Part shown: positions 1 to 64,000 of the stretch, piece by piece
How the letters are laid out: every line of letters starts with the position of its first letter
Position numbering within the stretch: position 1 is the stretch's first letter
NCBI GenBank assembly: GCA_900110635.1
Contig: FOEK01000007.1
Location: 62,001 to 126,000, forward strand
Direction: 5' to 3'
DNA length: 64,000 nt
From: Lachnospiraceae bacterium NE2001
Lineage (GTDB): Bacteria; Bacillota; Clostridia; Lachnospirales; Lachnospiraceae
Notes under the pieces: model-generated
Told to the model about the DNA's origin: nothing
The model's database searches: none
What the model saw: the letters and a program-made list of their open reading frames with translations, nothing else
Program-made: the position numbers and the translations under genes

Positions 1-536
1 ACCTCTTCTACCTCTGCGTCGTGCTCATCCCAGATATTTCCAACAATCTCTTCAAGCACATCCTCCAGCGTTACCAATCCATCTGTCTGACCATATTCAT
101 CAAGAACTATGGCCATATGCTTTTTCTCCTTCTGCATCTTCTTTAGAAGCTTCAGTGTGTCAAATGCGGGATGAATAAATAGCGCCTCTTCCATCAGTTC
201 ATTAACCGGCGTATCCGGCTGATGGATATACTGCTTAGTCATATCCTTCAAATGAAGTATACCAACTATATTATCTATATCCTCTTCGAATACAGGATAA
301 CGGGAATAACCACTCTCCAGGCAGTCCTCGATGATGTCTTTAACCTGCGCGTCAAAACTAACCGCATATATCTTGCTGCGGTTAGTCATAATCTCACGAA
401 CCTCCATATCGTCGAGATCAAGGATGTTAGATATCATTTCAACCTCATCCTCCTGAATGAAACCTGACTTCTGCCCCTCTTCAACCATAGAGAGAATCTC
501 TTCCTCGACCTGTTCTTCGTCTTTCTTCTTAAACAT
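1..536 (-). CDS. CBS-domain protein, CorC/TlyC type (C-terminus off window)
   Basis: Open frame read from ATG at 536 down to base 1 with no stop, so the gene is cut by the window edge. The protein starts MFKKKDEEQVEEEI and has the short form of the CorC/HlyC family, with no DUF21 membrane domain ahead of the CBS pair. A first CBS repeat follows the VREIMTNRSKI segment (about residues 47-110). A second CBS repeat holds the DEYGQTDGLVTLEDVLEEI region near residues 148-167, which is the family signature. The ATG is preceded by GGAG. Members are linked to metal-ion efflux or membrane-protein accessory roles; the exact role here is unknown. The C-terminal CorC_HlyC transporter-associated domain would lie outside the window. 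Confidence 0.85.
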   Translation of the reverse strand, partial: MFKKKDEEQVEEEILSMVEEGQKSGFIQEDEVEMISNILDLDDMEVREIMTNRSKIYAVSFDAQVKDIIEDCLESGYSRYPVFEEDIDNIVGILHLKDMTKQYIHQPDTPVNELMEEALFIHPAFDTLKLLKKMQKEKKHMAIVLDEYGQTDGLVTLEDVLEEIVGNIWDEHDAEVEE

Positions 537-594
537 AAATCTCCTATATACATTCAGTCGTAATCGTCAACTGAACATAAACTCGTGATACTAC

Positions 595-600
595 ATTATA
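595..600 (-). promoter_or_regulatory. Candidate -10 box for the CBS-domain gene
   Basis: A perfect TATAAT on the minus strand, about 60 bases ahead of the ATG at 536. The -35 region is weak, and a TTGACA lies too far upstream (near 633-643) to pair with it properly. Promoter position is an inference from this box only. Confidence 0.3.
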
Positions 601-669
601 TCATAGATTGTGTTGAATTAACACTCATAACTTACTGTCAATCAAGTAATATTATTTGTATTTTTCGGA

Positions 670-1848
670 TCAATCCACAAGATAATTCTTAGCAAAAACT
701 TCTTTTCCGTCCTTGAAGTATATTCGTTCAACACGGCGAGATATATTACATACAGCCTCATAATTAAAGCTGTTAGCAGGTTCTGCTATTTCCTCAACTG
801 AAATGCTATTCTCCCCCTGAGTTCCGAAGAGAACAACCTCGTCTCCAACCTTTACCTTTTCAAACTCAAACTTTCCTTCATCGATACCAGTTACATCCAC
901 CATAATCTGATCCATACATACGCGACCAATTATTGGAGCATACTCTCCGTGAATCAAAACTCGGCCAAGATTTGAAAGAGCTCTCGGATAACCATCAGCA
1001 TACCCCACTGATACAGTGGCAACTCTGGTATCCTTCTCAGTTACGTAAGACCAGCCGTAGCCCACTCCTCTTCCCGCAGGCAGAGTCTTAACGTGAATAA
1101 CCTTGGACTTAAGTGACATTGCAGGCTTCAGCACCACAGACTTATCAATTTCCTCTGATGGGTAGAGACCATAAATCACGATTCCGAGACGCACCATATC
1201 AAAACCTTCAGAATGAATCTCCATAGCACCTGCACTGTTATCTATATGTCTTATCTTAAATGCAGCACCTCTCTTTTCCATTTCAGAGACAAACCAGGAA
1301 AATCTGTCATACTGGGTTTTTGCATCATTCTTATCTATATAATCAGCTTTTGCATAATGAGTGAAGATGCCTTCAACATCAAGACCTTCCATCTGATAAA
1401 TCTTCATCGCCGCAGCTACACCTTCATCATCACACTGGAAGCCGATACGGCTCATTCCAGAGTCAACCTTGATGTGCACCTTTGCCTTCTTGCCATCCTT
1501 AGTAGCAAATCGAGACAAAGTATCTGCCTCCTGAACATCATATATTGCCAGCGTAATATCGTGATTAATAGCAATAACAAAGTCCGACTCATCCGTATAT
1601 CCAAGTATCAGAATTGGAGTTTCTATGCCTGCATTTCTAAGTTCCACTGCTTCATCTATACAAGCCACTGCATAGTAATCTGCTATATCACTAAACTCCT
1701 TTGCCAGCTGTACTGAACCATGACCATATGCATCAGCCTTAATAACAAGACATACCTTTCTGTCAGTCGGATTAAGAGCCTTTACGGTCTCTATGTTATA
1801 TCTTATTGCATCTAAATCAATATCTGCTTCAACTCTCCTAAATATCAT
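670..1848 (-). CDS. alr: Alanine racemase
   Basis: PLP-dependent racemase that converts L-alanine to D-alanine for peptidoglycan precursors in the cytoplasm. The PLP-binding lysine is in VIKADAYGHG (about residues 35-44). The C-terminal beta domain carries GVGYGWSY and VCMDQIMVDV, both typical of Alr. ATG at 1848 is chosen because AAAGGTGAG lies just upstream; the in-frame GTG at 1857 sits inside that ribosome binding site. Length about 392 residues is normal for the family. It is read separately from the citrate-synthase-like gene upstream, from which it is parted by a terminator. Function call is secure. Confidence 0.97.
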   Translation of the reverse strand: MIFRRVEADIDLDAIRYNIETVKALNPTDRKVCLVIKADAYGHGSVQLAKEFSDIADYYAVACIDEAVELRNAGIETPILILGYTDESDFVIAINHDITLAIYDVQEADTLSRFATKDGKKAKVHIKVDSGMSRIGFQCDDEGVAAAMKIYQMEGLDVEGIFTHYAKADYIDKNDAKTQYDRFSWFVSEMEKRGAAFKIRHIDNSAGAMEIHSEGFDMVRLGIVIYGLYPSEEIDKSVVLKPAMSLKSKVIHVKTLPAGRGVGYGWSYVTEKDTRVATVSVGYADGYPRALSNLGRVLIHGEYAPIIGRVCMDQIMVDVTGIDEGKFEFEKVKVGDEVVLFGTQGENSISVEEIAEPANSFNYEAVCNISRRVERIYFKDGKEVFAKNYLVD

Positions 1849-1896
1849 TTCACTCACCTTTTATAGTTTCACTTTTCAGAAAATCGCAACTAATAT

Positions 1897-1904
1897 ATTA
1901 TACC
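1897..1904 (-). promoter_or_regulatory. Extended -10 promoter of alr
   Basis: Minus-strand TGGTATAAT, an extended -10 element, starts right after the terminator hairpin of the upstream gene. No good -35 box is visible, which fits an extended -10 promoter. Confidence 0.45.
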
Positions 1905-1907
1905 ATA

Positions 1908-1936
1908 AAAAGAGACGCATTCACGCCTCTTTTTTT
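1908..1936 (-). terminator. Terminator after the citrate-synthase-like gene
   Basis: Minus-strand hairpin AGAGGCG-loop-CGTCTCT (one G-U pair) followed by TTTTT. It lies just past the stop of the gene ending at 1961. The arms are A/T-flanked on both sides, so it may work in both directions. Confidence 0.8.
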
Positions 1937-1960
1937 TGTTAGTCTTTGAATTATGTAAAC

Positions 1961-3325
1961 CTATTCTGTATATTCTTTATACTTCTGTTCAAGCTCCGTA
2001 TCAGTTATCATTGTGACACGACCTTCATCATATTGGGACATAACCCAGTCATAGATCTTATGGATAAGCTCGTCGTTTTTTGATAGTTCAGACTCACCGC
2101 ACTGCTTTCTATATTCATTTACCCAGAACGCAATACCTGCAACGCCTGAAGTATTGGTAATGGATACTCTTGGCGGACGATTCAGAAGTGCACCAGTATC
2201 AAAGATGTTGTAAATCTCTGGATTCTTCATCATTCCATCAGCGTGGATTCCTGCCCTTGTGAGATTGAAGTTACTTCCCACAAATGGAGTCATAGGCGGT
2301 ATCTGATAATCAGTTTCATTCTGGATATAGTCGGATATCTCAGTTATCACCTGGGTATTCATTCCATTTAAGGTTCCACGAAGTGATGCATATTCGAACA
2401 CCATAGCTTCAAGTGGAACATTTCCTGTTCTCTCACCTATTCCCAGAAGTGAACAGTTAACTGCGCTGGCTCCATACATCCAGGCGGTGGTTGCGTTTAC
2501 AACACCTTTGTAGAAATCATTGTGACCGTGCCACTCTATCATTTCAGATGGAACATCTGCATAGTGCTGAAGTCCGTAGATTATTCCTGAGACACTTCGA
2601 GGAAGGGCTGCTCCAGGATATGGAACACCGTAGCCCATGGTATCGCAGGCACGGATCTTAACTGGCACTCCGCTCTCCCTTGACAGCTTCATAAGACTAT
2701 TGGCAAATGGAACCACAAAGCCATAGAAGTCTGCACGGGTTATATCCTCAAAATGACATCTTGGACGAAGACCTGCCTCGATACACTCAGACACAATACC
2801 GAGATATTTATCAAGAGCCTGCTGACGTGTGAGTCCCATCTTATGGAATATATGATAGTCCGAGCAGCTCACCAGTATTCCCGTCTCCTGAATGCCAATG
2901 GACTTAACCAGTTCAAAGTCCTTCTGGGATGCACGGATCCAGGTGGTTATCTCTGGAAACTCATATCCCAGTTCAAGACATTTTTCAAGAGCCTTTCTAT
3001 CCTTTTCTGAATAGACAAAGAACTCTGTCTGTCTGATCATACCATTAGGGCCGCCCAGCTTATGAAGCAGCTCATATATGTGCACCATCTGCTCTGTAGT
3101 ATATGGAGCTCTGGACTGCTGGCCATCACGGAAAGTAGTATCAGTGATGAAGATATCCTCAGGCATATTTTCAGGAACACGTCTATAGTTAAATGCTATC
3201 TTAGGCGTTTCAGTATATGGAAACATCTCTCTGAAAAGCTCTGGCTCACTTACATCCTGAAGCTGATAAATATATGGATCCTGCTCCAGCTTATAGGTTT
3301 TCGTGCTAAGTACTATATCCTTCAT
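1961..3325 (-). CDS. DRE-TIM acyltransferase, probable Re-citrate or homocitrate synthase
   Basis: Member of the isopropylmalate/homocitrate synthase family that condenses acetyl-CoA with a 2-oxo acid. The metal- and substrate-binding motif DTTFRDGQQS is at residues 62-71 and the metal ligands HGHND at 266-270. About 454 residues with no LeuA-type regulatory domain, which argues against a classical leucine-pathway enzyme. Clostridia that lack ordinary Si-citrate synthase use a Re-citrate synthase of this family (described in Clostridium kluyveri) for glutamate synthesis; that assignment here is inference from overall resemblance. Start at ATG 3325 behind GGAG; an overlapping GTG at 3328 is less well spaced. 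Divergent from a LysR-type regulator, a likely control gene. Confidence 0.75.
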   Translation of the reverse strand: MKDIVLSTKTYKLEQDPYIYQLQDVSEPELFREMFPYTETPKIAFNYRRVPENMPEDIFITDTTFRDGQQSRAPYTTEQMVHIYELLHKLGGPNGMIRQTEFFVYSEKDRKALEKCLELGYEFPEITTWIRASQKDFELVKSIGIQETGILVSCSDYHIFHKMGLTRQQALDKYLGIVSECIEAGLRPRCHFEDITRADFYGFVVPFANSLMKLSRESGVPVKIRACDTMGYGVPYPGAALPRSVSGIIYGLQHYADVPSEMIEWHGHNDFYKGVVNATTAWMYGASAVNCSLLGIGERTGNVPLEAMVFEYASLRGTLNGMNTQVITEISDYIQNETDYQIPPMTPFVGSNFNLTRAGIHADGMMKNPEIYNIFDTGALLNRPPRVSITNTSGVAGIAFWVNEYRKQCGESELSKNDELIHKIYDWVMSQYDEGRVTMITDTELEQKYKEYTE

Positions 3326-3345
3326 CACTTTACTCCTTCATTTAA

Positions 3346-3353
3346 TTTATACC
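3346..3353 (-). promoter_or_regulatory. Extended -10 element of the citrate-synthase-like gene
   Basis: Minus-strand TGGTATAAAT lies about 20 bases ahead of the ATG at 3325. It sits in the 134-base divergent region shared with the LysR gene, where a LysR-type operator would be expected. I could not fix a clear T-N11-A site by eye. Confidence 0.35.
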
Positions 3354-3459
3354 ATTTAATCAAAAAACATATGTACAAGTTTTAGCAGATATTGTATTAT
3401 GTGTAAAGCGAATAAATATGATAATAATAATTCGTTTTTTCGATAATGAGGAGTTGTAT

Positions 3460-4314
3460 ATGGATATTGAAACACTTAGAACCTTTATCACGCTGGCTGA
3501 TACAAATAGCTTTACCAAGACAGCCAATCAGCTATTTGTTGCACAGTCTACTGTAACAAACAGAATAAATGAACTGGAAAAAGAACTGAAGATAAGTCTT
3601 TTCAACCGCACCAACAGAAGCGTTAAGCTTACTATAGAGGGGGAAAGATTTAAGATCTATGCGCAGAAAGTCCTGGACCTTACTGAGAACACACTGGCGG
3701 ATATGACAGCTGAACATAAGTACGAGAATCACATCAGAATAGGCAGCGCAGATTCCATATACGAGGGCCATCTTGCGCCTGAAATACAAAAATACAGAAA
3801 CAAGCATCCAGAAAATTCACTGAAGATCACTATCGGTCTTTCGAACCATCTGTTAGAGCAGCTTCAGGAGGATCTGCTTGATGCTGCATTTGTCTATATC
3901 CCACTTAAGAAGTCCTCCTTCCACTCTGAACTCTATAAGCAGGACAGGCTGGTTCTGGTCACTGATATTAACAACAAGAAATATCGTAAAGGAATAACTC
4001 AGCAGCAGCTGATCGAAGAAAATTACCTGATGTGCAACTTTGCACTTCAGGACGTAGGACAATATATCCGAAAGCTCTTCCCAAGGTTCCATCAGTTTGA
4101 GCTTGAGATTGATGACTGTATGAAAATAGTGCCATACCTCCTGGGAAAGGATAATTACACCTTCCTTCCAAAAGATATGGCAGATACATACATAAAAGAT
4201 AAGAAGCTACGAGAGATACCGCTTCTGGATTTTGATACTCCTATAATCAACAGTTATATAATCTATAAGGATTCCATGAAGGATATCATATCTAAGCTGA
4301 TAAAAATAAAATAA
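3460..4314 (+). CDS. LysR-family transcriptional regulator
   Basis: Transcription factor with an N-terminal winged helix-turn-helix (residues 1-60, MDIETLRTFITLADTNSFT and QSTVTNRINELEKEL) and a C-terminal LysR substrate-binding domain (about residues 90-284). The ATG at 3460 has GAGGAG six bases upstream; an earlier in-frame ATG at 3418 has no ribosome binding site and would add an isoleucine-rich tail. It is divergent from the Re-citrate/homocitrate-synthase-like gene, the usual arrangement for a LysR regulator and its target. The effector is unknown. 284 residues is normal. Confidence 0.93.
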   Translation: MDIETLRTFITLADTNSFTKTANQLFVAQSTVTNRINELEKELKISLFNRTNRSVKLTIEGERFKIYAQKVLDLTENTLADMTAEHKYENHIRIGSADSIYEGHLAPEIQKYRNKHPENSLKITIGLSNHLLEQLQEDLLDAAFVYIPLKKSSFHSELYKQDRLVLVTDINNKKYRKGITQQQLIEENYLMCNFALQDVGQYIRKLFPRFHQFELEIDDCMKIVPYLLGKDNYTFLPKDMADTYIKDKKLREIPLLDFDTPIINSYIIYKDSMKDIISKLIKIK

Positions 4315-4346
4315 TATAGTTTACATAACATCAAACGATGCTATTT

Positions 4347-6173
4347 TTATTTAAGCACATCCGGGATAGCATCAATAATATCCCTGGCCAGCATAGACCG
4401 TTCTCCCACTCTGTCCCTGGCCATATCTCCGGCCCTGCCATGCAGATGTACTGCTGTGCAGACCGTATCCTTAATTGAGCCGTTCTTATTCTGCGCCAGA
4501 AGACCTGCTATCATTCCAGCTAAAACATCTCCAGAACCGCCCTTCGACATCCCCGAATTTCCAGTGGTATTTACATATAATTCACAGTCTCTGGCGTAGC
4601 CCTCCATTCCCGGTTCATCATCGCCTGTGTTCTTATACGCCACAAGGGTTCTGGCATCCTTCAGAACAGTAATGATCCCCTCGCTATAGGATAGATTATA
4701 GGCCTGTTCCTTTTTATAATTCTTTAGAAAATCCATATCAGACTGATAGCCTAAACCACTGAGCATAAAGTCATAGGTCTGCTTATTATATCTGGACTTT
4801 ACGATCCGGAGCATCTCCATCATATGAGGAGTGATGATAACATTTCCAAGTCCCACCTTTGAAACAAAAGAACTAAAATGTATATCATTTTCACCACTGG
4901 ATATAATGTTGAGTGCATCCGCATCCAGAACAACCTTCTGCTTATCAGAAACAGTCTCAGCTAATACACTCAGCAGCTGAAGCGATATATCGCCGGTTCC
5001 AAGTCCTGGTCCTGCTAAAATGATATCTGCCCACTGTATAGATGCTTTATAATCCATTATAAATACTTCATCAAGACATTCCTTCTGCTTGTTCTTCAGT
5101 ATATTCTTTTTAGAAGACTCCTGTAGCCTTTCTGTATCATAGGTAAGCATCATTGCCTCAGGAAGCTTATCGCAAAGTATATCTCTATTCCTTATATCAG
5201 TAACAACCTTAACAAGCCCAGCGCCAACCCTGTAGGTAGCTTCCGCAGCCAAATATACAGCACCGTATACCTCCTTCGAGCCCGCAACGATCAGCACCTT
5301 TCCGTAGGTTCCCTTATTAGAATCTGACTTTCTTTTTGGAAGCCTGTCCTTTATTTCTGATTCATCAAATTCATAGCAGACATAGAGACTAACTCTATCT
5401 CTTAAAACAGCTGTCATATTGTCAGGATCAGACAAATGTCCAACCCCTTCCTTACTTAGTAATGAAGCCATCTCCTGCGGGGTTTTAGGAACAAATAAAC
5501 CAATACTTTCACAGTATATTTTACCTGCATACTCTCGGCCTTCATTTACCAGCATTCCATATTTAATATATTCAAATGTTATCGTAGCATCGCATCTTAC
5601 AGCAGTACCAAGTATATGACCCGTACCAGCACTTATTCCACTAGGTATATCTACTCCTACAACAATTGGACGAGACTCTTTTTCTAAAGCTGCACAGGAA
5701 TTAATTGCTTCAACCACTTCCTTTTGAATCCCGGACACCTCTCTTGTCAGCCCGACACCAAAGATACCATCAATTACTATACTATAGTGAGCTATATCCT
5801 CCAGCCTTCCACTGAAATCAACAAAAGTCACTCCGTGCTCCTTAGCCTTCTCTATCTCCGTCAGGTAAGACTCCGTCTTTCTACTGATGCCACCTATCTC
5901 ATAAATATAGGTATCATACCCTCTATCCTTCAGCATCCAGGAAGCAGCCACAGCATCGCCGCCATTGTTGCCACTCTCAACGATTGAAAGGATCTTTTTC
6001 TCAAAGACTTTATTTTCAGAATCTTTTGAAAAGCTCTTAGTTAGTAGCATTTCGATACTATCTGCAAGCTTCTCTGCCGCTTTCTCCATTAAAATAATCC
6101 CAGGAATCCCGAGAGACTCCTGGGTATATTTATCAACTATCTGTGCTTGTTTTCCCGTCAGATAATATTTCAT
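4347..6173 (-). CDS. nnr: Bifunctional NAD(P)H-hydrate epimerase / ADP-dependent dehydratase
   Basis: Metabolite-repair enzyme that converts damaged NADHX/NADPHX back to NAD(P)H in the cytoplasm. The N-terminal YjeF epimerase domain (about residues 1-230) has ESGNNGGDAVAASW, matching the family GNNGGDG loop. The C-terminal ribokinase-like dehydratase domain (about 290-608) ends with GNSGMSKGGSGDVLAG, the nucleotide and catalytic loop. The start MKYYLTGKQAQ at 6173 is preceded by GGAG. A longer frame reaching 6251 reads through a palindromic repeat (6187-6237) and is not believed. Both domains look complete. Follows the C39-like peptidase gene at short distance. Confidence 0.93.
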   Translation of the reverse strand: MKYYLTGKQAQIVDKYTQESLGIPGIILMEKAAEKLADSIEMLLTKSFSKDSENKVFEKKILSIVESGNNGGDAVAASWMLKDRGYDTYIYEIGGISRKTESYLTEIEKAKEHGVTFVDFSGRLEDIAHYSIVIDGIFGVGLTREVSGIQKEVVEAINSCAALEKESRPIVVGVDIPSGISAGTGHILGTAVRCDATITFEYIKYGMLVNEGREYAGKIYCESIGLFVPKTPQEMASLLSKEGVGHLSDPDNMTAVLRDRVSLYVCYEFDESEIKDRLPKRKSDSNKGTYGKVLIVAGSKEVYGAVYLAAEATYRVGAGLVKVVTDIRNRDILCDKLPEAMMLTYDTERLQESSKKNILKNKQKECLDEVFIMDYKASIQWADIILAGPGLGTGDISLQLLSVLAETVSDKQKVVLDADALNIISSGENDIHFSSFVSKVGLGNVIITPHMMEMLRIVKSRYNKQTYDFMLSGLGYQSDMDFLKNYKKEQAYNLSYSEGIITVLKDARTLVAYKNTGDDEPGMEGYARDCELYVNTTGNSGMSKGGSGDVLAGMIAGLLAQNKNGSIKDTVCTAVHLHGRAGDMARDRVGERSMLARDIIDAIPDVLK

Positions 6174-6186
6174 ACAAATCTCCAAA

Positions 6187-6237
6187 TGTGCAGATAGGGA
6201 CAGACCTATGTGCAAAAGGGACTGTCCCCATTGCACA
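6187..6237. repeat. Palindromic repeat, GGGACAGACC family, copy 1
   Basis: Contains TGTGCA twice in direct order (6187 and 6209) and the inverse TGCACA at 6232, with GGGACAGACC and its partner GGGACTGTCCCC between. The same units recur at 43653-43703 and 46516-46589. It fills the gap between the C39-like gene and nnr and can form a hairpin. No transposase is nearby. Confidence 0.75.
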
Positions 6238-6250
6238 TTCCCAAGGCACA

Positions 6251-7225
6251 TTATAGTTTGCCGAGGGCGTAGATCTTGTTGATGTCGCCAGCGATAACGT
6301 CGTATGGCCAGTATTTGCAGCTTCGCTCGTAGGAGCCTGGATCATTGACCATAAATCCGTTCTCGTTGTATCCGTATATAACTATGAAATGTCCCGCTCC
6401 AGAGTGGGTGAAGTTTCCGTAATGAACGCTTAGCACTAACATTTCATTATTATCTATATGGGCCTTCATATCAGATTCGTTGTTGGTTATCTCATTGCAG
6501 TATAGACCGAAATCTGAGCAGCCAACTGTAAATAACGCGTGGGATGTACCACAGCCCTTTACATAGTAGTTATGGTTCATACTATATGTTGCAACAAGCG
6601 GAGGTGACGCATTTGTTATGTCAGTAAGCGCAGTGATTACCATAGCAAAACTGGTAGGTCCACAGGCAGATGACTTCATAGTACCTGTACCATAAGGGTA
6701 AGTAGCCCAACGTGAATCATACTGCAGGAAAAGCGGATGCTTGGCATTAATCTCTGCATCTGTAAGAGTCAGCACCCACTCACCATTGGTCTGAACCTGG
6801 TTCATACTGGATACAACCTCGATACCGTTATAATTAACTGCATCTCTGCTGCTCCAGGCTTCCTTCTCAGCCTGAGCTATGATGGCTTCATCATCGTCGG
6901 AGAGATCGCCATCATAATAAACTTCTGGCGCATCCTCCTCTGCATTACCAATCATGTCATCGTACTCTTCGTCGTCCTCAGAGAGCTCCTGAACCACCTC
7001 AGTGCTCTGTTCCACAAACTCACGAGTGGACTGAGACTTCTGGTATTCGGCGAGAAGCATCTGATTGATTTCCTCCTCTTTTGAAAGAGTGGCTTCAGTA
7101 GACTGCTCCTCTTCCCGAGCCTGCTGAGTCTTCTTGCTCTCTGACAGAAGAGACAGAACAACAACAATGATCATAACAAGAGGCATTATTAAAAATATAA
7201 GAATTTTCTTCTTTTTACCGCTCAT
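6251..7225 (-). CDS. Membrane-anchored C39-like peptidase domain protein
   Basis: Extracytoplasmic cysteine-peptidase-like protein, 324 residues. An uncleaved N-terminal membrane segment (about residues 8-27) follows a lysine-rich start. Then comes an acidic, Gln/Glu-rich linker (30-125). The C-terminal peptidase C39-2 fold (about 163-320) has candidate catalytic Cys188 in SACGPTS, His279 in GAGHFIVIYG and Asp295 in NDPGS. All three papain-like residues appear present. The substrate is unknown; related proteins act on peptides at the cell surface, and this one is not next to an ABC bacteriocin exporter. It lies 20 bases after the phenylacetate-CoA ligase gene, so the two are probably co-transcribed. 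Confidence 0.8.
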   Translation of the reverse strand: MSGKKKKILIFLIMPLVMIIVVVLSLLSESKKTQQAREEEQSTEATLSKEEEINQMLLAEYQKSQSTREFVEQSTEVVQELSEDDEEYDDMIGNAEEDAPEVYYDGDLSDDDEAIIAQAEKEAWSSRDAVNYNGIEVVSSMNQVQTNGEWVLTLTDAEINAKHPLFLQYDSRWATYPYGTGTMKSSACGPTSFAMVITALTDITNASPPLVATYSMNHNYYVKGCGTSHALFTVGCSDFGLYCNEITNNESDMKAHIDNNEMLVLSVHYGNFTHSGAGHFIVIYGYNENGFMVNDPGSYERSCKYWPYDVIAGDINKIYALGKL

Positions 7226-7244
7226 AATAGTCCTTCAAACAATT

Positions 7245-8564
7245 TTAGTCGTGGAGCTTTCTCTTGTCCACTACGCGGACCGCCTTGCCCTCGCTTCGAA
7301 CGACAGACTTAGGTGGAAGCAGGTGCATCTTAGGTCTGATACCAAGCATTTGAACCATAGCGCCTGTAAGAGACTTGCGTGCATTTTCAAGATCAGAGTC
7401 CTCACGCATAGCCTTGAACTGCTCCTCAGAAAGCTCAACATTTATATCAAATGTATCTTCATTTCCAATACGATCTACCATTATCTGATAGTTTGGTGTG
7501 TATCCGCACTTCAGAAGAACTGTCTCGATCTGGGATGGGAATACATTGACACCACGGATGATCATCATATCATCTGAACGTCCCTTTGGCTTGCACATCT
7601 TGATATGTGTACGTCCGCAAGAACACTTTTCTCTCTTGAGTACTACAAGGTCACGGGTTCTGTATCTAAGAAGTGGAAATGCTTCTTTATCCAGTGAGGT
7701 GAATACAAGCTCACCCTCTGTTCCCTCTGGAAGAACCTCGCCTGTATCAGGATCGATAACCTCAGCGTAGAAATGATCCTCATTTATATGCATTCCTGTC
7801 TGAGCTTCACATTCAAATGAAACTCCAGGTCCGCTTATCTCAGTAAGACCATAGATGTCATATGCCTTTATTCCAAGACTCTGCTCTATGCTGTGTCTCA
7901 TTTCCTCTGTCCAAGGCTCTGCTCCGAAGATACCAGCCTTAAGGTTGATATCGTCTGCAGTCATACCCATCTCGTGAAGCTTCTCGCCGATATAAGCAGC
8001 GTAGGATGGAGTACAGCAGAGAATCGTTGAGTTAAGATCCTTCATAAACTGAATCTGTCTTTCGGTATTACCAGATGACATAGGGATTGTAAGACATCCA
8101 ACCTTGTGAGAACCGTCGTGAAGTCCGGCACCACCTGTGAAAAGACCATAGCCATAAGCTACCTGGACAACATCCTTCTTTGAACCGCCAGCTGCAACAA
8201 TAGCTCTTGCACAGCACTCAGCCCAGAGGTCGATATCATTTTGTGTGTAAAATGCTACGACTCTTCTTCCTGTTGTTCCACTTGTAGAATGAATACGAAC
8301 ACAATCTTTAACCGGACGACACAGAAGTCCATAAGGATAAGCCTCTCTCAGGTCGTTCTTTGTAAGGAATGGAAGCTTTGAGATATCCTCCATAGACTTG
8401 ATATCCTCTGGTGTAACACCCTTCTCATCCATCAGATTGCGGTAATATTCATTATTGTCATAAACATACTTTACCTGTTTTAAAAACTTCTCCTCCTGAA
8501 GAGCCTTAATCTGCTCCACAGGCATTGTCTCGATTTCCTCTTGAAAATACATTTTCTTTGCCAT
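7245..8564 (-). CDS. paaK: Phenylacetate-CoA ligase
   Basis: AMP-forming ligase of the adenylate-forming superfamily, 439 residues, the normal PaaK size. The phosphate-binding loop HSTSGTTGR is at residues 92-100. YGLTEISGPGV and the C-terminal region with RSDDMMIIRGVNVFP match PaaK. It activates aryl-acetic acids (phenylacetate, possibly indoleacetate) with CoA. No aerobic paa ring-oxidation genes are present; in gut Clostridia such single paaK genes are usually tied to oxidative amino-acid fermentation with 2-oxoacid oxidoreductases, which I do not see in the window. ATG at 8564 is preceded by AGGAGG. It follows licD by about 56 bases. Confidence 0.93.
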   Translation of the reverse strand: MAKKMYFQEEIETMPVEQIKALQEEKFLKQVKYVYDNNEYYRNLMDEKGVTPEDIKSMEDISKLPFLTKNDLREAYPYGLLCRPVKDCVRIHSTSGTTGRRVVAFYTQNDIDLWAECCARAIVAAGGSKKDVVQVAYGYGLFTGGAGLHDGSHKVGCLTIPMSSGNTERQIQFMKDLNSTILCCTPSYAAYIGEKLHEMGMTADDINLKAGIFGAEPWTEEMRHSIEQSLGIKAYDIYGLTEISGPGVSFECEAQTGMHINEDHFYAEVIDPDTGEVLPEGTEGELVFTSLDKEAFPLLRYRTRDLVVLKREKCSCGRTHIKMCKPKGRSDDMMIIRGVNVFPSQIETVLLKCGYTPNYQIMVDRIGNEDTFDINVELSEEQFKAMREDSDLENARKSLTGAMVQMLGIRPKMHLLPPKSVVRSEGKAVRVVDKRKLHD

Positions 8565-8620
8565 TTAAAAAAACCTCCTCTGGCATATTATATAATTCAG
8601 GATAACCCCGATATAAGTTC

Positions 8621-9490
8621 TTATAAATCCCTGGCAGACACGCCATCGATAACTACATCTTCGAAGTAACTAATATGTTCTGGGAACCGATCCTTTTCAG
8701 GCGGAAGCTGCATATAATCACCATAGTAACTACGAAGAGATTCATCATATTTACCCGGCACATAGAAGTTCTTTCCTCTGACAGGCAGTTCCTTTCTACT
8801 TCTGTAATAGTCCTTTTTATAAATACTACGAGCTAAAAATGTAGCTGAACAGTTGGACAATATATAGCTATGACATTTTTTGCCCTTTCTGAATCTTCGG
8901 GAAACCTTATCATATCTCTTATATATCCATTTTAAAGAAAACAGCTTTCCCATACGATTCAGAGTCAGCATAGCAAGCTTCACAACCGGGTTCGAAGGAA
9001 GCTCTATCTTCCCCTTGTATCTTCTGCTGGTTGCAAAGGTATACAGCAGTATCAGCTCTGCCAACTGAATCTTTCCAAGTATACCTTCAGGATAATTATC
9101 CATAACAAAGAGATCAATAAAGAGATACTGACAGTGTGTATGATTATAAAACTTAGCCTCTTTATCATCCTTTTTAAACTTAACATTCGGGTTCATTACC
9201 CTGGCAGTAAAATCCCAGAAATAACCATCCTCAGCCTTTGGAACATTTATATAATAAGGAGCCATCTCGTCACTATGAGCAAGGAATTTTTCAAAATCCT
9301 TTCTCTTAAAGTAGATATCTATATCATCGTCCCAGGGAACAAAGTCCTTATGACGAACAGCACCAATCAGAGTTCCAGCCTCAAGAAAATAAGTTATGTC
9401 ATATTTGCGGCAGACCTCATCAAGTTTACATAACATTTCAAACTCTTTTTCATGAAGTCTGTCTACGATTCGTTGTTCCTTTTCAGTCAT
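8621..9490 (-). CDS. licD: LicD-family phosphocholine transferase
   Basis: LicD proteins move phosphocholine from CDP-choline onto surface polysaccharide or teichoic acid at the inner membrane face. The family nucleotidyltransferase signature is clear: LEAGTLIGAVRH (about residues 36-47) followed by VPWDDDIDIY (51-60), with the metal-binding aspartates at 54-58. 289 residues, typical. It closes a gene set (licCA fusion, licC, BCCT transporter, licD) that together supplies, activates and attaches choline, which strengthens the functional call. A hairpin lies between it and the BCCT gene, so licD may be partly uncoupled. The acceptor glycan is not visible here. Confidence 0.9.
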   Translation of the reverse strand: MTEKEQRIVDRLHEKEFEMLCKLDEVCRKYDITYFLEAGTLIGAVRHKDFVPWDDDIDIYFKRKDFEKFLAHSDEMAPYYINVPKAEDGYFWDFTARVMNPNVKFKKDDKEAKFYNHTHCQYLFIDLFVMDNYPEGILGKIQLAELILLYTFATSRRYKGKIELPSNPVVKLAMLTLNRMGKLFSLKWIYKRYDKVSRRFRKGKKCHSYILSNCSATFLARSIYKKDYYRSRKELPVRGKNFYVPGKYDESLRSYYGDYMQLPPEKDRFPEHISYFEDVVIDGVSARDL

Positions 9491-9612
9491 TATTCCAATT
9501 CCTATCTTCTATTCAATAGAATTACTATCAATACTTAGAATGGCTTGCCCTCTTTTATTCAAAACAGAGTAATTATACCACTTCCAATATAATAAGTGCA
9601 ACCAAGTAAAAT

Positions 9613-9652
9613 GTGACAAGCAAACCAGGTTTGAACCAGGTCCACTTGTCAC
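9613..9652 (-). terminator. Hairpin between BCCT gene and licD
   Basis: Arms GTGACAAG (9613-9620) and CTTGTCAC (9645-9652) flank a loop with its own GGTTTGAACC palindrome. A U-rich stretch follows on the minus strand. Likely a full or partial terminator after the BCCT transporter gene. Confidence 0.6.
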
Positions 9653-9726
9653 GTTTTATCATCTTTTTTTCAAACTTTAATAAGCTTCAGTAAAACTCAT
9701 TTTTTCTAACAAATTATTCAAGCATC

Positions 9727-11406
9727 TTAGCTGATCTTTTTAGCGCTTTTTTTTACCTGTAACTTACGCTCAGAGAGATCCATCTCGTCCTCGTTAATCT
9801 CAGTTTCCTCAAAGAAATCAGCTGGCTCTTCCTGATTGTCGATATATTTACGTGCATCCTTTATAAAGCTTGCAATGATAAGGATGATAACCATACCAAC
9901 TGGGAATGCTGCGATGATTGAAACTGACTGAATGTTATTCATACTACTCTCACTGAAGATCAGTGCGATTGGAAGAAGGATCAGGAGCATAGCCCAGAAC
10001 AGCTTCATCTTCTTAGATGCCATTTCATCACCTCTCATATTCTTGTATGAGTATGAAGAAGCAACAAGTGTGATTGAGTCAAATGATGTAGCGTAAAATG
10101 CTATCATTGAAAGTATAAGTAATACGAGTACAACCTGATAACCTGGAAGAGTCTTGATAATCTCAATGATTACTGCATAGAGATCATATCCGTTAGCCTC
10201 ATACATACCGATTGCATCGAACTCACCACTTACCTGAAGTCCAAGTCCATAGTTACCAAGAACGATAAATGAGATAAGTGTTGAAGCAAGACCAAATGCA
10301 TATGTTCCAAGAATAACCTGCTTAACTGTACGTCCTCTTGAAATGTTACCCATGAAGAATGGAGCAGCTACGCACCATACTAACCAGTAAGCCCAGTAAT
10401 ACATTGTCCAGTTCTGCGCGAATCCGTTCTCTCTAAGTGCATCTGTGTAAGTACTAAGAACTGGGAAGTTCTGAACAACAAGACCAAGTGATGAGAAACC
10501 ATTCTCAAGGATATATACAGCCTTACCACTGAACACAAGTACGAACATGAGGATTAATCCAAAGAGAACCATACATATCTTTGAAAGGTTATTAACACCC
10601 TTCATACCGATCATAACAGATGTTGTATATGTTGCGCAGGTAACAAGAAGAATTGCGATAGTTACCCACTTTGTATAAGGAATACCGAAAAGTGTTGTAA
10701 GGGCACTACCAAGAAGTGGTGTAGCTACAGAGAATGTAGTTGCTGTACCAGCGATAAGTGCTACGATAGCAAGAATATCAATGATCTTACCAAGTACACC
10801 ATCTGTGTGCTTTCCAAGTATTGGACGACAAGCCTCACTATACTTCTGCTTCTTACTTCCACGAACATGGATCATAAAACCGAAGCAAGCTGCAAGTACT
10901 GCATAGAATGACCAAACGATTGGTCCCCAGTGATAAAGAGGAATAGCATTTGCCCAATCCTCTATACGGCCCATCTCAGCTACTCTAGGCTCTTCTGCGT
11001 AGTAGATCCATTCACAGAATGAATAGAACAGGATATCAGCTGCAAGACCACAGCAGAATACCATAGCGCCCCAGGCGAAGAATCCATACTTTGGCTTTTC
11101 ATCCTTACCGCCAAGTCTGACCTTACCAAGATCAGAGAAAGAGATGTAAAGTGACACAAGGAAGATTCCAAGTGCTACTACAAGGTAATAAAGACCAAGC
11201 TCTGTACCAAGGAAGTTTCTAATAGTTGAAAGCACATTTGTTGACGCCTCAGGTGCAATAACAAAGGTAGCACAAAGAGCTATAAGAACTACAAGTGGTG
11301 CAATGGTTGTTACAGGATCAAGCTTACGACCGCCTGTAACAGTCTTCACAATGTCCTTTGTTTCTTTCTTGCCAGAGTTTTTCTTACTCGAGTTTTCCTT
11401 ACTCAT
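9727..11406 (-). CDS. BCCT-family choline/betaine-type transporter
   Basis: Betaine-choline-carnitine transporter family, 559 residues with about 12 hydrophobic segments, a charged N-terminus and an acidic C-terminal tail. The family core motif is visible in WTMYYWAYWLVWCVAAPF and ISRGRTVKQVILG. It imports a quaternary ammonium compound with Na+ or H+. Its place between licC and licD suggests that choline for surface decoration is the substrate, taking the role LicB has in Haemophilus; this is inference from context. Start ATG at 11406 behind AAGAGG. 62 bases separate it from licC. Osmoprotectant uptake is the main alternative. Confidence 0.88.
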   Translation of the reverse strand: MSKENSSKKNSGKKETKDIVKTVTGGRKLDPVTTIAPLVVLIALCATFVIAPEASTNVLSTIRNFLGTELGLYYLVVALGIFLVSLYISFSDLGKVRLGGKDEKPKYGFFAWGAMVFCCGLAADILFYSFCEWIYYAEEPRVAEMGRIEDWANAIPLYHWGPIVWSFYAVLAACFGFMIHVRGSKKQKYSEACRPILGKHTDGVLGKIIDILAIVALIAGTATTFSVATPLLGSALTTLFGIPYTKWVTIAILLVTCATYTTSVMIGMKGVNNLSKICMVLFGLILMFVLVFSGKAVYILENGFSSLGLVVQNFPVLSTYTDALRENGFAQNWTMYYWAYWLVWCVAAPFFMGNISRGRTVKQVILGTYAFGLASTLISFIVLGNYGLGLQVSGEFDAIGMYEANGYDLYAVIIEIIKTLPGYQVVLVLLILSMIAFYATSFDSITLVASSYSYKNMRGDEMASKKMKLFWAMLLILLPIALIFSESSMNNIQSVSIIAAFPVGMVIILIIASFIKDARKYIDNQEEPADFFEETEINEDEMDLSERKLQVKKSAKKIS

Positions 11407-11468
11407 TTCATTTTCCTCTTTTCTTAAAAACTTATATATAAACTCTTATGTATCAAGAGTTTGTATCT

Positions 11469-12200
11469 TTAGACAGTGTGTGGTTTATAATCACGGTAGG
11501 TAGGATCAGCTGCCACAAGTTCCTCGTAACTATCAATCTCTACCACATCGCTTCTCTTCATCTCTCTGTATCCCAGAGAGAATCTGTCAAAATGCTGGAA
11601 CATAACTATATCATCCCAATATAGATGTCTATTCTCGGCCTGATCGAACTCATATTCCAGATACTTCTTAAGCTTTGCAGCATCCTCTGCTGTCCATCTT
11701 GATATTCCCAGCAGTATCCAGCCTTTATTTCCGCCCGTTCTGCTGCAGGAGGTTACTGTTCCTGAATCATCTATCTGCATCAGCCATTCATCTGTCTTTT
11801 CTTCAGTCCAGATTGTATTGTAACCAGAACGTTCAAACTCTGGTCTAAATATATCCGGATTGCTGATCACCAGATCTCCATCCAGGATCATAAGATCTCC
11901 AAGATCAAGCACATCCTTTGCAACATATAACGAGGATATATTGTTGTATTCCGTGTAATAATGATTAGGGATCAGATGTAGATCCGGATACTTCTCAAGA
12001 AGCACACTGAACTCTTCCATCATATATCCTGTCACTATATAGATATCATTTATCCCATTGGCGTGTAGTGCATCGATACTGGTATCTATCATTCTGACGC
12101 CATTCACCTTTACAAGCGGTTTCGGTGTATCCAGTGTTACAGGGTTAAGTCTTTCGCCCTTACCGGCCGCCATAATTATCGCATGTTTAACAGTATGCAT
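11469..12200 (-). CDS. licC: CTP:phosphocholine cytidylyltransferase-like nucleotidyltransferase
   Basis: Single-domain sugar-phosphate nucleotidyltransferase fold of the LicC type, 243 residues. The nucleotide loop AAGKGERLNPVT (about residues 11-22) is followed by DTPKPLVKVNG, and MILDGDLVISN provides the metal-binding aspartate. It would make CDP-choline from CTP and phosphocholine. It is a partial duplicate in function of the middle domain of the adjacent licCA fusion, so the two may act on different phospho-alcohols or in different steps. It sits between that fusion and the BCCT transporter. Substrate assignment rests on the neighbouring choline genes. Confidence 0.82.
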   Translation of the reverse strand: MHTVKHAIIMAAGKGERLNPVTLDTPKPLVKVNGVRMIDTSIDALHANGINDIYIVTGYMMEEFSVLLEKYPDLHLIPNHYYTEYNNISSLYVAKDVLDLGDLMILDGDLVISNPDIFRPEFERSGYNTIWTEEKTDEWLMQIDDSGTVTSCSRTGGNKGWILLGISRWTAEDAAKLKKYLEYEFDQAENRHLYWDDIVMFQHFDRFSLGYREMKRSDVVEIDSYEELVAADPTYRDYKPHTV

Positions 12201-12237
12201 ATATTTCTTCCTGTCTTATTTATTCCCAGTTATAAAT

Positions 12238-12305
12238 ACTTAGTATCGTTTCACTAAAAACCCTTCGAACTTAGTATCGATTCACTACTTAGTATCAATA
12301 TACTA
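12238..12305. repeat. Three copies of a 19-base ACTTAGTATC element
   Basis: ACTTAGTATCGTTTCACTA (12238-12256), ACTTAGTATCGATTCACTA (12269-12287) and ACTTAGTATCAATATACTA (12287-12305) lie in the licCA-licC gap; the last reaches into the licCA stop codon. Each unit has TAGT and ACTA as inverted ends. A fourth copy is at 29451-29469 in the ribosomal operon. Confidence 0.8.
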
Positions 12306-14090
12306 CTTGGTGCGTTCTACAAAGAGCTTATAGAAATCCTTGGCATATCTGTACTGTCTCAGTGAATACTCACCAAAATCAACTCCAAGGCCTCGTTTAT
12401 ATTCACACCAGTTGCTCCAGAGAAGTCCACACATTGAGATATAAGCATATATTCTTGTACGTATCTTCTCGTCTGTCTTCTTACCAGCAACTGCAAAGTA
12501 GGTATCTATCAGATTATCTATCTGCTCCTTATCATATAGCGAGTAGATTGAGAACATAGCTAGATCAACATATCTGTCCTGCATTCCTGCATACTCCCAG
12601 TCGATCAGCTGTATATTAGTCTCACCATCCTTCTCGATGATCATAAAGTTATCTGGCACTGCATCAATATGCGCAAGTGTTATCTCTTTATCCTGCTCAT
12701 CCACATATTCTCTAAGAGAGAGAACATTTTTCTTGGTATCAGCATAGTCACGATAGACTGATTCAGCTCCATTCCAGAGTGACTCGTAATACTCTATATG
12801 AGCAAATATGTCAAATGTATGCGATACCTTCAGTCCCATATCGTGGAAGCCTCTCAGCTTCTTCATACACATATCAAGGTCCTGCTGATTTGTCGGATCA
12901 CAGTTACGTGAGTTATCTATAAACTTGGTTATCTTATAACCATTCTTTGGATTAAGATATACATTGTCATCACAGATTCCCCTGCCTGCGATTGCAGCAT
13001 ATACATCTGCCTCCATCTCACGGTCTATCAGCTGCTCTGTGCCCTCTCCCGGGATTCTCATAATGTATTTCTTATCCTCACAGCTGAAGAGGAAGGAACG
13101 ATTTGTCATACCCTTCTTCAGGACTGTAATATTCTTTATCTCAGAAAGCTTAACTCCAAGCTCCTTAGCCGCAACAGAGATTGCATCATTTTCAAGGTTC
13201 CTGCTATCAGAGTCCAGCTCACGAAGCTGCTCATAGGTATTGATCTCAGTTGTCTTCATATGAGACACAACCCTTGCAGAAAGGAACATACGATCCTTTG
13301 TAAATGCTGCATCCTCCCAGAAGCATTCATCATTTATTGGATTTGCATCCATCTCAATAAGCTTCTCACGAAGTATATCAGCCTCACCATTACATACATA
13401 GGAGATACCGATCATTCTGTTGCCTATCTTATCCAGATCATCACGTTTGCTCTCTTCAACGACACGAACCAGCTCAGCCTTCCTGTTAACTCTTATCCAG
13501 CTGTCCTCATCAAGTATGTCACTTACCATATACCAGGAATAAGCCTCTTCAGTATTAAATGGATTCTCTTCGCTCCATATATCTGAAGGAACGATGTAGG
13601 TCTTGTTAATCCTGCCAGCCGCCATAGCCAGACTGTGAAGATTGTTCTTCGACGCATAATCGTTGTTGTATATCATTTTAATGTCGTACTTATCTACCAG
13701 ATAGTCGTAAGCCTCCATCATAAAGCCAACGATCATAGTGATGTCTGTGATTCCTACCTCATGAAGCTGTTCGATAGTTCTTTCGATAAGTGGAATGCCG
13801 TCAACAGTGAGCAGCCCCTTCGGAGTCTCAGTATTGATCGGAACCATCCTCATACCATAGCCTGCTGCAAGGATTATGGCATTCTTTGGACTATAATCCT
13901 TGATAAAGGTCTTAGCCTTCTTTGTAAGCTTCATAGATGAATCCAGCAGTTTCTGTTCAGTTAGTTCGGAAATGGATTTATTTACAGAACCTATGGAATA
14001 ACCTGATTGTTCCATAAGTGCACGTTGATTGGTATAACCATATTTAGATAATGTAAGAAGAATGTCTTTATCGATTATTGATAATTTCAT
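12303..14090 (-). CDS. licCA: Winged-helix / LicC-like / LicA-like choline kinase fusion
   Basis: Three-domain protein of 595 residues. Residues 1-65 are a winged helix-turn-helix resembling MarR (SKYGYTNQRALMEQSGYSI, then INKSISELTE-type recognition helix). Residues 70-300 are a nucleotidyltransferase with ILAAGYGMRM and TPKGLLTVDG. Residues 310-595 are a choline/ethanolamine kinase domain with the catalytic HIDAVPDN (474-481) and metal-binding IDWEYAG (496-502). It would phosphorylate choline and activate it to CDP-choline in one chain. ATG at 14090 has GGAGAG upstream; the longer frame to 14114 is unlikely. First gene of the locus, under a consensus promoter. The DNA-binding domain may let it sense pathway state; that is inference. 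Confidence 0.88.
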   Translation of the reverse strand: MKLSIIDKDILLTLSKYGYTNQRALMEQSGYSIGSVNKSISELTEQKLLDSSMKLTKKAKTFIKDYSPKNAIILAAGYGMRMVPINTETPKGLLTVDGIPLIERTIEQLHEVGITDITMIVGFMMEAYDYLVDKYDIKMIYNNDYASKNNLHSLAMAAGRINKTYIVPSDIWSEENPFNTEEAYSWYMVSDILDEDSWIRVNRKAELVRVVEESKRDDLDKIGNRMIGISYVCNGEADILREKLIEMDANPINDECFWEDAAFTKDRMFLSARVVSHMKTTEINTYEQLRELDSDSRNLENDAISVAAKELGVKLSEIKNITVLKKGMTNRSFLFSCEDKKYIMRIPGEGTEQLIDREMEADVYAAIAGRGICDDNVYLNPKNGYKITKFIDNSRNCDPTNQQDLDMCMKKLRGFHDMGLKVSHTFDIFAHIEYYESLWNGAESVYRDYADTKKNVLSLREYVDEQDKEITLAHIDAVPDNFMIIEKDGETNIQLIDWEYAGMQDRYVDLAMFSIYSLYDKEQIDNLIDTYFAVAGKKTDEKIRTRIYAYISMCGLLWSNWCEYKRGLGVDFGEYSLRQYRYAKDFYKLFVERTK

Positions 14091-14157
14091 TTTTATCTCT
14101 CCATTAAGGTTCATTCGAGTCTTTTTCTTCGACCCTTTTTTTCATACGTCATTTGAC

Positions 14158-14214
14158 ACTATCAGGTAGTTAGATCACGGAGCATTTTGTCACAGATAGT
14201 AAATACCAGATAGT
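14158..14214. promoter_or_regulatory. Repeat cluster in the licCA leader
   Basis: Two direct copies of CAGATAGT (14193-14200 and 14207-14214, 14-base period) and a near-palindrome ACTATCAGGTAGT (14158-14170) built from the same half-site. They lie between the promoter and the licCA start, where an operator could block transcription. Confidence 0.5.
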
Positions 14215-14236
14215 CAAAAATGCGTTCACAACAAAT

Positions 14237-14287
14237 AATCCGTTCTTGTTCACGAAATCAATCAATTTCGTAATCCAAGAACGGATT
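14237..14287. promoter_or_regulatory. Long inverted repeat over the licCA promoter start
   Basis: AATCCGTTCTTG (14237-14248) and CAAGAACGGATT (14276-14287) are perfect 12-base inverted arms. Nested inside are ACGAAAT and ATTTCGT. One arm overlaps the -10 box, so as DNA it could be an operator. Confidence 0.6.
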
Positions 14288-14313
14288 ATACTCTCACATA
14301 TTGTTCATGTCAA
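14285..14313 (-). promoter_or_regulatory. Consensus sigma-A promoter of the licCA operon
   Basis: Minus strand TTGACA (14308-14313), 17-base spacer, TATAAT (14285-14290): both hexamers match the consensus exactly. Predicted transcription start near 14278, leaving a leader of about 190 bases with the repeats described here. Confidence 0.85.
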
Positions 14314-14369
14314 CCCTGAAATTCACAAATCGTGAAAATTCATGAAAATATCAACTACGAACACATTTT

Positions 14370-14400
14370 AAAAGACAGGGGACGGTTCTCTGTCTTTTTA
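14370..14400 (-). terminator. GGGGACGGTTC-type hairpin ending the PQQ-like gene
   Basis: AAAAGACAG and CTGTCTTTT arms with the loop GGGACGGTTCT (14370-14398), overlapping the stop codon of the gene ending at 14398. A/T tails on both sides make it a plausible bidirectional terminator. First of eight copies of this core in the window. Confidence 0.75.
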
Positions 14401-16290
14401 TTCAAGGTGAATGCCCCAGATCTTTCCGGCTCTGGTTCCCACCACCATATAGTCCTCATAAACTGCTGGTGACGCCTCTATGGTTCCATCGGATATAGCC
14501 AGGTGGCTCTTCTCCTCGCCTGTCAGTCCGTAGAGACATCTCATTCTTCCATCGCTGGCACCAAAGATAACCTCTCCCTCGCCAGCTTTGTTATAAACGC
14601 AGATTGGAGATGACCAGGAATACGGTATCTGATTCTCCCAGGCCTTAGATCCATCTGCTTTGTTAAGTGCTACTATATCTCCAGCCCCAGTTCCGTGTGT
14701 CATTGCGACAGTTACAAATATCAGGTCATTCAGATCTGAACGTCCCACTGCAATAGTAGACTGCACTCCTCCTGATACTCCCTCCAGGGAGCTGCATTCA
14801 TATTCTGTCTGCCAGACAATCTCGCCAGTTTCAGCATTTATCTTCCATATAGGAACTGTAGCAGTGGTACTGCTTCTCCATCCAAGATGAAATGATGTAC
14901 TGACATATATATAAAGCTTGCCGTCTTCAATCGAGAGAACTGGTGTAGAATTGGAGTCATCAAGAATATCCTGAACCCACACTGTTTCCATAGTATTCAG
15001 ATTGAGACAGAACAAATTGGCACCATTGTCAGTAATAAAGAGATAATTCTTATAGATTGCAGCACTGGTCTCCATTCCCGGCCAATACTTCTCGTGACTG
15101 GTACGAACCGAGCTGTATCTCCATCTCACCACCTTATCCAGCGCAAGACTCAGCTTTCCACTGGCCTCATCATACGTTGTTCCCAGATGTATTAGATACA
15201 GTATTCCATTTTCACCTGGATAGATCAAGGTATCTGTCTCGGCATCCACTATAGCAGATGAATCAAAGAAACTAAGTCCTCCTCTAAGTGAAAATGGATC
15301 ATCATTGCCAAATGTATAAATAATTGAACAATCAAGAAGATTTATTATAAATGAACGAGCCGACTCTGTGTCTGTATCATATCCGGCACCAACATACATC
15401 AACGGATATCCTCTTGGGTCAAGAGCACCTGAACCCTTAAAGGTAAAGCCCACATTCATAGGGTCTCTCGTATATTCGCCAGTCTTCATATCAAGGAAGT
15501 AAATATATCCATTCATACAGGCATATATCACCTCAACCAGCTCGTCATCCTCCTTGGCCCAGTCATACATATTCATATGTGCCTTGGTTTCCCGGGACCA
15601 TTTTCTCATAAGGGGCTGACCAGTCCAGCCGCTTCCACTCCATGTAGCATCTTCAAATGTAAGTGATCCCGTCACAATACTCCACTGCGGAACCATAGAA
15701 CCCCAGGTGTATGTGCTGGTACCATAAACAGGATTATCTCTGAAATTATTTCCGCGAAATGTGAATACTCCCTCCTGATCACTGTATTTACTTCCTGTAT
15801 CAAAAGAGATATCGCCAAGACTCTTAGACTGATAATCAGCCTTCGAAGAAAGAATAGTTTCATCTACTGCAACATCAGTAGAGATAAGAAAATTAGTTGG
15901 TTCTGTAGAACTGACTGCGTGAGGTTCAAAATCGATTTCTGGATAATAAAATATATTATTGCTGTCACCAGCTTCTTCAAGAGAGTTCATAGCTGTATCC
16001 TGCTGGTTTTCGATTCCTCCAGCATCATTAGCATCTTCTCCCTGACCGGACTCTGAAAAGCTTCCAAGATCATCTGATGATAGGTCACTGAGCCTTCCGG
16101 TAATTCCGATCCCGGCCGATTCCTCTCCTTCAGCCACCTCAGAATCCGTTAGAAATATCTCTCTCATTTTGTCGGATAGTTCGCCTCTCAGATCCGCATC
16201 CGGCTTCACTTTTTTAATTCCAAGATACAGTCCAGAGATAATAAGCAGTTCAAAAATAATTACAATTATAGTCCTTCCGACGCGTCGCAT
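14398..16290 (-). CDS. Membrane-anchored PQQ-like beta-propeller protein
   Basis: 630-residue extracytoplasmic protein. A short basic N-terminus precedes one membrane segment (about residues 8-25), then an acidic Ser/Asp/Gly-rich linker (to about 150). The rest is a run of propeller blades with PQQ-repeat-like signatures such as NKADGSKAWENQIPY, NAETGEIVWQTEYE and LNTMETVWVQDI. No PQQ-enzyme catalytic motif is evident, so a binding or scaffold role is more likely than dehydrogenase activity. Related proteins in Lachnospiraceae are annotated only as PQQ-binding-like. It is a single-gene unit, ended by the hairpin at 14370-14400. Function unknown. Confidence 0.8.
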   Translation of the reverse strand: MRRVGRTIIVIIFELLIISGLYLGIKKVKPDADLRGELSDKMREIFLTDSEVAEGEESAGIGITGRLSDLSSDDLGSFSESGQGEDANDAGGIENQQDTAMNSLEEAGDSNNIFYYPEIDFEPHAVSSTEPTNFLISTDVAVDETILSSKADYQSKSLGDISFDTGSKYSDQEGVFTFRGNNFRDNPVYGTSTYTWGSMVPQWSIVTGSLTFEDATWSGSGWTGQPLMRKWSRETKAHMNMYDWAKEDDELVEVIYACMNGYIYFLDMKTGEYTRDPMNVGFTFKGSGALDPRGYPLMYVGAGYDTDTESARSFIINLLDCSIIYTFGNDDPFSLRGGLSFFDSSAIVDAETDTLIYPGENGILYLIHLGTTYDEASGKLSLALDKVVRWRYSSVRTSHEKYWPGMETSAAIYKNYLFITDNGANLFCLNLNTMETVWVQDILDDSNSTPVLSIEDGKLYIYVSTSFHLGWRSSTTATVPIWKINAETGEIVWQTEYECSSLEGVSGGVQSTIAVGRSDLNDLIFVTVAMTHGTGAGDIVALNKADGSKAWENQIPYSWSSPICVYNKAGEGEVIFGASDGRMRCLYGLTGEEKSHLAISDGTIEASPAVYEDYMVVGTRAGKIWGIHLE

Positions 16291-16339
16291 GACTCACCCA
16301 AAATCTTTCTTAAAAATATGGTTTTATTATAAAACCTCC

Positions 16340-16368
16340 TTGAAATATGTTCAATAATTTATTATATT
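16340..16368 (+). promoter_or_regulatory. Promoter of the 96-residue protein gene
   Basis: TTGAAA (16340-16345), 17-base spacer, TATATT (16363-16368) on the plus strand, about 50 bases ahead of a GGGGG ribosome binding site and the ATG at 16425. Confidence 0.7.
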
Positions 16369-16424
16369 ATAAGTACGTGATTTGAACTAATTACTACTAA
16401 AAAAATAAAGGGGGTTTTCAAAAT

Positions 16425-16715
16425 ATGGGAAACGTAGAAAACATCTTATTCAAGGATGGAGAATGGACTATCGAGCTTCGTCCACGTAACAATTTCCACG
16501 AGGGTGAGCCTACTGTGAAGGTATGGATTCTGAGAGATGCTCAGGAGGTTGCTCAGTACACTGATAAGTATCGTGGATATGGTGCTTACAAAGATAACGA
16601 AGGACTTCTTCCAGCAGATATCGCTGATAAAGCAAAGAATGTTTGGAATAAGCTTAAGGAGACTCCATTTAGTCAGGAATTAGTTGAAGAGATTCGCGAG
16701 GAATTATCTAAATAA
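16425..16715 (+). CDS. Small uncharacterised cytoplasmic protein
   Basis: 96 residues, soluble, without a signal peptide or membrane segment. I do not recognise a named family. The N-terminal half is beta-rich (NILFKDGEWTIELRPRNNF, then PTVKVWILRDAQEV); the C-terminal third is helical and charged. It has its own promoter, a strong ribosome binding site and its own terminator, and its codon use favours the same codons as the ribosomal genes, which suggests substantial expression. It is the only plus-strand gene in its neighbourhood before the hydrolase, so it is probably a single-gene unit. Confidence 0.8.
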   Translation: MGNVENILFKDGEWTIELRPRNNFHEGEPTVKVWILRDAQEVAQYTDKYRGYGAYKDNEGLLPADIADKAKNVWNKLKETPFSQELVEEIREELSK

Positions 16716-16717
16716 TC

Positions 16718-16760
16718 AAAAAATCACCAATTGGGGACGGTTCTCAATTGGTGATTTTTT
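16718..16760 (+). terminator. Terminator of the 96-residue protein gene, with GGGGACGGTTC core
   Basis: Arms AAATCACCAATTG (16721-16733) and CAATTGGTGATTT (16745-16757), then a T run. The loop is GGGGACGGTTCT, the repeat core, while the stem differs from other copies. A strong intrinsic terminator. Confidence 0.9.
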
Positions 16761-18002
16761 TTAAGACGGAGAACCGTCCCCTGTCTTGTAATTTTGTTTC
16801 ATTAACAGTTCACAGGCGCCTAGCGGAATGGCAAGGATGATCATAAAGTCAATCTCCCATATTGCTCCGTAGCTTAGGAGCCACACATCCAGCACAAGGA
16901 TGATCAGCAGAAACAGACGGGTCACAAGCCGGGACAGGATATCTATCTTCTGCTTTACTGCGACCGTGCCACCTGTTCCCCAGTAATTCATTGCCATTGG
17001 GATTATCAATTTAACCAGATATGCTCCCAGCAGGAACACAAGACCAATAAGAATTGACTTTATACAAAGAACTATTGTAAATACAACAACAGTTACTGAA
17101 AAGCCTATAAAATGTACCTTCTGGCTTGTATTCTTTAAAAGACCGTCCATTCCTCTGGACACAGCCCGAAGTATTACTGCCAGTGCAGCAACAAGTGCTA
17201 CAAGCATATAGTAGACAGGGCTATACTTCTCTGCCACTATGTCCGCAAGCACAAGAACTCCAACCATAACTGTGGATATCACTGCCAGCAATCTTACTAT
17301 TTCCGTCACAAAAGGTTTTAATCCTTCATCTTCAAGGATCCGGTCCACCAGCTCATCATCATTTAACTCGTCATCATCCGTTTCCTCTATTGAAGCTTCA
17401 TCCGACTCCCCTTTAGACTCTTTTTCAGACTCTTCTTTAGACTTCCATTCTTCAATCTCAAGTTCTATATCATCGTCTTCATCTTCGCCGACTATTTCAA
17501 GCTCTATATCATTTTCTTCTATAGACTTCTGTATAGTTTTTTCAACATTTTCAGCCTTCTCAGTACCATCACCTTCATCATCTAACCCATAGGGATCATC
17601 CTGCACTTCTGCAGGAATCGCCGACACTTCTCCCATATAGATATCCTTCTCATAGAAAAGCGAAAATACCAGCATAAGCAGCATAACAGCCAGAGTCACA
17701 GACACGGTGTTGGTGGCATACATTTCAAGTGAAATAAGCGAAATAATTGTTCCAAGAACAAAAAAAACTACATCCAGAATTATTGGTGAAAAACCGCCTT
17801 CTCGCTTCTCACGCCCTAGAACAAGCCATCTGTCAAGGCCATATCTCACAAGGATACAGATAAGTATGACAAATGCATCTCCCAGCGTGTGTGTTCTGGT
17901 AGAAGTATATCCAAGGGCATTCATCACCAGGTCTCCCATCTCATACCCTATGATAGCCTGCACCACAGCCGATATTCCAAATATTATATAACTAATATCC
18001 AT
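16761..18002 (-). CDS. Multi-pass membrane protein with acidic central loop
   Basis: 413 residues, not recognised as a named family. N-terminal half has about four hydrophobic segments (1-125). A strongly acidic, Glu/Asp/Ser-rich soluble loop follows (about 135-225, DDDIELEIEEWKS and ETDDDELNDDELVDRI). The C-terminal half has four to five further segments (230-400). It looks like an integral membrane protein with a cytoplasmic acidic domain. The last residues YKTGDGSPS and the stop codon are encoded by a palindromic repeat (16763-16787), so the natural C-terminus was probably altered. Start ATG 18002 behind AAAGGAT. No operon partner. Confidence 0.75.
   Translation of the reverse strand: MDISYIIFGISAVVQAIIGYEMGDLVMNALGYTSTRTHTLGDAFVILICILVRYGLDRWLVLGREKREGGFSPIILDVVFFVLGTIISLISLEMYATNTVSVTLAVMLLMLVFSLFYEKDIYMGEVSAIPAEVQDDPYGLDDEGDGTEKAENVEKTIQKSIEENDIELEIVGEDEDDDIELEIEEWKSKEESEKESKGESDEASIEETDDDELNDDELVDRILEDEGLKPFVTEIVRLLAVISTVMVGVLVLADIVAEKYSPVYYMLVALVAALAVILRAVSRGMDGLLKNTSQKVHFIGFSVTVVVFTIVLCIKSILIGLVFLLGAYLVKLIIPMAMNYWGTGGTVAVKQKIDILSRLVTRLFLLIILVLDVWLLSYGAIWEIDFMIILAIPLGACELLMKQNYKTGDGSPS
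16763..16787. repeat. GGGGACGGTTC repeat, inverted copy inside a gene end
   Basis: AAGACGGAGAACCGTCCCC followed by TGTCTT, in opposite orientation to the copy at 16733-16744. Read on the minus strand it codes the final residues and stop of the 413-residue membrane protein. Confidence 0.8.
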
Positions 18003-18174
18003 CTATTATCCTTTTAGAGTCCAAGAAAACTTCGTCGAAAACATCCACGAAAAACAAGACTCAGAAATATCATTTTAAAATAATACTATTATAAACTTAC
18101 TATAAACCTGCAAACACCTCACAACATGTTAACAACAGCCCCGAAAGAAATCAAGCAACTTCTCAAAAACACCT

Positions 18175-18202
18175 TTGTTTAAGTGCCTGCTTATGTTACA
18201 AT
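18175..18202 (+). promoter_or_regulatory. Promoter of the alpha/beta hydrolase gene
   Basis: TTGTTT (18175-18180), 16-base spacer, TACAAT (18197-18202), with TG one base ahead of the -10 box (extended -10). The ATG follows at 18282. Confidence 0.6.
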
Positions 18203-18281
18203 AGTGGTTGGAGTTTATTTTGTATACTATTAATCTACTTTAAGATATCAGTTTATAGATATCTATATTACGAGGTGAGCT

Positions 18282-19223
18282 ATGGAGACAAAAATAGTCA
18301 AAAAGAACTTTACATTTCTTTCTTCTGATGAGAAAACTACTATTCATGCTGTGAAATGGATTCCTGAAGGGGAGCCACAGGCTGTTGTTCAGCTGATCCA
18401 CGGTATGGTTGAATACATCGAAAGATATGATGATTTTGCAAGATTCCTTGCGGGGAACGGATATCTTGTAGTAGGTCACGATCATCTGGGACACGGCCAG
18501 TCTGTTCAAAGTGTTGAGGATTGGGGCTATATTTCAGAGGACTGTCCTGCAAGACATCTGATAAGAGATATTCACAGACTTCGTACTATGGTTCAGAAGG
18601 AATATCCTGAGCTGCCTTACTACATAGCAGGACACAGCATGGGCTCCTATCTGCTTAGACGATATCTGACACATAAGGGTGCCGGTCTGAAGGGCGCTAT
18701 TATTATAGGCACCGGCCAGGAAGCTGATATGGTAGTTCGAAGCGGTCTGATGCTGGTTCGTGCAACCGCTAAAGCCAAGGGCTGGAGATACAGAAGCGAG
18801 AAGATTCAGAATATCACCTACAGCTCAGCCTATAAGCAGTATGATCTTACAAGAACAGATTACGAGAACAGCTGGATATGCAGCGATCCTGAGATAATGA
18901 AGAAGTACTATTCTGATCCGCGATGCAGCTTCCTCTTTACAACCAGTGGTTTTGAAGCTCTTCTTAGTACCGTTCTCTTTGATAATCAAAAGAGAAATAT
19001 AGATATGATACCAAAGGCATTACCTCTGTTTATCATTTCCGGCGAAGGGGATCCTGTTGGTAATCTCGGAAAATCTGTAAAAGAAGTATATCAGCGCTAC
19101 GTTAAGGCCGATATCACTGATGTAGAATGTAAGTTATACCCAGATATGCGCCACGAGATTCTAAATGAGCCTGGCAAGCAGGAGGTCTACGACGACATCC
19201 TTGACTGGATACACCGTCACTAA
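18282..19223 (+). CDS. Alpha/beta hydrolase, monoacylglycerol lipase / S33-like
   Basis: 313-residue serine hydrolase of the Hydrolase_4 (lysophospholipase/monoglyceride lipase) group. The oxyanion-side motif VQLIHGMVEYIERYD (about residues 36-50) and the nucleophile elbow GHSMGSYLLR are plain. A late aspartate in SGEGDPVG and histidine in PDMRHEILNE complete the triad at expected places. Cytoplasmic, no signal peptide. It likely cleaves acyl esters such as monoacylglycerols or lysophospholipids; exact substrate unknown. Single-gene unit between its own promoter and a strong terminator shared with guaB. Confidence 0.9.
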   Translation: METKIVKKNFTFLSSDEKTTIHAVKWIPEGEPQAVVQLIHGMVEYIERYDDFARFLAGNGYLVVGHDHLGHGQSVQSVEDWGYISEDCPARHLIRDIHRLRTMVQKEYPELPYYIAGHSMGSYLLRRYLTHKGAGLKGAIIIGTGQEADMVVRSGLMLVRATAKAKGWRYRSEKIQNITYSSAYKQYDLTRTDYENSWICSDPEIMKKYYSDPRCSFLFTTSGFEALLSTVLFDNQKRNIDMIPKALPLFIISGEGDPVGNLGKSVKEVYQRYVKADITDVECKLYPDMRHEILNEPGKQEVYDDILDWIHRH

Positions 19224-19269
19224 TATTGTCACAGGGACGTAACTACTGACAACATTTAAAATTATACAA

Positions 19270-19303
19270 AATAGCCGATTCTCATTTTTGAGAATCGGCT
19301 ATT
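19270..19303. terminator. Bidirectional terminator between hydrolase and guaB
   Basis: Perfect 15-base arms AATAGCCGATTCTCA and TGAGAATCGGCTATT with a four-T loop, between two convergent genes. A/T-rich on both sides, so it can serve both. Confidence 0.93.
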
Positions 19304-19310
19304 AATTATT

Positions 19311-20819
19311 TTATTCAGTAGTACGTGGGCCGCTTTCCTTACGGATTACGTCGTGTGCACCACCTTCTACAATACTTGTGGATGAAACAAGTGTAAGCTT
19401 TGCTTTCTCCTGGAACTCCTTGATCGTAAGGGCTCCACAGTTACACATGGTTGACTTAACCTTGCTGAGTGATCTATCAACGTTATCCTTAAGTGGTCCA
19501 GCGTATGGAACATAGGAATCAACGCCTTCCTCAAAGTGCAGCTTCTTATCACCGCCAAGGTCGTATCTCTGCCAGTTACGTGCACGATTACTACCCTCGC
19601 CCCAGTACTCCTTAACATAGTTTCCATTTACAAGAAGCTTCTCTGTTGGACTCTCATCAAATCTTGCGAAGTAACGACCAAGCATTACGAAATCAGCTCC
19701 CATAGCAAGTGCAAGTGTAATGTGGTGATCATATACAATACCACCATCTGAGCATACAGGAATATAAACTCCTGTCTCCTTAAAATATTCATCACGAGCC
19801 TGGCAAACCTCGATGAGCGCTGTAGCCTGGCCACGTCCTATACCCTTTGTCTCTCTTGTGATACAGATGGAACCTCCACCAATACCAACCTTGATAAAGT
19901 CAGCACCACATTCTGCGAGGAATCTGAATCCCTCTCTATCTACAACATTTCCAGCACCAACCTTTACAGAGTCACCATAGTTATCTCTGATCCACTTGAG
20001 TGTAATCTCCTGCCAAGCTGAGAAGCCCTCAGAAGAATCAATACAGAGCACATCAGCGCCTGCTTCAAGAAGAGCAGGAACTCTCTCTGCATAATCTCTT
20101 GTATTAATACCAGCACCAACAATATATCTCTTCTGAGAATCTGTCATTTCACCAGGATTATTCTTATGCTCATCGTAATCCTTACGGAATACAAATGCTA
20201 CTAATCTGCCTTCATCATCAACTATAGGAAGTGAGTTAAGCTTGTTATCCCAAATGATATCATTTGCCTCAGAGATAGTGCAGCCATCCTTTCCAGTAAT
20301 AAGCTTATCAAATGGAGTCATAAACTCCTTTACCTTAACATCATTGCCCATACGGCTGACACGGTAGTCACGGCTTGAAACAATACCGAGAAGCTTGCCA
20401 TTTGGTGTTCCATCCTCTGTAACAGCTACAGTTGAATGACCATTCTTCTCTTTAAGTGCAAGGATGTCACCAAGAGTAGCCTCTGGAGTAACATTTGAAT
20501 CACTCTTTACAAAGCCAGCCTTATATCCTTTAACCTTTGCAACCATGGCAGCCTCGTCCTCAACAGACTGAGAACCATAGATAAATGATACACCACCTGA
20601 TTTCGCAAGAGCAATCGCAAGTCTGTCACCAGATACGGACTGCATAATCGCAGACACCATAGGTATAGTCATCTCTATCGCAGGTTTTTCACCATCCTTA
20701 AACTTAACAAGTGGGGTCTTAAGACTTACATTATCAGGAATGCACTCGCTTGATGAGTAGCCCGGAATAAGTAAGTATTCGTTAAATGTGTGTGATGGTT
20801 CGTTGATGTAAGTTGCCAT
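19311..20819 (-). CDS. guaB: IMP dehydrogenase, Tritrichomonas-type active site
   Basis: Converts IMP to XMP with NAD+, the committed step of GMP synthesis. 502 residues with a TIM barrel interrupted by a CBS pair (about 110-225). The catalytic loop is [17 protein letters not shown] with Cys319, unlike the common GPGSICTTR form. Arg382, the flap dyad Arg418-Tyr419 ([12 protein letters not shown]) and Glu431 fall at exactly the numbers known for Tritrichomonas foetus IMPDH, a protist enzyme thought to come from bacteria. The C-terminus ends with [11 protein letters not shown] at 20819 behind AGGAGG. Single-gene unit. Confidence 0.97.
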
Positions 20820-20912
20820 GTTTTCCTCCTTTTCTTATACACAAATAATAAAGATGTTTCTTTAATACCTTCAATAATTTTCTAGTTATTATCTCTGGTA
20901 TAATTGTTCGAA

Positions 20913-20941
20913 ATTATACTCTTAAAATATCATATTGGCAA
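20913..20941 (-). promoter_or_regulatory. Promoter of guaB
   Basis: Minus strand TTGCCA (20936-20941), 17-base spacer, TATAAT (20913-20918), about 95 bases ahead of the ATG. No purine-riboswitch fold was recognised in the leader. Confidence 0.7.
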
Positions 20942-20984
20942 GCAAAATTTTTAACAAAAATCTTCAAATTATTGTCCTTATTTT

Positions 20985-21581
20985 TTAATCAAACATACTT
21001 GCCAAAATACTAATGACTATAATGATAAAAAACACAGCAACGGCAACCCCGTTTGTATTATTCTTCTTACCATTCACACCTTGATTCATACGGGTTTTAT
21101 GGTATGCACCGTAGTAATTCTGACCATTTGCGGCACGCATATTATCTATCTTCTGCTCAATAACAGCAGCACTGGATGCAACGCTGGCACCACCACCTGT
21201 ACTTGCTCCTGGCATAGCCGAAGCCCAATATCCACCTCCTGATGCTCCGCTAGCTCGTGACTGTGAGTTATTATAGGACTGAGCCGGAGCCGAAGAATAC
21301 GATGCACCCGAAGCCTCCTGGACCTCTTTATTAATAGTGGCCTTGCTAGCAGCATTAAGAATCTGCTTTTCTGATACAGAACCCTGATTATAGATCACTC
21401 CATGAATACCACGATTCAGACCGCCCTCGTCAGCGTGCACGTGAAAATCTCCCAGCATATCCTTCTCAACAGCAGAATAATGCCCTGATTCCCTGCGATA
21501 GACTCTTCCGCACTTTGGACAAAGTCCCATATACATATCATAATCAAAACTCTTATGACAACATTTACAAATAACCTTCAT
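20985..21581 (-). CDS. Zinc-ribbon protein with C-terminal membrane anchor
   Basis: 198 residues. The N-terminus has two CxxC knuckles (Cys5/Cys8 and Cys21/Cys24, ICKCC and GLCPKCG) typical of a zinc ribbon. A middle region includes a DFHVHADEGG stretch. Then comes a Ser/Ala/Gly-rich low-complexity segment (about 90-140), and one C-terminal hydrophobic helix (about 178-196). The layout suggests a cytoplasmic zinc ribbon tethered to the membrane by its tail. Family and function unknown. It lies 45 bases upstream of the FIST-GGDEF gene in transcription order, so it may be co-transcribed with nothing but that gene. Confidence 0.75.
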   Translation of the reverse strand: MKVICKCCHKSFDYDMYMGLCPKCGRVYRRESGHYSAVEKDMLGDFHVHADEGGLNRGIHGVIYNQGSVSEKQILNAASKATINKEVQEASGASYSSAPAQSYNNSQSRASGASGGGYWASAMPGASTGGGASVASSAAVIEQKIDNMRAANGQNYYGAYHKTRMNQGVNGKKNNTNGVAVAVFFIIIVISILASMFD

Positions 21582-21626
21582 AATTCATTTCCTCAAATAA
21601 TAGTTTATATCATATAATATTTTACG

Positions 21627-23405
21627 TTAGTTTATTACAACCTTATCTTTTCCAGTTCTCTTAGCTTCATATAAAGCGCTGTCAACTCTCATACAACAGA
21701 TATCTGAGTCCTCCCCTGCGATCAACTCCGTAACTCCAAGACTAATAGTCCTTCGTCCAGCCTGTTTAAACTCAATATCGTTAAAGCCACGCCTGATGTC
21801 CTCAGCAACCTCAGAAGCCTTCTTTTCGTCCACATCTACGAGAAGCATCATAAACTCCTCACCGCCCCACCTTCCTACAGATGAGTCAGGATATGCCTTA
21901 ACAATATCCTTAAGCAGATTAGAAAGACCTATCAGTACCAGATCTCCTTCTTTATGACCATAGTTATCATTTACCTTCTTAAAATCATCTATGTCCATCA
22001 TAATAAGAGAGGTGCCTGTCTTTACGCGCTTATGCATACCTAGATGCTCAAGTTCTTTGACACGTTTGGTAATTCTGTGCTGGATTTCAGATCTGTTTAA
22101 AAGTCCTGTAAGACCATCAGATATAGCCAGCTGCTCCAGTTTCCGATTTGCTTCCTCCAATTCAGTAGTGGCCTCCTGAATAAAGGTCGCAAGACGATTG
22201 ATCATCGAAACCTTCCCAGAGAACACCTCTGTATCCATATCAACCTGAGGTATAGCCTTGCCCGTTATATCTCCCTCTCTCTGAGCCACAATAACAAGCG
22301 TAACATTATGCTGATTTATATACTTTCCAGTTCTAAGAAACTCTCCCGAAGTATAGAAACCAGATGTTGGCGCCAGGGACTGAAATGGCTGAGTCTCATT
22401 TCCCGCCTCATCATCTCCCCAGAAGGTCCTTCTTGCAGCACAAGAAAATACCGTAAAGGTTTCAGGAATAAACTGCTGAAATGAAACTGCTGTCTTATAT
22501 ACACTTTCCAGAATTGTCCAGGGATCTCCATAAGCAATTCTGGCGCGTACATTTTCAGCTATATCAGCTGTCATAACTATAGAGCCATCCTCATTACTTG
22601 CAATCGGAGCACGAAGTATATCGAGGCCATTTAATTCATATAGAAATGGAAACTCCAGCGTATTTGTAAAGAAGTTTTCATCATTCTTAATATTCAGATA
22701 CTTATAATAGGTTTCATAGGCCGGTCTGCCATCAAGCTCATATAATATCGGTCCCTTCGCTTTTGTTACTGAAAGATACCTGCCCAAAGGCTTCCAGCCA
22801 GTCACATGCAAAGTCTCTATATAATAATCCTCACCACCAGTCAAAAGAAAAACTGTGGCGTGATCTGATATTTCTCCCTCTGAAGAGAAAACAAAAGCTT
22901 CGCTTTCATTCATATCCTCAGAAAATGCACCGCCTCCCGAAAAGACAATACTCTTAGGCAGTTCGCTTAAGTATGAACAATAATCAGTCATAGACATTCC
23001 ACGCATGGTTGTATAAGTAATAACTGACTTAACCCACGAGTTTTCCCTGATAACCCTCTTTAGATTACTGGCAACCTCCCGAGCTTCTTCTTCAGTAAGC
23101 GGATATTGAAGAAGAAGTATCTTTGTAGATGGATACTCATATACAGTACAAACAATGCTTATCGGAGATTCACTCTTATCTCCAAGGAGGATATTACCAT
23201 TTGTAGAACATCCCATATATAAAGCATCTGGAATCTCTGCTTTAATATGATCACATATTTTCTCTATCCGATTTTTATTCAAGGTTTCAGTATATATCTG
23301 AAACAGAATATTCGAAACAACTGAAGAATTACACCACTGTTTAATTCTTTTTAATACACTTAATAGCTTATCTTCGCTTTCATAATTAAACTGAAATTGT
23401 TTCAT
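21627..23405 (-). CDS. FIST-domain diguanylate cyclase
   Basis: 592-residue cytoplasmic signalling protein. FIST N domain at about 30-220 (ALYMGCSTNGNILLGD), FIST C domain at about 225-370, a short coiled linker (about 395-425) and a C-terminal GGDEF domain (about 430-590). The cyclase motif reads RWGGEEFMML, a functional GGEEF variant. FIST domains are predicted small-ligand sensors, often for amino acids, so this enzyme would make c-di-GMP in response to a soluble cue. It is 18 bases downstream of a second, membrane GGDEF gene, so both are probably one transcript. Start ATG 23405 behind GAGG. Confidence 0.92.
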   Translation of the reverse strand: MKQFQFNYESEDKLLSVLKRIKQWCNSSVVSNILFQIYTETLNKNRIEKICDHIKAEIPDALYMGCSTNGNILLGDKSESPISIVCTVYEYPSTKILLLQYPLTEEEAREVASNLKRVIRENSWVKSVITYTTMRGMSMTDYCSYLSELPKSIVFSGGGAFSEDMNESEAFVFSSEGEISDHATVFLLTGGEDYYIETLHVTGWKPLGRYLSVTKAKGPILYELDGRPAYETYYKYLNIKNDENFFTNTLEFPFLYELNGLDILRAPIASNEDGSIVMTADIAENVRARIAYGDPWTILESVYKTAVSFQQFIPETFTVFSCAARRTFWGDDEAGNETQPFQSLAPTSGFYTSGEFLRTGKYINQHNVTLVIVAQREGDITGKAIPQVDMDTEVFSGKVSMINRLATFIQEATTELEEANRKLEQLAISDGLTGLLNRSEIQHRITKRVKELEHLGMHKRVKTGTSLIMMDIDDFKKVNDNYGHKEGDLVLIGLSNLLKDIVKAYPDSSVGRWGGEEFMMLLVDVDEKKASEVAEDIRRGFNDIEFKQAGRRTISLGVTELIAGEDSDICCMRVDSALYEAKRTGKDKVVIN

Positions 23406-23423
23406 ATTATAACCTCGCTTATA

Positions 23424-25118
23424 TTACCCCACAGTTTCCGTTGATTCCTGCTTCTTTATTCGAAGCTTATGCTCATACATACGTTTATCAGCCTTCTTCT
23501 CCACATCTTCAGGACTGTCTTCACCACATTTCATTTCACTCATTCCATAAGCAATTGAAAGCGGTATAGGTGGCTTATTCTCCTCATTATAAGCCTCTAC
23601 CGCATCAGCAAACCGTCTTTCACACTCACGATACGTCTTTCCCAGATTCATAACCGAGTTCGACTCCATAGCAACAATGAACTCATCACCACCAGTTCTA
23701 AATATTCTACTATAATCTCCGAAAATGCTCTTAATAACATTTGCAGCACCAACAATCTGCTTATCACCCTCTGAGTGGCCAAAATTATCATTTACCTTCT
23801 TCAAGTAATTTATATCAAATTGAATCAGGAACACAATACCAGCAGGTCTGAGGCTCAGCTCTTTCTCATACTCAGAGAAGGACATACGGTTCTCGAGTCC
23901 AGTCAGTCCATCCTGGTGTGCCAGCTTCTCCATTATCTCTGCCTCATAGCTCTTACGGCTGATATTAAAGAACCTGATTATCTCGTAAAATGATATAACT
24001 ACCGTAAATATAAAGAGACCAACTCGTGAAAATCTGGCCACATCGCCAGTAGACCCAATATAGTAACTTACCAGATCAATAAGCCCTGCTGTCATCAAAA
24101 GACCAAAGGCTATTAGCATGATCAACTGACTATCTTCCCTTATCCTCTTAGAAATAAATGCCAAAATGGTATAACCTATAGCAACAAGAACTGTCACTAC
24201 AAATATACAATGGGTCATAATAAGAAGATCGTGATAATCCCCATTTCCACTACCAATAACGACAATATGGCAGATGGCATTGAACAGCACGAGAATCTCA
24301 ATAAAAAGAAGTCCTCTACTCTTCTCAAATCTTTCTATTGTCATAACTAGAGTTAGTCCAGGAACAGGCAGCAGAATAAGGGTCAGATAATTTATGAATC
24401 TGAGAATTCCAAGATTTGCTGCAAACACCTCAAGCATAAATACATCTGAATTAGTATATAAGGCCAGAATCATAGCCGTTACACCAATAGACACCGCCTC
24501 CAGCCTTTGATTCTCTCTATACTCAAAGAAAATTGCCAGAACAGTCAGGAATAATCCAAGAACAAATACGACAAATGTCATAACAAGCTTATATAAATTA
24601 TCTGCAAGCAAGTCACGATAGAACATGTATCCATTCTGAAAATATGCCCTGGAGAATCTTGCATACATATCCTCACCTAATCTCTTAGCATCAATTCTTA
24701 GAGTGGCATTTCCACTAAAGTTAGGAATTATAATATCATGAACTGCATTTCCATAAGATTTTCCAGAATATATTGGAAGCACTGGATTAAAATCATAAAT
24801 GAGTTCATCATCAAGATACACAGAGAAATCAACATTTGTACTGATAAACTCAAGATTTGCACCTGATATTTCATCCGAATTAATAGTTGTAGCAATAGAC
24901 GTCAAATTGGTATTTTCATCAAACTGAAGGTCCTTCAGATCGGCATTTTGACTAGTTACCATACCAGTATAATCAATATAGTACCAGCCCTCATCAGCAG
25001 ATTTTTTTACCTTATCTGTATGACCAACGAAAGAAAAAGGCACTACAAATGCTAGCACCGCCAATAACAGAACAAATACTCCCATTATTAAATTGTTCAG
25101 CATAACATTTCTCTTCAT
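23424..25118 (-). CDS. Membrane GGDEF diguanylate cyclase with 7TM-like sensor
   Basis: About 564 residues. A first membrane helix (about 8-28) is followed by an extracytoplasmic domain of about 150 residues. Seven further hydrophobic segments (about 180-385) give a 7TMR-DISM-like layout. The C-terminal GGDEF domain has the intact motif FRTGGDEFIVAM. It would synthesise c-di-GMP in response to an external ligand. Starts are uncertain: TTG at 25142, ATG at 25118 and ATG at 25103 are in frame and none has a strong ribosome binding site; ATG 25118 is chosen. Probably co-transcribed with the FIST-GGDEF gene. Confidence 0.88.
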   Translation of the reverse strand: MKRNVMLNNLIMGVFVLLLAVLAFVVPFSFVGHTDKVKKSADEGWYYIDYTGMVTSQNADLKDLQFDENTNLTSIATTINSDEISGANLEFISTNVDFSVYLDDELIYDFNPVLPIYSGKSYGNAVHDIIIPNFSGNATLRIDAKRLGEDMYARFSRAYFQNGYMFYRDLLADNLYKLVMTFVVFVLGLFLTVLAIFFEYRENQRLEAVSIGVTAMILALYTNSDVFMLEVFAANLGILRFINYLTLILLPVPGLTLVMTIERFEKSRGLLFIEILVLFNAICHIVVIGSGNGDYHDLLIMTHCIFVVTVLVAIGYTILAFISKRIREDSQLIMLIAFGLLMTAGLIDLVSYYIGSTGDVARFSRVGLFIFTVVISFYEIIRFFNISRKSYEAEIMEKLAHQDGLTGLENRMSFSEYEKELSLRPAGIVFLIQFDINYLKKVNDNFGHSEGDKQIVGAANVIKSIFGDYSRIFRTGGDEFIVAMESNSVMNLGKTYRECERRFADAVEAYNEENKPPIPLSIAYGMSEMKCGEDSPEDVEKKADKRMYEHKLRIKKQESTETVG

Positions 25119-25159
25119 AAGAAATATATTATCATATTTCAATATATCATTAAAGCAAA

Positions 25160-25190
25160 AAAAGACCAGCAGACAATGCTGCTGGCCTTA
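25160..25190 (-). terminator. Terminator of the str operon after tuf
   Basis: Arms CCAGCAG (25166-25172) and CTGCTGG (25179-25185) with further flanking pairs, followed on the minus strand by TTTTTTT. It closes the transcript that ends with tuf. Confidence 0.9.
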
Positions 25191-25216
25191 TATATCATAT
25201 TATAATCGAATAATAA

Positions 25217-26401
25217 TTACTCAATGATAGATACAACAGAACCAGAACCAACTGTTCTACCACCCTCACGGATAGCGAAACGAAGTCCCTGCTCCATAGC
25301 TACTGGATGGATGAGCTCGATTGTCATCTCTACGTTATCACCAGGCATGCACATCTCTGTACCTGCTGGAAGATTGCAGACACCAGTAACGTCTGTTGTT
25401 CTGAAGTAGAACTGTGGACGATAGTTGTTGAAGAATGGAGTATGACGTCCACCCTCGTCCTTTGTAAGAACGTAAACCTGAGCTGTAAACTTCTTATGGC
25501 ATGTTACAGTACCTGGCTTAGCAAGAACCTGTCCCTTCTCAACCTGATCTCTGTTGATACCACGAAGAAGTGCTCCGATGTTATCACCAGCCTGAGCCTC
25601 ATCAAGAAGCTTACGGAACATCTCAATACCAGTAACAACTGTATTGAGCTTCTCGTCCTTGATACCAAGGATCTCAAGTGGATCATTAAGGTGAAGTGTA
25701 CCTCTCTCTACTCTACCTGTTGCAACAGTACCACGACCTGTGATTGTGAATACGTCCTCAACTGGCATAAGGAATGGCTTATCTGTATCACGCTCTGGAG
25801 TTGGGATATAAGAATCAACTGTATCCATAAGCTCCATGATCTTGTCGCCCCAAGCAGCATCGCCTTCAAGAGCCTTAAGAGCTGAACCCTTGATGATTGG
25901 GCATCCTTCGAAACCATACTCCTCAAGAGCCTCAGTAACTTCCATCTCTACAAGCTCGATAAGCTCATCATCATCAACCATATCGCACTTGTTAAGGAAT
26001 ACGATGATGTATGGAACGTTAACCTGACGAGCAAGAAGGATATGCTCTCTTGTCTGAGCCATAACACCGTCAGTAGCTGCAACAACGAGGATAGCACCAT
26101 CCATCTGAGCAGCACCAGTGATCATGTTCTTTACATAGTCAGCATGTCCTGGGCAGTCAACGTGTGCATAGTGACGCTTCTCTGTCTCATACTCTACGTG
26201 AGCTGTTGAGATTGTGATACCACGCTCTCTCTCTTCTGGAGCCTTATCGATGTTATCGAAAGCAACAGCAGCGTTACCAGCAACTCTCTCAGAAAGTACC
26301 TTTGTGATAGCAGCTGTAAGAGTTGTCTTACCGTGGTCAACGTGACCGATTGTACCAATGTTAACATGTGGTTTGTTTCTTTCAAACTTAGCCTTTGCCA
26401 T
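25217..26401 (-). CDS. tuf: Elongation factor Tu
   Basis: GTPase that brings aminoacyl-tRNA to the ribosome. 394 residues with the P-loop GHVDHGKTT near residue 18, DCPGHADY for switch II and NKCDMVDD for guanine specificity. Domains 2 and 3 are complete to the C-terminal [15 protein letters not shown] at 26401 has AGGAGG upstream. It is last in the rpsL-rpsG-fusA-tuf run but also has its own promoter in the 163-base gap after fusA. Confidence 0.99.
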
Positions 26402-26500
26402 TTCAAAATCCTCCTAAATGATTATCTTTTTTAACCTTTAAACGGCATTTATGTATTCGTGACCGGGACCGGATTTCTCCCGACCACAGCACTAGAATTG

Positions 26501-26529
26501 ATTTTACTAAATATATACCGATTTTTCAA
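26501..26529 (-). promoter_or_regulatory. Internal promoter of tuf
   Basis: Minus strand TTGAAA (26524-26529), 17-base spacer, TAAAAT (26501-26506). A GC-rich leader with CGGGA and TCCCG arms follows before the ATG at 26401. Confidence 0.7.
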
Positions 26530-26564
26530 GTATATTTGTAGTTTAAATTGCTAAAAGTTTAGCA

Positions 26565-28706
26565 TTAACCCTTCTGTGAAAGGACTTTCTCCTGAACACT
26601 CTTTGGACACTGCTCATATCTCTCGAAGAACATAGAGTAGTTACCACGTCCCTGTGTTCTGGAACGAAGGTCAGTTGAATAACCGAACATTTCTGCAAGT
26701 GGTACATAAGCCTTAACAAGCTTACCATTACCAACATCCTCCATACCTTCAACACGTCCACGACGGCTGTTAAGGTCACCGATAACATCGCCCATGTAAT
26801 CAGCAGGCATAGTTACTTCAACCTTCATAACTGGCTCAAGAAGTACAGGATTACCCTTCTTCATAGCATCCTTAAATGCCATAGAACCAGCAATGTGGAA
26901 TGCCATCTCAGATGAGTCGACTTCATGGTATGAACCATCATAAACCTCAGCCTCGATACCAAGAACTGGATATCCGCCAAGTACACCGGCCTGAGCTGCT
27001 TCTTCGATACCTTCACCGATAGATGGGATATATTCCTTAGGGATATTACCACCAACTACAGTTGAAGAGAACTTGAACTGCTCTTCACCGTTAGGATCCA
27101 TAGGTGTGAACTTAACCTTACAATGTCCGTACTGTCCACGACCACCGGACTGCTTAACGTACTTAGAATCAACATCAACAGGTGTTGTAAATGTCTCCTT
27201 GTATGAAACCTGAGGAGCACCTACGTTAGCCTCTACCTTAAACTCACGAAGAAGTCTATCTACGATAATCTCAAGGTGAAGCTCGCCCATTCCGGCGATG
27301 ATTGTCTGACCTGTCTCTGTGTTTGTATGTGTCTTGAATGTAGGATCCTCTTCAGCAAGCTTAGCAAGTGCATCAACAAGCTTGTCCTGTCCATCCTTTG
27401 TCTTTGGCTCGATAGCGAGCTCGATAACAGGATCTGGGAACTCCATAGACTCAAGGATTACTGGATGCTGCTCGTCGCAGATTGTATCACCAGTAGTAGT
27501 ATTCTTAAGTCCAACGATTGCAGCGATATCCCCTGAGTAAACTCTCTCGATATCCTGACGATTGTTAGCGTGCATCTGAACGATACGTCCAACACGCTCC
27601 TTCTTATTCTTTGTAGCATTAAGTACATAAGAACCCTTTGCAAGCGTTCCTGAATATACTCTGATAAATGCAAGCTTACCAACAAATGGGTCAGCAGCGA
27701 TCTTAAATGCAAGAGCTGAGAAAGGCTCATCATCTGAAGACTTCTTTGTAATCTCGTTACCCTGAAGATCTGTTCCTTTAATCTCTGGGATATCAATTGG
27801 TGAAGGCATGAACTCGATAACTGCATCGATCATCTTCTGGATACCCTTATTCTGATGTGCAGAACCGCAGCATACAGGAACAACACGTTCCTTCTCGCCT
27901 GCAGCATCTGTAATTGGAGCACAAGTAGCTGCACGAAGTGCTGCCTTAAGCTCATCAATAGATGGAACCTCACCCTCAAGGTAAGCCATCATAAGATCGT
28001 CATCAAGCTCACAACAGGTCTCTACGAGCTCTGTATGCCACTTATCTGCGATCTCCTTATAATCATCTGGAATATCAACGATTGAGATATCCTCGCCCTT
28101 ACTATCATTGTAGATATAAGCCTTCATCTCAAACAGGTCGATGATTCCATCAAAATAATCTTCCTTACCAATAGGAATATTAATAACTACAGGCTTCTTG
28201 CCAAGACGCTCCCTGATCTCATCTACAGTATTGTAGAAATCTGCACCAAGGATATCCATCTTGTTAACGAAAGCCATACGTGGTACGTGGTATGTATCTG
28301 CCTGACGCCATACATTCTCTGACTGAGGCTCAACACCACCCTTAGCATCAAATACTCCAACTGCACCATCAAGTACACGCAGTGAACGCTCAACCTCAAC
28401 TGTAAAGTCAACGTGTCCAGGAGTATCAATGATATTGATACGATGCTCAAGAGCACCTGGCTTTGGTTTACAGTTTTCCTGAACTGTCCAGTGGCATGTA
28501 GTAGCTGCAGATGTAATAGTGATACCTCTCTCCTGCTCCTGCTCCATCCAGTCCATGGTAGCAGTACCTTCGTAGGTCTCACCAATCTTGTAGTTAACGC
28601 CTGTATAATAAAGAATTCTCTCTGTGAGAGTTGTCTTACCAGCATCGATGTGAGCCATGATACCGATATTTCTTGTTCTCTCTAATGGATATTCTCTTCC
28701 AGCCAA
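26565..28706 (-). CDS. fusA: Elongation factor G
   Basis: Translocation GTPase, 713 residues. P-loop AHIDAGKTT near residue 18, switch [13 protein letters not shown] and the NKMD guanine motif are intact, and domains II-V follow. The start codon is TTG at 28706 behind AAAGGAGG, as no ATG fits. It lies 42 bases after rpsG. Confidence 0.99.
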
Positions 28707-28748
28707 GACTGTTTCCTCCTTTAATTAATATACAAAAGGTTTCTGTAA

Positions 28749-29483
<735 letters not shown>

Positions 29484-29903
29484 TTACTTAGCATCCTTAG
29501 GACGCTTAGCACCGTACTTAGAACGTGCCTGACGTCTCTTAGCAACTCCTGCAGTATCAAGTGTACCACGGATGATGTGATATCTTGTACCAGGAAGGTC
29601 CTTTACTCTTCCACCACGAACGAGAACAACGCTGTGCTCCTGAAGGTTGTGACCTTCACCTGGAATATAGCTTGTTACTTCCATTCCGTTAGAAAGACGT
29701 ACTCTGGCTATCTTACGCATAGCTGAGTTAGGCTTCTTAGGGGTTGCTGTCTTAACAGCTGTACAAACGCCTCTCTTCTGTGGAGAGCTTGCGTTAGTTG
29801 GCTTCTTCTTCAGTGAGTTAAAGCTTCTCTGAAGAGCAGGTGCAGTAGACTTCTTAACTGCGTCCTGTCTACCCTTTCTTACTAACTGGTTAAATGTTGG
29901 CAT
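29484..29903 (-). CDS. rpsL: 30S ribosomal protein S12
   Basis: 139-residue decoding-centre protein. The conserved [20 protein letters not shown] and [20 protein letters not shown] segments are complete, including the Lys positions where streptomycin resistance changes occur (wild-type lysines present). ATG at 29903 behind AAGGAGG. Confidence 0.99.
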
Positions 29904-29983
29904 TCTGTTTTCACCTCCTTACTTGTTTATTTGATTTTGTGCCGCTAATAGTATAAATCCAGAGATATACTTTAAAGCGCACA

Positions 29984-30012
29984 AAAGGGCGTGCCTTTTC
30001 AGCGCACGCCCA
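29984..30012 (-). terminator. Terminator after rpoC
   Basis: GGGCGTGC (29987-29994) and GCACGCCC (30004-30011), followed on the minus strand by TTTTG. It separates rpoBC from the rpsL-rpsG-fusA-tuf unit. Confidence 0.8.
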
Positions 30013-30082
30013 ATTATTATACATATTCAGTATTACGATGTCAATGAGAAAATTCTCTCATATATATCATATTAAGAATATT

Positions 30083-33000
30083 TTACTCATCATCTGATGT
30101 ATCGTCTGTCTCAGTTGCATCAACATCATCTGTATCTACATCTAAAACATCATCTGCATCATTTACGAGAGACTCGTCATCAGCAGCCTTAAGGCTTTCA
30201 TCAGAAACGAGCATTGTTTCAAAATCGTCATCCTCTTCATCGATGTCTCTTACATAATCTGTATCGAGTCTGACCTCTCTATATCTCTTCATACCTGTAC
30301 CAGCAGGAATGAGCTTACCGATAAGCACGTTCTCCTTAAGACCGATAAGTGGATCGACCTTACCCTTGATAGCTGCTCCTGTAAGAACCTTAGTGGTCTC
30401 CTGGAATGATGCAGCTGAAAGGAATGAGTTAGTTGCAAGGGAAGCCTTTGTGATACCAAGAAGAATACGTGATGCAACAATCTCCTTCATACCCTCTTCC
30501 TTGAAGATTTCATTCATCTCATCGATATCAAGTACGTCTGCAAGTGTACCTGGAAGATACTCAGAATCACCAGACTCCTCAATACGTGTCTTCTTCAGCA
30601 TCTGACGAACGATAATCTCTATATGCTTATCATTGATCTCAACACCCTGAAGGGCGTAAACCTTCTGTACTTCACGAAGGATATAGTTCTGAACTGCCTC
30701 AACACCCTTAATCTTAAGAATGTCGTGAGGATTAACTGAACCCTCTGTCAGCTCATCACCGGCTTCAAGAACCTGACCGTCTGTAACCTTAAGGTGTGAA
30801 CCAAATGGAATCAGATATGTCTTTGTCTCACCAGTCTCGTCGTTAGTGATAACAGCTTCTCTCTTACGTGAGTTCTCTGACTCTCTAAGCTCTACCTTAC
30901 CACCAAAGTCTGCGATAATAGCAAGACCCTTTGGCTTACGAGCCTCAAAGATCTCCTCTACTCTAGGAAGACCCTGAGTGATATCACCACCGGCAACACC
31001 ACCGGAGTGGAAGGTTCTCATTGTAAGCTGTGTACCAGGCTCACCGATTGACTGAGCAGCGATGATACCAACCGCCTCACCAACCTGAACAGGCTGACCT
31101 GTAGCAAGGTTCATTCCGTAACATTTTGCACAGATACCAAGGTGGCACTTACATGTAAGTACGGATCTTATCTTAAGCTTAGAATCATGTCTTACCTCAC
31201 CTGTCTCAGGATCTGTGTAAGGAATACCTGTATCATTCTGAATACCGAACTTAACGATTCTCTCTGCTCTTGCAGGTGTGATCATATGGTTGATCTTAAC
31301 GATCATCTCACCATTTGCATCAAAGATGCTCTCAGCTGCATATCTGCCTCTGATACGATCTTCAAAGCTCTCTGTAACACGCTTTCCATCAACAAACTCT
31401 GATACATAGATACCAGGCTTCTCATCCTTCTGATCTGGACAGCAATCCGTCTCTCTGATGATGATATCCTGAGATACATCAACAAGACGTCTTGTAAGGT
31501 AACCTGAATCGGCTGTACGAAGAGCTGTATCAGAAAGTCCCTTACGAGCACCATGTGCAGAAATGAAGTACTCCAGTACGTCAAGACCCTCACGGAAGTT
31601 AGACTTGATAGGGAGCTCGATTGTCTCGCCTCGTGTATTAGCCATAAGTCCACGCATACCTGCCAGCTGCTTGATCTGCTGATCAGAACCACGGGCACCT
31701 GAGTCGGCCATCATATAAATGTTATTGTACTTATCCAGTCCATCGAGAAGTGACTTGGTCAGACGCTTATCTGCATCCTCCCAAAGCTTAACAACTCTCT
31801 TCTTACGCTCCTCTTCTGTAAGGAAGCCCTTCTCATAGAGAGCATTTACCTCATCAACGGTCTTCTGTGCATCATCAAGAAGCTGCTTCTTATCTGAAGG
31901 AACTGTCATATCTGCGATAGAAACTGAGATACCACTCAGAGTTGAGTACTTGTATCCCAGAGCCTTAACATCATCAAGAACCTCAGCTGTCTTTGTAGCT
32001 CCGTGGATATTGATACACTTGTTGAGCATCTTCTTCAGATCGCCCTTCTTTACCAGCTTGTTAATCTCTGGTTCGATAACCTTCTTCTCATCAGTTCTGT
32101 CAACAAAGCCAAGATCCTGAGGGATTATCTCATTGAAGATAAGGCGTCCAAGTGTCGTAGCAACAAAACCTGTAACCTCCTTACCTGTAGTTGTAGTAGC
32201 AGTTCTCTTTATATAGATCTTCTGCTGAAGGATAATATCCTTATTGTCAAATGCAAGAAGTGCACGACTAAGATTTGAGAAATGACGTCCCATCATATCC
32301 TCAACTGTAGATACAATGGTCTTGTAGAAGGTCTCTGCTGGGATTCCTTCCTTCTCATCAGCTTTTGTCTTCTTCTTGATTACTGTAACTCTGATCTTAT
32401 CGAAGGCCTGAACTGTACCAGCCTCAGCATCCTTCTTGATTGCTTCAAGGTTTGCTGCCTCGTCCTCAACAAGGTACTCCTTAACAATCTCAGACTCCTC
32501 GTAAGGAACCTCTTTAAACTTATCCATTGTCAGATAGTAGATACCAAGTACCATATCCTGTGAAGGAACAGATACAACTCCACCATCTGAAGGCTTCAGC
32601 AGGTTGTTAGGTGAGAGCAGAAGGAATCTACACTCGGCCTGAGCCTCTACTGAAAGTGGAAGGTGAACAGCCATCTGGTCTCCATCGAAGTCGGCATTGA
32701 AGGCCATACATACCAGTGGATGAAGCTTGATAGCTTTACCCTCAACAAGGATTGGCTCAAACGCCTGGATACCAAGTCTATGAAGTGTAGGAGCACGGTT
32801 CAGCATAACTGGGTGTTCCTTGATAACATCCTCAAGAATATCCCATACGCCAGACTCAAGTCTCTCAACCTTCTTCTTAGCTGCCTTAATATTGTCAGCC
32901 TTACCTCTGGATACAAGCTCCTTCATAACGAAAGGCTTGAACAGCTCGATTGCCATTTCCTTAGGAAGACCACACTGATATATCTTAAGCTCTGGTCCAA

Positions 33001-34066
33001 CTACGATAACGCTTCGTCCTGAGTAGTCAACACGCTTACCAAGAAGGTTCTGACGGAAACGTCCCTGCTTACCCTTAAGCATATCTGAAAGTGACTTAAG
33101 TGTTCTACCACTCTGACCACCAGTTACAGCACGTCCATGACGACCATTATCTATAAGTGAATCTACAGCTTCCTGAAGCATTCTCTTCTCGTTACGTACG
33201 ATGATGTCAGGTGCTGTAATCTCAAGAAGCTTCTTGAGACGGTTATTTCTGTTAAGTATTCTTCTATAGAGATCATTTAGATCTGAAGAAGCGAATCTAC
33301 CACCATCCAGCTGAACCATAGGTCTAAGATCTGGAGGTATAACTGGAACAACATCAAGGATCATCCACTCTGGCTTGTTACCAGAGTTTCTAAATGACTC
33401 AACTACGTCCAGCTTCTTAATAATCTTTGCTTTTTTCTGAGCAGTTGCTGTGTTCAGCTCCTCGAAAAGCTGCTTTGAATCTTCCTCAAGATCAACCTTC
33501 TGAAGAAGCTCCTTGATAGCCTCAGCGCCCATTCCGACTCTGAAGGAATCATACCCAAACTCCTGCTGCTTTGTTCTATACTCCTGCTCGGAGATAATCT
33601 GCTTCTCGTGAAGATCTGTTGTACCAGGATCTATTACGATATAAGCTGAGAAATAAAGAACTCTCTCAAGTTCACGTGGTGACAGATCAAGGAGAAGTCC
33701 CATACGTGAAGGGATACCCTTGAAATACCAGATATGTGATACAGGACAACCAAGTTCAATATGTCCCATACGCTCACGACGTACGCTTGACTTTGTTATC
33801 TCAACGCCACATCTGTCGCAGACCATGCCCTTATAGCGAACCTTCTTGAACTTACCACAGTGACATTCCCAGTCCTTGGTAGGTCCAAATATTCTCTCAC
33901 AGAACAGACCATCCTGCTCTGGCTTCCAGGTTCTATAGTTGATAGTCTCAGGCTTTGTTACCTCGCCATAAGACCATTCTCTGATCTTCTCAGGAGAAGC
34001 AAGTCCAATCTTGATAGCGTCAAAATAAATAGGTTTTTCCTGTTCTGTATCTACGCGTAATGCCAT
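30083..34066 (-). CDS. rpoC: RNA polymerase subunit beta-prime
   Basis: 1327-residue catalytic subunit. The zinc ribbon [20 protein letters not shown] is near residue 70, and the active-site magnesium loop is [12 protein letters not shown]. The C-terminal tail is acidic (Asp/Thr-rich, [19 protein letters not shown]), longer than in many relatives. ATG at 34066 behind GGGAGG, 17 bases after rpoB. Confidence 0.99.
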
Positions 34067-34083
34067 CTTACTATTTTCCTCCC

Positions 34084-37000
34084 TTAGTCTTCAAATCCAT
34101 CATTATCGTCGAAGTCTGAATCATCGAAGTCGCCACCAAAGTCCTCATCACCGAAGTCGCCGTCGCCGCCAAAATCATCTGAATCCATAGGATTTACATC
34201 TGAATCAAGGTCGCCGCCGAAATCATCTGAACCCTTGTCATAATCTTCAAGTTCATCTTCAGTACCTGATCTGTAGCCGCCCTTCTCAAGATCCTCCTCG
34301 TAAGAGTCATCACCCTCGATAAGCTTGATTGTCTTCTTGTCGTAATCTTCAACGCCACCAAGTTCAACCTCGCCACCGTCTTCGCCCAGTACTCTTACAT
34401 CAAGTCCCAGTGACTGGAACTCCTTAAGAAGTACCTTGAATGACTCTGGTGTACCAGGGTTAGGGATATTCTCACCCTTAATGATAGCCTCGTAAGTCTT
34501 AACACGTCCAACAATATCATCAGATTTAACAGTAAGGATCTCCTGAAGTGTTGATGAAGCACCATAAGCCTCAAGAGCCCAAACCTCCATCTCTCCGAAT
34601 CTCTGACCACCGAACTGAGCCTTACCACCAAGTGGCTGCTGAGTTACAAGTGAGTAAGGACCGGTTGAACGAGCATGGATCTTATCATCTACAAGGTGGT
34701 GCAGCTTCAGATAGTGCATGAAACCAACTGATACTGGTGCAGGGATAGCCTCACCTGTACGTCCATCTCTAAGCTGAACCTTACCTGTTTCATCTATTGG
34801 AACACCCTTCCACTCTTCTCTATGGTCACGATGCTCATAGAGATATTCCATAACATCTTTATCAACATAATCTTTATACTTAGCTTCGAACTCTTCCCAG
34901 GAAGTGTTAGCATAATCATTTGCCATACGAAGCTCTTTTGCGATATCTTCCTCCTTCGCACCATCGAATATAGGAGTTGATACCTTGAATCCAAGCACCT
35001 CAGAAGCAAGTCCGAGATGAAGCTCAAGTACCTGTCCAATGTTCATTCGGGAAGGAACGCCGAGAGGGTTAAGAACGATATCAAGTGGACGACCATTTGG
35101 AAGGAATGGCATATCCTCAACAGGGAGTACTCTTGAAACGACACCCTTGTTACCGTGACGACCGGCCATCTTATCACCAACAGATATCTTTCTCTTCTGC
35201 GCGATATATACTCTTACAGACTTTGTAACGCCTGGCTTAAGCTCATCGCCATTCTCTCTTGTAAATATCTTTATATCCATTACAACACCGTAAGCACCGT
35301 GTGGTACTCTCAGTGATGAATCTCTAACTTCTCTAGCCTTCTCACCGAAGATAGCTCGAAGAAGCTTCTCCTCAGCTGTAAGCTCTGTCTCACCCTTAGG
35401 TGTAACCTTACCTACCAGAATATCTCCGGCACGTACCTCAGCACCTATACGGATGATACCATTTTCATCCAGATTCTTAAGAGCATCCTGACTAAGGCCA
35501 GCAAGATCTCTTGTGATTTCTTCAGGTCCCAGCTTAGTATCTCTAGCTTCTGACTCATATTCCTCAATATGAACTGATGTATATACATCGTCCTTTACAA
35601 GGTTCTCTGAAAGAAGTACAGCATCCTCGTAGTTGTAACCTTCCCAGGTCATGAATCCGATAAGTGGGTTCTTACCAAGTGCAAGCTCACCATTGGATGT
35701 TGAAGCACCATCAGCAATAACCTCACCCTTCTTAACTCTGTCGCCCTTGAAGACGATAGGTCTCTGGTTCATGCAGTTACCCTGGTTGCTTCGTGAGAAC
35801 TTAATTACGTCGTACTCATCCTTTGTGCCATCGTCACATTTTACAACGATCTTAGTACTGGATGAATACTCTACTGTACCGTCGTGCTTACAAACGATCG
35901 TAACTCCTGAGTCAACAGCTGCCTTAGACTCCATACCTGTACCAACTACAGGTGCATCTGTCTTAAGAAGCGGAACTGCCTGACGCTGCATGTTAGAACC
36001 CATGAGGGCACGGTTAGCATCGTCGTTCTGAAGGAATGGAACCATTGATGTAGCAACTGAGAATACCATACGAGGTGATACGTCCATGAAATCAACAGTA
36101 CTCTTAGGGAATACAGATGTCTCATCAAGGTGACGACCAGCAACGTTCTTATTAATAAAATGATTATTCTCATCAAGTGGCTCAGAAGCCTGAGCTACAA
36201 TGTAGTTATCCTCTTCGTCAGCTGTCATATAAACAACTTCGTCTGTAACTACTGGGTTCTCTGGATCTGTCTTATCTACACGTCTATATGGAGCCTCGAT
36301 GAATCCATAAGGATTAATGCGGGCAAATGTAGCAAGTGAGTTAATAAGACCGATGTTAGGACCTTCAGGTGTCTCGATAGGACACATACGGCCATAGTGT
36401 GTATAGTGAACGTCTCGAACTTCGAATCCGGCTCTCTCTCTTGAAAGACCACCAGGACCAAGTGCTGAAAGACGTCTCTTATGTGTAAGCTCTGAAAGTG
36501 GGTTGTTCTGATCCATGAACTGTGACAGCTGTGATGAACCGAAGAACTCCTTAACTGCTGCAGTTACAGGCTTGATATTGATAAGAGACTGAGGTGTGAT
36601 AGTCTCTATATCCTGTGTCTGCATACGTTCCTTAACTACTCTCTCAAGTCTTGAAAGACCGATACGATACTGGTTCTGGAGAAGTTCTCCAACTGACTTA
36701 ATACGTCTGTTACCCAGGTGATCGATATCATCCTTTGTACCAACCTCGTACTCAAGATGCATATTGTAGTTAATAGAAGTAAGTATATCTTCCTTAGTAA
36801 TGTGCTTTGGAATAAGCTCATTTAAGCTGGCCTTAATAGCCTCAGTAAGCTCCTCCTCATCCTCATACTCATCAAGAAGCTGAGAAAGAACAGGATAATA
36901 TACATACTCATTTATACCAAGGTCCTCAGCAGTTACGCCAGGAAGTCTGTCCTTGATCCATGGTGTTATGTCAACCATCATGTTAGAGAGCACCTTAACA

Positions 37001-38013
37001 TTTGCTGTCTCAGTCTGAACCAGCACGTATGCTACTGCAGCATCCTGAATAGACTTAGCTGTCTCCTTGGTGATCTCCTCGCCCTGAGCAAAGAGAACCT
37101 CACCTGTCAGTGGATCGATAACATCCTCTGCCAGATAGAAGCCAACTATACGATTCATAAGATGAAGCTTCTTATTGAACTTGAAACGTCCAACGTGAGC
37201 CAGGTCATATCTTCTCTGATCAAAGAACATAGAGTTAATAAGACTCTCTGCACTCTCAACAGCAAGAGGCTCACCTGGTCTAAGCTTCTTGTAGAGCTCA
37301 AGTATACCCTCTTCGTATGTCTTGGATGGATCCTTGGCAAATGAAGCCTGAAGCTTTGGCTCATCGCCGAACAGCTGAAGAATCTCTTCATCTGTACCAA
37401 AACCAAGAGAACGAATAAGAACGGTAACTGGAACCTTTCTATTTCTATCTACTTTTACATAAAATACGTCATTAGCATCAGTCTCATACTCGAGCCAAGC
37501 TCCACGGTTAGGAATAACCTGACAAGAGAAAAGAGGCTTACCGGTCTTATCTCTTCCTATTGAATAGTAGATACCCGGTGATCGAACGAGCTGGCTGACG
37601 ATAACACGCTCAGCTCCATTGATAACAAATGTACCAGTCTCAGTCATAAGTGGCATATCACCCATGAAGACATCGTGCTGGTTGATCTCACCCGTCTCAT
37701 TATTTATAAGACGAACATTAACCTTGAGTGGAGCAGAATATGTTGCATCCCTCTCCTTGCACTCTTCGATGGTGTACTTCTTGTCCTCTTCATTCAGTCT
37801 GTAATCAACAAATTCGAGACTGAGCTTACCTGAGAAATCAGTTATCGGACTGATATCTCTAAATGCTTCGTCCAGGCCTTCTTCAAGAAACCACTTGTAG
37901 GAATCAACCTGTACGCCGATAAGGTTAGGCATCTCAAGAACTTCTTCTTTTCCGGAATAGCTCATACGAATGTTTTTACCTGATTTGATTGGACGCATTC
38001 TGTAGTTTTCCAT
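34084..38013 (-). CDS. rpoB: RNA polymerase subunit beta
   Basis: About 1309 residues. The rifampicin-pocket region reads [20 protein letters not shown] and [20 protein letters not shown] with no obvious resistance change. The C-terminus ends in a long acidic Asp/Gly-rich repeat tail (about 70 residues, [18 protein letters not shown]), matching the acidic tail of RpoC. Start MENYRMRP at 38013 behind AGAGGTGA; the frame runs back to 38046 but that part lacks a ribosome binding site. Follows rplL by a long spacer with a repeat hairpin. Confidence 0.98.
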
Positions 38014-38239
38014 GTGACGTATTTCACCTCTCGTTATATTTATCACACTCGGCTAAATATGGGCGTTCATGGCATAAAATGCGCATAAAAGACACACTGA
38101 GCCCCTAGTAAAGCACAGTTTACCAATTTAACCTATAATGACAATTTACAACTATAACATTTTTAGAAAAGGAATGCAAGTAAGAATTTTAGAAATTTTA
38201 AAAACTTTTTAGATTGGTTTTTTAGATAAGATATAGAAA

Positions 38240-38272
38240 ACCGTGCATTGGGGACGGACCCCTTTGCACGGT
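38240..38272 (-). terminator. Repeat-built hairpin in the rplL-rpoB spacer
   Basis: ACCGTGCA (38240-38247) and TGCACGGT (38265-38272) arms around GGGGACGGACCCC. On the minus strand TTTTCTAT follows. The core joins features of both palindromic repeat families. It probably causes partial termination or RNA processing between rplL and rpoB. Confidence 0.6.
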
Positions 38273-38301
38273 CTTTAAATGCTTTTGAAAAATGGATGAA
38301 A

Positions 38302-38667
38302 TTACTTAAGAGTAATCTTAGCTCCAACTTCCTCGAACTTCTTCTGGATTGACTCAGCCTCAGCCTTTGATACAGCCTCCTTAAGTACCTTTGGAGCGCC
38401 CTCAACTGCTTCCTTAGCTTCCTTAAGTCCAAGACCTGTTACCTCACGAACAACCTTGATAACCTTAATCTTCTCAGCGCCAACCTCTGTAAGCTCTACA
38501 TCGAACTCATCCTTCTGCTCTGTTGCATCGCCAGCACCTGCTGCTGCTGCAACTACTACTCCAGCTGCTGCTGAAACACCATACTTCTCTTCTACTGCCT
38601 TTACAAGATCGTTAAGCTCAAGAACTGAGAGCTCATCTATAGCAGCTACTAACTCTTCTACTGTCAT
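38302..38667 (-). CDS. rplL: 50S ribosomal protein L7/L12
   Basis: 121-residue stalk protein. N-terminal dimer domain [19 protein letters not shown], Ala-rich hinge, and C-terminal factor-binding domain ending [12 protein letters not shown]. Start at ATG 38667 behind GGAGG; the frame's earlier ATG at 38682 lies upstream of that site. Confidence 0.99.
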
Positions 38668-38715
38668 TTTGAAATCCTCCATTATTATTTTAATTAAATG
38701 TTTTAAATGTTTTTG

Positions 38716-39207
38716 TTAGGCTTCTGCCTTCTGCTCAGCTACCTGATTGATAACGCGAGCAAAGTTTGTGATTGGTGACTGCAGGCTTCCAAGAAGCTTT
38801 GAAAGCAGTTCCTCTCTTGAAGGAATAGTTGCGATAACTTTTATTCCCTCTTCATCGTAGTAAGTTCCTTCTACTACGCCGCTCTTAAGTGTTACCTTGT
38901 TAGCTGTCTTAGCGAACTTTGCTACAACTCTTGCTGGAGCTGTTGCATCATCCTTTGAGATAGCCAGTGCTGTAGGTCCCTCAAGATCCTTAGCGAGCTC
39001 AGCGAACTCTGTACCTTCGATTGCAAGATTAACCATTGTGTTCTTGTAAACCTTGTAGATAACGCCAGCTTCTCTGGTTGCTCTACGAAGATTTGTATCC
39101 TGCTCAACTGTTACGCCGAGGTAATCAACAAGAACTACCGACTTAGCGCCTTCAAGGTTGTCCTTGATTTCCTGCACTACTGGTTTCTTTTCTTCGATCT
39201 TAGCCAC
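38716..39207 (-). CDS. rplJ: 50S ribosomal protein L10
   Basis: 163-residue base of the ribosomal stalk and autoregulator of its operon. VDYLGVTVEQDTNLRR and KNTMVNLAIEG are typical. Starts with GTG at 39207 behind AAGGAGG; a GTG at 39216 lies inside that site. rplK and rplA do not precede it; hypF does. Confidence 0.98.
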   Translation of the reverse strand: MAKIEEKKPVVQEIKDNLEGAKSVVLVDYLGVTVEQDTNLRRATREAGVIYKVYKNTMVNLAIEGTEFAELAKDLEGPTALAISKDDATAPARVVAKFAKTANKVTLKSGVVEGTYYDEEGIKVIATIPSREELLSKLLGSLQSPITNFARVINQVAEQKAEA

Positions 39208-39275
39208 TTTATGCACCTCCTTATATATTTAAGCTGCACATAATATCCTAGTTTACAATCGACAAGCGATATGTA

Positions 39276-39309
39276 AAAGAAAACCTCTGTCTAGATTGTA
39301 GACAGAGGT
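39276..39309 (-). terminator. Attenuator in the L10 leader
   Basis: ACCTCTGTC (39283-39291) and GACAGAGGT (39301-39309) followed on the minus strand by TTTCTTTT. It lies inside the leader before rplJ, where a conditional terminator is expected. Confidence 0.8.
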
Positions 39310-39440
39310 ATGAATTCGTAAATGATATACCAGATATAAGCTATGGTGCTTACATTAGTATCACGACTTCTCCTCGGCAGGTAACCTCCCTGGGTGTTAC
39401 GTCTTTTAAAGACACCTGCTGTCTACGGCAGCTCATCGTG
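39276..39440 (-). ncRNA. Ribosomal protein L10 leader RNA
   Basis: The transcribed leader of rplJ. It has the paired elements GTAGACAGCAGGTGTC and GACGTAACACCCAGGGAGG, then ACCTGCCGAGGAGAAG, typical of the L10 leader class in Firmicutes, and ends in the attenuator hairpin. Binding of the L10-(L12) complex would reduce read-through into rplJ-rplL. Exact boundaries are estimated. Confidence 0.8.
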
Positions 39441-39444
39441 CGAT

Positions 39445-39474
39445 AATGTACCACATTTCATTTATATCTGTCAA
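39445..39474 (-). promoter_or_regulatory. Promoter of the rplJ operon
   Basis: Minus strand TTGACA (39469-39474), 18-base spacer, TACATT (39445-39450). It lies just after the hypF stop codon and directly before the L10 leader. Confidence 0.6.
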
Positions 39475-39505
39475 GCGTTTTTTTATCGTCAATCAAGAAG
39501 ACAGG

Positions 39506-42373
39506 TTAGATCAGTTCGCCGTACATCTGGCCCAGGGAGATGCCGCCATCTCCACCTGGCACTTTGTTGTTGATGAAAATACGGTAGCCCAGTCTTTCCA
39601 GGGAACTGGCAATTCCGTCCAGGAGCAGACGGTTGTACATACTGCCACCTGTCAGGGCTATATGCTGTATGTAGTCCCGGCCACAGACCTTGTCGCATAT
39701 ATATACAGTAGAATCTATTACAGCCTTGTGGAACTCGAAGGCCAGGTTGTCAACTGCCTCCTCCCGCTCAGCTTCACTTAGATTCTTATCATATATTTCT
39801 ACAACCTTTTCCATCAGATCAGCAATCAGTACTGACTGGTCCATACGGTAGATTTCTTCTTCACCCTTTGGCTCGATAACCTTCATCCTTAGATCAGCCA
39901 GATGTATATCCTTCAGTGTCACACCGTGTTTTCTGAAGGCACGCATAGCCGCATCCTCAAGGGCGATAGGACTTTCACCACCAAATGTATTACGCGACTT
40001 AAGACTTAGAAGTGCTGTCACTGCATCAAACAGACGTCCCATACACGCTGAGTAGTAGATTCCGATATCTGCCCTTAAGCAGGCTGAAATGATTCCGTAA
40101 TCACCTCTATCGATACCAAGGATCTTAAGAACCATATCTACGGTACGTGGGCTCACCAGCTGCCGCTCCTCGCAGGCTCTGATATATCCACACAGCGTAG
40201 TCTTGATATCCCGGGCACTGGAGTCGCCTCCCATAAGCTTCACTGGAAGTAGAGCACCAGAACGAAGGATCTTTGGTCTCGTTTCCACAGTAGAATCCGA
40301 TTTATCATTTTCAGAAAGAGTATCATTTAACATACAGGAAAATATCTCACTGCCCCATATAGTTTCGTCCATACCATAGCCAGTACCGTCATATGACACT
40401 CCCAACAGCCTTCCTGTCAGACCGTGTTCTGCCACCACAGATAGAACGTGGCAGGCGTGATGCTGACGGCGAACAATTCTCTGAGGGATACCATCGATAT
40501 AGGTTCCCATAGCCTTGTTATCAGCATCCTTGGAGGACTGGTAGTTTGGATTCAGATCACCCACAAAACGTTTCGGCTTTACTCCCAGAAGCTCCGACAT
40601 ACGACCTATGGCTTTCTCGCGGACATCCTTAACCGAGGAGTTGGTCATATTTCCATAGAACTCAGAAAGATAGATAGCATTTTTCTTACCCAGAGCAAAC
40701 GAGGACTGAAAATCCGTTCCTGCTGCAAATGTATCCTTTGGCAGGTCGTTCTCGAGAATAACTGGCTCAGGAACATAACCTCTTCCTCTACGGATAAGCT
40801 GAATCAAACTTCTCTTTGAAACAGGACTATGGATTCTGGCAACCTGAGCAACCGAATCCTCCAGCGGAGCCAGAATATCTCTGGTATTGGTTAACATAAA
40901 ATCTATGATATCTTCATCAATTTCTTTAGGATGACCAACATACGTAGTTTCCTTCTTATCAATCGTTTCATCTGCAAAAGCCACTGCTGACAGAGCATCG
41001 CTGGTATCACTATCTCTATCTTCTCCCAGCGCACCATCAGCACTGTCTATTCTAGGAAGGAACTGGATCATATCCATATCGTTAGTGATGATCGGTTCAC
41101 CGCCTCTGTTTCCGCTCGTAATAACCAGCGGGCCTACATCATTTGACAAAATAGTCTGAAGTCCATCAAACGGAAGTGTTGCACCTATGTAACCGCTGCC
41201 CTTCAGCACCTCAGGAACAAACTCAGCGCTTTCAGGTTTTCTGGACAGAAGAACGATAGGTCTTGCATTTGACCTGAGCAGCTCCTCCTCAGTATCAGAA
41301 ACGTAGCAGTATTTCTTTATCATTTCAACATCAGGAAACATAATGGCAAACGGTCTCGACACAGCATCTTTAAAAGCTCTGAGTCTCGTTACCGGCTCGC
41401 TCATAGTAGGGATGCACATAAAATGAAATCCACCGATATCCTTTATTGCGCCAATCTTGCCTGCCTTCAGACTCTCAACCGTCTTCACCAGCATTTCATC
41501 CTGAGTCATCTGAACCTCGTCCACAAGACGGTTCTCATAATATCTCAGTTTAGGGCCGCACTCCGAACATCCGATGTTCTGATCGAAACGTCTGCGGCTT
41601 CCCGGTTCCTTATAATCCCTGGCACAGTCCGGACACATATTAAATGGAGCCATGGTACTGTTTTCTCTATCATAAGGAACGGTCTTCATTATCGAGTATC
41701 TCGGACCGCATTTAGAACAGCTGATAAAAGGATACCTGAATCTTCTGTTCTCAGGATCCAGCAGATCGCTTCGACATTTATCACAGGTTGCAATATCAGT
41801 TGGAAGGTAACGGGCACCCTCATCATAATCTTCACTCTTTATAATACGGAAGCGGTCATCCAGCTCGCGGCCAAACTCGTCAAGAACAACACCTTCTGTG
41901 ACATTTCCCTCATCATCACTGGCGCCCACCTCAGTTTTAAACTCTTCTGTCTTATCTGCCGCCTTCTTTTCTTCCTCGTCCTTAGTTTCATCATGCGGCT
42001 TTACTCTCTTGCTAGGAGGTTCAAGCCAGCCGCGGTCATACATATATTCATCCTCGTAGCTCTCAGCTGCAGCCATCTTCTCTGCAACCTCACGCAGCTC
42101 CTTGGATATCTTTGCAGTCTCCTCATCGTAAAGCACCTCTTCCACTGGCTTCACGATAACATTATCAACTCGCCCACCTTCAGGGCAATTATATCTAAGG
42201 TGGTAGCACAGATTGCCTATCTCCACCTCATCACATTCCACATACAGCTTTATTGCGCCGCCCGCATTTTTGATGCTGCCGGTCAGTCCGTGCTGTTCTG
42301 CATATTCAGCCACAAAAGGCCTGAATCCTATGCCCTGAACCAACCCCAGCACAGTTATCTCATATGCGCCCAT
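39506..42373 (-). CDS. hypF: HypF-like carbamoyltransferase, extended
   Basis: 955 residues, against about 750 for usual HypF. In order: acylphosphatase domain (1-80, VQGIGFRPFV), an acidic Lys/Glu-rich insert (about 80-185) not found in typical HypF, a double zinc finger (197-273, CDKC, CSKCG, CPDC, CSECG), a YrdC-like domain (about 290-480), and a Kae1-like domain with HHACH and GVSYDGTGYG. A second acidic insert lies near 445-490. HypF makes the CN ligands of [NiFe]-hydrogenase from carbamoyl phosphate. No other hyp gene or hydrogenase is in the window, so its client is unknown. Key motifs look intact. It has its own promoter. Confidence 0.9.
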   Translation of the reverse strand: MGAYEITVLGLVQGIGFRPFVAEYAEQHGLTGSIKNAGGAIKLYVECDEVEIGNLCYHLRYNCPEGGRVDNVIVKPVEEVLYDEETAKISKELREVAEKMAAAESYEDEYMYDRGWLEPPSKRVKPHDETKDEEEKKAADKTEEFKTEVGASDDEGNVTEGVVLDEFGRELDDRFRIIKSEDYDEGARYLPTDIATCDKCRSDLLDPENRRFRYPFISCSKCGPRYSIMKTVPYDRENSTMAPFNMCPDCARDYKEPGSRRRFDQNIGCSECGPKLRYYENRLVDEVQMTQDEMLVKTVESLKAGKIGAIKDIGGFHFMCIPTMSEPVTRLRAFKDAVSRPFAIMFPDVEMIKKYCYVSDTEEELLRSNARPIVLLSRKPESAEFVPEVLKGSGYIGATLPFDGLQTILSNDVGPLVITSGNRGGEPIITNDMDMIQFLPRIDSADGALGEDRDSDTSDALSAVAFADETIDKKETTYVGHPKEIDEDIIDFMLTNTRDILAPLEDSVAQVARIHSPVSKRSLIQLIRRGRGYVPEPVILENDLPKDTFAAGTDFQSSFALGKKNAIYLSEFYGNMTNSSVKDVREKAIGRMSELLGVKPKRFVGDLNPNYQSSKDADNKAMGTYIDGIPQRIVRRQHHACHVLSVVAEHGLTGRLLGVSYDGTGYGMDETIWGSEIFSCMLNDTLSENDKSDSTVETRPKILRSGALLPVKLMGGDSSARDIKTTLCGYIRACEERQLVSPRTVDMVLKILGIDRGDYGIISACLRADIGIYYSACMGRLFDAVTALLSLKSRNTFGGESPIALEDAAMRAFRKHGVTLKDIHLADLRMKVIEPKGEEEIYRMDQSVLIADLMEKVVEIYDKNLSEAEREEAVDNLAFEFHKAVIDSTVYICDKVCGRDYIQHIALTGGSMYNRLLLDGIASSLERLGYRIFINNKVPGGDGGISLGQMYGELI

Positions 42374-42408
42374 CAGTAACCTCCCATAAGTTAACCCAAT
42401 ATAGTATC

Positions 42409-42438
42409 ATTATACCAAAAATCCCCCTGAGACACCAA
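42409..42438 (-). promoter_or_regulatory. Promoter of hypF
   Basis: Minus strand TTGGTG (42433-42438), 18-base spacer, TATAAT (42409-42414) with TG one base ahead (extended -10). Confidence 0.6.
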
Positions 42439-42477
42439 ACATTTTTCTATTGCCCGTCTGGTAATCTGGGGGGGATT
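42420..42477 (-). terminator. Possible long-loop terminator of the hybrid ABC operon
   Basis: AATCCCCC (42420-42427) and GGGGGATT (42470-42477) pair across a loop of about 42 bases, with TTTTT after it on the minus strand. The large loop makes the call weak. Confidence 0.4.
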
Positions 42478-43714
42478 ATATTTCATAATTCTTAGGTTTT
42501 CTTTGCGCCACTTTATCTTCTATCATACGATAAAAAATCACAGCAATCACAACTATACTTAGTAGTAAAATGCTACTAACAACTATATCGAATCGAAGCA
42601 CTCCAATCTCTCGCTGTTCCTCATAAAGCGCTTCATTTTCCCAGTATGGATAGACCACACTGTTAGTCCTCATATTCTCATACTTTTTCATTTTAAGTCT
42701 GTTATAGAGATAGGATCTGGTGTATCTGGCTGAATTTTCAAGAATCACTTTATCACCAAAATCCAGTGAAGACCTTGAAGCCTTTTTCTCCTCATCAGAT
42801 TTGAACTGAATACCTGCAGCATCCGCAACCGTATATAAACCATAGTTCTTTATTGGATTAGGAAGAACAGCCTCGTAGCAGGTAACTACCGTCCCATCCT
42901 GGTGAGGTGTTCCAGATGATACGGATTCTGAATCTGACGTCGTGCTGTCAGATCCTGTATCCTTGGTATACAGTTTGGAATAGGCCTCGATTGGAACATA
43001 AACCGCGTTATAATCGCCGTACGCCTCCTTAGCCGCCTTTGAGTCATCACAAGCCACCACACCGGTAATCGTAAAAACCGCGTCACCGATCCAGACCTTC
43101 ATTCCGGCTATGTTATTGCCGCCAAAAAGCGACCATGCCACGTATTCATCCAGCAGTATCTGATTCACATCGGAGCTTTCCAGATCAAGATAACTGCCGC
43201 TTTTCAGAGGGATATTATGAATCTGAAAGAAATCGCCGCCCACAGTGTATACGTTCACGTGAACCGTAGACGAATCCTTTCTGATGTCATCAAATGTATG
43301 TCCCGAATAAGCATCAATCCAGGTACGGGCATCCGGCGAAGCACCCGAATCCTCAGACTTCACAAGCAGCGAGTCCTCATACAGTTTCTTCTGCAAAGCA
43401 CTCCTTATGTTCTTTACATCTGTAGATCCAATACCTGCGTTCTCTGAATAAAAGATACTGACCTGGGCATACTTCTCATCATCCACGCCCCAGCGCTGCG
43501 CCGCCTGCTGACTGTAAAGTGTATCCGTCCTGTTCTTTGCCGCAAAATGAACGCACAGGAAAACAACGCCTAGCAGCAGATTCACCGCCACGATCACCGC
43601 CATCACCCTTATTCTATTTTTATTCTTCTCATCTTTCATCTCATGTCTTTCATGTGCAATGGGGACAGACCCCACTGCACATAGGTCTGTCCCTTTTTGC
43701 ACATTGGGGTTCAT
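42476..43714 (-). CDS. MacB-like extracytoplasmic domain membrane protein
   Basis: Up to 412 residues. A membrane segment near 36-58 is followed by a large outside domain resembling the MacB periplasmic core (about 65-340), then one C-terminal membrane helix (about 375-397). The four-helix FtsX permease part is absent, and no ATPase gene is adjacent, so it is not a whole MacB exporter. The ATG at 43714 overlaps the stop of the HlyD-like gene (TAATG), suggesting coupling. However the first 21 codons are a palindromic repeat, so the ATG at 43639 (MKDEKNKN) may be the original start. With the adaptor gene it may form a surface complex linked to the ABC importer upstream. Confidence 0.65.
   Translation of the reverse strand: MNPNVQKGTDLCAVGSVPIAHERHEMKDEKNKNRIRVMAVIVAVNLLLGVVFLCVHFAAKNRTDTLYSQQAAQRWGVDDEKYAQVSIFYSENAGIGSTDVKNIRSALQKKLYEDSLLVKSEDSGASPDARTWIDAYSGHTFDDIRKDSSTVHVNVYTVGGDFFQIHNIPLKSGSYLDLESSDVNQILLDEYVAWSLFGGNNIAGMKVWIGDAVFTITGVVACDDSKAAKEAYGDYNAVYVPIEAYSKLYTKDTGSDSTTSDSESVSSGTPHQDGTVVTCYEAVLPNPIKNYGLYTVADAAGIQFKSDEEKKASRSSLDFGDKVILENSARYTRSYLYNRLKMKKYENMRTNSVVYPYWENEALYEEQREIGVLRFDIVVSSILLLSIVVIAVIFYRMIEDKVAQRKPKNYEI
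43653..43703. repeat. Palindromic repeat, GGGGACAGACC family, copy 2
   Basis: TGTGCA (43653) and TGCACA (43676, 43698) arms with GGGGACAGACC and its inverse. It lies within the 5' end of the MacB-like reading frame, right after the HlyD-like stop. Confidence 0.8.
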
Positions 43715-45519
43715 TAGTTATCTGCAAGGCGTACCTGCTGGCCATTATCCAGTGGTTTTGAAGCGTTGGTGATCACGTTGTCATACTCTGTCACCTCGCC
43801 CTGTATTGCAGAGTTTGTTGTATCGGAGGCAACCACGTCCACCTTCACCTTCTTAACTATGTAGCGGTTACCCAGCGGAGTTGCTTTGACCTTGACAACA
43901 TATACATACTTTCCGTCACTGTCCTCCTTGACTGCGCTGTTAGGAACAACCGTGTCGTATTTACCGCTCTTCTCGCCCACCGCAAACTGAAGGGTCTCGC
44001 CAATCTGAACATTTCCCTTCACAGAAAACTTTACAAGACTCTTCTGATTCGGATCGGTCGGATCAGCCTTAATGCTTTTAATAGTGCTGGTCACATCATC
44101 TCCCCAGATATTTTCAATAGCAGCCTCATTTCCAACCTTCAGCTTCTGAGCATCCAGCTTTGACACATTACAGGTAACCTCATATCCACTGTCCTTCAGC
44201 TGGATGTTGGCTACAGGAGTATCAGCATTTATCTTATCACCCGCCTTCACTGTAATGCCGGAGACAACGCCAGTTCCATTTACCTTAATCTCACTTGTAT
44301 CGTCTGCCGCCTTAAGCTTCTCAATCTTCTCCTCCTGCTCCTCTATCTTCTTCAGAGAATCCGCATCATCGAGAGCATTAGTCTGGGCAGTAAGGCTGTC
44401 AGACGCTTTCTTATTGGTGAGTCCGCGCTGAAGTGATTCAAGAGACTGGGTTTTCGAGGTCACATTATCCTCAGCATCCGCAACAGATGTCTTAGCCTCA
44501 AGCTCTGTCACAAGCGTCTTCTTTGCCTCAAGATTAGTCTCCAGATTAGTCAGTTCCTCCTTTGCGGTCGCCAGCTGTGAAACCAGTGAATCAACATCTG
44601 TTTCTCCATCATAGTTTTCCATGGATGAATATGCATCAACCTTAGCCTGAAGACCAGCCACCTCAGTGTTCTTAGCATCATAAGCAGTCTGAAGCTCGTC
44701 ACGCTCGTACTTGGCAGTCGCCAGGCTCTGCTCGTCAGCCTTTGCCTGAGTCAGCGCCTCCTGCGCCTCCGTCAGGTCATCCTTGGCATTTTGTATAGCA
44801 ACCTCATCGTCGGTATAATCATTTGAAGATCTGAGCTGGGACTTCTCATATGAAAGCTGCAGGGATTCCAGAGTCTCTTCAGCCTCAGCGAGTTCAGTAT
44901 TCTCTGTCTCGTCAAATGTCATTATGACATCCCCTTCTTTCACCTCGTCTCCGTCCTCAACCAGAACCTCCTTTACGGTTCTCGTGCCACTGACAGTCAC
45001 ATCAAGGTCATTTCCCACAGATACAGAGCCCTGGCAGCGTACCTTCTGAGATACCTTGCCACTGTACACAGTTACCGTAGAAACTTCAGGCAGCGAATAA
45101 TTCATTATGGTATTAGAGAAAAATGTCAGCACAATAAGTACCACAAAGAAGATAACAGCAAATCTTCTCAGAGTTTTCTTACGGAAACGGATACGCCGAA
45201 GCATTTCCTCTCGGTCCAGTTTCATTTCAACTTCTACCTCGTCGTCCGTAAGAAACATAGGTTTCTTTTTCTTTGCGAGTTTCTTAGCCTTTTTTTGCTT
45301 TTTCTCTTCTTTTATCTCGTTATCCACCTCAGCCTCGAGCTCAGCAACAAGCTCGTCCTCGGGGATGATTTCCCTAGGGCCATGAGGAACTATCTCATTA
45401 CTTTTCTCTGAGGTATCCTTTATATTATCTAAGGCATTCATCGCCCCAGACGATATTTCCAGATCGTCCGGTGTCTCGGACGAGATCTCGTCTCGTAGAT
45501 TGTCTAATCTTTCTTTCAC
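43714..45519 (-). CDS. HlyD/RND-type membrane-fusion adaptor
   Basis: 601-residue adaptor. A long charged cytoplasmic N-terminus (1-118, Lys/Glu-rich) precedes one membrane helix (119-137). The outside part has a split lipoyl domain (PEVSTVTVYSGKVSQKV and GTGVVSGITVKAGDKI), an extended coiled coil (about 205-400) and beta-barrel domains to the C-terminus. In Gram-positives such adaptors pair with MacB-type ABC exporters or other surface complexes. Starts with GTG at 45519 behind AAAGGAG. It lies between the CUT1 permease and the MacB-like gene with tight spacing, so all five genes are probably one transcript. Confidence 0.85.
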   Translation of the reverse strand: MKERLDNLRDEISSETPDDLEISSGAMNALDNIKDTSEKSNEIVPHGPREIIPEDELVAELEAEVDNEIKEEKKQKKAKKLAKKKKPMFLTDDEVEVEMKLDREEMLRRIRFRKKTLRRFAVIFFVVLIVLTFFSNTIMNYSLPEVSTVTVYSGKVSQKVRCQGSVSVGNDLDVTVSGTRTVKEVLVEDGDEVKEGDVIMTFDETENTELAEAEETLESLQLSYEKSQLRSSNDYTDDEVAIQNAKDDLTEAQEALTQAKADEQSLATAKYERDELQTAYDAKNTEVAGLQAKVDAYSSMENYDGETDVDSLVSQLATAKEELTNLETNLEAKKTLVTELEAKTSVADAEDNVTSKTQSLESLQRGLTNKKASDSLTAQTNALDDADSLKKIEEQEEKIEKLKAADDTSEIKVNGTGVVSGITVKAGDKINADTPVANIQLKDSGYEVTCNVSKLDAQKLKVGNEAAIENIWGDDVTSTIKSIKADPTDPNQKSLVKFSVKGNVQIGETLQFAVGEKSGKYDTVVPNSAVKEDSDGKYVYVVKVKATPLGNRYIVKKVKVDVVASDTTNSAIQGEVTEYDNVITNASKPLDNGQQVRLADN

Positions 45520-45556
45520 ATTTAACTCCTTTATATGTGGCTTATCTTTGGAAGGC

Positions 45557-46501
45557 TTAACCTTTAACTCCTGATGAATAAGCGATTCCGTCTACAAGGT
45601 ACTCCTCTCCATAGAGGAAGATAAGTATTGGCGGCACCATATATATCGTCGCAACCGCAAATGCCAGTCCAATCTCTCCGTTATTGATCTGGGACAGGAA
45701 TATGGACAGCGGATGGAAGGCCGAATTGCTCATCATAATAAGCGGCTGTTCTACCATATTCCAATAATCGATAAATACAAGGATTGCAACCGAAGCTATA
45801 GGACCCTTGCAAAGCGGAAGGGCTATATGCCAGAATATCTGCCATTCATTGGCGCCGTCCAGCTTGGCCGCTTCTATCACCGATTCCGGAATACGTCTCA
45901 TATATTTTGTCAGCAGGTACACGCTGAATGGAGCAAAGACTCCCGGAAGTATGATGCTCCACCTGGTATCCAGCAGACCAAACCAGCTATTTACAATATA
46001 GTTCGGAACCAATGTTACCTGATAAGGCATAAGCATAAGAACCAGGTACAGGAAGAATATCATTTCCCTTATTCGGCCTCTGAATCTGGCAAATGAATAC
46101 GCCGCTCCAAGTGCGATAAGTATCTGGAACACCATTATCGGAATAGTGAGGAATACCGAGTTCCAGAACTTCATCAGATAATCCGGGCTTTTCAGCAGCA
46201 CCGTCTCATACTGGGTTCCCACCACCTTGTCTGGAATAAGCTTCAGATTGACGGTTTCTGTACGATAGGTCACAGTTCTTTCTGTCTCATCGGACTTGTT
46301 GGAATAATCATTGAAGATCACTCCATAGTTCGAGCTTATCTCCTGCTCCGACATAAATGAGTTGGCAAATGTAAGTATAGTGGGCAGAAGAAACGAGATA
46401 GCGAAGATAGCCGCAATGAACGTAAGAATTATCTTCTTCACAATACCGCCTTTTTTTCTATATTTAGTTTTCTCTATTTTTACATTGTCCATATTTATCA
46501 T
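45557..46501 (-). CDS. Carbohydrate ABC transporter permease, MalG type
   Basis: About 314 residues, six membrane segments, with the EAA loop reading EAAKLDGANEWQIFWHIALP, which contacts the ATPase. One of two CUT1-type permeases with the gene at 46590. A long extracytoplasmic loop lies between helix 1 and 2 (about 50-110). ATG at 46501 is chosen for GAAAGAA upstream; starts at 46522 and 46492 are possible. No ATPase is encoded here; such systems usually share an MsmK-type ATPase from elsewhere. Confidence 0.9.
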   Translation of the reverse strand: MINMDNVKIEKTKYRKKGGIVKKIILTFIAAIFAISFLLPTILTFANSFMSEQEISSNYGVIFNDYSNKSDETERTVTYRTETVNLKLIPDKVVGTQYETVLLKSPDYLMKFWNSVFLTIPIMVFQILIALGAAYSFARFRGRIREMIFFLYLVLMLMPYQVTLVPNYIVNSWFGLLDTRWSIILPGVFAPFSVYLLTKYMRRIPESVIEAAKLDGANEWQIFWHIALPLCKGPIASVAILVFIDYWNMVEQPLIMMSNSAFHPLSIFLSQINNGEIGLAFAVATIYMVPPILIFLYGEEYLVDGIAYSSGVKG

Positions 46502-46515
46502 TATTTCTTTCAAAA

Positions 46516-46589
46516 TGTGCAATCGGGGACAGACCTATGTGCAATGGGGGACAGACCTATGTGCAATGGGGACAGTCCCCACTCACACA
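46516..46589. repeat. Palindromic repeat, GGGGACAGACC family, three tandem units
   Basis: Three direct units start with TGTGCAAT at 46516, 46538 and 46560 (22-base period), each followed by GGGGACAGACC or GGGGACAGTCCCC. It fills the whole gap between the two permease genes. Confidence 0.85.
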
Positions 46590-47522
46590 TTAGCCTTCGA
46601 CGTCTCGGCCGATCTTGTCCTCCAGGATAAAGAGGATGCCGATTATCACGATCATTACGGTACACATTATGATTGCAGCCGCTGACAGCTTCTGGTAGTC
46701 CAGCGACCTGAAGGTATTATTCATAAAATGCTGCAGCATATAAAGTGATCCAAAGGGGTAATCTCCAGTGAGCAGGTATACCTCACGGAATACCTTAAAG
46801 GAGTTGATGAGAGACATGATTCCCACAAAGAAGATGCTCGGCGTGATATATCTCATTTTAATATACCAGAACTGCTTCCAGGAGGATGCTCCGTCGAGAA
46901 CCGATACCTCCAGCACATCTCTCGGAATAGCCCCCAGAGCCGACATAAAGAGGATCATATTGTAGCCCAGGTTCTTCCACAGGAATAAAATGACTACAAC
47001 AAGCTGACCATAATCAGATTTGAACCAGTCCACCGGATTCCCGCCAAAGACCGTCACCGCCTGATTGATAACACCGTGGTAGTCAAAGAGGACCTGCCAT
47101 ATCAGAACGATCGAAGCGACCGGCACCATCAGCGGGCTCAGGAAGAAGGTTCTAAATGTACTCTTCATAGGAATCTCATTTTCGAGTATCAGCGCCATTA
47201 CCAGTGACAGCAGTATCGCAAGCGGAACTGATATCAGAGAGAACATAGCTGTGTTTCTCGCCGCATCCTGAAATGAGCTATTATTAAGAACATTTTGAAA
47301 GTTCTGTCTGCCCACAAACTCCTGATTGATAATACTATCTATATTTGCATAGTAGATTACTACAAAAAAGGGCAGCACAAAGAAAACCATTACGCCCAGG
47401 AAGCTGGGACTGAGGAAGAGACCAGCTGTCAGCCTCTCCCTCCAGGTCCTAGTTTTCTTTTTGTAACGGATTTCATTTCCCTCGTTATCAAGTACTACTG
47501 GTTTTTCTTTTTTCTTTATCAT
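46590..47522 (-). CDS. Carbohydrate ABC transporter permease, MalF type
   Basis: About 310 residues with six membrane segments. The EAA-like loop reads EVSVLDGASSWKQFWYIKM, and an N-terminal WRERLTAGLFLSPSFLG entry to helix 1 is typical. Start MIKKKEKP at 47522, 13 bases after the binding-protein stop; the longer frame to 47594 overlaps that gene and is unlikely. Partner of the 45557 permease. Confidence 0.92.
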   Translation of the reverse strand: MIKKKEKPVVLDNEGNEIRYKKKTRTWRERLTAGLFLSPSFLGVMVFFVLPFFVVIYYANIDSIINQEFVGRQNFQNVLNNSSFQDAARNTAMFSLISVPLAILLSLVMALILENEIPMKSTFRTFFLSPLMVPVASIVLIWQVLFDYHGVINQAVTVFGGNPVDWFKSDYGQLVVVILFLWKNLGYNMILFMSALGAIPRDVLEVSVLDGASSWKQFWYIKMRYITPSIFFVGIMSLINSFKVFREVYLLTGDYPFGSLYMLQHFMNNTFRSLDYQKLSAAAIIMCTVMIVIIGILFILEDKIGRDVEG

Positions 47523-47535
47523 TACACTTCGCACA

Positions 47536-49938
47536 TTATTTGCTTTCGTTGACGTAGGTTCTGACGCGGTTCTGAATAATATTGCAGGTATCATCCAGGG
47601 ACTTATCGCCGCTAAAGTAGGCAGCAGCCTCTTCCTTGACTATCTCTGCGATGCTTTCATCACTCTCCCAAACTCCCGAAGCATCATCAACAAGTTCTCT
47701 GTATCTTGCTACATCTTCATCATCGAGAGGTTTTATCTCTATCTCAAGGCCATCAAAACCATAAGTGCCTTCTGTAGGGTAAATATCATTTCCATACTTA
47801 TCTTTGCCTTCTTTATCGCACTGAACGGACTGAATATAGGCTTCATACACATCCTCGCGCATTGGCACACCGTAGAAATTCATATAATTCTTGCTCTGAT
47901 AGTCCTCTGTCATAAACTGTCGGATGAAATCCCAGGCAGCTTCCTTATCAGCACATTTGCTGGACATAGCAACTGAATCAGTATATGAGAAATAGGTTCC
48001 CTCAGAATCTTTATTTGGATAGCCCTTAAATACCACATCACCGTCATAGAGCTTGTCATACAGCTCCATCTCAGTCGGAGTCAGATAGCCGCTCTGGAAA
48101 AGAAGCTTTCCTTCTTTGATCTCATCGTAGGTTGAAGGCATCTCCTCATCCCAGACCATCTCGTCATTTGTGCCCCTGTTACACATTTCAAGAACATCCT
48201 TAAAATCCTGGGAGTCAAAATAGCACTCGCCCTTATCCCAGTCCACAAAGTCCTTTCCACAGCAATACAGGAAATTGTCCAGCATATCATTCTTATTGTT
48301 GGAATAGAACAGCTTTGTCTCCTCTGGCTTGGAATCAACATATTCCTTCATATCCTGGAACGTCCAGCCGACATCCTCTCCCACCTCTGACGCTCTAGCA
48401 CAGAGTGTATTGATCTGGAAGCTGGATGCCACATAATAGAGCTTGCCATCGTGAAGAAGTGAATTATAAGCAGCCGGAATAAAGTCATCTGGTGAAATGT
48501 CAGCGTCCTTATCAACATAAGGTGTAAGATCCTCAAAGAGTCCCTTGGCGATGCACTGTTCAACGGACATGGTTCCAACTCCATATGACACATCATAGAT
48601 ATCTGGCAGATCACCTGACGCGATATCCGCACTGAGTTTTGTCTCCGGATTGGATTCCTCACTGTAATCAACGACTCTGATCTTCACCTTATCCTGAGAT
48701 TTGTTGTATTTGATCACTGCCTGATTCAGGTAGTAATTTCCATAAAGTGTGGCAAGCGTAAGTATCTGGCGGTCCTCAACCTGTGAAGGATCTACCTTGA
48801 CATATTTTTCGAAAGTAGTTGTGCTGTTCTCTTCACTCTCCCAGTTCCATATAGAGCAGATAAACTCTGTATCACTTAACATGGTGAAGTTGCCTATATA
48901 ATCACAGTTAATATCGGAAGCATCAAAATCCGCCAGCTTAGTTCCTTTCTTTTCTGAATATTTATAGCCATATGCAGAGGTAGCAGTTCTGTAGAAGAAG
49001 TCATACTCGCCAGAGCCAGGGTACATGGTTTCACTGCCTGGAAGATATGAAACATTTAGATCATAAGCCTCACCAAATGTCCCCTTATCAGTATCCAGCT
49101 TCTTTACTATGGTCTTGCTCTCGCTAGTTTCCTCGTTGTACTCGGATGTACTGATTATCACATTTCCATCCTTATCTACAGATGCTGAATCGAAATAATC
49201 CTCAGTCTTTACAGAGCTCAGCTCCTTCAAATTCTCATCAAGTATTTTAATCTCTTCATCGTAAACAACAATTATCTGATTCTTCTCAGTATATATAATC
49301 TTTGTGATATAGCTGTCCGGATTAGAACTGATAGCTGACAGATCAGCTGTTTCAACGAAATCATCCCCATCACTTTCATAAAGATAGAATTGGGAGTTTT
49401 CTTCGCCATATTTAACCTTAATAAAAGCAAGAGTCCCATCGTTCTTAACGAAAACCTTGTTGATGTAGGTATCCTGATCCTCTTCCATCTCGTAGATCAA
49501 CTCGGCCGTGCCGCCCTCGATAGGAGCCTTATAGATTCGGCTTATGTTGTTGCCCTCCAGGTAATACTCCTCGCTGTATTCATCAATAACCTCAGATGAC
49601 TCTTCCGATACACTTTCTGAATCTTCTGAATCAGCATCTGCAACAGATGCTGTATCCTCCGTATCGTAGTCAGAACTCCACTCATTAGTCTGGAGATATA
49701 TGTAATCTCCGTCTATTACAAAATTGTTAGGATCACCCTCAAATCCATCTATAGAAAATGAGGTATCCTGGGCAAATGTATAATCAACAGAATTATTCTT
49801 TACCTCGCTGGACTTGCCCGGACCTTTGCCCACCGCAGAATTACCACCATTTCCGTCATTCTTGCCACAGCCCACTATGCTGAAGGTCAGGGATGCTGCA
49901 AGTGCTGCACATACAACCTTTTTAAATGTCTTCTTCAT
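47536..49938 (-). CDS. Beta-propeller / solute-binding fusion lipoprotein
   Basis: About 800 residues, twice a normal binding protein. Signal peptide with lipobox SIVGC (Cys24). An acidic Ser/Asp/Glu segment (about 90-125) lies within an N-terminal beta-rich region (about 40-395) that looks like a WD/propeller-type domain. Residues about 400-800 are a type 1 extracellular solute-binding domain (SADIASGDLPDIYDVSYG, AAWDFIRQFMTEDYQ). It feeds the two CUT1 permeases downstream. The propeller may bind a surface polymer or partner protein; that is inference. Start at ATG 49938 behind GAGGA; an earlier ATG pair has none. Substrate probably an oligosaccharide, not proven. Confidence 0.85.
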   Translation of the reverse strand: MKKTFKKVVCAALAASLTFSIVGCGKNDGNGGNSAVGKGPGKSSEVKNNSVDYTFAQDTSFSIDGFEGDPNNFVIDGDYIYLQTNEWSSDYDTEDTASVADADSEDSESVSEESSEVIDEYSEEYYLEGNNISRIYKAPIEGGTAELIYEMEEDQDTYINKVFVKNDGTLAFIKVKYGEENSQFYLYESDGDDFVETADLSAISSNPDSYITKIIYTEKNQIIVVYDEEIKILDENLKELSSVKTEDYFDSASVDKDGNVIISTSEYNEETSESKTIVKKLDTDKGTFGEAYDLNVSYLPGSETMYPGSGEYDFFYRTATSAYGYKYSEKKGTKLADFDASDINCDYIGNFTMLSDTEFICSIWNWESEENSTTTFEKYVKVDPSQVEDRQILTLATLYGNYYLNQAVIKYNKSQDKVKIRVVDYSEESNPETKLSADIASGDLPDIYDVSYGVGTMSVEQCIAKGLFEDLTPYVDKDADISPDDFIPAAYNSLLHDGKLYYVASSFQINTLCARASEVGEDVGWTFQDMKEYVDSKPEETKLFYSNNKNDMLDNFLYCCGKDFVDWDKGECYFDSQDFKDVLEMCNRGTNDEMVWDEEMPSTYDEIKEGKLLFQSGYLTPTEMELYDKLYDGDVVFKGYPNKDSEGTYFSYTDSVAMSSKCADKEAAWDFIRQFMTEDYQSKNYMNFYGVPMREDVYEAYIQSVQCDKEGKDKYGNDIYPTEGTYGFDGLEIEIKPLDDEDVARYRELVDDASGVWESDESIAEIVKEEAAAYFSGDKSLDDTCNIIQNRVRTYVNESK

Positions 49939-49995
49939 CTTTTTCCTCATCATATATTTTTATATTTTCTTTAACTATACTTTTACACCTCATCA

Positions 49996-50062
49996 GTCAG
50001 CTACGCTGACAGCTGGCCGCCCTCACTTCGTTCGTGGAAAACAGTCCACCGGACTGTTTTCC
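49996..50062. repeat. GC-rich twin hairpin element in the binding-protein leader
   Basis: GTCAGC-TAC-GCTGAC (49996-50010) and a perfect 12-base stem GGAAAACAGTCC/GGACTGTTTTCC (50036-50062), linked by a CACTTCGTTCGTGG stretch. It lies between the promoter and start of the binding-protein gene, so it is transcribed. Looks like a third palindromic repeat family. Confidence 0.65.
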
Positions 50063-50083
50063 CTCAATGGGAAGCCTATTGAT

Positions 50084-50111
50084 ATTATACTCTAGTTTCT
50101 TAATATTTGAA
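50084..50111 (-). promoter_or_regulatory. Promoter of the hybrid ABC operon
   Basis: Minus strand TTCAAA (50106-50111), 16-base spacer, TATAAT (50084-50089), about 145 bases ahead of the ATG at 49938. Confidence 0.55.
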
Positions 50112-50151
50112 CTTACAATTTCTTAAGAAAGTATGAAGGTGTACACATAAT

Positions 50152-50186
50152 AAAAGCCGGCGACATCCTATGGTCATCCGGCTTTC
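50152..50186 (-). terminator. Terminator of the DUF1846 gene
   Basis: AAAGCCGG (50153-50160) and CCGGCTTT (50178-50185), followed on the minus strand by TTTTATT. Confidence 0.85.
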
Positions 50187-50251
50187 ATCATATTTTCATC
50201 AAATAAAGCATCAAAATGCTTTGTTACATTTTTGTCAGATTTACTATTTAT

Positions 50252-51736
50252 TTAGGTGTGGAATAGCTTCTTTGTCTGGTAGCGTGGTTCGCAGGTAAGG
50301 TTTACACCCAACTTCTTGAATACACCCACATCAACCTGGGACAGGATTACAGAACTGTGAACCTCAAGCCCGGCAAGGTTTGAAAGCTGTGCGTATGCAG
50401 CCTTTGCCTCTGGGTTAGTATTCGCTTCTACAGAAAGAGCTATCAGTATCTCATCGATATGAAGGAGCGGGTTATGATTACCCAGATACTTAACCTTCAG
50501 TTCCATAATAGGCTCGATAACCTGTGGTGAAATAAGCTTTGCCTCGTCGTCGATTCCTGCAAGCACCTTTAATGCATTTAATATAAGTGCTGAAGAAGCT
50601 CCAAGAAGTGTAGATGTCTTTCCTGTAAGAATGCTTCCGTCTGGCATTTCCATAGCAGCTGCAGGATTGCCTGTTTCCTCAGCGCGGATATTTGCAGCAG
50701 CAACTACTGGTCTATCTGCAATAGAGATTCCAGCCTTCTTCATAAGAAGCTCAATCTTCTGGATAGCGTTGTCACCAGCATCACCCTTTCTTCTGTCGCA
50801 GAGTGCCTGATAATAGCGACGGATGATTTCCTGATTAGAAGCCTGTCTTGTTACCTCATCATTAACGATGCAGTGACCAGCCATATTTACGCCCATATCT
50901 GTTGGTGACTGGTATGGTGACTCGCCAGAAATCTTCTCGAAGATAGCTTTCAGAACTGGGAACACCTCTACGTCACGATTGTAATTTACAACAGTCTCTC
51001 CGTATGCCTCAAGATGGAACGGATCGATCATATTGATATCATTTAAATCTGCTGTTGCAGCCTCATACGCAAGGTTAACCGGATGGTTGAGAGGCAGATT
51101 CCAGATAGGAAATGTCTCGAACTTAGCATATCCTGCCTTGATTCCTCTCTTCTGCTCATGGTAGAGCTGGCTGAGGCAGGTTGCCATCTTTCCTGAGCCT
51201 GGGCCAGGAGCTGTAACGACAACCAGCGGACGAGTTGTCTCAATGTAATCATTTCTACCAAATCCATCATCACTAACAATCATCGGAATATCTGAAGGAT
51301 AACCAACGATCGGATAATGTCTATAAACCTTAAGGCCAAGAGCCTTCAGCTTCTTCTCGTATGCGATGGCTGATGGCTGTTCCTTGAACTGTGTCAGGAC
51401 AACAGAACCCACAAAGAGACCATTATTGGTAAATGCATCTATCAGACGCAGCACGTCCATATCATAGGTGATACCAATATCGCCACGAACTTTATTCTTC
51501 TCTATGTCGCCAGCCTTGATTGCAATAACAATCTCAGTCTGTTCCTTCAGCTCCTTCAGCATAGTAATCTTGGAATCCGGCTTAAAACCAGGAAGCACAC
51601 GTGATGCATGGTAATCATCAAAGAGCTTGCCACCGAACTCAAGATACAGCTTGCCACCGAACTTTCCTATTCTCTCCATGATGTGCTTTGACTGCATATC
51701 ACGGTATTTGTCATTATCAAATCCTATACCTTTCAT
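50252..51736 (-). CDS. DUF1846 family protein
   Basis: 494 residues, soluble, matching the DUF1846 family common in Firmicutes. A P-loop-like VVTAPGPGSGKMATCLSQLY lies near residues 173-192, and DNAIQKIELLMKKAGI and HNPLLHIDEILIALS are further conserved stretches. The biochemical role is not established, though nucleotide binding is plausible from the loop. Single-gene unit with its own terminator, and a pair of palindromic repeats upstream (51831-51881). Confidence 0.9.
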   Translation of the reverse strand: MKGIGFDNDKYRDMQSKHIMERIGKFGGKLYLEFGGKLFDDYHASRVLPGFKPDSKITMLKELKEQTEIVIAIKAGDIEKNKVRGDIGITYDMDVLRLIDAFTNNGLFVGSVVLTQFKEQPSAIAYEKKLKALGLKVYRHYPIVGYPSDIPMIVSDDGFGRNDYIETTRPLVVVTAPGPGSGKMATCLSQLYHEQKRGIKAGYAKFETFPIWNLPLNHPVNLAYEAATADLNDINMIDPFHLEAYGETVVNYNRDVEVFPVLKAIFEKISGESPYQSPTDMGVNMAGHCIVNDEVTRQASNQEIIRRYYQALCDRRKGDAGDNAIQKIELLMKKAGISIADRPVVAAANIRAEETGNPAAAMEMPDGSILTGKTSTLLGASSALILNALKVLAGIDDEAKLISPQVIEPIMELKVKYLGNHNPLLHIDEILIALSVEANTNPEAKAAYAQLSNLAGLEVHSSVILSQVDVGVFKKLGVNLTCEPRYQTKKLFHT

Positions 51737-51826
51737 TTGAGACCCCTTCTAACCGAAAAATAGTATTCATAAATCAACAAGGTATATAATAGCACCTTGA
51801 CCAAGCTATCACAATAATTTTTTCAA

Positions 51827-51886
51827 AAAAGACAGGGGACGGTTCTCTGTCTTTTTTTAAGACACAGAACCGTCCCCTGTCTTTTG
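51827..51886. repeat. GGGGACGGTTC repeats, facing pair
   Basis: GACAGGGGACGGTTCTCTGTC (51831-51851) and, 30 bases on, the inverted copy at 51861-51881. Each forms a hairpin with T-rich tails, and the pair can fold together. It lies after the PTS permease stop and probably acts as its terminator. Confidence 0.85.
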
Positions 51887-51895
51887 TTACAATCT

Positions 51896-53149
51896 TTAGT
51901 CGAGTTTCATATCTCCGTATTTTACCCATCCGAGCTTGCGGAATATAGCGTCGAAAATAAGGGAAATTACTGCTGGGAGAACCAGGGATATAAGGACAAG
52001 GCCGACCCAGTCCATAGTAGTGATCGCAGACTTTGTTCCAGCTGCGATGTCATTTACCCAGCCAGTATATACACCAATCTGTCCAACAAGTCCGCAGGTT
52101 CCCATACCTGAGGATACAGGTGCACCGTTCATCTTAAGGCCAAAGACGCAGGTTGCGATAGGACCAGTAATTGCGGATGCAAGTGTTGGTGCCAGCCAGA
52201 TACGTGGATTCTTTACGATATTACCCATCTGAAGCATTGAGGTTCCGATACCCTGTGAAACAAGGCCGCCCCATTTATTCTCTCTAAATGATACAACAGC
52301 AAATCCGATCATCTGAGCAGAGCATCCTGCTACTGCCGCTCCACCAGCAAGACCTGTAAGACCAAATGCTGCGCATATAGCTGCCGATGATATAGGAAGT
52401 GTAAGTGCGATACCAACAAGTACAGATACAAGAATACCCATAAGAAGTGGCTGCTGCTCTGTAGCCCACATAATGAGCTCGCCGACCTTCATTGCCGCCT
52501 TGCCAAGATATGGAGCGATAAGCCACGACAGGAAGATACCAACGCCTATAGTAACAAGTGGAGTTACCAGGATATCTACCTTTGTTTCCTTTGAGATTGC
52601 CTTACCAATCTCAGATGCGATAATAGCGATAAAAAGAACTGCTAAAGGACCGCCAGCACCACCAAGGGCATTTGCTGCAAATCCAACTGTTATCATTGAA
52701 AACAGAACGAGTGGAGGACATTTTAACGCGTGAGCGATAGCTACTGCCATAGCTGGTCCACTCATAGCTGTTGCAAGCCCGCCAACTGTATAATCAACGC
52801 CACTAATAGTTGCAACCGTCTGAGTCAGAAATCCAATATGGAACTGTGTACCGATGGTATTGATGATAGTACCAATAAGGAGAGAACAGAAAAGTCCCTG
52901 AGCCATAGCGCCAAGAGCATCTATGCCGTATCTCTTCAGAGATATCTCGATATCCTTTCTCTTCAGAAATCCCTTGAAACCTTTTTCTTTAACTACTGTC
53001 TTTGTAGTTTCTTTCTTCTCTTCCACTTTCTTCATCTCCAATTTTCCGCCTTCAGTTGTTTTCTTCTCAACTTCCGTGTTTTCAGTCTTAGGGTTCTCAG
53101 TTTTTGGATTTGAGTTCTGAGGATTAGAATGCTTTTTCTTTTTACTCAT
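51896..53149 (-). CDS. PTS_EIIC_2-type permease
   Basis: 417-residue membrane protein of the PTS_EIIC_2 family (EIIC-like fold without EIIA/EIIB parts). The first 55 residues are a hydrophilic tail with repeats of NPKTEN and many Lys/Glu, unusual for the family. About ten hydrophobic segments follow, with glycine-rich motifs such as ANALGGAGGPLAVLF and NGAPVSSGMGTCGLVGQ. Substrate unknown and no phosphotransfer partner nearby. Start ATG 53149 behind GGAGG. Its promoter carries a perfect palindrome and the next gene upstream is a NiaR-like repressor, so it may be controlled by niacin; that is inference. Confidence 0.85.
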   Translation of the reverse strand: MSKKKKHSNPQNSNPKTENPKTENTEVEKKTTEGGKLEMKKVEEKKETTKTVVKEKGFKGFLKRKDIEISLKRYGIDALGAMAQGLFCSLLIGTIINTIGTQFHIGFLTQTVATISGVDYTVGGLATAMSGPAMAVAIAHALKCPPLVLFSMITVGFAANALGGAGGPLAVLFIAIIASEIGKAISKETKVDILVTPLVTIGVGIFLSWLIAPYLGKAAMKVGELIMWATEQQPLLMGILVSVLVGIALTLPISSAAICAAFGLTGLAGGAAVAGCSAQMIGFAVVSFRENKWGGLVSQGIGTSMLQMGNIVKNPRIWLAPTLASAITGPIATCVFGLKMNGAPVSSGMGTCGLVGQIGVYTGWVNDIAAGTKSAITTMDWVGLVLISLVLPAVISLIFDAIFRKLGWVKYGDMKLD

Positions 53150-53209
53150 ATTTTCCTCCATCATTCGTTAACAAAAGTTTGTTTACCTTTGTCGATTTAT
53201 GCCTCTCAG

Positions 53210-53225
53210 AGGTGTCTTGACACCT
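53210..53225. promoter_or_regulatory. 16-base palindrome in the PTS_EIIC_2 leader
   Basis: AGGTGTCTTGACACCT, a perfect palindrome about 18-33 bases past the predicted transcription start. TGACA half-sites recur just upstream. Position fits a repressor operator, with the adjacent NiaR-like protein the obvious candidate. Confidence 0.6.
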
Positions 53226-53249
53226 GTCAAAACACAAATGACGTGACAC

Positions 53250-53278
53250 ATTATAGTATCACGCCATTTAAAAGTCAA
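53250..53278 (-). promoter_or_regulatory. Promoter of the PTS_EIIC_2 gene
   Basis: Minus strand TTGACT (53273-53278), 17-base spacer, TATAAT (53250-53255). Strong by sequence. Confidence 0.8.
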
Positions 53279-53300
53279 TGTAAAATACTTACAATAATAT

Positions 53301-53807
53301 TTACAAAAGAATCCCTAATTCCTTCAATTTGTCAATAGCCATACTTATCTGCTCTTCTGAGTTTGCACTCAGAGTATGCAAATGGATTCCCTCAGTAAGA
53401 GCCGAAAGAGGAGTTGCATTTTCCTCTTTTGACTTTCTGATAAACTCATCCACATCATATCTGCTGGATATCCTGAGACCGCCTATCAGCTGCCCATATA
53501 TCGGATGCTCAACTATCACATCCTCCACAGTACATCCCGCGTCCACCAGGGTATATAGCTCCAGCTGAGTATCTTCAGCACTATGATTCACAGCTATCCT
53601 CTTGGTCACACTCTTCTCTTTTGGAGCCGCCACATATCCTCTAGGTGTGGAGAGTATATCATTTCCTTCTGCACGAAGGAGCGCCACATCGCCAACTATC
53701 ACCTGCCTGCTCACTCCCATTTCTTTTGAAAGTGCCGTCGCGCTAACCGGAGTGCTGCTGGTTTGAATTATATTTAAGATTTTATCTCTTCTTGTATGGT
53801 TGTCCAT
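53301..53807 (-). CDS. niaR: NiaR-like transcriptional repressor (HTH_11 + 3H domain)
   Basis: About 168 residues. N-terminal winged helix (RRDKILNIIQTSSTPVSATA, then GVSRQVIVGDVALLRAEG) and a C-terminal 3H domain (about 75-165) named for its three histidines, seen here as VNHSAEDTQ, VEHPIYGQL and GIHLHTLSA. NiaR uses nicotinic acid as co-repressor to shut off NAD-precursor uptake and synthesis genes. ATG at 53807 is chosen; a TTG at 53828 would overlap the stop of the gene upstream. No NAD-synthesis gene lies nearby; the adjacent PTS_EIIC_2 permease is the plausible target. Confidence 0.88.
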   Translation of the reverse strand: MDNHTRRDKILNIIQTSSTPVSATALSKEMGVSRQVIVGDVALLRAEGNDILSTPRGYVAAPKEKSVTKRIAVNHSAEDTQLELYTLVDAGCTVEDVIVEHPIYGQLIGGLRISSRYDVDEFIRKSKEENATPLSALTEGIHLHTLSANSEEQISMAIDKLKELGILL

Positions 53808-53817
53808 GTTACTATTC

Positions 53818-54564
53818 TTATTCCTCAATGATAGTATGGTCAGTTTTTACTATAGCCCTCTGAATCGAATCCTTGGAGTTACCCCAATCAGCCTCCTTGT
53901 TACGGTAGTCGTGCTTGTCGATGAACCAGGACACATCTGAGTTAACCCTCTGAATATTCTCGAAATAGATATCATTTAATATGGAAATAAACTCATCCAG
54001 CTGCGCCTGATTCAGCTGCTCAGGAGCCCTCTCATAGAGCATGCCATAATGGTAGGTGCAGAAGCCCTTGCTGGACTTCAGTTTCTCCTTAAACTCCGCA
54101 TCCTTCTTCCACATATGAAAGATAGTATGAACATATCTGTCAAATATAGGCGTAATCCTCTGGCATACGAAGCAGGTACTTTCCAGATTATCGATGTAGC
54201 TGACCAACGGAGACTTCTCTGTCTGCTTCGAGAACAGGCCGCCAGTCTTACGAGCCAGGAGTCCGCCAGCCTGTGGCTTATCCTTTTCCGCAAGCGCCTT
54301 CATTTCACGAATGGTCTTATTCATATGGGTGTTCAGCATCAGGGCAACCCCCAGCTTATTCTTGTCAGCATACATCATCTTGATATGCTTTGGACAGAAG
54401 CCCAGCTTATCAGTAACCTCACGGTTGTCATCCTCCATGTAGCTCGGCCCCATAGTGAAAGCTATGGAGTCTCTCTCCAGATCCCGGGCCAGCAGACAAA
54501 GCGGACATTCGCAGTCCGTGTCAAATGCATCATTTACCGGAATTGTATATAATTGCTCGGCCAT
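53818..54564 (-). CDS. DUF6062 family protein
   Basis: 248 residues, soluble and rich in cysteine pairs: CECPLC (18-23), GFCPKH, TCFVCQR and GFCTYHYG. These suggest two metal- or thiol-type sites. It resembles the DUF6062 family of Lachnospiraceae; the role is unknown. Start MAEQLYTIP at 54564 behind AGGAAAGG; the frame extends to 54651 without a site. Ends 11 bases before the niaR start, so the two are likely one transcript. Confidence 0.75.
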   Translation of the reverse strand: MAEQLYTIPVNDAFDTDCECPLCLLARDLERDSIAFTMGPSYMEDDNREVTDKLGFCPKHIKMMYADKNKLGVALMLNTHMNKTIREMKALAEKDKPQAGGLLARKTGGLFSKQTEKSPLVSYIDNLESTCFVCQRITPIFDRYVHTIFHMWKKDAEFKEKLKSSKGFCTYHYGMLYERAPEQLNQAQLDEFISILNDIYFENIQRVNSDVSWFIDKHDYRNKEADWGNSKDSIQRAIVKTDHTIIEE

Positions 54565-54921
54565 ATTCTTTCCTTTCCTGTTTTTCTCTATTTCATCTTT
54601 ATAACTATATCTCTTTGTTATATATTTGATTCTTATATTTTTTAATAACAATTATTTTAAACAGTTAAAATGCAACTAATTATTCTACAATGTCATAAAA
54701 CCAGTCACAAAAAGTATAGTATCATATAATAGAAAATAATTCAAAACATAAGCCCGATTGACAATCGAGTCATCATTGACAAGTGCGGCAATTTCTTTTC
54801 ATATGGCCCATAATCCATTAAAATATAAGTGAGGTTTTTAAAAGAATATTAGCAAAACAATATATAGATTTTACTATCGCACTACTAACATTTTACTAGG
54901 TTATAAGAAAGGAACGAAGAT
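54565..54921. other. Divergent intergenic region, DUF6062 / zinc-ribbon gene
   Basis: 357 A/T-rich bases between divergent genes. It holds the minus-strand promoter at 54682-54710. On the plus side TTGACA occurs twice (near 54774 and 54776-54785 region), but no well-spaced -10 box was found, so the promoter of the 54922 gene is not resolved. No RNA gene recognised. Confidence 0.5.
54682..54710 (-). promoter_or_regulatory. Promoter of the DUF6062-niaR unit
   Basis: Minus strand TTGTGA (54705-54710), 17-base spacer, TAGAAT (54682-54687), with a leader of about 110 bases. Confidence 0.6.
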
Positions 54922-56280
54922 ATGTTTTGTCAAAAATGTGGAAACCAGATACCTGATAATTCTATGTTCTGTGAGCACTGCGGAACACCTGTTGCACAGA
55001 GTGGCGCACCTATGCAAGGTAGTGGAAATATGCAAGGCAGTGGTCCTATACAAGGGGGCAGCCCTATGCAGGCTGGCAGGCCTATGCAGTCCTCAGGGGC
55101 AATGCAGGGGGCCAACACTTCACAGGCAGGTGGCAATAATGCACTTATTGGCGTGATAATTGCCCTTGCTGCAGTTATTGTGATCGGTGTTGTACTCGTC
55201 TTGCTATTTGTCGCACCAGGATTCCTGAAGAAAGATAACAGCGATGACGATAAAGCCTCCCGCAAGGAACGGACCACGGAATCCGACGAGGCAACTGAAG
55301 CTGCCACAGAGGCGACCGAAGCAACCGAAGAAACAGAGGCTGCCACAGAAGCAACCACCGAAGACCTGATTGCTTCCTACATATCCACTGCTCAGTCAAT
55401 GTCCACCTCTGAGAGACCAAATATCTCCGATGTCGAGTGGTTTATGAACAGTGTAAAATGGGACGGAATCCCAGAGGATGCCCAGATGATCAACGACTAC
55501 CATCTTCTTGACGGCGGCTGGAAGGCTTACATCGAATGGGATCCATATTACAAGGTTAATTCTCACTGCGAGTACTATTTCAATGTATTTATCAAAACTG
55601 TGACCACTGACAATGTCACCTTCACAGTTGACTACTGGAGTATGAGTTCTCCAGACGGCACCTACGATATGTCAGGCGAAGGACGTGATGTACCTGGAAG
55701 CTGGGATGACAACTTCGACCTCACCGCAATGGATGAAAGCGACAAGTTTGTGCTGACCGATTTCTATACCAGAGACGGTCACCAGTTTGCAATCGGAACC
55801 GTAATGAGCATCGACGGAACAGAAGGTCTGATTGCTCTCCAGCGTGGTACTGGCATCATCGAGTACACTCCTACCGAAAACTTTGTAGATTACTCGTCAA
55901 ATGCAGTCGACTACAATTTCATTATCACAGAAGCAACCACCCAGGCCACAACACAGGCTACCACTCAGCCGCCAAAAGAGCCAGCAACTCAGGCACCAAA
56001 AGAACCAGCAACTCAGGCACCAAAGGAGCCAGCAACTACTGCACCTGCCGGACCGGCTGCATCAAACGTGGATACTTCCTTTGTACTTCCTGCTGCCAGA
56101 GCCTATAGCGGTGCAAATACCGCAGAGATTGATGGCTACGAAGGCGACGCCATCATCATACACTGCTACGACGATATGGGCGACCATACAGCCACAGTCA
56201 ACTGGCTGACCATAGACCCAGCCGATTACACCGGCTACGACTTCTACGGCAACTACGTAGACCTCAAAAACTACCGTTAA
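54922..56280 (+). CDS. Zinc-ribbon, single-membrane-pass, repeat-rich protein
   Basis: 452 residues. The N-terminal zinc ribbon has Cys3/Cys6 and Cys17/Cys20 (MFCQKCG, FCEHCG). Then come repeats of M/I-Q-G/A-S-G (about 26-72), one membrane helix (about 77-100), a Thr/Glu/Ala repeat stalk (about 115-150), a folded outside domain (about 155-335), and Thr/Gln/Pro repeats including three APKEPATQ units (about 345-385), with a short end domain. So the ribbon is inside and the repeat-mounted domains outside the cell. Family unknown. ATG at 54922 behind AAGGAAC. An A run and palindromic repeats follow the stop. Confidence 0.85.
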   Translation: MFCQKCGNQIPDNSMFCEHCGTPVAQSGAPMQGSGNMQGSGPIQGGSPMQAGRPMQSSGAMQGANTSQAGGNNALIGVIIALAAVIVIGVVLVLLFVAPGFLKKDNSDDDKASRKERTTESDEATEAATEATEATEETEAATEATTEDLIASYISTAQSMSTSERPNISDVEWFMNSVKWDGIPEDAQMINDYHLLDGGWKAYIEWDPYYKVNSHCEYYFNVFIKTVTTDNVTFTVDYWSMSSPDGTYDMSGEGRDVPGSWDDNFDLTAMDESDKFVLTDFYTRDGHQFAIGTVMSIDGTEGLIALQRGTGIIEYTPTENFVDYSSNAVDYNFIITEATTQATTQATTQPPKEPATQAPKEPATQAPKEPATTAPAGPAASNVDTSFVLPAARAYSGANTAEIDGYEGDAIIIHCYDDMGDHTATVNWLTIDPADYTGYDFYGNYVDLKNYR

Positions 56281-56299
56281 AAAAAAAAAAAAAAAAAAA
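56279..56299 (+). repeat. 21-base adenine run
   Basis: An unbroken run of A that begins within the TAA stop codon of the zinc-ribbon gene and leads into the palindromic repeats. Such a run is prone to slippage and to sequencing error. Confidence 0.9.
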
Positions 56300-56381
56300 G
56301 ACAGGGGACGGTTCTGTGTCTTAAAAATAAGACAGAGAACCGTCCCCTGTCTTTTTTTAAGACACAGAACCGTCCCCTGTC
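56300..56381. repeat. GGGGACGGTTC repeats, three in tandem
   Basis: Copies at 56300-56320 (forward), 56331-56351 and 56361-56381 (both inverted), at about 30-base spacing. Arms GACAG/CTGTC or GACAC allow several alternative hairpins. They separate the convergent zinc-ribbon and serine acetyltransferase genes and likely terminate both. Confidence 0.9.
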
Positions 56382-56392
56382 TTTGCTGTCGA

Positions 56393-57337
56393 TTAGATGA
56401 TGTAAAACCAGTTTTCATCGTCAGCCTGCTTGGTAAATGCATCGCCGTCAAACTTTAACTCCTGGTTTGCAACGTGAACCTTGGTGTGTGGTGGTACTGA
56501 CTTGGTGAGGAACACGTTACCTCCGATAACTGAACCCTCGCCGATAACTGTATCGCCGCCCAGGATTGATGCTCCTGAATAGATGGTCACGTTATCCTCA
56601 ATGGTAGGATGTCTCTTCTTATCTATGAGCCCTCTTCCACCACGGGTGGAAAGTGCGCCCAGAGTAACACCCTGGTATATCTTAACTTTTTCACCTATAA
56701 CTGTAGTCTCACCTACAACTACTCCAGTACCGTGATCGATGAAGAAATATTTGCCGATGGTAGCACCCGGGTTGATATCTATACCTGTCTTGCTGTGAGC
56801 AATCTCTGTCATAACTCGAGGAAGCATCGGAATTCCCAGCTGATACAGCACGTGTGCATAGCGCTGAACTGATATAGCAAAAAGTCCTGGATAGGCGATG
56901 ATGATTGCATCCTTCGACTCCGCTGCCGGGTCGCCCACAAAGAGAGCCTCGATATCCGTATCCAGATATTCTCTTATCTCTGGAATCTTTTTCATAAACT
57001 GTACCGTGTAATCCTCGGCAATCAGTCTTATCTCTTCCTCAGACTTACCTATCAGTCTTTTATCAAAATGTAATGCAAGAGATATCTGCTTATTAAGATT
57101 ATAGGCCACATCCTCAGTCATTGAAGCAATGGTGGTGCTGAGATTATATATCCTGTAAGTCCTGTCCACATAGTAGCCCGCATAAACTATATGATTCAGC
57201 TTATATATTATCTCCTTTACCGAGTCACGCGCCGGCTGACCAAAGATGTCCTGCTTATCAATAGGACGTCCCTTCTCATAGTCAGCAACTATGTCAGAAA
57301 TAATCTCCGATATATTGTCACATATTAATTTTCCCAT
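56393..57337 (-). CDS. cysE: Serine O-acetyltransferase
   Basis: 314 residues, of the longer EpsC/SAT type. Converts serine and acetyl-CoA to O-acetylserine for cysteine synthesis. Helical N-terminal half, then a left-handed beta helix (about 180-290) with IDHGTGVVVGETTVIG and YQGVTLGALSTRGG, which hold the catalytic His and the acetyl-CoA site. A C-terminal tail (KQADDENWFYII) ends in isoleucine, the typical end for docking into the cysteine synthase CysK. ATG 57337 behind GAGG. Confidence 0.95.
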   Translation of the reverse strand: MGKLICDNISEIISDIVADYEKGRPIDKQDIFGQPARDSVKEIIYKLNHIVYAGYYVDRTYRIYNLSTTIASMTEDVAYNLNKQISLALHFDKRLIGKSEEEIRLIAEDYTVQFMKKIPEIREYLDTDIEALFVGDPAAESKDAIIIAYPGLFAISVQRYAHVLYQLGIPMLPRVMTEIAHSKTGIDINPGATIGKYFFIDHGTGVVVGETTVIGEKVKIYQGVTLGALSTRGGRGLIDKKRHPTIEDNVTIYSGASILGGDTVIGEGSVIGGNVFLTKSVPPHTKVHVANQELKFDGDAFTKQADDENWFYII

Positions 57338-57358
57338 AATTAACCTCGTATAAATTAA

Positions 57359-57388
57359 AAGTCAGTGAAACCTCTGTCTCACTGACTT
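57359..57388 (-). terminator. Terminator of the pyridoxamine kinase gene
   Basis: AAGTCAGTGA (57359-57368) and TCACTGACTT (57379-57388), then TTTTAATTT on the minus strand. Confidence 0.9.
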
Positions 57389-57426
57389 ATTATCACATAG
57401 CGCATAATAACTTGCAAGAAAAACAA

Positions 57427-58266
57427 CTAGACATATTTTCTAAGTGTATCCACAAGCTCTGGAATTGTAGCCTCAAAGTCAACGCCATACCAAGGCTTAG
57501 CAGGATTCTCAAGAGTAACCTCTATTGTCTTTGCAGTATAATCAGCAGCAATCTTAAATGCATCATTCAGGCTGAGACCTCTTGTGATAGCACCAACAGA
57601 TACGCTGGCGAAGATATCGCCTGTACCGTGGAAAGCAGCGTCAATGCGGTCATTTTCATATACAATCTTCTCACCTGTTACTGTATCGAGTCCGTATACA
57701 CCTGTCTTGCCTTCGCCAAATGCTATGCCAGTCAGAACCACCTTCTTAGCACCAAGCTTAGCCAGCTTGCCAAGCAGTTCCTCGATGTAATCCTTATCGT
57801 AGTCCTCTTTATATTCTGTATCAGTCATAAAGCAAGCCTCAGTAAGATTTGGCACTATTATATCAGCCTTACCGCAAAGGCCAGCATTTAACTTTGCGTA
57901 CTCCATATCAAATGCAGGATACAGCTTTCCATTATCAGCCATAACTGGATCTATAAAGATCAGTGTGTCTTCTCCACCGAACTCGTCAAATATCTTCTTT
58001 GCAATCTCTATCTCTTCTGCTGAACCAAGATAACCAGTATAAATAGCATCAAACTTTACGTCCTGGCTCTTCCAGTGGTCAGTGATTGGGATCAGCTGAT
58101 CTGTCAGGTCCTTAACTGTGAAGTTAGGGAACATTGTGTGGGTTGAAAGAACTGCTGTTGGCAGAATGGTTGTCTCAACGCCCATTGCTGATATTATAGG
58201 GAGTGCAACGGTGAGTGAGCATTTGCCGAGGCAGGAAATGTCCTGGATTGTAAGTATTCTCTTCAT
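57427..58266 (-). CDS. pdxK: Pyridoxal/pyridoxamine kinase
   Basis: 279-residue ribokinase-fold enzyme that phosphorylates B6 vitamers to PLP/PMP precursors. The N-terminus ILTIQDISCLGKCSLTVALP is the PdxK/PdxY signature, and VVLTGIAFGEG and AFHGTGDIFASVSVGA give the anion hole and catalytic Asp (the GTGD motif). No pdxST genes are present, so it is a salvage enzyme. It is divergent from a MocR/PdxR-type regulator over 505 bases that carry three 46-base inverted repeats; this makes it the clear target of that regulator. ATG 58266 behind GGAGG. Confidence 0.93.
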   Translation of the reverse strand: MKRILTIQDISCLGKCSLTVALPIISAMGVETTILPTAVLSTHTMFPNFTVKDLTDQLIPITDHWKSQDVKFDAIYTGYLGSAEEIEIAKKIFDEFGGEDTLIFIDPVMADNGKLYPAFDMEYAKLNAGLCGKADIIVPNLTEACFMTDTEYKEDYDKDYIEELLGKLAKLGAKKVVLTGIAFGEGKTGVYGLDTVTGEKIVYENDRIDAAFHGTGDIFASVSVGAITRGLSLNDAFKIAADYTAKTIEVTLENPAKPWYGVDFEATIPELVDTLRKYV

Positions 58267-58329
58267 TTATTTTTCCTCCATTTATTGGTTTTTATATATT
58301 CGAAAGCCTTTTAAGTATGTATGGAGAAT

Positions 58330-58335
58330 ATTATA
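58330..58335 (-). promoter_or_regulatory. -10 box of the pdxK promoter
   Basis: Minus strand TATAAT (58330-58335) with no good -35 box at 16-18 bases. Inverted repeat 1 begins seven bases upstream, where an activator could stand in for the -35 contact. Confidence 0.55.
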
Positions 58336-58341
58336 GCGTCA

Positions 58342-58389
58342 TCTGGTCCTTTGAAAATATCCAATTTTAGAAAAATCGAAGGGACCAGA
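58342..58389. promoter_or_regulatory. PdxR-type inverted repeat 1
   Basis: TCTGGTCC (58342-58349) and GGACCAGA (58382-58389). From CTGG to CCAG it spans 46 bases (58343-58388), as do the other two. Next to the pdxK -10 box. Confidence 0.75.
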
Positions 58390-58463
58390 TTGAAGAGTTA
58401 GAGCTGATCATAGTTGACAAAAGGATACGGTTGAGGAATGAATCTCTGGGAATTATTTGAAAT

Positions 58464-58493
58464 TTGACACATAACTACTCAAAAATATATAAT
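58464..58493 (+). promoter_or_regulatory. Promoter of pdxR
   Basis: TTGACA (58464-58469), 18-base spacer, TATAAT (58488-58493): both hexamers are consensus. Predicted start near 58500, inside repeat 2. Gives a leader of about 270 bases before the ATG at 58772. Confidence 0.75.
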
Positions 58494-58497
58494 ATGC

Positions 58498-58543
58498 CTG
58501 GTCCCTTCAATTTCCTCAATTTTGAAGAATTTGAAGGGACCAG
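58498..58543. promoter_or_regulatory. PdxR-type inverted repeat 2
   Basis: CTGGTCCCTTCAA (58498-58510) and TTGAAGGGACCAG (58531-58543), a perfect 13-base pair spanning 46 bases. It overlaps the predicted pdxR transcription start, so binding would repress or time pdxR. Confidence 0.8.
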
Positions 58544-58559
58544 ATGAAATATTTTATAC

Positions 58560-58605
58560 CTGGTACCCTCAATTTGTTGTTTTTTTCCTATTTCAAAGGG
58601 ACCAG
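58560..58605. promoter_or_regulatory. PdxR-type inverted repeat 3
   Basis: CTGGTACCCTC (58560-58570) and AAAGGGACCAG (58595-58605), again 46 bases end to end, centred 62 bases from repeat 2. Less perfect than repeat 2. Confidence 0.7.
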
Positions 58606-58771
58606 AGAATTTGATATGGTCGCGCAAGTCAGTTAACATAATCTAGACAATTATAATGCAATTATTGATATTGAATTTTCTATAACAGTAGTTTCAAGTA
58701 TGGTTTACATAACAAGCAATGATGACAATTAGGATGTTTACTAATTAAATAAGTTCAAGGAGAAAAAGACC

Positions 58772-60265
58772 ATGTTGTCATATACATTTACTGAAGACAA
58801 AGAGTTTCCGCTCTATGAGCAGCTCTATCAGCGGATTAAGGAGGATATTATCGAGCGACGTCTGGAGCCGCACTCTCCCCTTCCATCAAAAAGAAGTCTG
58901 GCGAAGCATTTGTCCATTAGTCTTACTACCGTGGAGAATGCGTACAACCAGCTGGTGTCCGAGGGATACGTGTACCCTATCTATAAGAAGGGGTACTACG
59001 TCAGCAATGTGCAGAACGTTCCGATGAACACTGTAAGGGACGATTATCTTCCGGAGCAGCTTAGAGTCGACAAGGACAAGAACGGCCACAGCAGGCTTTA
59101 TATCGGGGATAAGACCTATACTGAAATGTATATGGGCACGGACAACCGGACGGATTATTTTGCCGACTTCTCGTCAAATGCAAGCGATCCAGCTACATTT
59201 CCCTTTTCTACCTGGGCAAAGCTGAACAGAGAGATACTATCAACGGAGCACGTAAAGCTGATGACCAATTCGCCGTCCAACGGAATGGTAGAGCTTCGCT
59301 ATGCCATTGCTGAGTATCTTCACCAGTTCCGCGGTATCGACGTCTTTCCTGACAACATCGTTATCGGCGCAGGTACAGAGACGCTCTACTCTATTCTGGT
59401 GCAACTCCTGGGCTTCGACAAGGTATATGGCGTGGAGGATCCTGGGTACGAGAAAATATCCCAGATGCTGGAATCCAGCAACATAAAAACCGCGCGTATT
59501 CCTCTCGACGAATACGGGGTGATGCCGCGCGAGCTGATGAAGCATAACGTCAACGTGATCCACACCACTCCATCTCATCATTTTCCAACAGGGATAACTA
59601 TGCCTATCAGCAGACGCCACGAGCTGCTCAAATGGGCAAATGCCGACGACACAACCTACGATGACGAGGCAAACCGTTTCATTATGTCTGTTGACCGTGA
59701 CGACAAGTACATCATCGAGGACGACTACGACAGCGAGTTCCGCCTCAGCGGGCGCCCTATTCCGTCGCTCACCAGCATCGATAACAGTGAGAAGGTCATC
59801 TATATGAACACCTTCACCAAGAGCCTGGCGTCCACCATTCGTATCAGCTATATGATACTGCCCGACCACCTTCGGGATAGGTACTACGAAAAGCTGTCAT
59901 TTTACTCCTGCCCTGTATCCACATTTGAGCAAATGACACTTACACGTTTCATCAGCGAGGGCTACTACGAGAAGCACATCAACCGTATGCGGACCGCCTC
60001 CAGGAAGAAGCGAGACCTGCTCCTTAAAAGCATAAAATCCAGCCCGATCGCCGCTTTCTCAGAGATAAGCGAGGAACAGTCTGGATTACATTTTATATTA
60101 AAAATAAGTCTGGGTATTCCAGATACCACCTTTGTTTCGAGGTGTCTGGAAAATGGCATCAATATCTCACCGATATCGAAGCACAGCTTTATGATCAACT
60201 ACTCCTCGGTGCCGCTGGACCGGATTGAGGAGGCTGTAAGAAGGATGGCGGAATGTGCGCTGTAA
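58772..60265 (+). CDS. pdxR: MocR/PdxR-family transcriptional regulator
   Basis: 497 residues. N-terminal GntR-type winged helix (about 9-78, LPSKRSLAKHLSISLTTVE) joined by a linker to a class I aminotransferase-like domain (about 125-495). The PLP lysine is Lys350 in NTFTKSLAST, and EDDYDSEF (316-323) gives the pyridine-binding Asp and Tyr. In such regulators PLP bound to this domain controls DNA binding. The divergent gene is a pyridoxamine kinase, so PdxR is the most likely identity, with PLP-sensitive control of salvage. Aminobutyrate (GabR) or other MocR subgroups are less likely given the context. Runs to one base before the next convergent gene. Confidence 0.92.
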   Translation: MLSYTFTEDKEFPLYEQLYQRIKEDIIERRLEPHSPLPSKRSLAKHLSISLTTVENAYNQLVSEGYVYPIYKKGYYVSNVQNVPMNTVRDDYLPEQLRVDKDKNGHSRLYIGDKTYTEMYMGTDNRTDYFADFSSNASDPATFPFSTWAKLNREILSTEHVKLMTNSPSNGMVELRYAIAEYLHQFRGIDVFPDNIVIGAGTETLYSILVQLLGFDKVYGVEDPGYEKISQMLESSNIKTARIPLDEYGVMPRELMKHNVNVIHTTPSHHFPTGITMPISRRHELLKWANADDTTYDDEANRFIMSVDRDDKYIIEDDYDSEFRLSGRPIPSLTSIDNSEKVIYMNTFTKSLASTIRISYMILPDHLRDRYYEKLSFYSCPVSTFEQMTLTRFISEGYYEKHINRMRTASRKKRDLLLKSIKSSPIAAFSEISEEQSGLHFILKISLGIPDTTFVSRCLENGINISPISKHSFMINYSSVPLDRIEEAVRRMAECAL

Positions 60266-60266
60266 T

Positions 60267-61121
60267 TTAGTCTTTCCTAGATTTGAGTAGAAGAAATGCT
60301 GACGCACCAACCATCAGGATAACTGCCGTAATAAGCAGGTACAGCGTAAAGTTGGGCTCCGATTCTTCTTCGGCAGGTTCTTCATTTACAAGATAAACTG
60401 CGTCATCATTTCGCTCTGATAATTCTAGATCATCATTTGAAGCTATCTCCTCTGCCAGCTGGGATGCTGCGTCAGATTCGATATCAGCCTTTGCTACATC
60501 ATCTTCATCATCTACAATATTGGAAAGGTCATCGAAAGCAACGTCTACGCCATTATCGGTTTTGCTGGAGGAACCGTTCTTTGAATTCTTGTCAGTTCCG
60601 TCTGCTGCATCATTTGAATCATCAGCTGATTTGTCTTCTGTCTTATCATCCGAACCATCAGCCTCTTCAGAAGAACTTTTGTCATCCTTGGTTCCATTCT
60701 CTCCAGTTTCTGTATCACTTGTGGTGTCGTTTGAACTGGTACTAGTATTAGAATCAAGCCCTTTGTACTTACGAACATCCGGATCATTATCCAGCTTTCC
60801 AGCCAGATAATCCTGATAAGCTTGATTTGCACCTGCACGTGTTGGAGCGTATCCATGGGCAGAAAGCCAGGCCTTAGCCGCAGCAATCTGTTCCTGCGAA
60901 TATCCAGAGGATGAGGCAGAACCGCCTGAAGAATCTCCACCGCCATCGCCCGAATCAGCAGCACCAGAATCTCCACCGCCGTCGCCACCACCTACGTCAA
61001 CGACCACATCACCGCCCATCTCATTCACACGAGACTGAGCAAATACATCTTTAACATTTCCACATTTAATACCAAATGATAGCAAAGCCGCCACCAATAC
61101 TACTGTTACTATTTTCTTCAT
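60267..61121 (-). CDS. Secreted low-complexity protein with C-terminal membrane anchor
   Basis: 284 residues. A signal peptide (about 1-29, ending VFAQ) is followed by a Gly/Asp-rich repeat (GGGDGGGDSGAADSGDGGG, about 43-64). A short helical domain (about 75-120) has SQEQIAAAKAWLSAHGY and QAYQDYLAGKLDNDPDVRKY. Then a long Ser/Asp/Thr/Lys low-complexity stretch (about 125-245) and one hydrophobic helix with KSRKD at the end (about 258-284), but no LPxTG. So it is a cell-surface protein held by its C-terminal helix. Not recognised. Convergent with pdxR, one base apart. Confidence 0.75.
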   Translation of the reverse strand: MKKIVTVVLVAALLSFGIKCGNVKDVFAQSRVNEMGGDVVVDVGGGDGGGDSGAADSGDGGGDSSGGSASSSGYSQEQIAAAKAWLSAHGYAPTRAGANQAYQDYLAGKLDNDPDVRKYKGLDSNTSTSSNDTTSDTETGENGTKDDKSSSEEADGSDDKTEDKSADDSNDAADGTDKNSKNGSSSKTDNGVDVAFDDLSNIVDDEDDVAKADIESDAASQLAEEIASNDDLELSERNDDAVYLVNEEPAEEESEPNFTLYLLITAVILMVGASAFLLLKSRKD

Positions 61122-61187
61122 ATTCTTTTGCCTTTATTTAATAATTTATACTGGTTTTATGTAAATCAGGTTATTATATCCATAAAA

Positions 61188-61216
61188 ACAACCTGTTGTA
61201 ATTGCCAACAGGTTGT
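61188..61216 (-). terminator. Terminator of the intact pilin gene
   Basis: ACAACCTGTTG (61188-61198) and CAACAGGTTGT (61206-61216), then TTTTTATGG on the minus strand. Nearly the same hairpin ends the neighbouring paralog. Confidence 0.9.
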
Positions 61217-61224
61217 CTAATAGA

Positions 61225-61926
61225 TTATTTACGATTCTTTCCATCCTGAACGGTACCCTTTAACCAATACCAGAGATTTTTATCATTACCATAATCCGTA
61301 TATAAGCTCTTTGTTCCCAGATTAGTGATCATATAATACTGTATCTTCATCTCTTTACCATTTATTGTTGTCATATTTGCATCTTTATAGACACCTAAAA
61401 CTTTAGGATTATCCTTCGTCCAGCTTCCATTGTAATAGTAAAGAGGTTCTGAATATTCTGTCTTCATATATACAGCATAATAAACTGTATATTTTTCCTT
61501 AGTGTGCTTATCCGGGTCATAGTTTCCCTTCTTGGTTTCAGGGATTGTGCTACCCGTAGCAATCATAAAAAGATAAGGTTTCTCGCATCCAGTCAAATTA
61601 TAGAGGTTAGTTTCAAAATCTGTTCCTCTGCAATCTGTATCTCTATTATTGCTTATAGCGTTTCCATCCTCATCCTTAACATTTGGTGCCACACCAGGTA
61701 TTACTGAATTTATATACGCAGTCTTACACTCATATCCCTTACCATACAGTTCTACGAGTTCAGCCTGTGCTGCATCCAACAAAGTTTTAGCAGCAATAAC
61801 ATCCTTTCTATCTCTCGCCTTATCTATATAACCTAATAAAGCAGGTGTAAGGATAGCTGCTAAAATAGCCAAGATAACGAGAACCACTATTAATTCAACT
61901 AAAGTAAAACCTTTATTTCTCTTCAT
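61225..61926 (-). CDS. Type IV pilin-like protein
   Basis: 233 residues. The prepilin leader MKRNKG is followed by the cleavage and helix motif FTLVELIVVLVILAILAAIL, with Glu5 of the mature form present. A conserved spine (GYIDKARDRKDVIAAKTLLD) leads to a C-terminal domain with KYTVYYAVYM and YYYNGSWTKDNP, shared with the paralog upstream. It would be cut by a PilD-type peptidase and assembled into a pilus or pseudopilus. No assembly genes are in the window. ATG at 61926 behind GAAGGTGAG. Confidence 0.88.
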   Translation of the reverse strand: MKRNKGFTLVELIVVLVILAILAAILTPALLGYIDKARDRKDVIAAKTLLDAAQAELVELYGKGYECKTAYINSVIPGVAPNVKDEDGNAISNNRDTDCRGTDFETNLYNLTGCEKPYLFMIATGSTIPETKKGNYDPDKHTKEKYTVYYAVYMKTEYSEPLYYYNGSWTKDNPKVLGVYKDANMTTINGKEMKIQYYMITNLGTKSLYTDYGNDKNLWYWLKGTVQDGKNRK

Positions 61927-61967
61927 ATCTTCTCACCTTCACAAAAAAAAATCAAAAAATCTTTCTT

Positions 61968-61976
61968 ATTATAGCA
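61968..61976 (-). promoter_or_regulatory. Extended -10 promoter of the intact pilin gene
   Basis: Minus strand TGCTATAAT (TATAAT at 61968-61973), about 45 bases ahead of the ATG. No good -35 seen. Confidence 0.45.
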
Positions 61977-62020
61977 CATTTGGCCAATATGTCATATAAA
62001 ATCTATGTGAAATAAAAAGA

Positions 62021-62049
62021 ACAACCTGTTGGACTTGCCAACAGGTTGT
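62021..62049 (-). terminator. Terminator of the frameshifted pilin gene
   Basis: ACAACCTGTTGG (62021-62032) and CCAACAGGTTGT (62038-62049), then TTCTTTTTATTT on the minus strand. Confidence 0.9.
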
Positions 62050-62084
62050 CTAATAATTCAAAGATATTATAAAAATAATGTTAA

Positions 62085-62691
62085 TTATGAATCTTTATAC
62101 ATGTTATATAATGTATCTTTCAGATAAGTCCAAAAATTCCTTTTACCAGTACCACTTTCTAATGTAAGATCTCCCATACTGAGAACATAATACTGTATAT
62201 TAACTTTTTCGGCAATATAATAGTTATAACCATTATTACCAGATTTAATAATATATTTTGAATTCTCTTTGCCATTTGGAAGTTTCGCTGTAGGATTCTC
62301 TTTTGTCCACGAACCATTATAATAATAATATGGTCTGGAATCCTTTTCTGCAACATAACAAGCATAATAAACTGTATATTTTTTTCGATCAGAAATTGTT
62401 TTTTTTGAATTACAACTTCCAGTTGCATCTACATCCCCAAACGTAGTCTCATCATAAATCGAACTTAAACCAAGAACATTATGATGCTCAATTTTAACAC
62501 CTTTTTCCATATTCCTGAGCTAAGCCAGCCTGAGCTGCATCAAGACACGCTTTAGCACGAAGCAAATCTTTCTTTTCTTTTGCCTTATCTATATAACCAA
62601 GGAGTGCAGGCACAAGAACAGCTGCTAGCACAGCAAGAATAACTAGAACCACAATCAATTCTACAAGAGTAAAACCACGATTTTTCTTCAT
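62085..62691 (-). pseudogene. Type IV pilin-like paralog, frameshifted
   Basis: Two overlapping frames make up one pilin. The first (from ATG 62691, behind AAAGGAG) gives MKKNRGFTLVELIVVLVILA through LAQEYGKRC and a stop. The second starts in the next frame with EKGVKIEHH and runs to KDTLYNMYKDS at 62085. The break is at a run of five A (T at 62502-62506 on the plus strand). With four A the chain reads YGKGVKIEHH, matching YGKGYECK in the intact neighbour. The joined protein would have 201 residues. Either a real inactivating slip, a phase-variable site or a sequencing error. Confidence 0.8.
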
Positions 62692-62855
62692 CCACTCAAC
62701 TCCTTTCATAGATTTATTCAAAAACTCTTCTAATTTTTAATAGAGTATTTTCAAGCATTTAGCAAGTGACCGTTTTGTGTTTAAAGTTATGCGTACGATA
62801 AACAAGTATCTGACAAACAAAATACGAGACTCAGTAACTAATACACTATATAAAA

Positions 62856-64000
62856 CTAAACTGTCTCAGTATTCTTTTCTTTTGAGTCCTTACTTAGATA
62901 GATATATCTATCTAACACGTATATAACAATAAGAATAATGATCGAGACAATAGTGAGTATATAAGGTTTAAAGTTAACTCCACCCATTTTTGTAAATCGA
63001 ATAGTATGTTTTCCCGATGGAACAATTATCGATACTCCACTAAGTATGTCATCGCGTTCAATTTTGTTACCGTCCAGTTCGACATCCCATCCACTATAAG
63101 AAGGTATTGGAATATAAACATAACTATCTTCAGTAGCATCTACCGTTCCCACTATCTTATATCCATCTGCAACAGCATTTGTCATTCTATTGTTTTGAAC
63201 ATATTCTTTTATTTTTTCTAATGTACTTACGTTAAGAATCGCTACTCTTGCATCGTCAATATTGGAGCTATTATTGTAATGTTTTTCTTCAGCTAATGTT
63301 AAAGATATACTAATCCAAGGAATTTCATCAGTTTGAGAAAAACTTCCAACAAAATACATTCGTTCATACGCCGATGCATATAAGCACTTTATACCGTCTT
63401 CTTTTTCGTTATTAACGTTAGCAAATATAGAATCTTTAAATTCATCTGTATCCGTTATTTCATAACTTAACGATTTTCCATCTACTAAAACAACAGAATA
63501 CAAAGATGTATCTATAAATGTATATAAATTCTCGCCAACGAGAGATTGTGAGATAGCGTTTTGATATTCAAATGGATTATCAAAACTGTGTATATCAATA
63601 TCTTTTAATTCTTTAGGTAGAATAATACCAATTCCAGCTACATAAGGATTTTCATACAGGGTGATATTATTCTTTGTCTCCAGTTTTTTTAGATAGGCAG
63701 GTATAGTCTGACTTATATAATTACTGTTAATAAAAAAGTATCTGTTGTTCAGCATTATATCCGCCAGAGGATTTCCAACACCATAGGATATATAGTTGGT
63801 ATTATGTTCAAGTCCCCAGGTATCGGTCAAATCGATCTGCTGGGACTGAAGAGTTGATGTAAATGTATCAGCCGAATTAAACCCTGTCACCGCAGAGATA
63901 TTATTACTGCTGTCGGTAATAAAAGAAGCCCTTGTTAGCGAATTATCCTTTAGATCATATCTGTCCGAATAGAAGCTAATAGCATCCAACGTGGTTGTTG
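62856..64000 (-). CDS. YfhO-like membrane protein, C-terminal part
   Basis: The frame is open past the window edge (no stop upstream of 63989), so this is the C-terminal 380 or so residues of a larger protein. The visible part is an outside domain of about 340 residues, with IPSYSGWDVELDGNKI and SGKHTIRFTKMGGVNFKPY, the closing pattern of the YfhO family. One last membrane helix (about 355-372 of the visible part) and a charged tail follow. YfhO proteins are multi-pass GT-C-fold-like proteins linked to glycosylation of lipoteichoic acid in Bacillus. Precise role here unknown. Confidence 0.75.
   Translation of the reverse strand, partial: TTTLDAISFYSDRYDLKDNSLTRASFITDSSNNISAVTGFNSADTFTSTLQSQQIDLTDTWGLEHNTNYISYGVGNPLADIMLNNRYFFINSNYISQTIPAYLKKLETKNNITLYENPYVAGIGIILPKELKDIDIHSFDNPFEYQNAISQSLVGENLYTFIDTSLYSVVLVDGKSLSYEITDTDEFKDSIFANVNNEKEDGIKCLYASAYERMYFVGSFSQTDEIPWISISLTLAEEKHYNNSSNIDDARVAILNVSTLEKIKEYVQNNRMTNAVADGYKIVGTVDATEDSYVYIPIPSYSGWDVELDGNKIERDDILSGVSIIVPSGKHTIRFTKMGGVNFKPYILTIVSIIILIVIYVLDRYIYLSKDSKEKNTETV

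Follow-up and report, generated by a model that had tools for sequence, protein, structure and literature searches.

Three equal inverted repeats in one divergent gap

Why should a single intergenic gap carry the same long inverted repeat three times, and which protein would read it? The question is raised by a 64,000-nucleotide stretch of the genome of Lachnospiraceae bacterium NE2001 (the window, to which plain coordinates refer), where pdxK on the minus strand and pdxR on the plus strand diverge from a gap that does measure the 505 bp first given for it and that contains the repeats w1, w2 and w3. The features of the locus are as follows (site classes and covariance model R1 are described below; w1, w2 and w3 are all in the R1 training set).

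57427–58266, minus strand: pdxK, pyridoxamine/pyridoxal kinase, the divergent target gene (NCBIfam NF005491, pyridoxamine kinase, 292 bits against a cut-off of 231)
58330–58335, minus strand: predicted pdxK -10 box, TATAAT, 7 nt from the edge of w1
58343–58388, no strand assigned: w1, class A 46-bp predicted PdxR operator of the presumed ancestral kind, putative pdxK activator site (half-sites CTGGTCC/GGGACCAG; internal box 10/10; R1 E = 9.7e-11)
58354–58363, plus strand: internal third box, AAAATATCCA, the mark of class A operators
58464–58469, plus strand: predicted pdxR -35 box, TTGACA (promoter scan)
58488–58493, plus strand: predicted pdxR -10 box, TATAAT, ending 4 nt ahead of w2 (promoter scan)
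58498–58543, no strand assigned: w2, a 46-bp class B site across the predicted start of pdxR, putative operator for autorepression (R1 E = 1.8e-12)
58560–58605, no strand assigned: w3, a 46-bp class B site within the leader of pdxR (R1 E: plus strand 4.8e-11, minus strand 0.006)
58772–60265, plus strand: pdxR, MocR-type regulator with a GntR winged helix-turn-helix and an aminotransferase-like domain (NCBIfam NF052282, PLP_TF_PdxR, 514 bits against a cut-off of 320)

Measured from CTG to CAG, each repeat is exactly 46 bp long, as the original prediction had it, and its claim of three equal inverted repeats is borne out by the alignment of the copies in register (58332–58389, 58487–58544 and 58549–58606, with start-to-start distances of 155 and 62), by the complementarity of the outer 11 bp (9/11 in w1, 11/11 in w2 and 8/11 in w3) and by a Markov control. 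In that control, which counted sets of at least two equal-length inverted repeats with similar arms, the left one containing 5 or more G/C, none of 2000 order-1 resamplings of the gap reached two qualifying repeats, against three in the real gap; a shuffle control run without the G+C filter was weaker, giving a family of two in 33/150 cases and a family of three in 2/150, from AT-rich matches. The weaker site is w3, by its outer pairs, and it also has the lowest minus-strand R1 score among the 12 training copies.

The regulator beside these repeats carries GntR (Pfam PF00392) and Aminotran_1_2 (PF00155) domains in one protein and matches the curated PdxR model listed above. The kinase gene lies opposite pdxR here and in the relatives G005, G008, G015, G016, G044, G047 and G057, and a scripted scan of the G007 and G045 loci found no pdxK divergent from pdxR there.

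A predicted 46-bp operator at related pdxR loci

The half-site and its 46-base spacing, which the original prediction suggested seeking in related pdxR gaps, are conserved there. For the pdxR loci of the best 80 of 587 relatives, the terminal six bases on either side were scored against CTGACC/GGTCAG within 300 bp before pdxR at lengths of 36 to 59, and at least 10 of the 12 end bases match at 46 bp in 26/80 loci, as against no more than 5/80 at any other length, the end letters having been picked after inspection of the sites and the length comparison made afterwards. With at least 11 of 12 matching, the figures are 16/80 loci at 46 bp and at most one at other lengths. The remaining 54 of these best 80 fall below the threshold, and one locus (L047) counts as a miss with only 28 nt available before pdxR. 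Among the 26, L040 is the class B site of G044, which also figures in the genus set described below, so the two sets share one member. Two to four boxes at a spacing that is constant within an orthologous group are the hallmark of MocR operators, and this is what the 46-bp length in 26 of the best 80 loci provides.

The placement of these 26 operators, all from the best 80 of 587 relatives, is similarly regular. Their starts lie 55–69 bp before pdxR in 24 of the 26, a divergent TATAAT stands exactly 7 nt from the operator in 16 (with at least a 5/6 match in 21; this counts position only, whichever gene lies divergent), and toward pdxR a TATAAT ends 5 nt before the operator, again in 16; by eye, many of them have a -35 resembling TTGACA or TTTACA on that side. 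The typical stretch is ATTATAAT, a single -10 region usable both ways. On the simplest reading, the operator would replace the -35 of the divergent gene and cover the pdxR start, which fits one protein activating its target and repressing its own gene.

A like geometry is found in the window, where each repeat sits as originally described relative to the predicted promoters. The only pdxK -35 is a poor one (TTTTCA, 4/6) located within w1, so that w1 occupies the -35 position. The predicted pdxR promoter (58464–58493) is a full consensus (TTGACA, an 18-nt spacer and TATAAT, 12/12; at a looser scan threshold there were 5 promoter-like sites, against 3.1 (sd 1.8) in shuffles), and since its -10 ends 4 nt before w2, compared with 5 nt in most of the wider operators, transcription is expected to start within w2; w3 then falls in the pdxR leader. 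The PdxR match, the invariant 46-bp length and the promoter placement together support the proposal that the repeats are operators of the MocR-type regulator, and PdxR, the vitamin-B6 sensor, very probably binds all three.

Site numbers and site classes across the genus

Covariance models R1, R2 and R3, which were built from sites that they later find, were used in searches of the own genome, of 41 genomes and of 61 genus genomes (both sets including the own). The own genome has 13 places, namely w1, w2, w3 and 10 further copies, and 10 of the 61 genus genomes have a match at E ≤ 0.001, an odd match in G056 being one of these. Our working set holds 45 sites: 13 from the own genome, 10 from G067, nine from G044, five from G008, three from G005 and one each from G007, G015, G043, G047 and G058. 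Under a 46-position model that allows gaps, 44/45 are 46 bp long and one is 45 bp; this last site (G044, contig C134) is used in the TATAAT flank count and omitted from the class comparison, which covers 44 sites. Left uncounted were the G056 match (54 nt), a weak match in G035, a partial match in own contig C42 (E 7.4), other weak matches, and five chance matches with perfect ends that lack the remainder of the half-site (one each in C18, C25 and C30, two in C41). The operators observed in G016 and G057 stand outside the set, and one G067 site (G067_C261) overlaps an ORF only at its end. G067, which has 10 sites, yielded no close PdxR in an assembly that is 69% complete.

Within the pdxK–pdxR gap the number of sites varies: one in G005, G008, G015, G016, G047 and G057 (gaps of 127–252 bp), two in G044 (335 bp) and three in the own genome (505 bp), while in G007 a degenerate pdxR-side copy is all that can be read by eye and the scripted scan scored none. 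This series suggests that the switch has been split, with w1 serving pdxK and w2 lying over the pdxR start. The original prediction went further and placed all three sites on one face of the helix, with DNA looping between pdxK and pdxR. Three sites do share one gap, and the 62-bp distance is close to whole turns (5.90 at 10.5 bp per turn), but 155 bp corresponds to 14.76 turns, so that the common face holds only roughly; moreover, the G044 pair is 170 bp apart (16.19 turns), a pair in the own hypC–hypD gap is 55 bp apart (5.24 turns), and the six relatives with a single site retain the same promoter geometry. Looping by three phased operators is thus unsupported by these spacings and we consider it improbable.

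The sites of the genus fall into two classes. In the 26 wider operators (from the best 80 of 587 relatives) an internal box, AAAATANCCA, occupies positions 12–21, and among the 44 genus sites compared it scores at least 9/10 in 13/13 sites at pdxK, its paralogue or cytX-like genes (class A) and at most 8/10 in the 31/31 remaining sites (class B), without overlap, a separation that is descriptive because inspection of the sites preceded the definition of the box. With box scores of 10 for w1 and 7 for both w2 and w3, this measure assigns w1 to the ancestral kind and puts w2 and w3, together with the G044 site on the pdxR side, in the scattered kind described below. Judged in this way, two of the three sites in the gap belong to a lineage-specific class that multiplied.

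The flanks of the sites differ between the classes as well. In 76 flanks of 38 intergenic genus sites, offsets 7–8 hold 10 of the 13 exact TATAATs found at offsets 0–29; all 10 adjoin pdxK or cytX-like genes, and the other three such sites score 5/6 there. Class B intergenic sites have an exact TATAAT at 7–8 nt in 0/25 cases and a 5/6 match in 3/25 (w2, the G044 C96 site and the G044 pdxR-side site), and most class B copies are therefore unlike regulon promoters. Placement at the promoters of target and regulator, as in MocR operators, is accordingly found for w1 and w2 and is not a rule for the other class B copies.

Among the class A sites are those of a cytX-like NCS1 transporter gene, with the TATAAT 7–8 nt away, in G005, G007, G008, G043, G044 and G067 (loci L231, L232, L234, L257, L263 and L266). 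The G005 protein matches NCBIfam thia_cytX, and the name was checked on that protein only, the others being named by resemblance. In the own genome the only homologue found is 50% identical and lies downstream of a TPP riboswitch, and is thus probably a thiamine-type transporter. Its operator makes the transporter of the six genus members a candidate for vitamin B6 transport, separate from the CytX that follows the TPP riboswitch in the own genome.

Scattered class B copies and the DNA that comes with them

The view from a single window was correct for the three sites in the gap, but it missed that the same repeat occurs at 10 more places in the genome and that w2 and w3 resemble this scattered class. 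The 10 further copies comprise four places in contig C19, two in the hypC–hypD gap, one between two ABC-transporter ATPase genes, and one each within the coding genes hydF, galT and a transketolase-like gene, so that 3/13 places are coding. None of the nameable genes next to or holding the scattered copies in the own genome has a known role in vitamin B6 metabolism. The gene names HypC and HydE are ones that we presume, and HypC had no NCBIfam match at 1e-20. In G008, one copy lies within a nitrogenase-like gene and one ahead of bioB, and the galT copy stands at the same position in the own genome, G005 and G044.

Four of these loci (hypC–hypD, hydF, the G008 nitrogenase-like gene and galT) were compared with relatives, the own copies in C19, C40 and the transketolase-like gene being left out, and extra DNA accompanies the copies at all four. 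The hypC–hypD gap is 256 bp in the own genome against 51 bp in G005 and 34 bp in G008, an excess of about 205 bp between genes whose products are 99% (HypC) and 95% (HypD) identical to those of G005. In hydF the linker exceeds that of G005 by 57 nt, the G008 nitrogenase-like linker is longer by 22 and 25 residues than those of G005 and the own genome, and the galT linkers of the own genome and G005 are the longest among 21 aligned genomes, with that of G044 also extended. At hypC–hypD and hydF the extra DNA exceeds 46 bp and its ends are unclear, and no target duplication was seen in the extra DNA at the compared loci. A clean excision in hydF was considered and rejected, as the alignment with G005 has a longer, poorly conserved linker and no exact empty site.

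Sets of copies within one genome share flanks, and these flanks differ between genomes; the longer shared flanks around the 46-bp core occur only in sets of copies within single genomes. A search of 396 other family genomes, mostly one per genus and with 15 candidates scored per genome, turned up no class B match, a zero that is not exact since the same search finds just 10/13 of the own places. A literature search found no report of the scattered class, and such a search cannot exclude one.

Copies near unrelated genes and within coding linkers, the extra DNA, the flanks common within a genome and different between genomes, and the lack of class B matches in the rest of the family sample would all suit a rival reading in which w1 alone is an operator and the scattered copies are an ordinary short palindromic mobile repeat (MITE- or RPE-like), unrelated to PdxR, of which w2 and w3 are two copies that happened to land in the gap. 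We nevertheless think this unlikely, as w2 overlies the start at a consensus promoter, just as the wider operators do, and as both the 46-bp length and the kind of half-site equal those of the species' own pdxK/pdxR operator and differ with it between species.

Several smaller observations concern the surroundings of class B copies. The four copies in C19, a contig of 29 kb (L024, L025), have a common flank, CCTCTATA, and two of them also have a second short palindrome close by, GACAGGGGACGGTCCCCTGTC or one much like it. In G067, contig C164 carries four class B sites within 5 kb (L262:1733–6660), three of which have a further CTGACC-like half-site 24 nt on. The G044 pdxR-side site (L253:3419–3464) has AT-rich flanks in common with two scattered copies (L251, L252), as if all had come from one longer repeat.

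Half-sites and the possible specificity of PdxR

The half-site is mostly CTGACC in the other genus members and CTGGTCC in the own genome, at pdxK and in nearly all copies; other species also have CTGGCC as a variant, which makes the difference less than all-or-none. CTGGT is present on both sides in 12/13 own sites, w1 included, the exception being the right half of the galT copy (CTGGCC), and model R2, trained on both kinds of half-site, returned the same 13 own places and no more. That the scattered copies vary along with the pdxK operator argues, short of proof, that a single protein reads both. If the change ran from CTGACC to CTGGTCC, most copies could have multiplied after it. The galT copy, being common to three species, is probably older than the change on this comparison, and its left half-site has GGT in the own genome where G005 and G044 have GAC. 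We also considered galT as proof of selection on the half-sites (52/66 identical, against 43/72 in the interior, over three pairwise comparisons) and make no such claim because the independent cases are too few.

A residue of the recognition helix was examined as a possible cause of the difference and rejected: the own protein has AKHLSIS where G005 has AKQLSIS and G044 has AKQLNIS, yet G016 has AEHLSIS and CTGACA/CTGACC half-sites, so that the histidine alone cannot explain it. The cytX-like operator of G043 (L266:3371–3416) carries the half-sites CTGGTCT/AGACCAG, which seem to have departed from CTGACC independently; the top PdxR match found in G043 has only 41% identity.

It might also be supposed that the elements act as RNA hairpins in leaders and messages, as four of six folded copies scored better than all of 200 shuffles (w2, -27.4 kcal/mol, z -5.9; a C19 copy, -26.4, z -8.5; the hydF copy, -17.9, z -4.1; w1, -13.6, z -2.9). 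Inverted repeats, however, fold well whatever their role. The folds of w3 (z -1.6) and of the G008 operator (z 0.2) are unremarkable, w1 lies upstream of the predicted pdxK start, and half-site letters are kept within a species beyond what pairing requires, all of which make this reading very improbable. Rfam gave no match on L030, L024 and L253 and the TPP riboswitch alone on L238.

Relation to known operators and repeats

In Gram-positive bacteria, PdxR regulons include pdxST, pdxK and pdxU divergent from or under pdxR (Suvorova and Rodionov 2016, PMC5320631), and PdxR elsewhere activates its target and represses its own gene, with PLP as an anti-activator (PMC5320631, PMC11619246). The present locus is alike in having a MocR-type regulator divergent from a B6 gene and spaced, repeated boxes in the operator. 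The commonest motif type in that survey, two direct boxes plus one inverted, may be matched by class A, the box directions being our own reading. Compared with the regulons described there, this locus differs in having three sites where most relatives examined have one, in its two operator classes and in the copies outside B6 genes. The 46-bp operator may already be published among the clostridial motifs in the figure or supplements of that paper (PMC5320631).

The operator of Bacillus clausii PdxR contains both direct and inverted repeats, as class A here may; the apo form binds both and favours the direct, and the PLP-bound form favours the inverted (PMC5320631), two conformations of the protein having been described (PMC4944035). 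That PdxR controls pdxST, whereas here, on our own reading, a three-box class A and a pure inverted two-box class B stand in one genome. Because PLP-bound PdxR is reported to favour inverted repeats (PMC5320631), class B may, by analogy, suit the PLP-bound form.

The scattered copies also invite comparison with the Rickettsia palindromic elements (RPE), RUP, ERIC and Correia elements, which occur as multiple palindromic copies, RPE, ERIC and Correia also in frame within genes, and some of which carry the site of a host protein, such as IHF in Correia (PMC2229807). Thirteen own places with three inside genes resemble RPE-like elements in this respect. However, RPE, RUP and Correia are given as 105–155 bp (PMC2229807), more than twice the 46 bp found here. 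Further differences from these families, as far as they are described there, are the 13 copies, a core that corresponds to the predicted operator of a chromosomal metabolic regulator, and the fact that no target duplication has been established.

A proposed history of the switch

Taken as a whole, the patterns in the sequence are probably best explained by an ancestral PdxR operator that was split in this lineage, with w2 and w3 belonging to a repeat that itself derives from the operator, multiplied and can be read by PdxR. The ancestral state would be one 46-bp operator between divergent pdxR and pdxK, where bound PdxR would repress its own gene by covering the pdxR start and activate pdxK by substituting for its missing -35, the -10 being 7–8 nt from the operator edge. 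In the own lineage this compact switch would have been pulled apart, w1 retaining the pdxK side and the internal box, and w2 coming to lie on a separate consensus pdxR promoter where PdxR would shut off pdxR, with w3 as a further leader site that may add to the repression. PLP would relieve activation, as we infer from characterised PdxRs.

The two-box class, w2 and w3 included, would have multiplied in the own genome and in a few closely related species, arriving at new positions, coding linkers among them, along with extra DNA and keeping half-sites of the kind found in the species' own pdxK operator. For the scattered sites we favour PdxR binding with weak or local effects, which might for example block a passing polymerase or titrate PdxR. 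A bolder reading, which we hold only tentatively, is that the operator became a small multiplying element: class B copies would be inverted-repeat pads, read by PdxR possibly in its PLP-bound form, that spread into gaps and linkers, made the three-site switch, stayed readable as specificity shifted and now serve as roadblocks, or as a reservoir that titrates PdxR, in step with vitamin B6 status.

If PdxR does read the scattered class, this would be an example of regulator sites multiplying and tracking a change of specificity, coding genes included. The operator meanwhile offers a testable rule for clostridial PdxR, namely 46 bp with a TATAAT 7–8 nt away, and it is this rule that points to the cytX-like transporter of the six genus members.

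Other observations at the locus

Relative to the G008 protein, the own PdxR (58772–60265) is longer by 18 residues between WAN and YIIEDD of its aminotransferase-like domain. Finally, a serine O-acetyltransferase-like gene that scores below the curated NCBIfam cut-offs comes after pdxK (56393–57337), and a similar gene also follows pdxK in G005, G008 and G015.
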